NCBI GenBank assembly: GCA_946404685.1
Contig: CAMJEK010000004.1
Coordinates: forward strand, 1-42,125
Length of the DNA stretch: 42,125 nucleotides
Direction: 5' to 3'
Source: an uncultured Candidatus Saccharibacteria bacterium
Lineage (GTDB): Bacteria; Patescibacteriota; Saccharimonadia; Saccharimonadales; Saccharimonadaceae
Below, in pieces: positions 1 through 42,125 of the stretch; within the stretch, counting starts at the first letter, position 1, and every line of letters starts with the position of its first letter. The notes beneath the pieces were generated by a model that saw only the letters and a list, made by a program, of their open reading frames with translations, made no database searches and was not told the DNA's origin. A program made the position numbers and the translations under genes.

Positions 1-50
1 AAAACTAATAAAATGATCGTGCGCAGTCGCCACGAAGGAAAGAGGAAATA

Positions 51-344
51 ATGTCTCGTAGCCTTAAAAAAGGTCTATTCATAGACTACAAACTCGCAAA
101 GAAAGTTGCCGCTCTCTCCGCCGAAGACCGCACCGTTATCAAGACTTGGGCTCGCCAGTCAACCATCTCTCCAGAAATGGTCGGCCGCACCATCGCCGTT
201 CACAACGGTCGTATGCATGTCCCAGTTTTCATCTCGGAAAATATGGTCGGTCACAAGCTTGGTGAATTTGCGCCAACTCGTAAATTTAAACGCCACGGTG
301 GTAAAAAAGCTGCTGAGGCCGCTGCTGCGAAAGGAAACAACTAA
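51..344 (+). CDS. rpsS: 30S ribosomal protein S19
   Basis: [15 protein letters not shown]... and [18 protein letters not shown] motifs; operon position. Confidence 0.97.
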
Positions 345-346
345 TT

Positions 347-721
347 ATGACTACTACTCATTTCGCACACGCATATGAAAAAGGCATCGACAGCCAACCA
401 AGGAAAACTAGCGTAGTTGCTAGCCTCGTCCGCGATCGTTATGTCGCCGACGCTGTCGTTATCCTTGAAAATACCCCACGCCGCGCAGCTAAAGCTGTTC
501 GCAAGGCTATTGAATCAGCAAATGCAAACCTCTTGAACAACTCAAAGGTTTCCATTGATCCAAAAACTATTCGTATCTCACGCATCTCAGTAACTGCAGG
601 CACACGCATGCGTCGTTATGTCCCAGCTTCTCGTGGTCGCGCTTTGCCATACGAAAAGGTATCAAGTAACATCTTTGTCGAGGTCGCCGGCGAAGAAAAA
701 GTAAAGAAGGAGAACAAGTAA
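347..721 (+). CDS. rplV: 50S ribosomal protein L22
   Basis: Operon position between S19 and S3; RISVTAGTRMRRYVPASRGRA C-terminus. Confidence 0.95.
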   Translation: MTTTHFAHAYEKGIDSQPRKTSVVASLVRDRYVADAVVILENTPRRAAKAVRKAIESANANLLNNSKVSIDPKTIRISRISVTAGTRMRRYVPASRGRALPYEKVSSNIFVEVAGEEKVKKENK

Positions 722-722
722 C

Positions 723-1352
723 ATGGGTCAGAAGGTTAATCCCATCTCTTACCGTCTCCAAGTCAGCAAAGACTGGTCTTCCAAATGGTTTACTTTGAAG
801 AAGTCCGACTTCCGCAAGTACTTGGCCGAAGACGCTAAGATCCGCGAAGTGGTCGAAAACCGCTTCAAGGCTCGCCCGACTATTGCTAAGGTCAATATCG
901 AGCGCTCCGCCAACCTTACCACCGTTATCATCTTCACCGCTAAAGCTGGTGCAGTGATCGGTAAGCAGGGTGCAGGCATCAACGAACTCAAAAAAGAGCT
1001 CGAAAAAATCGTTGACACTCCAATCCGTATCAACGTCGAAGAAATTAAAAAACCAGAACTAAACGCCAAGCTCGTCGCAGAAAACATTGGTTTCCAACTT
1101 GGAAAGCGTATGAATTTCCGCCGCGCAGTCAAGATGGCACTTCAATCAACCATGAACGCTGGTGCAAAAGGTGTTCGTATCGAAGTTTCTGGACGTCTTA
1201 ACGGTGCTGAAATGTCCCGCCGTGAAAAGTTTATCGAAGGCTCAGTGCCTCTACATACTCTTCGCGCCGACATCGATTTCCACTGCTTCCACGCTCCAAC
1301 CATCGCTGGTATTGTTGGTGTTAAAGTTTGGATTTACAAGGGAGAGAAATAA
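723..1352 (+). CDS. rpsC: 30S ribosomal protein S3
   Basis: MGQKVNPISYRL, KH domain with VIGKQG, RAVKMALQSTMNAGAKGVRIEVSGRLNGAEMSR. Confidence 0.98.
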   Translation: MGQKVNPISYRLQVSKDWSSKWFTLKKSDFRKYLAEDAKIREVVENRFKARPTIAKVNIERSANLTTVIIFTAKAGAVIGKQGAGINELKKELEKIVDTPIRINVEEIKKPELNAKLVAENIGFQLGKRMNFRRAVKMALQSTMNAGAKGVRIEVSGRLNGAEMSRREKFIEGSVPLHTLRADIDFHCFHAPTIAGIVGVKVWIYKGEK

Positions 1353-1354
1353 TT

Positions 1355-1774
1355 ATGGCTATTTTACTTCCAAAGAAAACTGCACACCGCAAGGTTCGCA
1401 AAGGTAAAAACGAAGGCGTTGCAACCCGCTGTAACACGGTTGCTTTCGGTGATTATGGTCTCATGTCTATGGACAATGAACGCATAACCAGCCGTCAAAT
1501 CGAAGCTGCCCGCCAGGCTATCACTCGTTACATCAAACGTGGTGGTAAAATCTGGATTCGCATCTTCCCACACACCCCAGTCACCAAAAAACCTCTCGAC
1601 GTTAAAATGGGTTCCGGTAAAGGTGAACCACAATTCTTCGTCGCTAAGGTCAAAGCTGGCACAGTTATGTTTGAAATCGCTGATGTTACTGAAGAGCAAG
1701 CCAAAGAAGCCCTTCGCTTGGCTTCCCACAAGCTCCCAGTACGCTGCAAAATAATTAAGAAAGAGGAGTTCTAA
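1355..1774 (+). CDS. rplP: 50S ribosomal protein L16 (start at the internal ATG 1355 of the longer track ORF)
   Basis: [48 protein letters not shown]. Confidence 0.97.
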
Positions 1775-1775
1775 T

Positions 1776-2075
1776 ATGGCACACACATTAGCAGGGATCG
1801 TTACCTCGGACAAGCGTGATAAGACCATTACCGTCTCCATCGCCAGCCGTGAAACACACCCTCTCTATCGCAAGCAATATACTCACACTCGTAAGTACAC
1901 TGCTCACGATGAAAACAACGAAGCAAAACTCGGCGATCGTGTCGAGATCGTAGAATGCCGCCCATTCTCAAAGACCAAATCCTACAAATTGGTTAAGGTC
2001 CTCGAGCGTGCACACGGCACCGTCGAACTAAAAGAAGAAGTCACCGACGTTCTCCCAGAAAAGGAGGAAGCATAA
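1776..2075 (+). CDS. rpsQ: 30S ribosomal protein S17
   Basis: [18 protein letters not shown]...[23 protein letters not shown]. Confidence 0.96.
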
Positions 2076-2076
2076 T

Positions 2077-2445
2077 ATGATACAACAGGAAACCCGTCTT
2101 AAAGTAGCCGATAACAGCGGTGCCAAGGAACTTGGCGTCATCCGCGTTCTCGGTGGTACCCGCGCCCGCTACGCACATGTTGGCGATATCGTCACTTGTA
2201 GCGTTAAAGACGCTGATCCACATGGCAATACCAAGAAGAAAGCTGTCGTCAAGGCAGTTATCGTCCGCACTGTTGCTCCAATTCGCCGTCCTGATGGATC
2301 AACCATTCGCTTCGATGAAAACGCCGCCGTCCTCGTGAACGACGATAAGACTCCAAAAGGCACCCGTGTCTTTGGTCCTATCCCACGCGAACTTCGTGAC
2401 CTCGGCTTCAACAAAATTATCAGCTTAGCACCGGAGGTACTCTAA
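2077..2445 (+). CDS. rplN: 50S ribosomal protein L14
   Basis: [27 protein letters not shown]...[28 protein letters not shown]. Confidence 0.98.
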
Positions 2446-2446
2446 T

Positions 2447-2725
2447 ATGGCACAAAATTTGAAAACCGGTGATAAGGTTATGATCATTGCAGGCGCCAAA
2501 AAAGGTACTTCTGCCAAGATCGTTAAGGTCAAAGATGGCAAAGCTTGCCTCGAAGGCATCGGCATTCGCGAACGTCACATGAAGAAATCTTATTTGAACC
2601 CACGCGGTGGCAAGAAAGATATTCATGTTGGTATCGATCTCTCAAACTTGAAGCTCGTTGAAGCTGCTAAGTCAGAGAAGAAAGCTGAGAAAAAATCCGC
2701 TAAAGCTAAGAAAGGAGCTAAATAA
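2447..2725 (+). CDS. rplX: 50S ribosomal protein L24
   Basis: KTGDKVMIIAGAKKGTSAKIVKV KOW motif; operon position; lysine-rich tail. Confidence 0.95.
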   Translation: MAQNLKTGDKVMIIAGAKKGTSAKIVKVKDGKACLEGIGIRERHMKKSYLNPRGGKKDIHVGIDLSNLKLVEAAKSEKKAEKKSAKAKKGAK

Positions 2726-3297
2726 TGGCAGATGCTAAATATGTACCACGCCTAAAGGAGCTCTACACTAAAGAGCTTAAGGCGAAACTCATGAAGGAAC
2801 TCGATATCAAAAACGTTAGCCAAGTTCCTGAACTTAAAAAAGTTATCGTTTCTTGCGGTGTTGGCAAAAAACGTGAAGATAAGAAATTCACCGAGACTGT
2901 CGAGCTTACTCTCGCCAAAATTACTGGCCAAGCTCCAACCTCACGTCTCGCCAAGAAATCAATCGCAACCTTCAAAATTCGTAAAGGTATGGGTGCCCCA
3001 GTTGGTTACCTCGTGACCCTTCGTAACGACAAGATGTACGAATTTGTCGATCGCCTTATCAACATTGCACTTCCACACGTTCGTGACTTCCACGGCGTTT
3101 CCAAGACTGCATTTGATAAGCAAGGTAACTACAACCTCGGTCTCAAAGAACAAACCGTCTTCCCAGAAATCACCTTCGAAGATGCTTCAGTTCTCCACGG
3201 CCTTGAAGTAACATTCATTATTAAAAATGGTTCAAAGGAAGGAAGCCTAAAATTGTTAGAACTCTTCGGAATGCCGTTTGTCAAGGAGGAAAAGTAA
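2725..3297 (+). CDS. rplE: 50S ribosomal protein L5
   Basis: [51 protein letters not shown]. Confidence 0.98.
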
Positions 3298-3298
3298 G

Positions 3299-3568
3299 AT
3301 GGCTAAGAAATCTGCAGTCCTCCGCGACGAAAAACGCCGCAAAATGTACGAAAAATACGCTGCAAAGCGTGCTGAGCTAAAAGCTGCTGGTGATCAAGAA
3401 GGTCTCCAGAAGCTCCCAAAGAACAGCTCAATCACTCGTCTCAAAAACCGTGACCTCCTCGATGGTCGTCCACGTGGTTATATGCGCCGCTTCGGTATGA
3501 GCCGTATTACCTTCCGTGAAAAAGCAAGCAAGGGTGAAATCCCTGGTGTAACAAAGAGTAGCTGGTAG
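3299..3568 (+). CDS. rpsN: 30S ribosomal protein S14, cysteine-free type
   Basis: [13 protein letters not shown]...[37 protein letters not shown] at 3299. Confidence 0.96.
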
Positions 3569-3583
3569 GAGAAAGGAAAAGAT

Positions 3584-3985
3584 ATGTCATTACAATCAAC
3601 AGATCAAATCGCTGACCTCATCACCCGCATTCGTAACGCTGATATGGTTGGCAAAAAAGAAATCCGTGTCGCTACCTCTAAGCTAAAAGTTGCCGTTATT
3701 GACACCCTCGTCAAAAATGGATACATCAAGAGCTACGATATCGAAGAAGGTAAGCCACGTGGTATCCTTCACGTTGTGATTGCTGACGCTGGTGAGGCTT
3801 CTCGTATCAACGAGATCGAAAAAGTTTCTAAGCCAGGCCGCCGTGTCTATACTGCTGCCGAAGATATCCCAACCATCAAATCTGGTCGTGGTATCGTCAT
3901 CATCTCAACCTCCAAAGGTTTGATGACCGGCAAAGAAGCCAAGAAGAATCGTCTTGGTGGCGAAATCCTCGTCAAAGTTTGGTAA
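3584..3985 (+). CDS. rpsH: 30S ribosomal protein S8
   Basis: DQIADLITRIRNA...GRGIVIISTSKGLMTGKEAKKNRLGGEILVKVW. Confidence 0.98.
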   Translation: MSLQSTDQIADLITRIRNADMVGKKEIRVATSKLKVAVIDTLVKNGYIKSYDIEEGKPRGILHVVIADAGEASRINEIEKVSKPGRRVYTAAEDIPTIKSGRGIVIISTSKGLMTGKEAKKNRLGGEILVKVW

Positions 3986-4002
3986 AAGTTTGACCGCTTC
4001 AC

Positions 4003-4036
4003 AAAAAATATCTCCCCTCCGCGGGAGATATTTTTT
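4003..4036 (+). terminator. Intrinsic terminator after rpsH
   Basis: Perfect 14-bp arms AAAAAATATCTCCC / GGGAGATATTTTTT ending in a T tract. Confidence 0.9.
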
Positions 4037-4094
4037 GTGTCCTAGGAGCCTCGCTCCAACAGGGGTAAAACTTTACAAATTAGCATAAACGTGA

Positions 4095-4100
4095 TATAAT
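4095..4100 (+). promoter_or_regulatory. Extended -10 (TGaTATAAT) for the DUF167 gene
   Basis: GTGATATAAT, 11 nt before ATG 4112. Confidence 0.6.
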
Positions 4101-4111
4101 AAAAAGATAGC

Positions 4112-4330
4112 ATGAAAACAACCGTCATCGTAAAAACTGGCTCAAAGAAAGGACCTCTCGTGGAGCCTATTTCAGAGACTTCGCTAAGAGTTTATCTTCG
4201 CGAAAAACCACACGATGGCGAGGCCAACGCGGCCCTCATGAAACTCTTATCGGACTATTTGAATGTCCCAAAGACCTCCATCAAAATTGTGGCAGGCCAA
4301 AAATCTCACGTCAAAATTATTGAATATTAA
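4112..4330 (+). CDS. DUF167 / YggU family protein
   Basis: REKPHDGEANAALMKLLSDYLNVPKTSIKIVAGQKSHVKII is the family core. Confidence 0.85.
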   Translation: MKTTVIVKTGSKKGPLVEPISETSLRVYLREKPHDGEANAALMKLLSDYLNVPKTSIKIVAGQKSHVKIIEY

Positions 4331-4352
4331 TTAATTTTGGCACATTTTGTGC

Positions 4353-4381
4353 TTGTGCTTTTACTTCAAACCGCATATACT
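4353..4381 (+). promoter_or_regulatory. Possible promoter for the surface protein gene
   Basis: TTGTGC - 17 bp - TATACT. Confidence 0.4.
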
Positions 4382-4408
4382 TATATTTATAAGTGTAAGG
4401 AGTTAAAA

Positions 4409-7030
4409 GTGGAGGACTATAAGAGAAGGTTTCTCATTATGGCTTTTGCATCGATTGGTGTAATGGCTATTTTTGGTGCCGTTTATGGCATTATAAACAA
4501 CAATGACGCGGATCAAAAAGTTTCAGAAAGTTCCGTCGAAACAAAACCAAACAGAAATACAAGAATTTCAATTCCAAAAACCTCATCAGATGAAGAAGGC
4601 TCAGAAGATGAGGCTACGTCAACCACACTCCCATCCGATGAACAAATAGCAGCTTATGTAAACCAACATACTTATGATGGCGTCGCCCAGAACACTGGTG
4701 TTCCATCAAATACTGGTTCAAATTCTGGCACAGACGCCCCGGTGAATCCAACCAGCCCAGAGAATCCGACCAACCCGACAGAGCCAGAAACCCCAGCCGA
4801 GCCAGATCCAACTAATCCAGACGACCCAACCTACGGCGACTATATTCACGAAGGCGACGGAGTTGAACTTTCTGACGAAGTTGTCTATATGCAGAACTTC
4901 GAATACAGCCGCTTTGGCGAGATGGAATACGACACCGAATATGAAATTGTCGATGCTCGCGATGGTAAGACCTACACAATCAAAAAGGTTCAAATGAACC
5001 GACAAGACCATGTTGTCATGGTTGAAGACTTGCAGCTCGGCTCAACCGAGAAACCAATGGTTTTGACTCCAACCTACTCAAACGTCAAAGAAACCACCAT
5101 TCTTCCAAAGAGTTCTGACATTGCGGAGCTCGACGAAAACTCTAACGAACCAAACAATTCCATCAATATCGATGGCGACGCTTATCTCTACTCCCCAATC
5201 GCCGCACTTGCGGGCAAAGATGACTCCTCCAAATTGGAAGCCTATAATGCATACAACGGCGAAGTTTCAATTTGTCCAAAAGGCTGGCGCCTACCGGCCG
5301 TCATGGAAGACTATGTCTATAGAGGCTACGATACCGAAACCGATTTCTCAGAAGAGACCTATGCCGTAAGTAACGGCTATGGTGACGAAACGCATTATGC
5401 AACTTCAACTTGGCGTAGATTTGTCAATAATGACGCCGTCATCTATGCTCATGCAAGTGATGGCTTTCATGAACGCTCGGTGGCCGATCCTCAAAACGTC
5501 CATGTACGCTGTATCTTCGGCGCACCACTCTATGAACACGCAATCGTGACATACGATGGTAATGGCGGCACTCTTGAATTTGCCGGCAAAGAGGGAATGG
5601 ACAGGATCTCAGTCGGAGAATCTTATACAAAAGCATCCAATGATTACTGGGAAGCAATGTATCCATCACTCGCGGTCTACCATCAGATGCCATATCCAAA
5701 ATTTGAGGTTTCTAACTGGAGTGGCCCATCACCAACTCGCGAAGGTTATATCTTCTTTGGCTGGGCTCTAGATAAAAACGCCACCACGCCAGACTATACA
5801 GCCGATAGCTACATTGGATTTAACGAAGATATCACACTCTACGCCGTTTGGATCTCCGAGAATGACACTGTCACCATCACTAGGAATAGTAATGGCTACG
5901 TTGAACCTGTTGATTCAGAAACAATTTACGGCGGACGCGAAGTTGTTGAAATTAATCAGAATGACTTCACTAAGCTCGATGGCAACGTCTATATCGCCAA
6001 GATCAATGCGCACGGCGTATGTGAGTATAGCAACTCTACTGTCATGAGAATCAACTACAACCTTGCTGCTGGGGACAAGCTTTATATCTACAATACCTAT
6101 GAAGAAGCAGAGTGGTTCAGGGATGATGAAGTAGCAATCGACGCGAACGGTCTATATGTGGATACACTAACCGGTTCCGGAGTTATTAATCTTGATATAA
6201 ACACTGAGTCTTCAGTCGGTCTCATTCTCGTAAAGAGCGGCAATTCAACCTTGAATATCAAGGCAATTGGTAGCCGCTGCGAAATTGAACCAAGCAAACA
6301 TTGGTGGAACCAAGGTGGATTTGAATCTCAGGGTTATCGTCTACTGGGCTGGTCGACTGATCCGAATGCTACCGAACCAACGTATGGGACATGGCTATAC
6401 GACAACGACGATCTTCTTCCACTCGATTTCATCACTGAAAATACGACCCTCTATGCAATCTGGGAACAGCCAAATAGTGTAACTTTGAATGTCGCTCCAT
6501 CTAACTTCTCGGACGGCAGCACAACTAGAACCTTCAGATATTTCCCTTCAAGCGACGCTCATGCTGAAGTCTTCACGACAGACGACGATGAAGCAAAACG
6601 AGAAGTCCATTATCGCGGTGGACCAAACTATGCATTCGTCAAATTAACCGAAGAGCAGGAAGATGCTGGCGCAAGAGTCTGCGTAATTGAAGGTACTCTC
6701 CCAGATATTCCAATGGTGCGTGCCTGTTCTGGAGCCGCTATTGATACTGCTCGTGGTTCGACAAGCTCGGTCTTCAAAGATGATAAAATCTCAGTCTACG
6801 TAGATTTTGGCGATCTCCCAGCAGGTTCCGAGATTGAAGTCTATGTGAGTGGCGACATCGACTGGGTTGATGATGGCGACATGGAGTTCTCCCCTCAGGA
6901 TCAAGATTCATTCGTCGGCTGGTCAACTACCCCTAATACTGCCACGCCAGAATTCTTACCGAATGAATTACGATACTACATGATGTTCGGACCGAAAAAC
7001 TCAACTCTTTATGCAGCCTACGCTGAGTAA
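4409..7030 (+). CDS. Large membrane-anchored surface protein: N-terminal TM, Pro/Thr-rich linker, FISUMP-like region, InlB/Listeria-Bacteroides-type repeats
   Basis: GTG start 4409 after TAAGGAG is preferred over TTG 4337. TM FLIMAFASIGVMAIFGAVYGI; PTSPENPTNPTEPETPAEPDPTNPDDP linker; ICPKGWRLPAVMEDY; repeats VTYDGNGGTLEF...GYIFFGWALDKNATTPDYT...ITLYAVW, GYRLLGWSTDPNATEPTY...TTLYAIW, FVGWSTTPNTATPEF...STLYAAYAE. Confidence 0.85.
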   Translation: MEDYKRRFLIMAFASIGVMAIFGAVYGIINNNDADQKVSESSVETKPNRNTRISIPKTSSDEEGSEDEATSTTLPSDEQIAAYVNQHTYDGVAQNTGVPSNTGSNSGTDAPVNPTSPENPTNPTEPETPAEPDPTNPDDPTYGDYIHEGDGVELSDEVVYMQNFEYSRFGEMEYDTEYEIVDARDGKTYTIKKVQMNRQDHVVMVEDLQLGSTEKPMVLTPTYSNVKETTILPKSSDIAELDENSNEPNNSINIDGDAYLYSPIAALAGKDDSSKLEAYNAYNGEVSICPKGWRLPAVMEDYVYRGYDTETDFSEETYAVSNGYGDETHYATSTWRRFVNNDAVIYAHASDGFHERSVADPQNVHVRCIFGAPLYEHAIVTYDGNGGTLEFAGKEGMDRISVGESYTKASNDYWEAMYPSLAVYHQMPYPKFEVSNWSGPSPTREGYIFFGWALDKNATTPDYTADSYIGFNEDITLYAVWISENDTVTITRNSNGYVEPVDSETIYGGREVVEINQNDFTKLDGNVYIAKINAHGVCEYSNSTVMRINYNLAAGDKLYIYNTYEEAEWFRDDEVAIDANGLYVDTLTGSGVINLDINTESSVGLILVKSGNSTLNIKAIGSRCEIEPSKHWWNQGGFESQGYRLLGWSTDPNATEPTYGTWLYDNDDLLPLDFITENTTLYAIWEQPNSVTLNVAPSNFSDGSTTRTFRYFPSSDAHAEVFTTDDDEAKREVHYRGGPNYAFVKLTEEQEDAGARVCVIEGTLPDIPMVRACSGAAIDTARGSTSSVFKDDKISVYVDFGDLPAGSEIEVYVSGDIDWVDDGDMEFSPQDQDSFVGWSTTPNTATPEFLPNELRYYMMFGPKNSTLYAAYAE

Positions 7031-7054
7031 TAAAATCAAAAAATTCAGGCAAAG

Positions 7055-7083
7055 AAAATCCCGCGAAAAATGCGGGATTTTTC
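7055..7083 (+). terminator. Intrinsic terminator after the surface protein gene
   Basis: AAAATCCCGC-GAAAAAT-GCGGGATTTTT. Confidence 0.85.
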
Positions 7084-7106
7084 TTGTATTTTAAGGGGCG
7101 ATATGG

Positions 7107-7112
7107 TATAAT
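7107..7112 (+). promoter_or_regulatory. Extended -10 (TGgTATAAT) restarting the ribosomal operon at rplF
   Basis: ATATGGTATAAT, 28 nt before ATG 7141, with purine-rich AAGGGAA upstream of the ATG. Confidence 0.65.
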
Positions 7113-7140
7113 TATCAAGATATTAACAATAAGGGAAAAT

Positions 7141-7677
7141 ATGAGTCGTATCGGAAAACAACCTATCGATATTCCGGCAGGAGTGACAATTACGGTCGGC
7201 GACAAAGAGATTACTGTCGCAGGACCAAAAGGTTCACTCGTTGTCCCGGTTCAACCTCAGACCGAAACTAAGGTCGAAGGTACTCAAATCGTCGTCACTA
7301 GAAAAGATGACGAACCAAAATCTCGTGCTTGGCATGGCCTTCAGCGCGCATTGCTTAACAATGCCGTCCAAGGCGTTACCAAAGGTTTCGAGAAAAAACT
7401 AGAAATTAATGGTGTCGGCTTCCGTCTATCCGGCGGTGGAAAATCCATCGAAATGGCCCTCGGTTTTTCACATCCAGTGAAATATGAAGCTCCAGAAGGC
7501 GTCGAACTCACCACTAACAAAATGGAAATCACTGTCTCTGGCATCGACAAACAAAAAGTCGGCCAAGTTGCAGCTGAAATCCGTAGCCTCAAGAAACCAG
7601 AACCATACAAGGGTAAAGGTATCAAATATGTTGATGAAGTTATCATCCGTAAGGCTGGAAAGGCAGGAAAGAAGTAA
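7141..7677 (+). CDS. rplF: 50S ribosomal protein L6
   Basis: [15 protein letters not shown]...[28 protein letters not shown]; internal ATG of the track ORF. Confidence 0.97.
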
Positions 7678-8006
7678 TGAAAGCTGAATTTAGAGCTAAT
7701 CGTACTCGTGCGAAGATTCACGGTACTGCAGAACGCCCACGCCTAAGCGTGAATTTCTCAAATCTTCACATCACTGCCCAAATTATCGACGATGACAAAG
7801 GTGTTACCCTTGCTTACGCCACTACCGTTGGCCAAAAGCTCACTGGCACCAAAACTGAGAAAGCTGCTGAAATTGGCAAGCAAATTGCAGCAAAAGCCAA
7901 AAAAGCAAAAATCTCCAAAGTCGTCTTTGATCGTGGCTCAAAACTATATGCTGGTCGCATGTCCGCTCTTGCTGACGCTGCCCGCAAGGAAGGATTGGAA
8001 TTCTAA
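7677..8006 (+). CDS. rplR: 50S ribosomal protein L18
   Basis: [23 protein letters not shown]...[26 protein letters not shown]. Confidence 0.96.
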
Positions 8007-8008
8007 TC

Positions 8009-8629
8009 ATGGCCGAAGAAGCAAAAGTTATTAATAAAGCTGGTACTCTCAAAATGACCGACGAGGTCGCTGCAAAGAAAGATACCAAAGACATCAATGG
8101 CAAACGCATTGATCGCCGCAATCGCCGCGACCGTGTCAAAGCCGATGTTGCTCCAAAAGAATTCGACGAAATCACCATCGCTGTCGATCGCGTTTCTCGT
8201 ACCGTCGCTGGTGGTCGCCGTATGCGCTTCAAAGCACTTGTTGCTATTGGAAATCACAAAAACAAAGTTGGTATTGGCGTAGCTAAAGGTAATGATGTTA
8301 CCACCGCTGTCGCAAAAGCCACTTCAAAAGCTAAAAAATCAATGGTTACCTTCGCTATGGACGGTGAAACTATCTGCCACGAAGTCGAAGCCAAGGTCAC
8401 TGGCGCAAACATCATCATGAAGCCAGCTGCTCCTGGTACCGGTATTATCGCCGGCGGTACTGTCCGTTCTATCATGGGTCTAACCGGAGTAAAGAACCTC
8501 ATTTCTAAATCTCTCGGTTCAACCAACAAGGTAAACATTGCTTACGCTGTTATTGAAGGTTTGAAAGCTCAAGTTCCTCGCTCTGAGTGGACTGGTGCAA
8601 AGAAAGCCGCCAAAAAGGAGACTAAGTAA
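8009..8629 (+). CDS. rpsE: 30S ribosomal protein S5
   Basis: VSRTVAGGRRMRFKALVAIGNHKNKVGIGVAKGNDV; PAAPGTGIIAGGTVRSIMGLTGVKNLISKSLGSTNKVN. Confidence 0.98.
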   Translation: MAEEAKVINKAGTLKMTDEVAAKKDTKDINGKRIDRRNRRDRVKADVAPKEFDEITIAVDRVSRTVAGGRRMRFKALVAIGNHKNKVGIGVAKGNDVTTAVAKATSKAKKSMVTFAMDGETICHEVEAKVTGANIIMKPAAPGTGIIAGGTVRSIMGLTGVKNLISKSLGSTNKVNIAYAVIEGLKAQVPRSEWTGAKKAAKKETK

Positions 8630-9093
8630 TGAAATACAATGATTTAGTCGTTGAGAGAAATTCTCGCCCAACCCGCAAGGGTCGTGGTATCTCCGCTGGC
8701 CAAGGTAAAACCGCTGGCCGTGGTACCAAAGGTCAAAAAGCCCGTACCGGTCATCGCAAAATGGCTGCCGGATTCATGGGTGGCCAACGTGCCATCATGC
8801 AAGCAATTCCAAAGCTCAAAGGCTTCAAGAGCTTGCACGCTAAGGCTGAAGTCGTTTACACCGATCGTTTGAATGATCTTAAGGGTAACGTCGACAACTT
8901 TGTCCTCGCAGATAAGAATCTTATCTCAACCCCATACACCAAAGTTAAGGTCATCACTCGTGGTGAACTCACCGCTAAGATCGACCTCGAAACTCAATTC
9001 GCTTCCAAAACTGCAATCGCTGCATTGAAAAATGCTGGTGGTAGCTTCAAAAAAGTTCCTACCCCAATGCGCCCAGCCAAGAAAGCTGAATAA
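8629..9093 (+). CDS. rplO: 50S ribosomal protein L15
   Basis: RKGRGISAGQGKTAGRGTKGQKARTGHRKMAAGFMGGQ; directly follows S5 with no L30. Confidence 0.96.
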   Translation: MKYNDLVVERNSRPTRKGRGISAGQGKTAGRGTKGQKARTGHRKMAAGFMGGQRAIMQAIPKLKGFKSLHAKAEVVYTDRLNDLKGNVDNFVLADKNLISTPYTKVKVITRGELTAKIDLETQFASKTAIAALKNAGGSFKKVPTPMRPAKKAE

Positions 9094-9099
9094 TTTAAG

Positions 9100-9130
9100 A
9101 AAAGATGGCCCCTTAAAAGGCCATCTTTTT
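9100..9130 (+). terminator. Intrinsic terminator after rplO
   Basis: AAAGATGGCC...GGCCATCTTTTT. Confidence 0.85.
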
Positions 9131-9178
9131 GTTGGGAAAATGTAGTATAATTGAGAGAATAAAAAGTGGAGAAAACCT

Positions 9179-9895
9179 ATGAATCAGGACGCGCTGAAAA
9201 CCAGCACTAAGCAAAGAATTATTATTGCCATCATTGCCATCGTGATGCTCGGCTCAATTATTGCCTCGTATGCCGCAATCGTTATTGCTGGCAATGGCTC
9301 ATCGAAGAAAACTGGCCAAACTGCTGAAAATGAACTCGTCGAAAAAGCCCAAAGAGAATACGACGCTGCCGCAAACGAAATCTATAGCAATCAAGATTAT
9401 TTCAATGAATTCGTTGCCATGAAAAACAATGTCGTTGCCTTCAACGAAGTTTCCGCAAACGAAAATGGACTTGTCGCAAAAGATTTGAAAGTTGGTTCCG
9501 GACGCGAACTTGCTGACGGCGACCTTAACTATGTTGCATTCTACATTGGATTCTGTGCTGACGAAAGCATTTTTGATTCGTCCCTCAACTCAACCACAAA
9601 TCCAACCGCATTCAAGAGCGGTCTTGATGTCGCTTCGATTGGCTCACTTATCGAGGGCTGGAACCTCGGTGTTGTCGGTATGAAGCTCGGCGGTATTCGT
9701 GAAGTAACAATCCCAGGCGAACTTGCCTATGGTGACGCTATGGAAATTTGTGGCGGCCGAAACAAGCCTCTCAAATTCATCATCATGGCCGTCGACCAAA
9801 CCGAAAAACTGAACCTTGCAAGAACCAAGCTTGAGTACGCTCAAATGGGAATCGACTACGACAATCTAAACGTCCAGTCCAGCGCCGAGGAATAA
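9179..9895 (+). CDS. Membrane-anchored FKBP-type peptidyl-prolyl isomerase-like protein
   Basis: N-terminal TM; FKBP pattern IFDSS...SLIEGWNLGVVGMKLGGIREVTIPGELAYG. Confidence 0.85.
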   Translation: MNQDALKTSTKQRIIIAIIAIVMLGSIIASYAAIVIAGNGSSKKTGQTAENELVEKAQREYDAAANEIYSNQDYFNEFVAMKNNVVAFNEVSANENGLVAKDLKVGSGRELADGDLNYVAFYIGFCADESIFDSSLNSTTNPTAFKSGLDVASIGSLIEGWNLGVVGMKLGGIREVTIPGELAYGDAMEICGGRNKPLKFIIMAVDQTEKLNLARTKLEYAQMGIDYDNLNVQSSAEE

Positions 9896-11238
9896 TGAAT
9901 AAGCAAACCTTCTTCTTTTACGATCTAGAAACATCCGGTCTCAGTCCGCGTGATGACCGCATTATGCAATTTGCTGGCCAGCGCACCGATCTCGATCTGA
10001 ACCCAATTGGCGAGCCAATCAACGTGCTTCTAAAAATCAACGACGACACGTTGCCGAGCCCAAGCGCCATCATGGTCACGAAAATTACTCCACAAAGTAC
10101 GCTTCGTGACGGTCTGACCGAAGCCGAATTTGCTAAATTTGTAACCGAAGAAGTTTTTACGCCAAATACTATCGCCGTTGGTTATAACACAGTCCGTTTT
10201 GATGATGAATTTATGCGTCATCTTTTCTGGCGCACGTTTTATGATCCATACGAATTCGAATGGAAAGATGGTCGCAGTCGTTGGGACCTCCTCGACGTCG
10301 TCCGCCTCACTCGTGCGCTTCGTCCGGAGGGAATTAATTGGCCAGTCACGGAAGATGGCAAGGCAACCAATCGTCTCGAACTTATCACAAAGCTTAATAA
10401 TATCTCTCACGAGCATGCCCATGATGCTGAAGCCGACGTTCAGGCTTCGATCGACGTTGCAAGATTGATTCGTGACAAGCAACCAGACCTTTTCAATTTT
10501 CTATTTAAGATTCGCGGCAAAAATGATGTTAAGAAAATCGTTAATCTAGAAAACAAGACTCCGTTTGTCTACGCCTGCGGTCGCTACTCGGCTGAACATG
10601 AAAAAACCACGGTCGCCTTCCCACTCACGGCCGGCCAAAATGGCAATGTCCTAGTCTTTGACCTTCGCTACAATCTTGAAGAAATTGACCCAGAAAAAAC
10701 CTATCCAATCGTCAAGGAGCTCTGTCTCAACAAATGTCCAGCTGTAGCGCCGCTCGGCGTTCTCGATAAGGCTGATGGCTGGAATAAAATTGGCTTGACC
10801 AAAGAAACAGTCGATGAGAATCTTAGAATCTTGCTAAAACACCCAGAGTTTGCCGAAAAAATGCGCGAAAGAGTCGAGAATCATCCGGAATATGCTCCGG
10901 CCATCGATCCAGAATCGGCGCTCTATGATGGCTTTTTGAATGACCGCGATCGCATTCGCTGTGAGGCGGTCCGAAATGCAAAAGAGAGTGAACTCGCCGA
11001 TTTTAATCCAGAGTTCGTTGATGAGCGTCTCCCAGAACTGCTCCTTCATTACAAAGCTAAAAACTTCCCACGCACTCTGACTGCTGATGAGGAAGAAAAG
11101 TGGCAAGCCTATCGTCATGCACGTCTCGAGCGTCAGGCGCCAAAATTCCTACTCGAACTCGAAAAAGTCACTGACGACTATTTGAAAGAAGAGCTAAAAC
11201 TCTACTACGAATCTCTAAACGACAGTGACTATTCATAA
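9895..11238 (+). CDS. sbcB: Exodeoxyribonuclease I (DEDD exonuclease)
   Basis: FFFYDLETSGLSPRDDRIMQFAGQRTDLDLNPIGEP; GYNTVRFDDEFMRHLFWRTFYDPYEFEW; HDAEADV. Confidence 0.92.
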   Translation: MNKQTFFFYDLETSGLSPRDDRIMQFAGQRTDLDLNPIGEPINVLLKINDDTLPSPSAIMVTKITPQSTLRDGLTEAEFAKFVTEEVFTPNTIAVGYNTVRFDDEFMRHLFWRTFYDPYEFEWKDGRSRWDLLDVVRLTRALRPEGINWPVTEDGKATNRLELITKLNNISHEHAHDAEADVQASIDVARLIRDKQPDLFNFLFKIRGKNDVKKIVNLENKTPFVYACGRYSAEHEKTTVAFPLTAGQNGNVLVFDLRYNLEEIDPEKTYPIVKELCLNKCPAVAPLGVLDKADGWNKIGLTKETVDENLRILLKHPEFAEKMRERVENHPEYAPAIDPESALYDGFLNDRDRIRCEAVRNAKESELADFNPEFVDERLPELLLHYKAKNFPRTLTADEEEKWQAYRHARLERQAPKFLLELEKVTDDYLKEELKLYYESLNDSDYS

Positions 11239-11274
11239 AACTTATGCTAAAATAGTCTAAAGAAAGGTGGGCAA

Positions 11275-12222
11275 ATGTCAAATAAAGTTATGATTGTTGG
11301 TACTGGCAATGTCGGCGCGTCAATCGCCTTTGCTATTTTGAACCAACGTACCGCCGTGAATGAGTTGGTTTTGACCGACATTATCGCAAAAGACGCTGAA
11401 GGTGAAGCGATGGATCTTTCGGATGCTCTCGCAGTTGCTCCGAGCTATCTCAAAATCAAGAACGGAACCTATAAAGACGCTAAGGATTGCGACATTGTTG
11501 TGATTGCCGCTGGCGCTCCGCAAAAAACAGGCGAAACGCGCCTCAATCTCTTGAAGAAAAACGCCAACATCTTAAAAGGCATGGTTGACCAAATTATGGA
11601 TTCTGGCTTTAAAGGTATCTTTATTGTCGTCACCAACCCAATGGATGTCATGTCTTATCTTGTCTGGAAATTCTCCGGCCTTCCGTCCGAAAAAGTCATC
11701 GGAACCGGAACAATCCTAGATTCCGCCCGTCTTCGCGAAAGACTCTCGGAATATCTAAACATTCATCCGAAATCTGTCCATGCCTACCAAATCGGCGAGC
11801 ATGGTGATTCTGAATTTGCTCTTTGGTCCGCCGCAACCGCTGGCGGCCAGAAAATCTCTACAATGCTAAAACCAGAGATTCTCGACGAAATCGAAGATTA
11901 TGTCAGAAACGAGGCCTACGCCATCATTAATCGCAAAGGCTCAACCCACTATGGCATCGGCGCTTGCGTAGTTCAGATTTTGAATTGCATCCTGAATGAT
12001 GAAAAACGTGTCCTTTCTGTTTCTCATTATCATGATTTTGATGACGTCTATTATGGTTGCCCAGCCGTTGTTGGCAAGAATGGAATTATTCGCTCGGTTG
12101 ACGTCGAAATGTCTGAAAACGAGGGAATCAAGCTAGCAAAAACAGTCGGCGTTTTGAAAAAAGCCATCAATAGCTTGAAAATCGAAGGCTGCCCTAAACT
12201 TGACCGTCCTAAGCATAAGTAG
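11275..12222 (+). CDS. ldh: L-lactate dehydrogenase
   Basis: VGTGNVGASIAFAIL; TNPMDVMSYLVWKFSGLPSEKVIGTGTILDSARLRERL; YQIGEHGDSEFALWSAA. Confidence 0.92.
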   Translation: MSNKVMIVGTGNVGASIAFAILNQRTAVNELVLTDIIAKDAEGEAMDLSDALAVAPSYLKIKNGTYKDAKDCDIVVIAAGAPQKTGETRLNLLKKNANILKGMVDQIMDSGFKGIFIVVTNPMDVMSYLVWKFSGLPSEKVIGTGTILDSARLRERLSEYLNIHPKSVHAYQIGEHGDSEFALWSAATAGGQKISTMLKPEILDEIEDYVRNEAYAIINRKGSTHYGIGACVVQILNCILNDEKRVLSVSHYHDFDDVYYGCPAVVGKNGIIRSVDVEMSENEGIKLAKTVGVLKKAINSLKIEGCPKLDRPKHK

Positions 12223-12269
12223 TAAAGTATTTAATAGTTATCGATAAAATATTAACCTAAAGGAACAAA

Positions 12270-13358
12270 ATGGATCCATTATTAAATAATACAACTCCAA
12301 AACCACCGGTCCCAGCACCAATGCCACCGACCGACAATATGCCAAACATCCCAGCTGCAGGCGCCGCTCCGGCCCCAGCCCCAGTAGCCCCAGCTCCAGT
12401 AGCCCCAGCCCCAGCTCCAGTCGCTGCCACTCCTAGCATGGAAGCCGCTCCAGCTCCAGTTATGTCAGTCGAAAATGCCTTTGTGGGCACTCAAGCTCCA
12501 TCCACGATTTCTATGGGTGCAACCGAGCCATTGACTCAACCGGATCCAATTCCAGAACCAGATCCAATCGAGGAGGCTTTGAAAGCTCCGATTCGTGCAG
12601 CTGATCCTGTGCCTGGCTCAATTGGTAGTGCGGTCTCTGTTCCTTCCGACACTCCAGCTGTTCCGGACAACATGATGCCACCAATGGCTGGCGCTTCTGT
12701 TCCAACTACGCCACTAAACAATGTTGCGTTCAATACTGAGCCAACCAAAATGACGGATCCAATGGCTAAAAAGCAACAAAAGAATCAAAAGTCTATCATT
12801 ATCATTGCGATTATTGGCGTTCTGCTTCTTGTCGGCGTTGGTGTTGCGATCCTTATCATGACCATGAATAATCAGAAGCCAGCAACTCCAGCTCCAGCCC
12901 CAATCCAGGTTATCGATAAGACTCCGGAATCAGGAACCACAGTCTGTACTTATGAAGGAACCGACGATGAGCTCGCTCTCTATGAAGGCGCAACCAGCTT
13001 CTCAAAAGAAGTCAGAATGAAATTTGATAACAAAGATATTTTGACCGAAATCAAATTCTCAACCACTGTTGGTTTTGATGATGTCGAATTTTCCGAAGCC
13101 ATCAAGACTAAACTCGACAATGATTACAAAGAAGAGTATGGATTCCTCGGCTTTGAAAAAGACCCATATACTACCGAAATCCTAACCAACGAAGACGAAA
13201 TTGTTCTTTCGTTTGGTACAGACGATGTAGATGAAATTGACGACAATAGCAAGGATCTTATGTCGCTCATCAATGACGAGGATGGTAATATCGATCTAAC
13301 ATACGAAACCATCACCGAAACCTATACCAATCTTGGTTTCACCTGCGAAGACAAATAA
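12270..13358 (+). CDS. Pro/Ala-rich single-pass membrane protein with a small C-terminal domain (YehR/DUF1307-like at low confidence)
   Basis: PAPAPVAPAPVAPAPAPVAATP; TM SIIIIAIIGVLLLVGVGVAILIMTM; domain bracketed by TTVCTYEG and GFTCEDK. Confidence 0.7.
   Translation: MDPLLNNTTPKPPVPAPMPPTDNMPNIPAAGAAPAPAPVAPAPVAPAPAPVAATPSMEAAPAPVMSVENAFVGTQAPSTISMGATEPLTQPDPIPEPDPIEEALKAPIRAADPVPGSIGSAVSVPSDTPAVPDNMMPPMAGASVPTTPLNNVAFNTEPTKMTDPMAKKQQKNQKSIIIIAIIGVLLLVGVGVAILIMTMNNQKPATPAPAPIQVIDKTPESGTTVCTYEGTDDELALYEGATSFSKEVRMKFDNKDILTEIKFSTTVGFDDVEFSEAIKTKLDNDYKEEYGFLGFEKDPYTTEILTNEDEIVLSFGTDDVDEIDDNSKDLMSLINDEDGNIDLTYETITETYTNLGFTCEDK
12368..12421 (+). repeat. Low-complexity CCAGCC/CCAGTAGCC coding repeat
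   Basis: CTCCGGCCCCAGCCCCAGTAGCCCCAGCTCCAGTAGCCCCAGCCCCAGCTCCAGT. Confidence 0.75.
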
Positions 13359-13361
13359 TTT

Positions 13362-13391
13362 AAAAGCCGGGCTGTGGGGAGCCCGGTTTTT
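13362..13391 (+). terminator. Intrinsic terminator
   Basis: CCGGGC-TGTGGGGA-GCCCGG followed by TTTTT. Confidence 0.8.
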
Positions 13392-13415
13392 GTTGCAAAA
13401 ACAGCTAAAAGATTG

Positions 13416-13421
13416 TAAAAT
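13416..13421 (+). promoter_or_regulatory. -10 element of metG, 6 nt before the ATG (leaderless)
   Basis: GATTGTAAAATTATTTTATG. Confidence 0.6.
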
Positions 13422-13427
13422 TATTTT

Positions 13428-14864
13428 ATGTCAAAGATATATCTAACAACGGCAATTCCATATGTAAACGGCGCTCCACATATTGGCCACGCTATGGACT
13501 ATATTATTGCCGATTCTTATTCTCGCTATCATAAACTACTTGGCGACGATGTTCGTTTCCAAGCTGGAACTGATGAGCATGGCAACAAAATCTATCGAAA
13601 AGCCGTGGAAAATAATCTTCCAGTCCAAGAATATGTAGACGGCAACGCCCAGAAGTTTAAAGACTTCATTAAAAAACTTGATGTTGAGTATACGGATTTT
13701 ATTCGCACTACCAACGAAGATCACATGCGTCGTTGTCAAAAGATTTGGGAAAAACTAAAGGATCACATTTACTCATCTCGCTACGAAGGCTGGTATTGTG
13801 CCGGTTGCGAAGGTTATGTCACTCAAACTGAATACGACGAAAACGGTGGCATCTGCCCAGATCATCAAAAGCCATACGAAAAACTTTCCGAAGAAAACTA
13901 TTATTTCCGCATTGCAGATTTTAAAGATATTATTCGCGAAAAAATCGAAAAAGACGAAGTCAAGATTTTGCCAGAATTCCGCAAGAGGGAAATGCTGAAA
14001 CTGCTCGAAGATTCTCCAGACGTTTCTTTCTCTCGCCCAACCTCTCAGCTCACCTGGGGTGTGCCAGTTCCTGGTGATGAATCTCAGGTTATGTATGTTT
14101 GGATTGATGCACTCTCAAACTACATCACTGTCCTCGGCTTCCCGGAAGAAGACATTTCCGAATGGTGGCCAGCCGCTGTCCAGTTTGTGGGGAAAGATAT
14201 TCTTCGCTTCCATTCTATTATTTGGCTCGCAATGCTTATTGGTCTAGATTTGCCACTGCCAAAGGTGATTTGTTCGCATGGTCACATTTTGGCGAACGGT
14301 CAAAAGATGTCTAAGTCGATCGGCAACGTGGTTGATCCAAACGAAGCTATCGAAAAATACGGCATCGATGCCTTCCGCTACTACTTCCTTCGCCACGTCG
14401 ACACCTTCACCGATGGTGACTTCACTTGGGAAAAATATGAAAGCGCCTACAAAACCGAATTAGCAAATGATCTTGGCAATCTTGTCCAGCGTCTTGCTAC
14501 TATGGTCCATAAGAATGGTGTGAAATATGAAATTTCCGACAAGGATTCTGCAGCCGAAATCCTGAAAGAAAATCCAGAATATAAGAGCATGATGGACGAC
14601 TTTGAATTCTCAAAGGCTTTCGACTACGCTTGGGAAAAAGTTCAAAACATCAACAAACGTATTGATGATGAGAAGCCATGGATGCTTGCAAAAGCAGGCG
14701 AAACCGAAAAACTAGAAAGTGTATTAAAATCACTTGTTCGCGACATGGTTGCAGCAAACACGCTTCTCATACCATTCCTTCCTTCGGCAACCGAAAAGAT
14801 TAAGGCTGTTTTCGAGGCAGAAGAAATTCTTCCACCAACTTCACCACTCTTTCCAAAGGACTAA
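13428..14864 (+). CDS. metG: Methionyl-tRNA synthetase
   Basis: YLTTAIPYVNGAPHIGHAMDYIIADSYSRY; KMSKSIGNVVDP; CAGCEGYVTQTEYDENGGICPDH. Confidence 0.97.
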   Translation: MSKIYLTTAIPYVNGAPHIGHAMDYIIADSYSRYHKLLGDDVRFQAGTDEHGNKIYRKAVENNLPVQEYVDGNAQKFKDFIKKLDVEYTDFIRTTNEDHMRRCQKIWEKLKDHIYSSRYEGWYCAGCEGYVTQTEYDENGGICPDHQKPYEKLSEENYYFRIADFKDIIREKIEKDEVKILPEFRKREMLKLLEDSPDVSFSRPTSQLTWGVPVPGDESQVMYVWIDALSNYITVLGFPEEDISEWWPAAVQFVGKDILRFHSIIWLAMLIGLDLPLPKVICSHGHILANGQKMSKSIGNVVDPNEAIEKYGIDAFRYYFLRHVDTFTDGDFTWEKYESAYKTELANDLGNLVQRLATMVHKNGVKYEISDKDSAAEILKENPEYKSMMDDFEFSKAFDYAWEKVQNINKRIDDEKPWMLAKAGETEKLESVLKSLVRDMVAANTLLIPFLPSATEKIKAVFEAEEILPPTSPLFPKD

Positions 14865-14897
14865 AAAATACGCTACCAATTCGGTAGCGTATTTTTT
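14863..14897. terminator. Bidirectional terminator between metG and the aquaporin gene
   Basis: AAAAAATACGCTACC-AATTC-GGTAGCGTATTTTTT, A- and T-flanked, between convergent genes. Confidence 0.9.
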
Positions 14898-14907
14898 GTT
14901 CGCTTAA

Positions 14908-15825
14908 TTAAGCGTTCTTTTCGCCAGAAAGTTTGCTAGCAAAGTCGGCAATGTAAGCACCGAGGATGCCACCAATCATTGGGAAGAGAGCGTAGGTAGC
15001 GAGAGCGGAGCAGACACCACCAAAGATTTCGCCAAATCCTTCACCAGCGGTTGGGAAGATTTGATACATCAAAGCAACTGCAGGGTTGAAGGCGAAGTTG
15101 TTGCTGAGGCCAAGGAAGGCAGCAGAAACGACATAGCCGATAACGACAGCAGTGATGATACCACCTGCAACGACAGCTGCAGAAGTGAATGCGCTGCGCT
15201 TGTAGGCGGTTGCGCGAGTTGCGAAGAAGCCGATGATAGCAGCACCGAGGAATTCGACGGCAGTAACGATGCCGAAGTTACCTTCAGCAACAGCAGCCAT
15301 AGCTGGCATTGGGTAAGCAGAGTCGCCACCAGCAAGGCAGAAGGCGTTGAAGATCATCCAGCCAAGCCATGCACCGATGATTTGGGCGATGATGTAAAGG
15401 ACGCCACGAATCACAGACATACGGCGAGTAGCCATCATGCCGGCAGTGATGATTGGGTTGAGTTGTGCACCAGAAATACCATAGACAACGATAAGGATTG
15501 CAATAACTGCAAAGGTTGCATATTGGCTAATGGTTACAGGACCCATCATAGAAATTGCGAAGAGAACGAGGGTAAGAAGCATCGTTCCGAGGATTTCGCC
15601 AAGAAGAGCGCCATAAAGAGTAGGCTTCTTGAAGATGGTCAAGATGCTTTCGTTTTCTTCATATTTTTTACCAAAGAATCCTGAAAAGATTCCTTTTTTC
15701 TCCACCATTTTTGTTTCAACCGGAGTTGCGACTGGCTTGACGGTCTTTACTGTCTTTTTTGCAGCAGCAGTTTTCGGTTTTGCAGCAGTTTTCTTTGCCG
15801 CAGTCTTTGGCTTTGTTGTTGCCAT
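14908..15825 (-). CDS. MIP/aquaporin-family channel with lysine/alanine-rich N-terminal extension
   Basis: Multiple TM segments; GAQLNPIITAG and FNPAVALM half-site motifs; MATTKPKTAAKKTAAKPKTAAAKKTVKTVKP tail; SD AAAGGAGG. Confidence 0.85.
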   Translation of the reverse strand: MATTKPKTAAKKTAAKPKTAAAKKTVKTVKPVATPVETKMVEKKGIFSGFFGKKYEENESILTIFKKPTLYGALLGEILGTMLLTLVLFAISMMGPVTISQYATFAVIAILIVVYGISGAQLNPIITAGMMATRRMSVIRGVLYIIAQIIGAWLGWMIFNAFCLAGGDSAYPMPAMAAVAEGNFGIVTAVEFLGAAIIGFFATRATAYKRSAFTSAAVVAGGIITAVVIGYVVSAAFLGLSNNFAFNPAVALMYQIFPTAGEGFGEIFGGVCSALATYALFPMIGGILGAYIADFASKLSGEKNA

Positions 15826-15853
15826 TATGACCTCCTTTAGTAATAATGCTTTT

Positions 15854-15859
15854 ATTATA
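15854..15859 (-). promoter_or_regulatory. Extended -10 (TGcTATAAT) of the aquaporin-family gene
   Basis: Reverse complement TGTGCTATAATAAAAGC. Confidence 0.65.
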
Positions 15860-15876
15860 GCACACTATGTCTATGT

Positions 15877-15882
15877 TATAAT
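15877..15882 (+). promoter_or_regulatory. Extended -10 (TGtTATAAT) of the small membrane protein gene, leaderless
   Basis: CTATGTTATAATAAAAAACATG; 7 nt to ATG. Confidence 0.65.
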
Positions 15883-15889
15883 AAAAAAC

Positions 15890-16117
15890 ATGGGTATTAT
15901 AGTGAACAAAGACGAAGAAAAAAACAGTCGCCTGACCGACCGTATCAACGCAGATCTTCGCGAAAAAATGTCAGAAACTTCAAAAATTGCCACCGATCCG
16001 GATCTTGCTGAAGATTCTGAATACGTAAAAGACATGAAAAAGACCGGCAAATTTGGCTGGGTTTGGATTGTTCTAATCGTTCTCGCTATTATTTCTCTCG
16101 TGGTGATTCTAATCTAG
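15890..16117 (+). CDS. Small tail-anchored membrane protein, 75 aa
   Basis: MGIIVNKDEEKNSRLTDR...KFGWVWIVLIVLAIISLVVILI; start at ATG 15890 directly after the promoter. Confidence 0.7.
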   Translation: MGIIVNKDEEKNSRLTDRINADLREKMSETSKIATDPDLAEDSEYVKDMKKTGKFGWVWIVLIVLAIISLVVILI

Positions 16118-16163
16118 TTTCGCCCTAGAAAAAACCACAAGCATCATATATAATATATAGTAT

Positions 16164-19100
16164 ATGGCTACCCCTGCTAGTGGTGTAAAACCTACTAATG
16201 CCTCACAGGCCATCAAGGGTTCAGAAAAAAGTTCAATGAGCCCTGAATTTTTGAGTGGAGACAAGAACAGTAAGCAGGATGCCGCCAAAAAGGGCTTAAG
16301 AAATCTCGAACAAGAAAGCGCCACCGGTGGATTTTATAATAATGGTGCCGGCGAAGATGCGGGCGACGTAGATACTAGCCGTTTCTCCGAAAACAACCCG
16401 GACTCTGGTTATACAAATGCCGTCTCCGGATATGATGATGACGAAGATGATGAAGAGGACGAGCCTTCTCGTGCCAGAAAAGGCCCACTCGTCGCGATTC
16501 TCGGCGCAATCTTGACGCTTGGTGCCGTCATGGGCGGCTCGCAAGCGATGCTTCCGTTCAGTCTTCTTGAGCAGCTAAAAAGTACGTATGATTCTATTTC
16601 GACATCGATGCAATCGCGTTCGAGAGTGTTCCTAAGAAAGCAATTGAACAACGGAAATTTGCAAGACCCGATCAAGAAGAAATATTTTGGCTTCATGAAA
16701 GGCTCCGGCGCAACTTTCTCACTATCTGACAAGCAGAGAGTCAAACTTGAAAGCGAGGGCATTCATACTGCGGACATTAAGGATGCCAACGGTAATACTA
16801 GGACTATCATGTTGTTTGATGATGGTTCCGGAAGCCTCAAGGTCGTCACTCCTGATGCGGCGCTCGCGGAGGATATCAGTGCCGGAAGGGTCACGGTCGG
16901 TGATGATATTATTTTTGACGGAATGCGCGTCGACACGAACGGCACGATGGATTTTGAAACCAAGTTTTCCGACTCTGCCGACTTTAGAAATGGCTACATC
17001 AAAAGCTCCCGCACTTGGCGCGGCGCCATCGGCGCGTGGTTTGATACGATGACTGTTAGATTTCTGCAGAGCAACAATTTGACGAGAAACCGGTTTAAGG
17101 ATTTTCAGGACCGCGTTAATGCTGAAGCTGAGGGGAATACTAGGGGACGGATCATTGCAGACATGATGCATACCGGAAAACAGGACGTGGATATGGAAAG
17201 CGGGGGAAGGGAGGTTAATGCTACTGCTGAAGGTAAGGATGCCAACGGGAATACCATCAGGACTGACGTGGAAGGGAGTGATGGTGGTACTTTGATCGGA
17301 AAATCTGATGGTTTTGATATAGCATTGGACAATAAAACAATACAAATATCGAATGTATCAGGTGTAGATTCGGTAAAGATGGATAATAGCGACGCTATTG
17401 GCAATTTTAAAACGATAGCTAATTCGTCAAAAGCTGAAGCAAAAGGCGGCAGCTCAGCTGCGAATATAGCCGTAAATAGTATCTGTGCAGTAACTGCATT
17501 TATTGGCACTGTCCAGGTGGCTATTGCTGCCCAGCAGGGCCTTCAGCTAGTGCAACTAGTAAGCAGCTACTTTGAAGCGATCGATAAAGTTAAGGCGGGG
17601 GATGGTATAGACTCCCCAATAAACGAAATGTCGACTTGGCTCACCCAGCCAGCTGATGTCATAGCCACTGAACGAGCTGATAATGCTTTAGAAGACTACG
17701 ACAACGACGGCTTCTATGAAACAAAAGATGTCGTGAAAAAGAGTGGAACAACAGCAATGCAATCCGAGGGGATAGCATATCTCTATGGCGGTGGAGCAAT
17801 AAACCCTAGTGATCCAAGCGTAGAAAACTTTAATATCGCCTCCAAAATTGAAGGTGTAATGAAGGGGATTGGTGCGGGTATGTCAACATTTGCGGCGTGC
17901 GCTGCGGCTAAAATGACTACGGCAATAATTGGTGCAATCTCGGATGTGGTAGAACTTTTTACATGTCTCATCCCGGGCGTTGGGTGGGCGAAATGTTTGT
18001 TTGATCTAGGGGCGAAATTTGTTGGAAGCGTAGGTTCTAGTATTGCTATTGCGACCGCTATATCATCAGCGGCAAAAGTGTTGGCTCCAATATTTATCTC
18101 TGCGTTCAAAAAAGATCTTTTGTCAGGGATAGCTGGTGAAGATTTGGGTAACGCACTAGTTTCTGGTTCAAACATCTTTATGTCGGCAAACGCCAGGAAT
18201 GGTGGGCAGGCTGTTGCCTCTCGTGATGCGTATATCGCATACAGAGTGGAGCAGGAAAAAGTCCTTGCCGAAAAAGCAAGATACGAAAGAGAGACGCTAA
18301 GTCCATTCGACGCATCATCTCCGAATACTTTTCTTGGAAGTCTCACGAACCAACTGATAAAGTTTAGCACTACTACGAGTGCCCCGGCGAATATTATTTC
18401 CTTTGCTGGGGGAATAGTGTCCAGTGCCTTCAAATCACTGCTTCCTACGGCATCGGCCATAGATATCTCGGAAGATATCATGACTGAGGAAGAGTTCGAA
18501 AATCTCTGCCCAACGCTCGCTTCGATTGGCGCAATCGGCGATGCTTATTGTAATCCATACGTCATAACAGACACTAGTACACTCGGAATGGATCCTGAAG
18601 ATGTGGTCGATAAAATAAAATCACAACTCATCGACAATGGTGAAGATGACCCTAACACGGGGAAGATTAAGAAGCATTCTAATCTTGCAAATTATATCTT
18701 ATATTGTGACGGAAGAAGCTCAACATTTGGCGTCGCAGACACAAACATTGCTCAGCACTTCGAAAAACTTACTTTAAACATCGATCCAAATACTGGAACA
18801 GCGATAGGGGATTACGCCGTTGATACTTTATCGAACTCGTTCAATGCGGCGGTTGGTGCAGTTCCTATCGTTGGAGACGCGGTAGATATTATTTCGAATG
18901 GTAATCAACTTTATAATATGGGATGGATATCCGGTGAATCCTGCGTTATCGACAATACCGCTGCCACGGCAATCGACGCAAGCATAAATTCAGAATTGAA
19001 GGATAAAATCGATGACCACGGTCGCTCAATAGACTGGGAAGAAGCAAAATACTACCAGCGATTCGTTGAAGATCAAAGACTTCTCGAAAGTATGGATAGC

Positions 19101-19418
19101 GACTATAAATCAGTCGTCTCAGTATTCCTGGATGAGTATTACGAAGAGAATCCACTAGATGATAGCTATGAGGGTATTTTGGCCAGGGCGTCGGGTCTAA
19201 GCAAGGAAACGATTGTCGCGATGCTAGACTACGTCAATTATCAAAACTATATAGCAAACTATGATCCTGGGACACGATATTCATTTGTGGATGTAGAGGG
19301 CGGTGATAGTGTTAGATATAACATCCAGGAAGAAGAGATGAGTATCCCGGCTCCATTCGTAGCGGTTATCAGAAATACTAATTATGGAATGATGAGGACC
19401 GCAAATATCACAGCATAA
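16164..19418 (+). CDS. Large (1084 aa) multi-pass membrane protein of unknown function
   Basis: Acidic N-terminal region, TM GPLVAILGAILTLGAVMGG, later hydrophobic blocks (SICAVTAFIGTVQVAIA; GSSIAIATAISSAAKVLAPIFISAF); -10 TATAAT 9 nt upstream. Confidence 0.8.
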   Translation: MATPASGVKPTNASQAIKGSEKSSMSPEFLSGDKNSKQDAAKKGLRNLEQESATGGFYNNGAGEDAGDVDTSRFSENNPDSGYTNAVSGYDDDEDDEEDEPSRARKGPLVAILGAILTLGAVMGGSQAMLPFSLLEQLKSTYDSISTSMQSRSRVFLRKQLNNGNLQDPIKKKYFGFMKGSGATFSLSDKQRVKLESEGIHTADIKDANGNTRTIMLFDDGSGSLKVVTPDAALAEDISAGRVTVGDDIIFDGMRVDTNGTMDFETKFSDSADFRNGYIKSSRTWRGAIGAWFDTMTVRFLQSNNLTRNRFKDFQDRVNAEAEGNTRGRIIADMMHTGKQDVDMESGGREVNATAEGKDANGNTIRTDVEGSDGGTLIGKSDGFDIALDNKTIQISNVSGVDSVKMDNSDAIGNFKTIANSSKAEAKGGSSAANIAVNSICAVTAFIGTVQVAIAAQQGLQLVQLVSSYFEAIDKVKAGDGIDSPINEMSTWLTQPADVIATERADNALEDYDNDGFYETKDVVKKSGTTAMQSEGIAYLYGGGAINPSDPSVENFNIASKIEGVMKGIGAGMSTFAACAAAKMTTAIIGAISDVVELFTCLIPGVGWAKCLFDLGAKFVGSVGSSIAIATAISSAAKVLAPIFISAFKKDLLSGIAGEDLGNALVSGSNIFMSANARNGGQAVASRDAYIAYRVEQEKVLAEKARYERETLSPFDASSPNTFLGSLTNQLIKFSTTTSAPANIISFAGGIVSSAFKSLLPTASAIDISEDIMTEEEFENLCPTLASIGAIGDAYCNPYVITDTSTLGMDPEDVVDKIKSQLIDNGEDDPNTGKIKKHSNLANYILYCDGRSSTFGVADTNIAQHFEKLTLNIDPNTGTAIGDYAVDTLSNSFNAAVGAVPIVGDAVDIISNGNQLYNMGWISGESCVIDNTAATAIDASINSELKDKIDDHGRSIDWEEAKYYQRFVEDQRLLESMDSDYKSVVSVFLDEYYEENPLDDSYEGILARASGLSKETIVAMLDYVNYQNYIANYDPGTRYSFVDVEGGDSVRYNIQEEEMSIPAPFVAVIRNTNYGMMRTANITA

Positions 19419-19443
19419 AAAATCGCCCAATTGGGCGATTTTT
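19418..19443. terminator. Bidirectional terminator between convergent genes
   Basis: AAAAATCGCCCAA|TTGGGCGATTTTT. Confidence 0.9.
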
Positions 19444-19462
19444 AAATGAAACCTTCAAACTA

Positions 19463-20389
19463 TTAATCCCAGTTTGAAAGACCATTCCAATCAAGAGCGT
19501 CGGATGCACTATATGCAAAGTGATCAAAAGCATCTATTTGAGACTCTATGTAATTGTGGTCACCGGTATTCCTGATTTCGCCGTCGAATTCAATATTTGC
19601 AGTTTGGCCAGAATTGTCACCGTGATACATGTATGATAGCTCACCCTCGTTTCCACTAACATTATCATGATACTGTATGCGGCTGTCATTTGGAGCAATG
19701 CTGATTGTTATGTAGCTTGTCACGTTATCTCCACCATCCATATATCTGAAAGAGAATCTACTTGTATTTTCCAAGTGCGCATATCCTAGAGCCGCAGCAT
19801 AATCATCCAAGTGGAACGTATCGCCCTCCCAGTAGTCATCGCGGTTGACCCTATTCTCATTTTCATTATCATCAATCACGTCGATATCTCCATCAACCCC
19901 ACCGCCAACAGTCTCGCCATTGCCGTGGTCAATAGTAACATTTCCATCGTCGTCGATGTCGACTGTGATGTTCCCGCCATTGTTGTTGTCGAATTCGTCG
20001 TCTAGGTCGATTTGATCATTTTGATCTTCGATATCGACGGAATTGCCAGGCTGGTTATTATTGTCATTAACTCTGCCGCAGTTTGCAAGCAGTGCAACTG
20101 TGCCGGCCATGGCGACAGCTGCAATCGCAGCGCGAGCAATATTCTTCTTGGAGCTAGCTGAGTTCTTAAGCTTCTCAGAGATCTTCTGGATCAAATTTTG
20201 TTTCGAGACTTCAGTTTCATCTTTGACTACGTCGCCAAATCTTTCTTGGTCATTAGGTGTACCAGCACGGAAACTTTCAAAAGCTTCATTCTCGTTAACG
20301 ACTGGCTCGACACTTTTAAGCTGATCGGCAGCGTCGCTCACCGACTCGTTATTTCTTTGGTCGCGTGGGAAAATTCCAAAATTCGTCAT
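19463..20389 (-). CDS. Membrane-anchored protein with Asp/Asn/Gly-rich linker and unknown C-terminal domain
   Basis: TM NIARAAIAAVAMAGTVALLANCG; linker DNNNQPGNSVDIEDQNDQIDLDDEFDNNNGGNITVDIDDDGN. Confidence 0.8.
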   Translation of the reverse strand: MTNFGIFPRDQRNNESVSDAADQLKSVEPVVNENEAFESFRAGTPNDQERFGDVVKDETEVSKQNLIQKISEKLKNSASSKKNIARAAIAAVAMAGTVALLANCGRVNDNNNQPGNSVDIEDQNDQIDLDDEFDNNNGGNITVDIDDDGNVTIDHGNGETVGGGVDGDIDVIDDNENENRVNRDDYWEGDTFHLDDYAAALGYAHLENTSRFSFRYMDGGDNVTSYITISIAPNDSRIQYHDNVSGNEGELSYMYHGDNSGQTANIEFDGEIRNTGDHNYIESQIDAFDHFAYSASDALDWNGLSNWD

Positions 20390-20390
20390 A

Positions 20391-20564
20391 TTACTCCTCG
20401 TCCAATGCTTTCTTAGCGACTTCGGCGGCGCTAATATTAAATTCTTTCATAAGTTCCTTGGCTTGTTCTTCACTCACCTCGCCAGCATCAAGCATGGAAT
20501 TAAGTTTTTTGAGGCCCTCTTCCGGCAAAAGATTGAGCAGGGCATCGACAAATTTGTCTTCCAT
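20391..20564 (-). CDS. Small acidic protein, 57 aa (not in the supplied ORF track)
   Basis: MEDKFVDALLNLLPEEGLKKLNSMLDAGEVSEEQAKELMKEFNISAAEVAKKALDEE*; SD AAGGAG; stop immediately precedes the next ATG in GAGTAATATG. Confidence 0.7.
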   Translation of the reverse strand: MEDKFVDALLNLLPEEGLKKLNSMLDAGEVSEEQAKELMKEFNISAAEVAKKALDEE

Positions 20565-20664
20565 TTTATTCTCCTTAAGTTAAATTAATTTTAAGCTTAA
20601 ACTCAAGAAATAGCAAGAGCGCTTTCGGGCTATTTTGTGGTTTTACGTATCTTATAGAAGGTGA

Positions 20665-20670
20665 TATAAT
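20665..20670 (+). promoter_or_regulatory. Extended -10 (TGaTATAAT) of pheS, leaderless
   Basis: GTGATATAATATACGTTATG; 7 nt to ATG. Confidence 0.65.
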
Positions 20671-20677
20671 ATACGTT

Positions 20678-21634
20678 ATGCAAGATCTTGAGAAATTAAA
20701 AGCTAATTTAAAGGCATTAAACGCTGAATACGCCAAAATCAAAGACGTTCCGGTCGAAAAACGTGCCGAATTTGGCCGCGAAATCAACGAAAAGAAAACG
20801 GCCATCCTAGAACAAATCAAGGCCGCCGAAGAGGCTGCGCTTGAATCCGAAGTCGAACCGCTCGACATTACTGCTCCGGTCGCCCCAAACCAGAAAATGC
20901 CAGAATTTATCTCTTCCGAAAACGGCTCTGCGCACCCGCTCATGACCGAGCTAGATCGCGTGATCGAAATATATCAAATGATGGGTTTCGATGTTGTTGA
21001 ACCTCGTCAACTTGATGACGAATTCCATATGTTTGATAGCTTGAATTTCTCTAAAGGTCACCCAGCTCGTGACGGCTATGATACTTTCCGTACCGAAGAA
21101 GGTTTTATTCCTCCAGCTCACACTTCAACCATGCAACACCGTGTTCTCAAGGCCTACAAGAAAAATCTCGGAGAGGGGAAAGACATCGCCGTTGTGGTTC
21201 CTGGTCGCGTATTCAGAAACGAAGATGTCGACGCCACCCACGAGCACACTTTCTATCAGTGTGAAGGTGTCTATGTCTCGAAAGATTGCACCATGGGCAA
21301 CATGCTCGGAATCTTGCGCGAATTCTTCGAAAAATATTACGAGCAAAAACTCGATATTTCGACTCAACCGGGTTACTTCCCATTCACTGAACCATCTCTC
21401 GAATTTAAGATTGAAAAACCAAAAGCTCTTGGTGGCAAAAAAGGCGAATTCATCGAGATGCTTGGTTGTGGCATGATTCATCCAAACGTGCTCAAGATGG
21501 CCGGCATTGATCCAACTGTCTATCACGGCTTTGCTTGGGGCGGCGGTATCGATCGTCTCGTCATGCTTCGCTATGGTCTAAAAGACGTCCGCTATTTCGA
21601 ATCCGGCAAACTTAATTTCTTGAAGGAGTTTTAA
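20678..21634 (+). CDS. pheS: Phenylalanyl-tRNA synthetase alpha subunit
   Basis: FISSENGSAHPLMTELDRVIEIYQMMGFDVVEPRQLDDEFHMFDSLNF; GRVFRNEDVDATHEHTFYQCEG; GGIDRLVMLRYGLKDVRYF. Confidence 0.97.
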   Translation: MQDLEKLKANLKALNAEYAKIKDVPVEKRAEFGREINEKKTAILEQIKAAEEAALESEVEPLDITAPVAPNQKMPEFISSENGSAHPLMTELDRVIEIYQMMGFDVVEPRQLDDEFHMFDSLNFSKGHPARDGYDTFRTEEGFIPPAHTSTMQHRVLKAYKKNLGEGKDIAVVVPGRVFRNEDVDATHEHTFYQCEGVYVSKDCTMGNMLGILREFFEKYYEQKLDISTQPGYFPFTEPSLEFKIEKPKALGGKKGEFIEMLGCGMIHPNVLKMAGIDPTVYHGFAWGGGIDRLVMLRYGLKDVRYFESGKLNFLKEF

Positions 21635-21635
21635 T

Positions 21636-24023
21636 ATGAGAATTTCACTAAATTGGCTCAAGAAATTCGTCAACATCAATCTAGATAACGCCGAGCTTGA
21701 AAAGATCATCGACTCGCGTCTCGTCGAAATCGAAGAAGTTATTGATGAATCCAAAAAATACGACAACATTTTTGTTGCCAAAGTTGTTGAATGTGAAGCT
21801 ATCCCAGAAACCCACCTTCACCTTTGCAAAATCGATGCCGGAAGTCACGAACTAGCTGGCGAAGATGGCCTAGTTCAGGTCGTCTGTGGCGCGCCAAATG
21901 TCCATGCTGGTATGCTTGCGGCCTGGATTGCTCCTGGCGCCATCGTCCCGCAAAGCGTCCACGAAGATGCCCCATTTGTTATTGGCAAGCGCAAGATGCT
22001 CGGCCAGTACGATTCCTTTGGTATGCTTGCTGGCGCTGATGAACTCGACTTTGGTGATGACCATTCCGGAATTGTCGAAATCGACCCAGAAATGGCCAAA
22101 CCAGGTGATAAACTTGCCGACGTTTTCGAATTAAACGACACAATTCTCGATATTGAGAACAAATCCTTGACGCACCGCCCAGACTGCTTCGGCATCATCG
22201 GCTTCGCCCGCGAAGTCGCTGGCATTTTGGGGCAAAAATTCAACGAGCCCCGCTTCGAAGAATACGCCGCTACTAGCTCAAAACAAGTTTCGATCGAATC
22301 AGCCGAAATCTGTCCACGCTACTCAGCTATTGTCTTGAAGAAGCACGGTGAAATCAGGAAAAAATATCTCACGCTCGAAGATACGCTTTTGTCAAAATCT
22401 GGCATGCGTCCAGTTGATCCAATCGTCGACGCCACAAACTACCTCATGCTTCTTACCGACCAACCACTCCATGCCTTCGACTATGACAAATTCCTCGCTG
22501 TCGGCGGAACCTCGGAGCCAAAAATTGGCGTCCGCTTAGCTAAAAAAGGCGAGAAATTGACCTTGCTCGACGATACCGAGATTGAGCTTATCGATACCGA
22601 CATCGTCATCACAAGCAACAACGTTCCTGTCGCACTTGCTGGCGCTATGGGTGGAAAGTCCACTATGATCGACGAAAATACTAAGAATATTATTCTCGAA
22701 TCCGCCACCTTCAGCCTCTATAACCTCAGAAAAACCCAAATGGCTCACGGTATCTTCTCTGAAGCAATTACTCGCTTCACTAAAGGCCAACCAGCCTATC
22801 AAACCTTGAATGTCGCTAAAGCCTGCGCAGGGCTACTATCTGATGGTTTCGAAATTTCCGAATCTATCGACACTCAGGCTGCAGAATCCAAGAACAATGT
22901 TGTAAAAATTACAACAGATGAAATCAACAATCTTCTTGGTACGAATTATTCAAAGAATCAAATAATCGACACTCTTGAAAATGTTAGCTTCGAGGTTGAA
23001 GATGGCGACGAGCTCACCATTACAGCGCCAGCCTGGCGAACCGACATCCATATCAAAGAAGATATCATCGAAGAAATCGGCCGTTTGAATGGTTACGATA
23101 ATATCGAGCCAATCTTGCCAAAGCATGCAACCTCCGAGCCAAACAAGATGATTGTGTTGAAGTCTCGCATTCGCGATTTCCTAAGTCATACTGGCGCAAA
23201 CGAACTTTTGACCTACACCTTCGTCCATGGTGATCTCATCGAGAAAGTCGGTCAGGATGTCAATAATTCCTATCGCCTCGTGAACTCGATTTCGCCAGAC
23301 CTTCAATATCTCCGCCAGCAAATCGTTCCATCACTACTCGTGAAATCATACGAAAACCTAAAAGCCAAGCATCAAGAGTTTGCATTGTTCGAAATGAATC
23401 AGGTATTCCTTCGTTCGGACGGAGTTGATGAAGATGGTGTGCCAATTGCAAACAGCAACCTCGCAATGGTTGTCGCAAGCATGGATGAAGAAACCAAATA
23501 TTATGTCGCAAAAAAATATCTCGAAGCACTTGCTGAAAAACTTGGCCTGAAGCTCTCATTCAAAAAATTCGAGGCAACAAAACACGAAGCCTACTTCGAG
23601 CCAAAACGAAGCGCCGGCGTTTATATCGGCGAAAACCTTGTGGGCTGCATCGGCGAAATTAAGTTTAGTGTACTTAACAAACTGAAACTTCCTCGTGGCG
23701 TTGCCGCCTTTGAAATCAGCCTCGATGAACTAGTGAAGCTCGCATCATTCAAGAAAGTAAACCATGAAATAAGCGACTTCCCAACCGTTTCTCGTGACAT
23801 AACTATCACTACTGCTAAAGCCTACGAGGAAATCGCAAAGGCAATCGAGGAAAAACTAAGCCAAAAAGAGCTAATCTTCGAAATTACTCCAACATCGATC
23901 TACCAACCAGAAGGAAAAATCGAGAAAAATATCTCCTTCCACTTGAGTTTCGCCGACAAGAACAAAACCCTGGAGTCTGGTGAAATCCTCGAGCTCATGA
24001 ACGAACTCGAAAAAATCGCCTGA
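21636..24023 (+). CDS. pheT: Phenylalanyl-tRNA synthetase beta subunit
   Basis: MRISLNWLKKFVNI; EMAP-like tRNA-binding domain; DFPTVSRDITI; full length 795 aa. Confidence 0.96.
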   Translation: MRISLNWLKKFVNINLDNAELEKIIDSRLVEIEEVIDESKKYDNIFVAKVVECEAIPETHLHLCKIDAGSHELAGEDGLVQVVCGAPNVHAGMLAAWIAPGAIVPQSVHEDAPFVIGKRKMLGQYDSFGMLAGADELDFGDDHSGIVEIDPEMAKPGDKLADVFELNDTILDIENKSLTHRPDCFGIIGFAREVAGILGQKFNEPRFEEYAATSSKQVSIESAEICPRYSAIVLKKHGEIRKKYLTLEDTLLSKSGMRPVDPIVDATNYLMLLTDQPLHAFDYDKFLAVGGTSEPKIGVRLAKKGEKLTLLDDTEIELIDTDIVITSNNVPVALAGAMGGKSTMIDENTKNIILESATFSLYNLRKTQMAHGIFSEAITRFTKGQPAYQTLNVAKACAGLLSDGFEISESIDTQAAESKNNVVKITTDEINNLLGTNYSKNQIIDTLENVSFEVEDGDELTITAPAWRTDIHIKEDIIEEIGRLNGYDNIEPILPKHATSEPNKMIVLKSRIRDFLSHTGANELLTYTFVHGDLIEKVGQDVNNSYRLVNSISPDLQYLRQQIVPSLLVKSYENLKAKHQEFALFEMNQVFLRSDGVDEDGVPIANSNLAMVVASMDEETKYYVAKKYLEALAEKLGLKLSFKKFEATKHEAYFEPKRSAGVYIGENLVGCIGEIKFSVLNKLKLPRGVAAFEISLDELVKLASFKKVNHEISDFPTVSRDITITTAKAYEEIAKAIEEKLSQKELIFEITPTSIYQPEGKIEKNISFHLSFADKNKTLESGEILELMNELEKIA

Positions 24024-24059
24024 AGTGCCAAATAGTTTTTGAAATCATTAAGCTTATGT

Positions 24060-24065
24060 TATAAT
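24060..24065 (+). promoter_or_regulatory. Extended -10 (TGtTATAAT) of ftsE, leaderless
   Basis: TTATGTTATAATAAGCTTATG; 6 nt to ATG. Confidence 0.65.
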
Positions 24066-24071
24066 AAGCTT

Positions 24072-24836
24072 ATGATTTTGCTTGATCGCGTCACCAAAAC
24101 TTATCCTGGCGATGATAGTCCAGCTCTTGATGATATTTCTTTGCATATTGAGCCAAATGAATTCGTCTTTTTGGTGGGTAAATCTGGTGCCGGCAAGTCC
24201 ACTCTTATGAAAATGATCACAAAGGAAGAGCGTCCAGACTCTGGCAAGATCATCATTGGTGGTATCGATCTTGATTATGTCAAAAAGCGTCATATCCCTG
24301 AATATCGCCGCCGTCTTGGCGTGGTCTTTCAGGATTTCAAACTCTTGCCGCGTCGCACGGTCTATGAAAACGTAGCCTTCGCTCTCGAAATTGCTGGCAT
24401 GAGCAACAAAGAAATCGCAAAAACTGTTCCAAAAGTTCTCGAACTCGTGGGTCTTCTTGATCAGGCTAAAAAATTCCCAGATCAACTCTCTGGTGGCCAA
24501 CGTCAGCGTGTCTCAATCGCTCGTTCTGTTGCGCGCCAGCCAAAAATTCTAGTCGCAGATGAGCCTACTGGCCAGCTCGACAAGCTAACCACCGACGAAA
24601 TCATCGCTTTGCTTAAGAAAATTAACGATTTTGGAACCACGATTCTTGTTACAACTCACAACGAGGGAATCGTGAACAGTCTCCAAAAGCGCGTGATTAC
24701 GTTAAAAGACGGCAAAATCGTCAACGATCAGAAGAATAACGGTATCTATAAACTTGATGAAACTCCAGCGCCAGCGCAGCCAGTGCGCGTTGTTAGGACT
24801 CCAGGCCATGCCTTGAAGAAAAGGATTATCCAATGA
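24072..24836 (+). CDS. ftsE: Cell division ATP-binding protein FtsE
   Basis: VGKSGAGKSTLMKMI; LSGGQRQRVSIARSVARQPKILVADEPTGQLD; adjacent ftsX. Confidence 0.95.
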   Translation: MILLDRVTKTYPGDDSPALDDISLHIEPNEFVFLVGKSGAGKSTLMKMITKEERPDSGKIIIGGIDLDYVKKRHIPEYRRRLGVVFQDFKLLPRRTVYENVAFALEIAGMSNKEIAKTVPKVLELVGLLDQAKKFPDQLSGGQRQRVSIARSVARQPKILVADEPTGQLDKLTTDEIIALLKKINDFGTTILVTTHNEGIVNSLQKRVITLKDGKIVNDQKNNGIYKLDETPAPAQPVRVVRTPGHALKKRIIQ

Positions 24837-25876
24837 TCAGAGAGAAAAACGTTCCACAAGTAGATAAAAAATCCATGCGTGTTGCAGCAAAAGGCAAGCT
24901 AAAAGCCATGAAGAAAAGCAGCACGTCTCATCCAATGCGTGATGGTTCTCGCATCGTAAAATATGGTGCCGTTGGCTTTGCTAGGAATATTTGGCTTTCC
25001 ACTGCCGCAACTGCCGTCATGGCAATCACATTAATGATTTTGTTCGTCACAATCGTTGCGAGTGTCATCTTGTCTAACACCGCCGACGTCATGCGTGAAA
25101 AAATCGACATCACAGTTTACTTGAAACCGGGAACTTCCGAACGTATTCTTGGCAATCTTAGTGAAACTATGTCTTCGGACCCGAACGTAAAGTCTGTGAC
25201 CGTTTCAACCTCCGAGCAGGAATACGAAAAATTCATTTCCGAGAACTCCGACAACGAAGATATCTTGGCTGTTGTTCAAGACGAAGACATGAAGAAAGTT
25301 ATGATTTCTAAGATGCAAGCGACAATGCGCATCAAGGTCCATAACGTTGATGATCTTTCCGGCGTGCGCTATATCGTCGAGAACGATGATGGGTTCGTAA
25401 AGAATCTTGATGAAGACATGAGTCCAACTTATGATGTTAATCAAGTCGAAATCGCCACCATCACGACCTGGGCTAAAATCGCCAGGACGGGCGGAGTTAT
25501 TCTTGGCGTCGTCTTCCTCGTTATTTCAGTTTTGATCATCTTTAGCACAATTCGTATGGCCATCTTTAGCCGTCGCGAAGAAATCTATATGATGAAGCTC
25601 GTTGGCGCTAGCAAAAACTTTATCCGTGGGCCATTCCTAGTTGAGGCTGAAATCTGTGGTGTGATTGCCGCCGTGATTGCTGCAACCTTTAGCTTGCTCG
25701 GCTTTCGCGCCGTCGCTCCAAGGCTCTCCGATTACGGAATCGACGTTGACTCGATCACGAACGTTCTCGAATCCAGCAAACTTGTCCTTGTCTATCTCGC
25801 TTTCATCGTCTCCGGCATGATCATTGGCCGCATTTCTGCTCGCCTCGCCGTCAAGAAGTATCTAAATAAAGCGTAA
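24833..25876 (+). CDS. ftsX: Cell division permease FtsX
   Basis: 4-bp overlap with ftsE; FtsX topology; EEIYMMKLVGASKNFIRGPFLVEAEICGVIAA. Confidence 0.95.
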   Translation: MIREKNVPQVDKKSMRVAAKGKLKAMKKSSTSHPMRDGSRIVKYGAVGFARNIWLSTAATAVMAITLMILFVTIVASVILSNTADVMREKIDITVYLKPGTSERILGNLSETMSSDPNVKSVTVSTSEQEYEKFISENSDNEDILAVVQDEDMKKVMISKMQATMRIKVHNVDDLSGVRYIVENDDGFVKNLDEDMSPTYDVNQVEIATITTWAKIARTGGVILGVVFLVISVLIIFSTIRMAIFSRREEIYMMKLVGASKNFIRGPFLVEAEICGVIAAVIAATFSLLGFRAVAPRLSDYGIDVDSITNVLESSKLVLVYLAFIVSGMIIGRISARLAVKKYLNKA

Positions 25877-25901
25877 GCTTTACCAGATACTCCGAATATG
25901 C

Positions 25902-25907
25902 TACAAT
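25902..25907 (+). promoter_or_regulatory. Extended -10 (TGcTACAAT) of the CHAP hydrolase gene, leaderless
   Basis: ATATGCTACAATAATAGTATG; 6 nt to ATG. Confidence 0.55.
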
Positions 25908-25913
25908 AATAGT

Positions 25914-27086
25914 ATGAGAAAACAAAAAGGCGCAAAAACTTTTCTGGCCTACATTGTGGTCTTTGCTATTGCTATCGCCTTCTCTTTTTCCCCTGCAATC
26001 ATCAACGAGGTATTTGGTATTTCTAAGGCTTGTAATAACAGCCCAGATTGTCGTGCTGCTGTCGAAAAGGAACGTCAGGCTAACCAAGCTGCCGCTTCGG
26101 CTGCCGCTTCTGCCAACCTTTATCAAATCCGCGTAAATGAACTTGCTGCACAAGTTGCAAGAAAAGAAGCTGAAATCGCTAATACTGAAGCCGACATCAA
26201 TGCTCTCAATATTCAAATCGCTGCAACTCAAGCTAAACTCGAATCGGATCAGGAAGCTCTTGCTGAGCTTTTGATTGGCGTCCATTTTGAAGGCGACTCT
26301 GAACCAATCACGATCCTTGCTGGCGCCAGCTCGATTTCTGATCTCGCCGAAAAACAAGCTCGTAGTGAAGTTGTCAAAAAAGAAGTTAGCGTTGCTGCAA
26401 CCAAAGTTAAGCAAGAAAAGGAAAAACTCGAAGCTGACAAGGCTAAAGTTGAAGCGATGCTCGAACAGCAAAAGCAAGCCCGAAACGAACTCATCACGGC
26501 AAAGGCCGAACAACAAGCACTTGTCGACAAATATAATGGCGATGCCGTTGCTTATGCGGCCGCTGCTGCTCAGGCCAAGGCCGAGAAGCTCGCTGCCGAG
26601 AAGGCTGAGCAGGAAGCTCACCCAGAGCTCTATCGTGGTAGCGCATACTTTGGTGATAACACCTACCCATGGCAGGGCGATTGTCCTGGCCGTCAAGACG
26701 AATACACGACCTATCGCGATGGCTATTCTATCGGTGGTCTTGTCTGCGAATGTGTGAGCTACGTTGGCTGGAAAGCTTACGAATACTTTGGTATTGCTTT
26801 GTCTTACGGTAACGCTTATGACTGGGCTTGGAAAGCTCGCAGCTGGGGCGGATTCCGTGTCGACAATACTCCAGCCGAAAACACAATCGGCCAAACTTCA
26901 AGCGGTATCTATGGTCACGTCTTCTGGGTTGAAGGCGTCAATCCAGACGGTTCCATCAATGTTACTGAATACAATAACTCATGGGCAACCTATCTCTACT
27001 CTGGGAATTCCCACTTTGGAGACTTCGGCGCCCGCACCATTCCTGCTAACAGTGTCTGGCAATATAACTACATTCATTTTGAATAA
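25914..27086 (+). CDS. Secreted coiled-coil CHAP peptidoglycan hydrolase, PcsB-like
   Basis: Signal/TM; long coiled coil; CHAP motifs CECVSYVGWKAYEYFG and GHVFWVEGVNPDGSINVTEYN; follows ftsEX. Confidence 0.87.
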   Translation: MRKQKGAKTFLAYIVVFAIAIAFSFSPAIINEVFGISKACNNSPDCRAAVEKERQANQAAASAAASANLYQIRVNELAAQVARKEAEIANTEADINALNIQIAATQAKLESDQEALAELLIGVHFEGDSEPITILAGASSISDLAEKQARSEVVKKEVSVAATKVKQEKEKLEADKAKVEAMLEQQKQARNELITAKAEQQALVDKYNGDAVAYAAAAAQAKAEKLAAEKAEQEAHPELYRGSAYFGDNTYPWQGDCPGRQDEYTTYRDGYSIGGLVCECVSYVGWKAYEYFGIALSYGNAYDWAWKARSWGGFRVDNTPAENTIGQTSSGIYGHVFWVEGVNPDGSINVTEYNNSWATYLYSGNSHFGDFGARTIPANSVWQYNYIHFE

Positions 27087-27113
27087 AGCCGCGCTTTTTG
27101 AAGCGGGTTATGC

Positions 27114-27119
27114 TAAAAT
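27114..27119 (+). promoter_or_regulatory. Extended -10 (TGcTAAAAT) of the S41 peptidase gene, leaderless
   Basis: TTATGCTAAAATAAAGTAATG; 6 nt to ATG. Confidence 0.55.
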
Positions 27120-27125
27120 AAAGTA

Positions 27126-28313
27126 ATGAAGAAAAAATGGGACGAAAAGAAAACTAGTCTTGGCAACGCCATTATTTATGGTGCAATCTCGACAATTATA
27201 GCGTTTGTATTAGGCTTAAATTTTAACAATCTATTTTCTGGATTCATGCCATATCTTGGCTTTCCGACTTCCTCTTCCTCGATCGATTGGTCCCCATTGA
27301 ACGAAGTTTATAGCAGGCTCGCCACAACCTACGACGGAGATATCGACAAATCTGTCGTTATCGAAGGAGCCAAAAAAGGCCTCACGGCGGCTCTCGGTGA
27401 TGTTTATACAGTCTATATGGACACCAAAACCGCAAACGATTTTAATGACAGCCTCCATGGCAACGTCGGTTCTGGCGTCGGAATCGAAATGGGTCTTCGC
27501 GACGGTTACACAAGGGTCCTTCGCACTCTTCCAGACAATCCAGCAAGAGAAGCAGGTATTCTTGCCGGTGATATTATCTATAAAGTCAATGACGAAGAAG
27601 TTTACATGTTAACCACCGACGAAATCGCCAGCAAAGTCCGTGGTGAGAAAGGGACCGAAGTGAAGCTTACAGTCGTCCGAAACGGCGAAGAGCTCTCATT
27701 CACGATGAAGCGCGAAACCATCAATAACGTCTCGGCTTATGTTGAATACGACGGCACGACCGCCATTGTGACTTTGACTAGATTCGATACTGATACCGGC
27801 ACTCTCGTCCAGGGTTTTGCGAGGGAATTCGAAAGTAAGGGAATCAACAAAGTTATCCTGGATCTTCGCAATAATGGTGGTGGCTATGTCTCAGCTGCTC
27901 AGGATTTGCTAGGACTCTGGGTTAGCAATAAACCAGTTCTAATCCAAAAATCCAAACACTTCGGCAACTCAACCATGAACTCAGTTTCTGGCAAAGCTAT
28001 GCTCGAAAACATGAAGACAATTATCCTCGTCAATGAATCGACTGCTTCCGCATCCGAAATCGTCGCGGGTGCGCTCCAAGATTATGGCAAAGCCACAGTC
28101 GTCGGAACCAAAACCTTCGGCAAAGGCGTTGTCCAGAATCTTTATAATTTGAGCGCCGGCTCACTCCTCAAGGTGACCACCGCTAGCTGGTACACTCCAA
28201 ACGATCGCTCCATCAACAAAACCGGCATCACTCCAGACCAAGTTGTTGAGCGTTCATACGAAGATATTAATTCAATGCGCGATCCGCAGCTGGATGCTGC
28301 AAAGGCACTATAA
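27126..28313 (+). CDS. ctpA: S41-family C-terminal processing peptidase (PDZ)
   Basis: VGSGVGIEMGLRDGYTRVLRTLPDNPAREAGILAGDIIYKVND; VNESTASASEIVAGALQDYGKATVVGTKTFGKGVVQ. Confidence 0.94.
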   Translation: MKKKWDEKKTSLGNAIIYGAISTIIAFVLGLNFNNLFSGFMPYLGFPTSSSSIDWSPLNEVYSRLATTYDGDIDKSVVIEGAKKGLTAALGDVYTVYMDTKTANDFNDSLHGNVGSGVGIEMGLRDGYTRVLRTLPDNPAREAGILAGDIIYKVNDEEVYMLTTDEIASKVRGEKGTEVKLTVVRNGEELSFTMKRETINNVSAYVEYDGTTAIVTLTRFDTDTGTLVQGFAREFESKGINKVILDLRNNGGGYVSAAQDLLGLWVSNKPVLIQKSKHFGNSTMNSVSGKAMLENMKTIILVNESTASASEIVAGALQDYGKATVVGTKTFGKGVVQNLYNLSAGSLLKVTTASWYTPNDRSINKTGITPDQVVERSYEDINSMRDPQLDAAKAL

Positions 28314-28318
28314 TATAT

Positions 28319-28525
28319 ATGATCAAAGTCTATTCAACCGAAACCTGCCCGTATTGCCACGCCCTTATGGATTGGCTAGATGATATGGGTGTCGAATATA
28401 AGGAAGTCGACGCCACCGGAAATCCAGACATCAAAACTGTTCCGGTCACAGAAATCGGCGACCAAAAAATTATCGGTTTCGACCGTCCAGCCATCAAAAA
28501 GGCGCTTAAAAATCTCGCGAAATAA
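28319..28525 (+). CDS. Glutaredoxin-like protein
   Basis: MIKVYSTETCPYCHALMDWLDDMGVEYKEVD; TVPVTEIGDQKIIGFD. Confidence 0.9.
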   Translation: MIKVYSTETCPYCHALMDWLDDMGVEYKEVDATGNPDIKTVPVTEIGDQKIIGFDRPAIKKALKNLAK

Positions 28526-29759
28526 CTTCCATATAGATTTCTTCGAAACGTTGAAGCGTACGATTAATATCGTGCGTTTTTGCGATTTCGAGACTTCTAC
28601 TTGAAAATGCCTTTTGAAGTTTTTTGTCGCTTAGAATCTTTGTAATACTATCTGCGATTTCTGAAACATCCTTCGGTTTGCAAAGGAATCCATTCTCGCC
28701 GTTTTTGCAGACTTCGCTGACTGCACCTTTGTCTACTGCAACTAGTGGCAACCCAGTTGCCGCTGCTTCGATCAGGACAATGCCTTGCGTCTCGATTTCG
28801 CTTGCCGTAGCAAAAAGTGAACCGACTTTATAAATCTCATATAGCTCTGGTGGCATTACGCGCCCGAGGAAGAGTACAGAATCTGAAATCCCAAGTTCCA
28901 CAGCTTGTTTCTCGAGGCCAGCCTTTGCCACTCCGTCGCCGGTAACTACGAGTACTGCTTCAGGAACATTCTCGAGCACCTTTTTGAAAGCATCAATCAC
29001 AATGTTAATCTGTTTTTCTGGATCAACGCGCCCAACATAGAGGACGATTGGCTTGTCTTCTGGAATGTGATATTTCTTATAGATCTCTGCTGGCGCTTTG
29101 CCAGGTTTGAACGAGGAAAGATCAACCCCGTTCGAGACCGCCTCAACCGGCACCTTAAAATTTTTTGCACGTTTCAAAATCAAATCATCAATCGCAAGCT
29201 GTGTTGGCATCGTGACGTAGTCACTTTTCTTCTGTCTGCCCACAAAATAAGCAGCCAAAATTGCATCAACCGGCTTCTTGATAATTTTTGGCAGCTTCAA
29301 AGGGTCGGTAATAACGTCTGGATAATTATGCTCGGTTGTGATGAGTGGAATCGAATGTTTGTGTGCATAATGAACCACCGCAATTCCAATCGGGTCAGAG
29401 ACCTGGCAGTGGATAACGTCTGGACGAAATGATTTAAGAGCTTTTTTAATCTCACGGTTAGGGAGCACAGACGCGTGAAAGCCGTTCTTATAGAGAACGT
29501 GTGGCATCTCATGGCCAAACAATTTCTTTTTTGGTGGCACAGGGTTAATCTGATCAGGATAAACTGGAAGCTCGATTGACTTAAGATAAACCGTCTTAAC
29601 GCCCTGATCGTATTCGATATGGCTTTTACCGGTTTGGCTTGGACAGAGAACCATCACTTCGTGGCCGCGTGCAGCTAAGCCCACGGCAAGATTATGTGAA
29701 AAAACCGCGACTCCATTAGTCATCGGAAAGTAAACAGCGGTAGAAATCGCAATTTTCAT
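28506..29759 (-). CDS. Glycosyltransferase family 4 (GT-B)
   Basis: MTNGVAVFSHNLAVGLAARGHEVMVL; VLYVGRVDPEKQINIVIDAF; EIETQGIVLIEAAATGLPLVAVDKGAVSEV. Confidence 0.9.
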   Translation of the reverse strand: MKIAISTAVYFPMTNGVAVFSHNLAVGLAARGHEVMVLCPSQTGKSHIEYDQGVKTVYLKSIELPVYPDQINPVPPKKKLFGHEMPHVLYKNGFHASVLPNREIKKALKSFRPDVIHCQVSDPIGIAVVHYAHKHSIPLITTEHNYPDVITDPLKLPKIIKKPVDAILAAYFVGRQKKSDYVTMPTQLAIDDLILKRAKNFKVPVEAVSNGVDLSSFKPGKAPAEIYKKYHIPEDKPIVLYVGRVDPEKQINIVIDAFKKVLENVPEAVLVVTGDGVAKAGLEKQAVELGISDSVLFLGRVMPPELYEIYKVGSLFATASEIETQGIVLIEAAATGLPLVAVDKGAVSEVCKNGENGFLCKPKDVSEIADSITKILSDKKLQKAFSSRSLEIAKTHDINRTLQRFEEIYMEVISRDF

Positions 29760-30253
29760 AAGCTCATTATAGCATACATCGCGATGCCGGCCGCGACTGA
29801 GACGTTGAATGATTCTTTCTTGCCCTTCATCGGGATTTCAAGAAATGTGTCGATTATCTCGTATAGCTTGCTATCGATCCCGTGCACCTCTTCACCAAGA
29901 ATCAGAACCACTTTCTCGTCAAGATCTAACTTCGAATTGATCGAAACGAGCCGCTCGTCCTGAATATTATTCTCAAGACCAACAATCTTCCAGCCCTCAT
30001 CTCGTAATTTGCTCAAATCCGAAAATATATCATCAGATGAATAAATCTCGAGCATATCCTCGGCTCCAAGGGCCGTTTTGTGGATTTCTTTATCAAGTTT
30101 TTCACGAAGATGCGGTAAGAGATTCTTGTCGTGAACTCGCGGTGTATAACCAGATAGAATCACTCGCTCCGCGCCAAATCCTTCCGCAGTGCGAAGAATA
30201 GCCCCAACATTATAAGTCGAGCGAATATTATCAAGCACTAAAACGAGTTTCAT
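29756..30253 (-). CDS. SpoU/TrmH-family RNA 2'-O-methyltransferase
   Basis: LDNIRSTYNVGAILRTAEGFGAERVILSG; LILGEEVHGID; IPMKGKKESFNVSVAAGIAMY; start at the ATG just inside the promoter. Confidence 0.92.
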   Translation of the reverse strand: MKLVLVLDNIRSTYNVGAILRTAEGFGAERVILSGYTPRVHDKNLLPHLREKLDKEIHKTALGAEDMLEIYSSDDIFSDLSKLRDEGWKIVGLENNIQDERLVSINSKLDLDEKVVLILGEEVHGIDSKLYEIIDTFLEIPMKGKKESFNVSVAAGIAMYAIMSL

Positions 30254-30259
30254 GTCAAG

Positions 30260-30265
30260 ATTATA
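30260..30265 (-). promoter_or_regulatory. Extended -10 (TGgTATAAT) of the SpoU gene, leaderless
   Basis: Reverse complement TGTGGTATAATCTTGACATG; 6 nt to ATG. Confidence 0.65.
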
Positions 30266-30290
30266 CCACAGCAAACCCTGAGATTTATGG

Positions 30291-30296
30291 TATAAT
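30291..30296 (+). promoter_or_regulatory. Extended -10 (TGgTATAAT) of leuS, leaderless
   Basis: TTATGGTATAATATACTCTATG; 7 nt to ATG. Confidence 0.65.
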
Positions 30297-30303
30297 ATAC
30301 TCT

Positions 30304-32676
30304 ATGGAAAGATATGACCCAATCAAAATTGAAGACAAATGGCAAAAACGCTGGGAAGAGGAAAAACCTTTCAAGGCGACTGAAAAAGAAAACGTTCCGA
30401 AGATGTATCTTGCGGAAATGTTTCCATATCCATCTGGTGCCGGCCTTCATGTGGGTCACGTCCGTAACTTTACTATCATCGATGTCTTAGCTCGCTTCTA
30501 TACTCAACAGGGTATGAACGTTATGCGTCCATTTGGTTATGATACTTTCGGTCTTCCAGCTGAGAACTATGCTATCAAAACCGGCACCTCTCCAAAAGAT
30601 GCCACCGCAGTCAACATTGCCAACTTCCGCAAACAAGCCAAACGCCTTGGCTACGCCATCGATTGGGATCGCGAAATCAACACCTCTGATCCAGAATATT
30701 ATCGCTGGACTCAGTGGTGCTTCTTGCAGCTTTTCAAAAAGGGTCTCGCCTATCAAAAAGAGTCATATCAATGGTGGTGCCCAGTTGATAAAACCGTGCT
30801 TGCAAACGAACAAGTAGAGGATGGCTGCTGCTGGCGCTGTGGCCATGAAGTTGAAAAGCGCAAAATGAAGCAATGGTTCTTCAAGATCACCGATTACGCC
30901 GATGAACTTCTTGAAGAAGTCGACGCTCTCGATTGGCCAGAGAAAATCAAGACCATGCAAAAGAACTGGATTGGCCGCTCTAAGGGTACGAACGTCACAT
31001 TCTCAGTCAAAGATCTTCAGACCGAAATCCGTGTATTCACGACCCGTGTCGACACCATCTTCGGTGTCAGCTTCATCGTACTTGCTCCAGAGCACCCAAT
31101 GATTAAAGAGATTGTATCCGACGAAGCTCGCGAAAAAGTTGAGGATTATTGCAAGAACGCTATCAAGAAATCTGAAATCGAACGCCAAGAAAACAAAGAA
31201 AAGACCGGTGTTTTCACTGGCGCATACGCCATCAACCCACTCACCGGCAAAGAAATCCCAATCTGGGTCGCTGACTATGTCCTCGCCGGATATGGCGAAG
31301 GTGCCGTTATGGGTGTTCCTGGTCACGACGAGCGCGACTTTGAATTTGCTGAAAAGTTCGACCTCCCAGTCTATAAAGTTATCGAAAAGCCAGAATCTTC
31401 TGATGATGATTCAAGGTGCTATCACGGCGAGGGAACTCTTGTGAATTCCGGCCAGTTCGACGGCACTCGTTCTGAGGATGCTCGTGAACAAATCACGGCA
31501 TGGCTCGAAGAGCGCGGCATTGGTTCACCAAAAACCACCTATAAGATGCGTGACTGGCTAATTTCCCGCCAGCGCTACTGGGGCTGTCCAATTCCTATTG
31601 CATATGATAAAGATGGCAACCCACACGCTATTCCAGAGGATCAACTCCCAGTCATTATTCCAGAAGTTGAAGATTATAAACCAGACGACTCCGGTCGCTC
31701 TGCTCTTGCTAAAGCCAAAGATTGGCTCAAAGTTACAATCGACGGCGAAGAGATGACCCGTGAAACCGACACTCTTGATGGCTACGCCTGCTCAAGCTGG
31801 TACCTCTGGCGCTACGTCTCGCCTCACGACGACAAGCATGCTTGGGATAGCGACGCTATTAAATATTGGGCCCCGCTCGATGTTTATGCCGGCGCCGACC
31901 ACGCTGTTGCACACCTTCTCTACGTCCGTTTCTGGTGTAAATTCTTTGCCGACCAAGGCTTCTTACCATTCCGCGAACCAATCAAGAAATTGATCTATCA
32001 CGGCTACATTAACGCCCCAGACGGCAAAAAGATGTCCAAGTCCAAAGGCAACGTGATTGATCCACTCGATGTTATTAATGACGGCTATGGCGCCGACACT
32101 CTCCGCACCTACGAAATGTTCATCGGCCCAGTCGAGCTCGACGCAGCCTGGGATCCACGCTCTGTCGGTGGTGTCTATCGCTTCTTGAATCGCTGCTACA
32201 GCCTCTGCTTCAAAGAAAACGTCGAAGCTGGTCATAACACGCTCCGAAACCAAGTCATCAAGAAAGTCACCGAAGACATCCGCCGCTGCGGCTTCAACAC
32301 TGCCGTCGCCGCCTTGATGGAATTCGTGAACGTCCTCTATAAAGACGGCGCCGAAAAGGAAGATGTCGTTGTCCTCGCTAAGCTCTTGAAGCCATTTGCT
32401 CCACACCTTGCCTCTGAGATGCTCGAAAAACTCGAGGCAAACGATGAATGGCCAACTTGGGACGAAAGCGCCCTTGTCGCTGATACTGTCGAAATTGTCA
32501 TCCAGGTCAACGGCAAACTTCGCGCTAAGCTTGAAGTCCCGGCCGAAGATCTCGAAGATGAAGAGAAAATTAAATCTCTCGCTCTCGCTGATGAACGCGT
32601 CAAAAAGTTTATTCCAGGCGAGCCAAAGAAGACCATCTTCGTAAAGAAAGCCAAACTCTTAAACGTTGTAGCCTAA
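30304..32676 (+). CDS. leuS: Leucyl-tRNA synthetase
   Basis: EMFPYPSGAGLHVGHVRNFTIIDVLARF; editing domain; KKMSKSKGNVIDPLDVI. Confidence 0.97.
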   Translation: MERYDPIKIEDKWQKRWEEEKPFKATEKENVPKMYLAEMFPYPSGAGLHVGHVRNFTIIDVLARFYTQQGMNVMRPFGYDTFGLPAENYAIKTGTSPKDATAVNIANFRKQAKRLGYAIDWDREINTSDPEYYRWTQWCFLQLFKKGLAYQKESYQWWCPVDKTVLANEQVEDGCCWRCGHEVEKRKMKQWFFKITDYADELLEEVDALDWPEKIKTMQKNWIGRSKGTNVTFSVKDLQTEIRVFTTRVDTIFGVSFIVLAPEHPMIKEIVSDEAREKVEDYCKNAIKKSEIERQENKEKTGVFTGAYAINPLTGKEIPIWVADYVLAGYGEGAVMGVPGHDERDFEFAEKFDLPVYKVIEKPESSDDDSRCYHGEGTLVNSGQFDGTRSEDAREQITAWLEERGIGSPKTTYKMRDWLISRQRYWGCPIPIAYDKDGNPHAIPEDQLPVIIPEVEDYKPDDSGRSALAKAKDWLKVTIDGEEMTRETDTLDGYACSSWYLWRYVSPHDDKHAWDSDAIKYWAPLDVYAGADHAVAHLLYVRFWCKFFADQGFLPFREPIKKLIYHGYINAPDGKKMSKSKGNVIDPLDVINDGYGADTLRTYEMFIGPVELDAAWDPRSVGGVYRFLNRCYSLCFKENVEAGHNTLRNQVIKKVTEDIRRCGFNTAVAALMEFVNVLYKDGAEKEDVVVLAKLLKPFAPHLASEMLEKLEANDEWPTWDESALVADTVEIVIQVNGKLRAKLEVPAEDLEDEEKIKSLALADERVKKFIPGEPKKTIFVKKAKLLNVVA

Positions 32677-32678
32677 AG

Positions 32679-32713
32679 AAAAAGCGGCCCCAAAAAAACA
32701 GGGGTCGCTTTTT
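32679..32713 (+). terminator. Intrinsic terminator after leuS
   Basis: AAAAAGCGGCCCC...GGGGTCGCTTTTT. Confidence 0.85.
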
Positions 32714-32721
32714 GCCTCATA

Positions 32722-32750
32722 TTGAAAAATCAGCAAAAATGTGGTATAAT
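32722..32750 (+). promoter_or_regulatory. Strong promoter, TTGAAA-N17-TATAAT with extended -10 TG
   Basis: TTGAAAAATCAGCAAAAATGTGGTATAAT. Confidence 0.75.
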
Positions 32751-32789
32751 TATAAAAGACAATTATGTCGCACGTTAGGAGGTGGAGCT

Positions 32790-32831
32790 ATGTCAATTTG
32801 TACTAGGTTTTGCATAAAGGGGGTGGCGTAA
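32790..32831 (+). CDS. Putative 13-codon leader ORF MSICTRFCIKGVA
   Basis: SD TTAGGAGGTGGAGCT before the ATG; its TAA directly abuts the TTG start of the next ORF in the same frame. Confidence 0.4.
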   Translation: MSICTRFCIKGVA

Positions 32832-33311
32832 TTGAGTAAGAAACCGGATCCGGAAAAATTCATTTGCAAGGCTAAGATCAGCAAGATGAATAACCTTGAA
32901 AGTGTCTTTGATTCCATTGGGTTTGCTCTGGCAAATGCAGGATATGACGCGGTCACTGAGCTTTTACTAGAAAATGAAGAGGAGTCAATCCAGAGGATGG
33001 TGGCCAGCACTAAAGATGGGCCGAACGATGATGTATATATTTTTGTAGACATGGAAAAACAAACGATTTCGCTTGAATTTGGAAACTATGAAGAGGAGGG
33101 TGGTTACTCAAGGTTTCGCGCGATCTTCGTGTCAAAAGTCTTCTATAATACGATCGGTACAGACTTGTGTCACTACAAAAAGAAGGTGATCAAATTCTCG
33201 ATCAACGGTGAAGATGAGATCCATGCAAATGTCGATTTTCTCGATAAATATGTAGGCAAAGATTTTAGAGAAATTTATAACGACTTTGTGGATGGCGACA
33301 TAGACCTCTAA
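32832..33311 (+). CDS. Hypothetical protein, 159 aa, TTG start
   Basis: Continuous ORF; SD-like GGGGGTGG; own promoter and terminator. Confidence 0.65.
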   Translation: MSKKPDPEKFICKAKISKMNNLESVFDSIGFALANAGYDAVTELLLENEEESIQRMVASTKDGPNDDVYIFVDMEKQTISLEFGNYEEEGGYSRFRAIFVSKVFYNTIGTDLCHYKKKVIKFSINGEDEIHANVDFLDKYVGKDFREIYNDFVDGDIDL

Positions 33312-33341
33312 AAAGGCGGCCCCAAATCGGGGCCGTTTTCT
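33311..33341 (+). terminator. Intrinsic terminator
   Basis: CGGCCCC-AAATC-GGGGCCG-TTTTC. Confidence 0.85.
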
Positions 33342-33408
33342 TCTTGCGCGAAATAATAAATGGTGGTATTATAATAAAAATTAATCTATTAAAACTAAGG
33401 AGCATTTA

Positions 33409-33609
33409 ATGCCTGAACCTAAAAAACAGAGCAGCCCACGCAAGACCGGCCTTCGCCGTTCACATCTCCGCTTGAAGCTTGCTCGTGCAGTTAACGCTGT
33501 ATCTCCAGTTAAAGCTTTTGAAACAGCAAAGAAAACCCCAAATCTTAAGGTTAAAACTGTTAAAGCAAAACCAGCCAAAAAAGCAAAAACCACTAAAAAA
33601 TCTAAATAA
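33409..33609 (+). CDS. rpmF: 50S ribosomal protein L32-like, cysteine-free, with basic tail
   Basis: [25 protein letters not shown] matches the L32 N-terminal pattern; next to nusB/rnc. Confidence 0.75.
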
Positions 33610-33623
33610 CTTATAGGAAAAAC

Positions 33624-34127
33624 ATGGCCAGTAATCGACATTTAGGTAGAGTTATTGTACTTCAATCACTGTATGAATATGAACTAAGAACTCTAGCGGG
33701 CGACCAAGAAGTCGATCTGGATACTGTCGTAGCAAAAAGCATCGAACCATACGAGAAAGCTCTCGGCGATACTGAATTTGTCTATAAATTGGCACACGGG
33801 GTCATCGACAACGTCGAAGACCTAGATAAAGCACTCCAGCCTATGGCGCCGGAGTGGCCAATTTCTTCTATTTCAGCAATTGATCGTAATGTCCTTCGTA
33901 TTGGTCTCTATGAATTATCTGAATGCGGCGACACTATCCCCCCGAAAGTTGCCATCAACGAAGCCGTAGAGCTTGCAAAAGCCTTTGGTTCGGATAACTC
34001 TTCCAAATTTATCAACGGTGTTCTCGGAACTGCATTCCGTGAGCTTCATCTCGATGCGGGAGAGACGGAAGGAAAGAATGAATCAGCAAACAAAACCGAC
34101 AGAGCCGACAGCAAGGAGAACGCTTAA
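33624..34127 (+). CDS. nusB: Transcription antitermination factor NusB
   Basis: [55 protein letters not shown]. Confidence 0.95.
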
Positions 34128-34656
34128 GGTTCCAGAGGCCCTGCCGACAGAACAAATCAAGGAATCTCCTTTCGAAAAGCTAAAATCAGCAGTCTTTCGA
34201 AAGAAACCTACAATTCAAGAAATAGTGCGCGAGCCAACCTCAGGTGGTATCATTTTTAGGCTTTCAAAAGACCAGAAGGATATCGAAATTCTTCTTATCC
34301 AAGATTCAAAAGACCGTTGGACTATTCCAAAAGGTCACATTGAACCAGGTGAGACCGCCAAAATGACTGCTAAGCGCGAAATCGAAGAGGAAACAGGTCT
34401 GAAGAATGTCTCAATTTTGTCATGGCTTGGCAAAATCCACTTCAAATATCGCCGCCTCGACAAGCTTGTTCTTATGACTACCCAGGTCTATCTCGTTCAG
34501 GCTCTCGACGAGCACGAAATGCCAATGAAAGAGAAGTGGATGAAGGGAATCAAGTGGTTCTCATTCGCCGATGCTATCAATGCAATTGAGTATGAAGACA
34601 TCGAAAAACTGATGCTAATCGCCAAGAAAAAGATTCGCTCTGGCGACTACAAATAA
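34078..34656 (+). CDS. NUDIX hydrolase (start at ATG 34078, overlapping nusB by 50 bp)
   Basis: Nudix box [35 protein letters not shown]. Confidence 0.92.
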
Positions 34657-34668
34657 TTAGGAGGCAAA

Positions 34669-35391
34669 ATGGATACAACACCATATCAGGAGTTTGCAAA
34701 AGAGAAACTTGGCTTCGAATATAACGATATTAATCTGCTCGTTACGGCCCTGACCCACAGAAGCTATGTTAATGAGCATAAAAAATCCACCCACGAGCAC
34801 AATGAGCGTCTCGAGTTCTTGGGCGATGCCGTTCTCGAGATGGTATCCTCAGATTTCTTGTATCGAAACTACAACGAACCTGAAGGTATCATGACGGCTT
34901 GGCGTGCCGCCCTCGTCCGCACCGAATCTATCGGTGATGCCGGGAAAAAGCTCGGCTACGAGCCACTCGTTCGCCTCTCTAAAGGCGAAAAACACGGTTC
35001 TGAACGTGCGCACGATGTGATTCTTGCCGACTGTTTTGAGGCAGTGATTGGCTCGATCTATCTCGATCAGGGCTACGAAACCGCCAAAGATTTTATCTAT
35101 AAACACATCCTTAGCAAAATCGACGAAATCCTCGAGGAGGGTACTTGGCGTGATGCAAAGTCCTGGTTCCAGGAATTGGCTCAAAAAACCGATGGCGAGA
35201 CCCCTGTTTATCGCACCCTCAAGGAGGAAGGCCCAGACCACGACAAGAACTTCACGGTTGGCGCCTATGTTGGCGACAAACTGATGGGTGTTGGCGTTGG
35301 CCACTCTAAGCAAGACGCACAAACCGCCGCCGCGAGAGAAGGTGTCAAAAAATACCGTGCAGAAGAAAATAAAACCGCAAAAAATCAATAG
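34669..35391 (+). CDS. rnc: Ribonuclease III
   Basis: HNERLEFLGDAVLEMVSSDFLYRNY; DCFEAVIGSIYLDQGYE; C-terminal dsRBD. Confidence 0.96.
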   Translation: MDTTPYQEFAKEKLGFEYNDINLLVTALTHRSYVNEHKKSTHEHNERLEFLGDAVLEMVSSDFLYRNYNEPEGIMTAWRAALVRTESIGDAGKKLGYEPLVRLSKGEKHGSERAHDVILADCFEAVIGSIYLDQGYETAKDFIYKHILSKIDEILEEGTWRDAKSWFQELAQKTDGETPVYRTLKEEGPDHDKNFTVGAYVGDKLMGVGVGHSKQDAQTAAAREGVKKYRAEENKTAKNQ

Positions 35392-35411
35392 AAAAGACCA
35401 ACCAAAATAAC

Positions 35412-35439
35412 AGAGAAGCCACACAAGGCTTCTCTTTTG
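35412..35439 (+). terminator. Intrinsic terminator after rnc
   Basis: AGAGAAGCC-ACACAA-GGCTTCTCTTTTG. Confidence 0.85.
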
Positions 35440-35458
35440 TTTAACGAGGGCGCATCTA

Positions 35459-35487
35459 TTGACTAAAATGCTTATGTATGCTATAAT
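35459..35487 (+). promoter_or_regulatory. Near-consensus promoter TTGACT-N17-TATAAT with extended TGc
   Basis: TTGACTAAAATGCTTATGTATGCTATAAT. Confidence 0.8.
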
Positions 35488-35529
35488 ATAAGAGTAAGCG
35501 TTTACATATAATTCAGGGGAGGTGAACAT

Positions 35530-36132
35530 ATGATAGAACGTTTAGAAGATTACGTATTCGAAGAGAAGGATGATTTTAGGACAATGTTCAATTTCGTAGA
35601 TTCATCCACCGAATCTAACGAAGTCAAAATCACCACAATCCTTATGCCGGACTGTCAAATCGACAAAGCTTCAATCGAGAAAGAACTCGAAGAAATGATC
35701 AAGGAACTTGAAGCAGAAGAGAAGAACCCCGAGAAGCGAATGACCAATGAAGATTTCTGGTTACTTTGGTTGGATTTGGTTGACCTGTGGGGACAGTATC
35801 GAGGCGTGAAGGAGCTATATAATAATGCAACTTCGGAAAATACAGAGTTTGTGGTAAAAAATGTTGTAGACAAATACTACGAAGGTCGTTCTTCAAAAAT
35901 CAAGAAGCATCGCGACGAGTTATTGGCTCAGGTTGATGCTCTTATCGAAGAACTGAACCAGGATCTTTCCGCTAGAAGATTCACGGAGGTCGATAAGTGT
36001 TGGTTGCGCGAACATATTGGTAATTCTGATCAGTCAGAAAGTGTCCGCGGTAGAATCAAGACTAAGTTAAAAGGCCTCAAAGTTCCTGTAGACTTCGTCA
36101 AACTCATCGAAAAGAAGAATAACCCCGACTAA
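35530..36132 (+). CDS. Hypothetical protein, 200 aa, acidic/helical
   Basis: ORF with strong SD GGGGAGGTGAACAT; own promoter and terminator. Confidence 0.75.
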   Translation: MIERLEDYVFEEKDDFRTMFNFVDSSTESNEVKITTILMPDCQIDKASIEKELEEMIKELEAEEKNPEKRMTNEDFWLLWLDLVDLWGQYRGVKELYNNATSENTEFVVKNVVDKYYEGRSSKIKKHRDELLAQVDALIEELNQDLSARRFTEVDKCWLREHIGNSDQSESVRGRIKTKLKGLKVPVDFVKLIEKKNNPD

Positions 36133-36150
36133 TCTCGGGGTTTTCTTTTT
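36121..36150 (+). terminator. Intrinsic terminator overlapping the stop codon
   Basis: AACCCCGA-CTAA-TCTCGGGGTTTTCTTTTT. Confidence 0.85.
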
Positions 36151-36199
36151 CCAAAAAATAGTGTATAATAGTCCAAGTTATTATTAAAGAAAGGATAAA

Positions 36200-36586
36200 A
36201 TGCTCGCGATTCGCATGCAACGTAATGGCCGTGCACATCTTCCGATGTACAGGATAGTCGTCCAAGAATCACAGCGCCACCCTCTTTCGGGTCGTGTTGT
36301 GGCCGAGGTCGGCAACTACAACCCAGAGACCAAAAAATTGGTTCTCGATAAAGAAAAGGTGGAGTTCTACTTGAAGAATGGTGCTCAACCATCATCTCGT
36401 GTCGCTTTCATCTTGAAGAAAGATGGCGTCAAACTTCCAGATTGGTACAAAGCTGCTCCAGCAAAAGCCGTTAAGGCAAAACACGCTGATAAGCTCCGCA
36501 AAAACCAACCAAAGGAAGAGCCAGCTGAAGAAGCTCCAGCCGAAGCTCCTGTTGAAGAAGCTCCAGCAGAAACTCCTGCAGAGTAA
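36200..36586 (+). CDS. rpsP: 30S ribosomal protein S16 with acidic Ala/Pro-rich tail
   Basis: MLAIRMQRNGRAHLPMYRIVVQESQRHPLSGRVVAEVGNYNP. Confidence 0.97.
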   Translation: MLAIRMQRNGRAHLPMYRIVVQESQRHPLSGRVVAEVGNYNPETKKLVLDKEKVEFYLKNGAQPSSRVAFILKKDGVKLPDWYKAAPAKAVKAKHADKLRKNQPKEEPAEEAPAEAPVEEAPAETPAE

Positions 36587-36587
36587 T

Positions 36588-36618
36588 AAAATAATCCCCG
36601 AAAGGGGATTATTTTTTT
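36588..36618. terminator. Terminator shared by rpsP and the convergent small gene
   Basis: AATAATCCCC-GAAA-GGGGATTATTTTTTT. Confidence 0.85.
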
Positions 36619-36809
36619 GAACTAAGATGCCAGTGGTTGCCGAACTCGCATTTATAGACAGTTAACTCTGGCGCGCCGTGATCATACTGGGCAACCTTTG
36701 CGGCAACCTCGGCCTCCTCGCGCGTCGCATAAGAAATCTTATGCTCTTCGCCGACCCAACACCTTTCCGGCTCGTATCTAGATGCTCCAAAATTAACTTT
36801 TCGTGACAT
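36609..36809 (-). CDS. Small protein, 66 aa, with degenerate Cys/His-WHL ending
   Basis: MSRKVNFGASRYEPERCWVGEEHKI...TVYKCEFGNHWHLSSKK; extended -10 7 nt before the ATG. Confidence 0.65.
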   Translation of the reverse strand: MSRKVNFGASRYEPERCWVGEEHKISYATREEAEVAAKVAQYDHGAPELTVYKCEFGNHWHLSSKK

Positions 36810-36816
36810 AAAAAAT

Positions 36817-36834
36817 ATTATAACATGCTATAAT
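36817..36834. promoter_or_regulatory. Head-to-head divergent extended -10 elements for the minus-strand small gene and khpA
   Basis: ATTATAaCATGcTATAAT. Confidence 0.7.
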
Positions 36835-36866
36835 TAATGCATTAACAACTAACGGAGAAACCCTTA

Positions 36867-37292
36867 ATGGCAACCATTGACCAACAATTTGTTGAATATA
36901 TTGTAAAAACTCTCGTAAACAACCCTGACAAAGTTTCCGTTGACCGTATCATTGATGAAAAAGGCGTTCTCTTGTCTCTCACTGTCGACCCAGAAGATGT
37001 CGGCCGTGTTATTGGCAAGCGTGGCGCAACTGCTCAATCAATCCGCACCCTTCTTCGTGCTCTTGGCACCAAGAACGATGCTCGCTACAATTTGAAGATT
37101 GTTAACACCGACAACTTCGAAGGCGCTCCAAAAGAAGCTGCAGAAGCTCCAAAAGAAGCTCCAGCCGAAGCTGCTCTCGTTGACGAAGTTCCATCATACG
37201 ATGACGAGCCAGAAGAAGAGGAAGAAGAATCCTCCGCTCTCGCTGAGAAGACCCGCGCAGAGCTCGCTGATCTCGACGATCTTGACATCTAA
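36867..37292 (+). CDS. khpA: KH-domain RNA-binding protein KhpA with acidic tail
   Basis: QFVEYIVKTLVNNPDKVSVD; DPEDVGRVIGKRGATAQSIRTLLRALG; adjacent to rpsP. Confidence 0.9.
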   Translation: MATIDQQFVEYIVKTLVNNPDKVSVDRIIDEKGVLLSLTVDPEDVGRVIGKRGATAQSIRTLLRALGTKNDARYNLKIVNTDNFEGAPKEAAEAPKEAPAEAALVDEVPSYDDEPEEEEEESSALAEKTRAELADLDDLDI

Positions 37293-37302
37293 TTAGGTTT
37301 GA

Positions 37303-37330
37303 AAGGCCGCCCCAATCGGGGCGGTTTTTT
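37303..37330 (+). terminator. Intrinsic terminator after khpA
   Basis: CCGCCCC-AATC-GGGGCGG-TTTTTT. Confidence 0.9.
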
Positions 37331-37350
37331 GTCGATTTTTTAAAAAAATG

Positions 37351-37379
37351 TTGACACACCCGGCCGCAAGTTATAAAAT
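37351..37379 (+). promoter_or_regulatory. Consensus promoter P1, TTGACA-N17-TAAAAT
   Basis: TTGACACACCCGGCCGCAAGTTATAAAAT. Confidence 0.75.
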
Positions 37380-37383
37380 AAAC

Positions 37384-37468
37384 ATAAGCTAACTGCGAGT
37401 TAACTTACACATACAAGAAGTTGAGAGCTTATCTATGTCTAGAAATCCACCTTGACGGGTGGTTTTTT
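37384..37468 (+). ncRNA. Putative structured small RNA or attenuated leader (three-way junction plus terminator)
   Basis: P1 ATAAGC/GCTTAT, P2 TAACT-GCG-AGTTA, P3 ACTT/AAGT; then CCACC-TTGACG-GGTGG-TTTTTT. Confidence 0.45.
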
Positions 37469-37491
37469 GGTTAAAAACAGCCCAAAAACCC

Positions 37492-37520
37492 TTGTAAAAT
37501 CTAAGAAAACGAGCTAAAAT
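37492..37520 (+). promoter_or_regulatory. Promoter P2 upstream of rpoB, TTGTAA-N17-TAAAAT
   Basis: TTGTAAAATCTAAGAAAACGAGCTAAAAT. Confidence 0.6.
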
Positions 37521-37537
37521 AATTCTAAGAAGTAGTG

Positions 37538-37592
37538 TGACCTATTTTTGGTTGTCGGGAGAACTGGCAATTCTGCCGATAAAAATAGGTCA
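37538..37592 (+). promoter_or_regulatory. Long leader hairpin in the rpoB 5' UTR
   Basis: 12-bp perfect TGACCTATTTTT/AAAAATAGGTCA enclosing TCGG-g-AGAA-CTGGCAA-TTCT-g-CCGA. Confidence 0.65.
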
Positions 37593-37676
37593 GTAATCTT
37601 CGGCGCTGAGATTCTTGTTCATCTAAGTAACAGGGGTCAAAAAAGATTATTAAACTAAATACAAGAAGGGTAACTA

Positions 37677-40600
37677 GTGAGTACTAAACCGAAGTCCGGT
37701 GAACGTATATTTTTCACCGAAGGTGACCAGGCCTTGCCAATTCCTGATATGATTGCACATCAGAAGGATTCTTGGGAAGACTTTGTCAAAAACGGACTCC
37801 GCGAGATTTTTACTGAGCTTAATCCAATCGACGATTATACCGGTCAAAAACTCTCTCTCCGTTTCAAAGATTATTACTTTAAAGAGCCAAAGGAATCAGA
37901 GCGTGATGCTAAATACAATCTCGCCACCTATGAAGCTCCTCTTCACGTTCTCGTTGAACTCGAGAACAAGGTGAACGGCACCAAAAAAGAACAAGACATC
38001 TACTTTGGTGACTATCCATGGATGACTGATCGTGCAACCTTCATCATCAATGGTACTGAGCGTGTGATTGTTTCTCAGCTTATCCGTTCCGCAGGTGTTT
38101 TCTTCACTGCTGAACACATCGGCCTCAAGAACTACTACGGTGCTAAGGTCATTCCTGGCCGTGGTGCATGGCTCGAATTCGAAACTGCCGCTAATGGCTC
38201 TATCAACGTCAAGATCGACCGCCGCCGCAAGGTTCCAGTAACCACCTTTATGCGTGCACTTGGCATGACTAAGACTGAAATCAAAGAGAAATTTGAAAAA
38301 GTCGACACTGGCGAAATCAACTACATCGATTCCACCTTCGACAAAGACACCACCTCAACCCAAGGTGAAGCATTGCTCGAAGTTTATCGTCGTCTTCGCC
38401 CAGGTGATCTTGCCACCGTTGAAAACGCAAAATCCATGATCGAACGCACTTTCTTCGATCCAAAGCGTTACGATTACAGCAACGTTGGTCGTTTCAAAAT
38501 CAATCGCCGTCTTGGCTTTGATACTCCAAACGATCCACTTCATCGCACTCTTCAAATCGAAGATCTCGTTGCGATTGTTGCCGAAATCATTCGTTTGAAT
38601 AACACCCAAGAACCAGCTGATGATATCGACTCTCTTGCAAACCGCCGTGTCAAACTCGTCGGTGAGCTTGTCCAACGCCAATTCCGTCTTGGTATGCTTC
38701 GCCTCCAGCGCAACATCCTCGACCGCATGTCGATGGCCAACCCAGAGGAAGTCACTCCATCTCAGCTTCTAAACTCTCGTCCAGTTGTCGCTGCCGTGAA
38801 GGAATTCTTCGCCAGCTCTCAGCTCTCACAGCTCATGGACGAAACCAACCCATTCTCAGAACTCGCACACAAGCGCCGTCTAAGCTCGATGGGCCCTGGT
38901 GGTCTTACTCGTGAACGTGCTGGCTTCGATGTCCGTGACGCTCACCCAACCCACTACGGCCGCATCTGTACCGTTGAAACCCCAGAAGGTGGTAACGTCG
39001 GTCTCGTGCTTAACCTCGCAACTTATGCCCGTGTTAACGAATACGGTTTCATTGAAGCGCCATACCGAGTCGTTAAAAACGGCAAAGTCACAGACGAAGT
39101 TGTCTATGTTGATGCTGCTGCTGAAGATGACATGATCATCGCTGACGCTTCCGTCAAACTAGACAAAGACGGTAAATTTGTTGAAAACTGGGTTTCTGCT
39201 CGTGTTCACGGTTCTCCTGCCCAGGTTGAATCTAAGAACGTTACCCATATCGATGCTGCTCACAAGGAAATTCTAGGTGTTTCAGCATCCCTCATTCCGT
39301 TTGTTGAAAAAAACCGTGTTGACCGCTCTCTCATGGCCTGCGCCATGCAGAAACAGGCAGTGCCACTTCTTCGTCAAGACAACCCAATCGTTGGTACTGG
39401 TATCGAAAAAGAAGTTGCAAGGAATACTTCCCAGATCGTCCTCGCTGAAGGTGCTGGTGTTGTTAAGAAAGCTGATGGTGAATCAGTCATCGTTACCTAC
39501 GACAAAGGTGGCGATAAAGAATACAAACTCGTCCACTTCGAAAAGACCAACGATGATCGTTGTTACAACCAACGCACCAAGGTCGCTCGTGGCGAAAAGG
39601 TCAAAAAAGGCGATGTCCTTATTGAGGGTGCCTCAATCAACAACGGCGAACTTGCCCTTGGCCGTGATCTCCTCGTTGCCTTCATGCCATGGCGTGGTTA
39701 CAACATGGATGACGCTATCGTCATTTCTAACCGCCTCGTCGAAGACGATACTTTGACCTCAATCAACATCAAAGATTTCGATGTTGAAGTTCGTGAAACC
39801 AAACTTGGTCCAGAACAAGTTACCCGTGATATTCCAAACGTTTCCGAACACTCTCTCCGCCACCTTGGCGAAGATGGTATCGTAACCGTTGGTTCCGAAG
39901 TTGCTCCTGGCGATATCCTCGTCGGTAAAATCACTCCAAAGGGTGAACAAGAGCTAAGCAGTGAGGAGCGCCTCCTCCGTGCTATCTTCGGCGAAAAAGC
40001 CAAAGATGTCCGCGATACCTCAGTTCGTATGAACGGTTCCTCAACTGGTAAAGTTGTCGATGTCCGTGTCTACACTCGTGAACAAGGTCACGAACTCAAA
40101 GCTGGTGTCCTTATGCAAATCAAGATCTTCGTCGCTGAAATGCGCAAAATCGGCGTCGGTGATAAGATGTCCGGTCGCCACGGTAACAAAGGTGTGGTCT
40201 CTCGCGTTCTTCCTGTCGAAGATATGCCGTTCATGGAAGATGGTACCCCAATCGATGTAATTCTTTCTCCAATGGGTGTGCCTTCACGTATGAACCTCGG
40301 TCAGCTCTTTGAAATCCACCTTGGTATGGCTGCTCGCGCTCTTGGTTACAAGGTCGCAACCCCATCCTTCAACGGTGTTCCAGACGAAGTAATCTCAGGA
40401 GAACTTGAAAAAGCTGGCTTCTCACGCGATGGTCGTGTCCAACTCTATGATGGTCTCACTGGTGAGCCATTTGAAGAAAGAACTTCTGTCGGTGTCATGC
40501 ATATGCTCAAGCTCCACCACATGGTTGAGGACAAGATCCACGCCCGCTCAACTGGTCCATACACTATGGTTACCCAACAGCCACTCGGTGGTAAGGCTCA

Positions 40601-41054
40601 GAACGGTGGTCAGCGCTTCGGTGAAATGGAGGTGTGGGCTCTCGAGGCTTATGGTGCTGCAACCATGCTTCAGGAAATGCTCACAATCAAATCCGATGAC
40701 GTCTACGGCCGTGCTAAAGCATACGAGGCAATCATCAAACATGAACCAATCGAAGGTCCAAAGCTCCCAGAAGGTTTCAACGTTCTCGTTAAAGAGCTTC
40801 AAGGTCTTGGCCTCAAAGTCGACCTTCTTGATCATGGCGAAGCTGCCGATGCAGGCGACGTGATTGAAAAGACCTCACGCGAAATTGAAAAAGACAAAGA
40901 TGATCAATCAATCTATGATCAACACAAGAAAGATACCGAACCAGAAATTGTCGACCTCGATGATGAAGAGGCTGCCGCAATGATGGAAGATGAAGGTATC
41001 CAAATAACAGAAGAAGAGGACGACGGCACAGTCGACCTCGGAGAGGAGTTCTAA
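37677..41054 (+). CDS. rpoB: DNA-directed RNA polymerase subunit beta
   Basis: SSMGPGGLTRERAGFDVRDAHPTHYGRICTVETPEGGNVGLVLNLA; GDKMSGRHGNKGVVS; GTG start with SD AGAAGGG. Confidence 0.98.
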   Translation: MSTKPKSGERIFFTEGDQALPIPDMIAHQKDSWEDFVKNGLREIFTELNPIDDYTGQKLSLRFKDYYFKEPKESERDAKYNLATYEAPLHVLVELENKVNGTKKEQDIYFGDYPWMTDRATFIINGTERVIVSQLIRSAGVFFTAEHIGLKNYYGAKVIPGRGAWLEFETAANGSINVKIDRRRKVPVTTFMRALGMTKTEIKEKFEKVDTGEINYIDSTFDKDTTSTQGEALLEVYRRLRPGDLATVENAKSMIERTFFDPKRYDYSNVGRFKINRRLGFDTPNDPLHRTLQIEDLVAIVAEIIRLNNTQEPADDIDSLANRRVKLVGELVQRQFRLGMLRLQRNILDRMSMANPEEVTPSQLLNSRPVVAAVKEFFASSQLSQLMDETNPFSELAHKRRLSSMGPGGLTRERAGFDVRDAHPTHYGRICTVETPEGGNVGLVLNLATYARVNEYGFIEAPYRVVKNGKVTDEVVYVDAAAEDDMIIADASVKLDKDGKFVENWVSARVHGSPAQVESKNVTHIDAAHKEILGVSASLIPFVEKNRVDRSLMACAMQKQAVPLLRQDNPIVGTGIEKEVARNTSQIVLAEGAGVVKKADGESVIVTYDKGGDKEYKLVHFEKTNDDRCYNQRTKVARGEKVKKGDVLIEGASINNGELALGRDLLVAFMPWRGYNMDDAIVISNRLVEDDTLTSINIKDFDVEVRETKLGPEQVTRDIPNVSEHSLRHLGEDGIVTVGSEVAPGDILVGKITPKGEQELSSEERLLRAIFGEKAKDVRDTSVRMNGSSTGKVVDVRVYTREQGHELKAGVLMQIKIFVAEMRKIGVGDKMSGRHGNKGVVSRVLPVEDMPFMEDGTPIDVILSPMGVPSRMNLGQLFEIHLGMAARALGYKVATPSFNGVPDEVISGELEKAGFSRDGRVQLYDGLTGEPFEERTSVGVMHMLKLHHMVEDKIHARSTGPYTMVTQQPLGGKAQNGGQRFGEMEVWALEAYGAATMLQEMLTIKSDDVYGRAKAYEAIIKHEPIEGPKLPEGFNVLVKELQGLGLKVDLLDHGEAADAGDVIEKTSREIEKDKDDQSIYDQHKKDTEPEIVDLDDEEAAAMMEDEGIQITEEEDDGTVDLGEEF

Positions 41055-41055
41055 T

Positions 41056-42125
41056 ATGGCTTGGATGGATAATTTTATCAGCGCCTCTGACTTTGATTCA
41101 ATCCGTCTTACAGTGGCCAATGCGGACGACATCTTGAACTGGAGCTATGGCGAAGTCACAAAGCCAGAAACCATTAACTACCGTACTCAAAAACCGGAAC
41201 GTGATGGTCTCTTCTGTGAACGCATCTTCGGTCCAACCAAAGATATCAACCCGCACGATTCAAAACTAAAAGGTGTGCGCTCTCGCGAAGCTGCTGTCGA
41301 TAAGGAAGGTAACCTCGTTACCAAGTCTATCTCTCGCCGCGAACGCATGGGTCACATCTCCCTCGCTGCTCCAGTTGCTCACATCTGGTTCATGCGCGGA
41401 ACCCCATCTGCAATCAGCCTTCTTCTCGACATCACCGTCAAGAACATTGAGAAAGTTGTTTACTTTGCAACCTACCTCATGACCGAAGTCAAAGAAGACG
41501 AAATTGCAAAAACTCTCGACTCTCTTGAGAAAACAACCATGGCTGCTCGCGAAGCTATTCGCCTCCGCTATGACAAAGAGTCCAAGGTAAAAGATGCTGA
41601 CGTTAAGGCTCTTGCCGAAGCTCAAACCAAAGAGATGGAAGAGCTTGAATCTGACTACGCTTCCCGCAAAGGTATGCTCGAATCATTCAAGAAAGGTAAC
41701 ACTATTACCGAAGTTGAATATCGCAACCTTCCAGAAGAATATGAAGATTTGATCACCGTCGAAATGGGTGCTTCAGCTATCAAGAAGATGCTCGAAGAAA
41801 TCGATCTCGACGAACTCATCGAATCTCTCCACAAAGAAGCTGAAGAAGCTAAGGGGCAAAGAGAGAAAAAGATTGCAAAGCGCCTCAAAACTATTGAAGG
41901 TATGCAAGCTGCTGGCATCAAGCCAACCGATCTCATCCTCACTGTTATTCCAGTGATTCCTCCAGATCTACGCCCAATGATTGCTCTTCCTGGTGGTCGC
42001 TTTGCTACCTCCGATTTGAACGATCTTTATCGCCGTGTTATCAACCGTAACAACCGTTTGAAGAAACTTCTCGACCTCAACGCTCCAGAAGTTATCTGCC
42101 GCAACGAAATGCGCATGCTCCAAGA
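41056..42125 (+). CDS. rpoC: DNA-directed RNA polymerase subunit beta', N-terminal part (truncated by window end)
   Basis: Translation MAWMDNFISASDFDSIRLTVANADDILNWSYGEVTKPETINYRTQKPERDGLFCERIFGPTKD...RRERMGHISLAAPVAHIWF...YRRVINRNNRLKKLLDLNAPEVICRNEMRMLQ. Confidence 0.97.
   Translation, partial: MAWMDNFISASDFDSIRLTVANADDILNWSYGEVTKPETINYRTQKPERDGLFCERIFGPTKDINPHDSKLKGVRSREAAVDKEGNLVTKSISRRERMGHISLAAPVAHIWFMRGTPSAISLLLDITVKNIEKVVYFATYLMTEVKEDEIAKTLDSLEKTTMAAREAIRLRYDKESKVKDADVKALAEAQTKEMEELESDYASRKGMLESFKKGNTITEVEYRNLPEEYEDLITVEMGASAIKKMLEEIDLDELIESLHKEAEEAKGQREKKIAKRLKTIEGMQAAGIKPTDLILTVIPVIPPDLRPMIALPGGRFATSDLNDLYRRVINRNNRLKKLLDLNAPEVICRNEMRMLQ

Follow-up and report, generated by a model that had tools for sequence, protein, structure and literature searches.

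Few bacterial gene rows are as conserved as the S10-spc row of ribosomal protein genes, whose products serve as standard markers. The window, the whole 42,125-nucleotide stretch of DNA analysed here, is contig C4 of a 643-kb genome (89% complete) and carries rpsS-rplV-rpsC-rplP-rpsQ-rplN-rplX-rplE-rpsN-rpsH as an unbroken row upstream of a cassette (Table 1). After rpsH come a terminator, a DUF167 gene with its promoter, the gene for an 873-aa surface protein, a second terminator and an rplF promoter, followed by rplF-rplR-rpsE-rplO, such that every element placed between rpsH and rplF by the first-pass annotation was located. Its proposal that a surface cassette with its own signals divides the spc operon into two transcription units also holds at the level of sequence. 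The rplF promoter was unlisted by a consensus scan, with a -35 matching at only 3/6 positions, yet the site recurs genus-wide (see below). The spc row is broken again after rplO (window 9093-14864), where the usual secY is lacking and genes for an FKBP-type isomerase, an exonuclease-like protein, a lactate dehydrogenase-like protein, a 362-aa protein and metG are found. Further along lie genes for a 1084-aa protein with several hydrophobic stretches (16164-19418), possibly a membrane component of a secretion system, and on the minus strand an exported-looking 308-aa protein with a long Asp/Asn-rich linker (19463-20389).

Table 1. Features of the rpsH-rplF interval and its flanks (window coordinates).
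Feature	Position	Strand	Evidence
rpsH (S8), left flank	3584..3985	+	PF00410 2.5e-39
Terminator after rpsH	4000..4039	+	17-bp perfect stem, -24.2 kcal/mol, z -9.0
Promoter of DUF167 gene	4072..4100	+	TTTACA-17-TATAAT, 11/12; identical sequence in L062
DUF167 (YggU/TIGR00251) gene, 72 aa	4112..4330	+	PF02594 9.7e-18
Candidate surface-gene promoter, weak	4360..4387	+	TTTACT-16-TATATT, 9/12; alone not above chance
Surface protein gene, 873 aa	4409..7030	+	GTG start, AAGGAG upstream
N-terminal membrane anchor, residues 3-26	4415..4486	+	Hydrophobic stretch; helix 3-26 in otherwise unusable model
Pro-rich linker, about residues 107-145	4727..4843	+	Sequence
FISUMP-like region, residues 180-298 (ICPKGWRLP 288-296)	4946..5302	+	TIGR02145 1.3e-5, below cut-off
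InlB/List-Bact repeat 1, residues 440-480	5726..5848	+	PF09479 1.6e-10, above cut-off
Repeat 2, about residues 637-692	6317..6484	+	Internal similarity, i-E 0.002
Repeat 3, about residues 834-870	6908..7018	+	Motif only, i-E above 1
Surface-gene terminator	7054..7082	+	12 pairs, z -3.75
rplF promoter	7084..7112	+	TTGTAT-17-TATAAT, extended -10
rplF (L6), right flank	7141..7677	+	PF00347 7.4e-34

The DUF167 gene product scores above the curated cut-offs (64.5 against 30.9 bits, and 63.7 against 35 for TIGR00251). The gene is single copy and located elsewhere in most of the 105 genus genomes having DUF167 and is therefore a probable passenger, with a role as functional partner of the surface protein disfavoured on the same grounds. 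An identical gene order is present in L062, the assembly of a different species whose ribosomal proteins are nearly identical to those of the window, and in a second genome set the DUF167 and surface genes adjoin in G275, which from the match is probably the same genome as L062.

The surface gene is present as first described, the length of 874 aa then assigned including the stop, and its product combines modules of unequal standing. The three InlB-type repeats originally proposed are upheld for the first, which scores 41.4 bits against a PF09479 cut-off of 27, with the second recognised by internal similarity and the third reduced to a motif. The FISUMP-like match around ICPKGWRLP is real but falls below the curated cut-offs (TIGR02145, 25.9 against 41.65 bits; PF09603, 14.2 against 33.9 bits). 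An acidic stretch precedes the Pro-rich linker, and a C-terminal LPxTG-like motif followed by a helix and basic tail is absent from both the window protein and its L062 counterpart. The predicted structure, based on three sequences, had a mean pLDDT of 31. A search for paralogues in the same genome returned a single weak match to the FISUMP region (28%, one internal stop, at G000:C20). Full-length relatives were confined to L062/G275 and, more distantly, L131/G268, with those of L062 and L131 both sitting at the rpsH-rplF junction, while about 16 genomes of the genus encode other proteins carrying the FISUMP and repeat modules. The window and L062 proteins are 93% identical with a dN/dS of 0.10, indicating purifying selection and so a working rather than a decayed product. 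Diversification by point mutation was rejected on the same ratio, and variety at the locus appears to arise by cassette replacement. The domain content of sister cassettes, the membrane anchoring and the adherence role suggested for LRR proteins of the oral G3 clade (PMC7739484) are in favour of a protein that would most likely bind a partner cell or gut matrix. FISUMP-type proteins are also encoded downstream of the second ribosomal half in six loci (L067:14739-16397, L068:13681-15456, L075:13525-15690, L084:11436-12824, L085:14236-15489 and L141:12593-14029), perhaps marking a second variable surface site.

The spacing between rpsH and rplF was measured from whole-genome family searches, with less than 150 bp scored as compact. 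In the genus that includes Ca. Nanosyncoccus alces (L095), made up of tiny gut bacteria with a probable life on other bacteria, 2/23 genomes in which a single contig carries both genes in order are compact and 21/23 have a gap of 0.5-29 kb, with the two genes of further genus genomes lying on different contigs or far apart. The spacing is compact in 37/75 genomes from other genera of the family, in 36/36 from other families of the order and in 18/18 from other orders of the class. The split arrangement is thus not universal, a point on which the first-pass annotation had called for this comparison, as all 54 genomes outside the family are compact. At 80 loci fetched with the window S8, which may span more than one genus, 13 adjacent ribosomal junctions were measured and only rpsH-rplF was opened, in 67 of 75 informative loci with a median gap of 2.7 kb in the closed ones; none of the other 12 junctions exceeded 271 bp. 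The two genes share a contig but stand in reverse order in G166 (a single contig) and G235, separated by about 132 kb and 72 kb, respectively.

The rplF promoter, initially taken as a fresh addition, does exist but belongs to the locus rather than to the window cassette. A sigma-70-type promoter matching at least 9/12 positions, mostly about 57-62 nt before rplF, is present at 37/42 interrupted and 7/8 compact loci as against 5/76 control pieces (p 9e-20), with an extended -10 (TGTGNTATAAT-like) and a leader like GATATTAACAATAAGG widely common to these sites. No promoter was found at that place in 20/20 compact relatives from the order and class, nor in 18/20 compact relatives from other genera of the family. 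A terminator-like hairpin follows rpsH in 28/42 interrupted loci compared with 0/76 controls. Since the promoter accompanies interrupted and most compact loci alike, the split into two units is best regarded as a trait of the lineage, independent of the cassette. L141 is compact and lacks the rplF promoter, while its sister L137 has both cassette and promoter. The promoter may either have preceded the first cassette or persisted after cassette losses.

What fills the gap differs in almost every species, each being represented by a single genome in the collections compared. States assigned by simple rules on a 78-tip tree comprised 29 surface-protein, 9 polysaccharide cluster, 28 other and 8 compact, with 25 state changes of which the compact state alone accounts for at least six, and contents differ between the sister species L066/L067, L137/L141 and L123/L125. 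Surface and capsule genes occupy at least 38/66 classed interrupted loci, a minimum in that the rule missed more, with exported proteins of L067, L085 and L095 and PGA_cap capsule proteins of L063 and L064 being placed in the 'other' class. Among 44 surface-type proteins, Pfam domains included Cna_B (10), VWA_2 (9), SpaA (5) and Big_2 (5), with FctA (3), Flg_new (3), ricin-type lectins (2), a GBS104-like tip pilin domain and FISUMP being rarer. Many surface proteins of sister cassettes have a C-terminal PDTG/PETG-type motif followed by a helix and basic residues, and a sortase is encoded in 60/60 genus genomes, with two copies in that of the window. The cluster-type cassettes encode sugar transferases, glycosyltransferases, Wzz, CpsB/CapC, EpsG and flippases. 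The 'other' class makes up about 40% of classed interrupted loci and includes metabolic genes and chromosome rearrangements. One sub-clade carries an arginine deiminase set (OTC, ADI and a DcuC-type carrier) at the rpsH junction (L069:10079-14172; L132:9845-13887), which by gene sizes L109 may resemble. In L098, L118 and L122 rpsH is directly followed by leuS, RNase III and rpoB genes from about 8460, as it is by leuS in L091, where the contig ends after leuS; this joining is a chromosome rearrangement whose breakpoint falls at the rpsH junction, the window having its leuS/RNase III/rpoB row at 30-41 kb. Elsewhere in the family, outside the genus, the gap is mostly filled by ordinary genes.

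When third-position identity was compared gene by gene in up to 2,760 pairs, strong outliers were confined to rpsH. The L124/L133 pair is 97% alike in rpsH against 63% in the upstream genes, and about 98% alike where the cassette starts, whereas in L066/L067 rpsH is 58% alike against 98% upstream and the cassettes are unrelated. In G116/G222 the cassettes are 91% alike over 5 kb, with rpsH DNA at 80%. Of the upstream ribosomal genes, rpsH also shows the greatest divergence between the window and L062 (dS 0.25 against 0.02-0.11). Two pairs suggest that cassettes could be exchanged by a double crossover, one end of which would fall in or near rpsH, and the outlier histories of this gene make it a probable recombination anchor. 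It is possible that the recombinant contigs are chimeric, above all L124, which stops 670 nt after rpsH, inside the cassette. The competence gene comEC is present in 38/40 genus genomes including that of the window, and natural transformation has been demonstrated in other Saccharibacteria (PMC10633639).

Taken together, the rpsH-rplF interval is likely to be a hypervariable locus for surface genes in Ca. Nanosyncoccus and its close kin, framed by core genes, such that the cassette does split the spc operon as first described but is one of many states of the locus rather than a singular insertion. In an order of events that we infer, rplF would have acquired its own promoter with rpsH usually gaining a terminator, and the row would thereby have become two transcription units, the signals being visible in the DNA and their transcription predicted. 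Because promoter and terminator make two units, the gap could tolerate foreign genes without harm to ribosome supply. DNA taken up from related cells, by a route for which comEC is present, would then recombine through homology in the flanking ribosomal genes. In keeping with this, repeated replacement of surface cassettes (adhesin- or pilin-like proteins, lectins, FISUMP/InlB-repeat proteins and capsule clusters) is seen across species, the window state being one that would encode an N-terminally membrane-anchored protein displaying FISUMP-like and InlB-type modules. The size of the 'other' class, the ordinary genes in other genera and the few recombination pairs count against this reading. 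More tentatively, the gap could be a partner-choice locus at which swaps of whole cassettes, made by DNA uptake and by recombination in the ribosomal flanks, change which bacterial host can be attached to, a possibility we hold as doubtful.

The non-surface fillings, namely the arginine deiminase set, the leuS rearrangement and the ordinary genes of other genera, would be expected if the gap were simply permissive, with any gene drifting in once rplF had its promoter and surface genes being merely the most mobile, with no selection for their exchange; this is rather unlikely given the share of surface and capsule genes among the classed interrupted genus loci and the repeated refilling of the site with such genes. 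The single precise junction, sizes of up to 35 kb and species-specific content could also point to an integrative mobile element, or a phage-like island, that favours insertion between rpsH and rplF. That explanation is largely refuted and very improbable, in that DUF167 and the surface gene are the sole genes of the window cassette, with no integrase or transposase, no direct repeats flank it within 3550-7700, no gene is common to all cassettes and no recombinase occurs among the Pfam families listed, these being the top 25 for the two larger sets. The window had no matches in Rfam and tRNA scans, so no tRNA landing site is present there. One ordinary old insertion, its content unlinked to its place and the contents of relatives being separate curiosities, would fit a protein under purifying selection that is common to the nearest relative, but unless the contigs are wrong it is refuted by the spacing and tree data, the junction being open in nearly the whole genus and its 12 neighbours never, with sister species differing, and it retains scarcely any probability. 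Misassembly at the locus or bin mixing, the former raised by the first-pass annotation, is the least credible of all even though many genomes are bins with rpsH and rplF often on different contigs, since the window and L062 were assembled separately and concur, dozens of assemblies (that of Ca. N. alces among them) have closed cassettes whose signals are consistent, and all genomes outside the family are compact.

The reading as a hypervariable surface locus has parallels in known systems. The capsule locus of Streptococcus pneumoniae (dexB-aliA) and O-antigen loci have fixed core flanks around swappable polysaccharide genes, with flank recombination and natural competence. The rpsH-rplF locus is likewise core-flanked with swappable surface content, but its flanks are ribosomal, an essential operon is split, and its content spans single adhesin-like proteins, capsule clusters or nothing. 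A variable island of Streptococcus pyogenes, the FCT pilus region, encodes Cna_B, VWA and FctA-type (Spy0128) proteins anchored by sortase. Cna_B, VWA and FctA domains are shared with sister cassettes here, but the window's own cassette lacks them and sortases mostly lie elsewhere in the genomes. By analogy, the locus would work like capsule and pilus islands between core genes, differing in its place inside the spc operon. The window protein itself resembles List-Bact/InlB-repeat and FISUMP proteins in its above-threshold repeat and ICPKGWRLP region, but differs from them in its sub-threshold FISUMP match and in being anchored at the N-terminus rather than through a C-terminal sorting signal.

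Insertions elsewhere in the ribosomal gene cluster have been analysed, and the cases described resemble the present one in that genes were gained within a conserved ribosomal cluster (PMC8046335). In the parts of that paper available, the selected examples lie at operon boundaries (rpoBC-str, str-S10) or within the rplL-rsmC pair and involve a few metabolic genes, unlike the repeated refilling of one junction inside spc with surface genes, and the rpsH-rplF junction is not mentioned in those parts (PMC8046335). In clade T1_b of oral TM7, LRR proteins proposed to act in adherence are inserted at a conserved locus, and the oral G3 clade (T1) has no PilE/PilV and is enriched in LRR proteins (PMC7739484). 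These are group G3 relatives and, as here, extra surface-type proteins sit at a conserved locus, but that locus consists of cell-division genes with another protein family and no ribosomal flanks. No published description of the rpsH-rplF arrangement was found in the literature searched, which omitted most subscription papers. One of the most conserved gene rows, cut at a fixed point, here frames a fast-changing surface locus that looks like a socket for the exchange of surface molecules between species. Within L062-L141 the history of rpsH may be foreign, which could disturb concatenated ribosomal-protein trees of the group.
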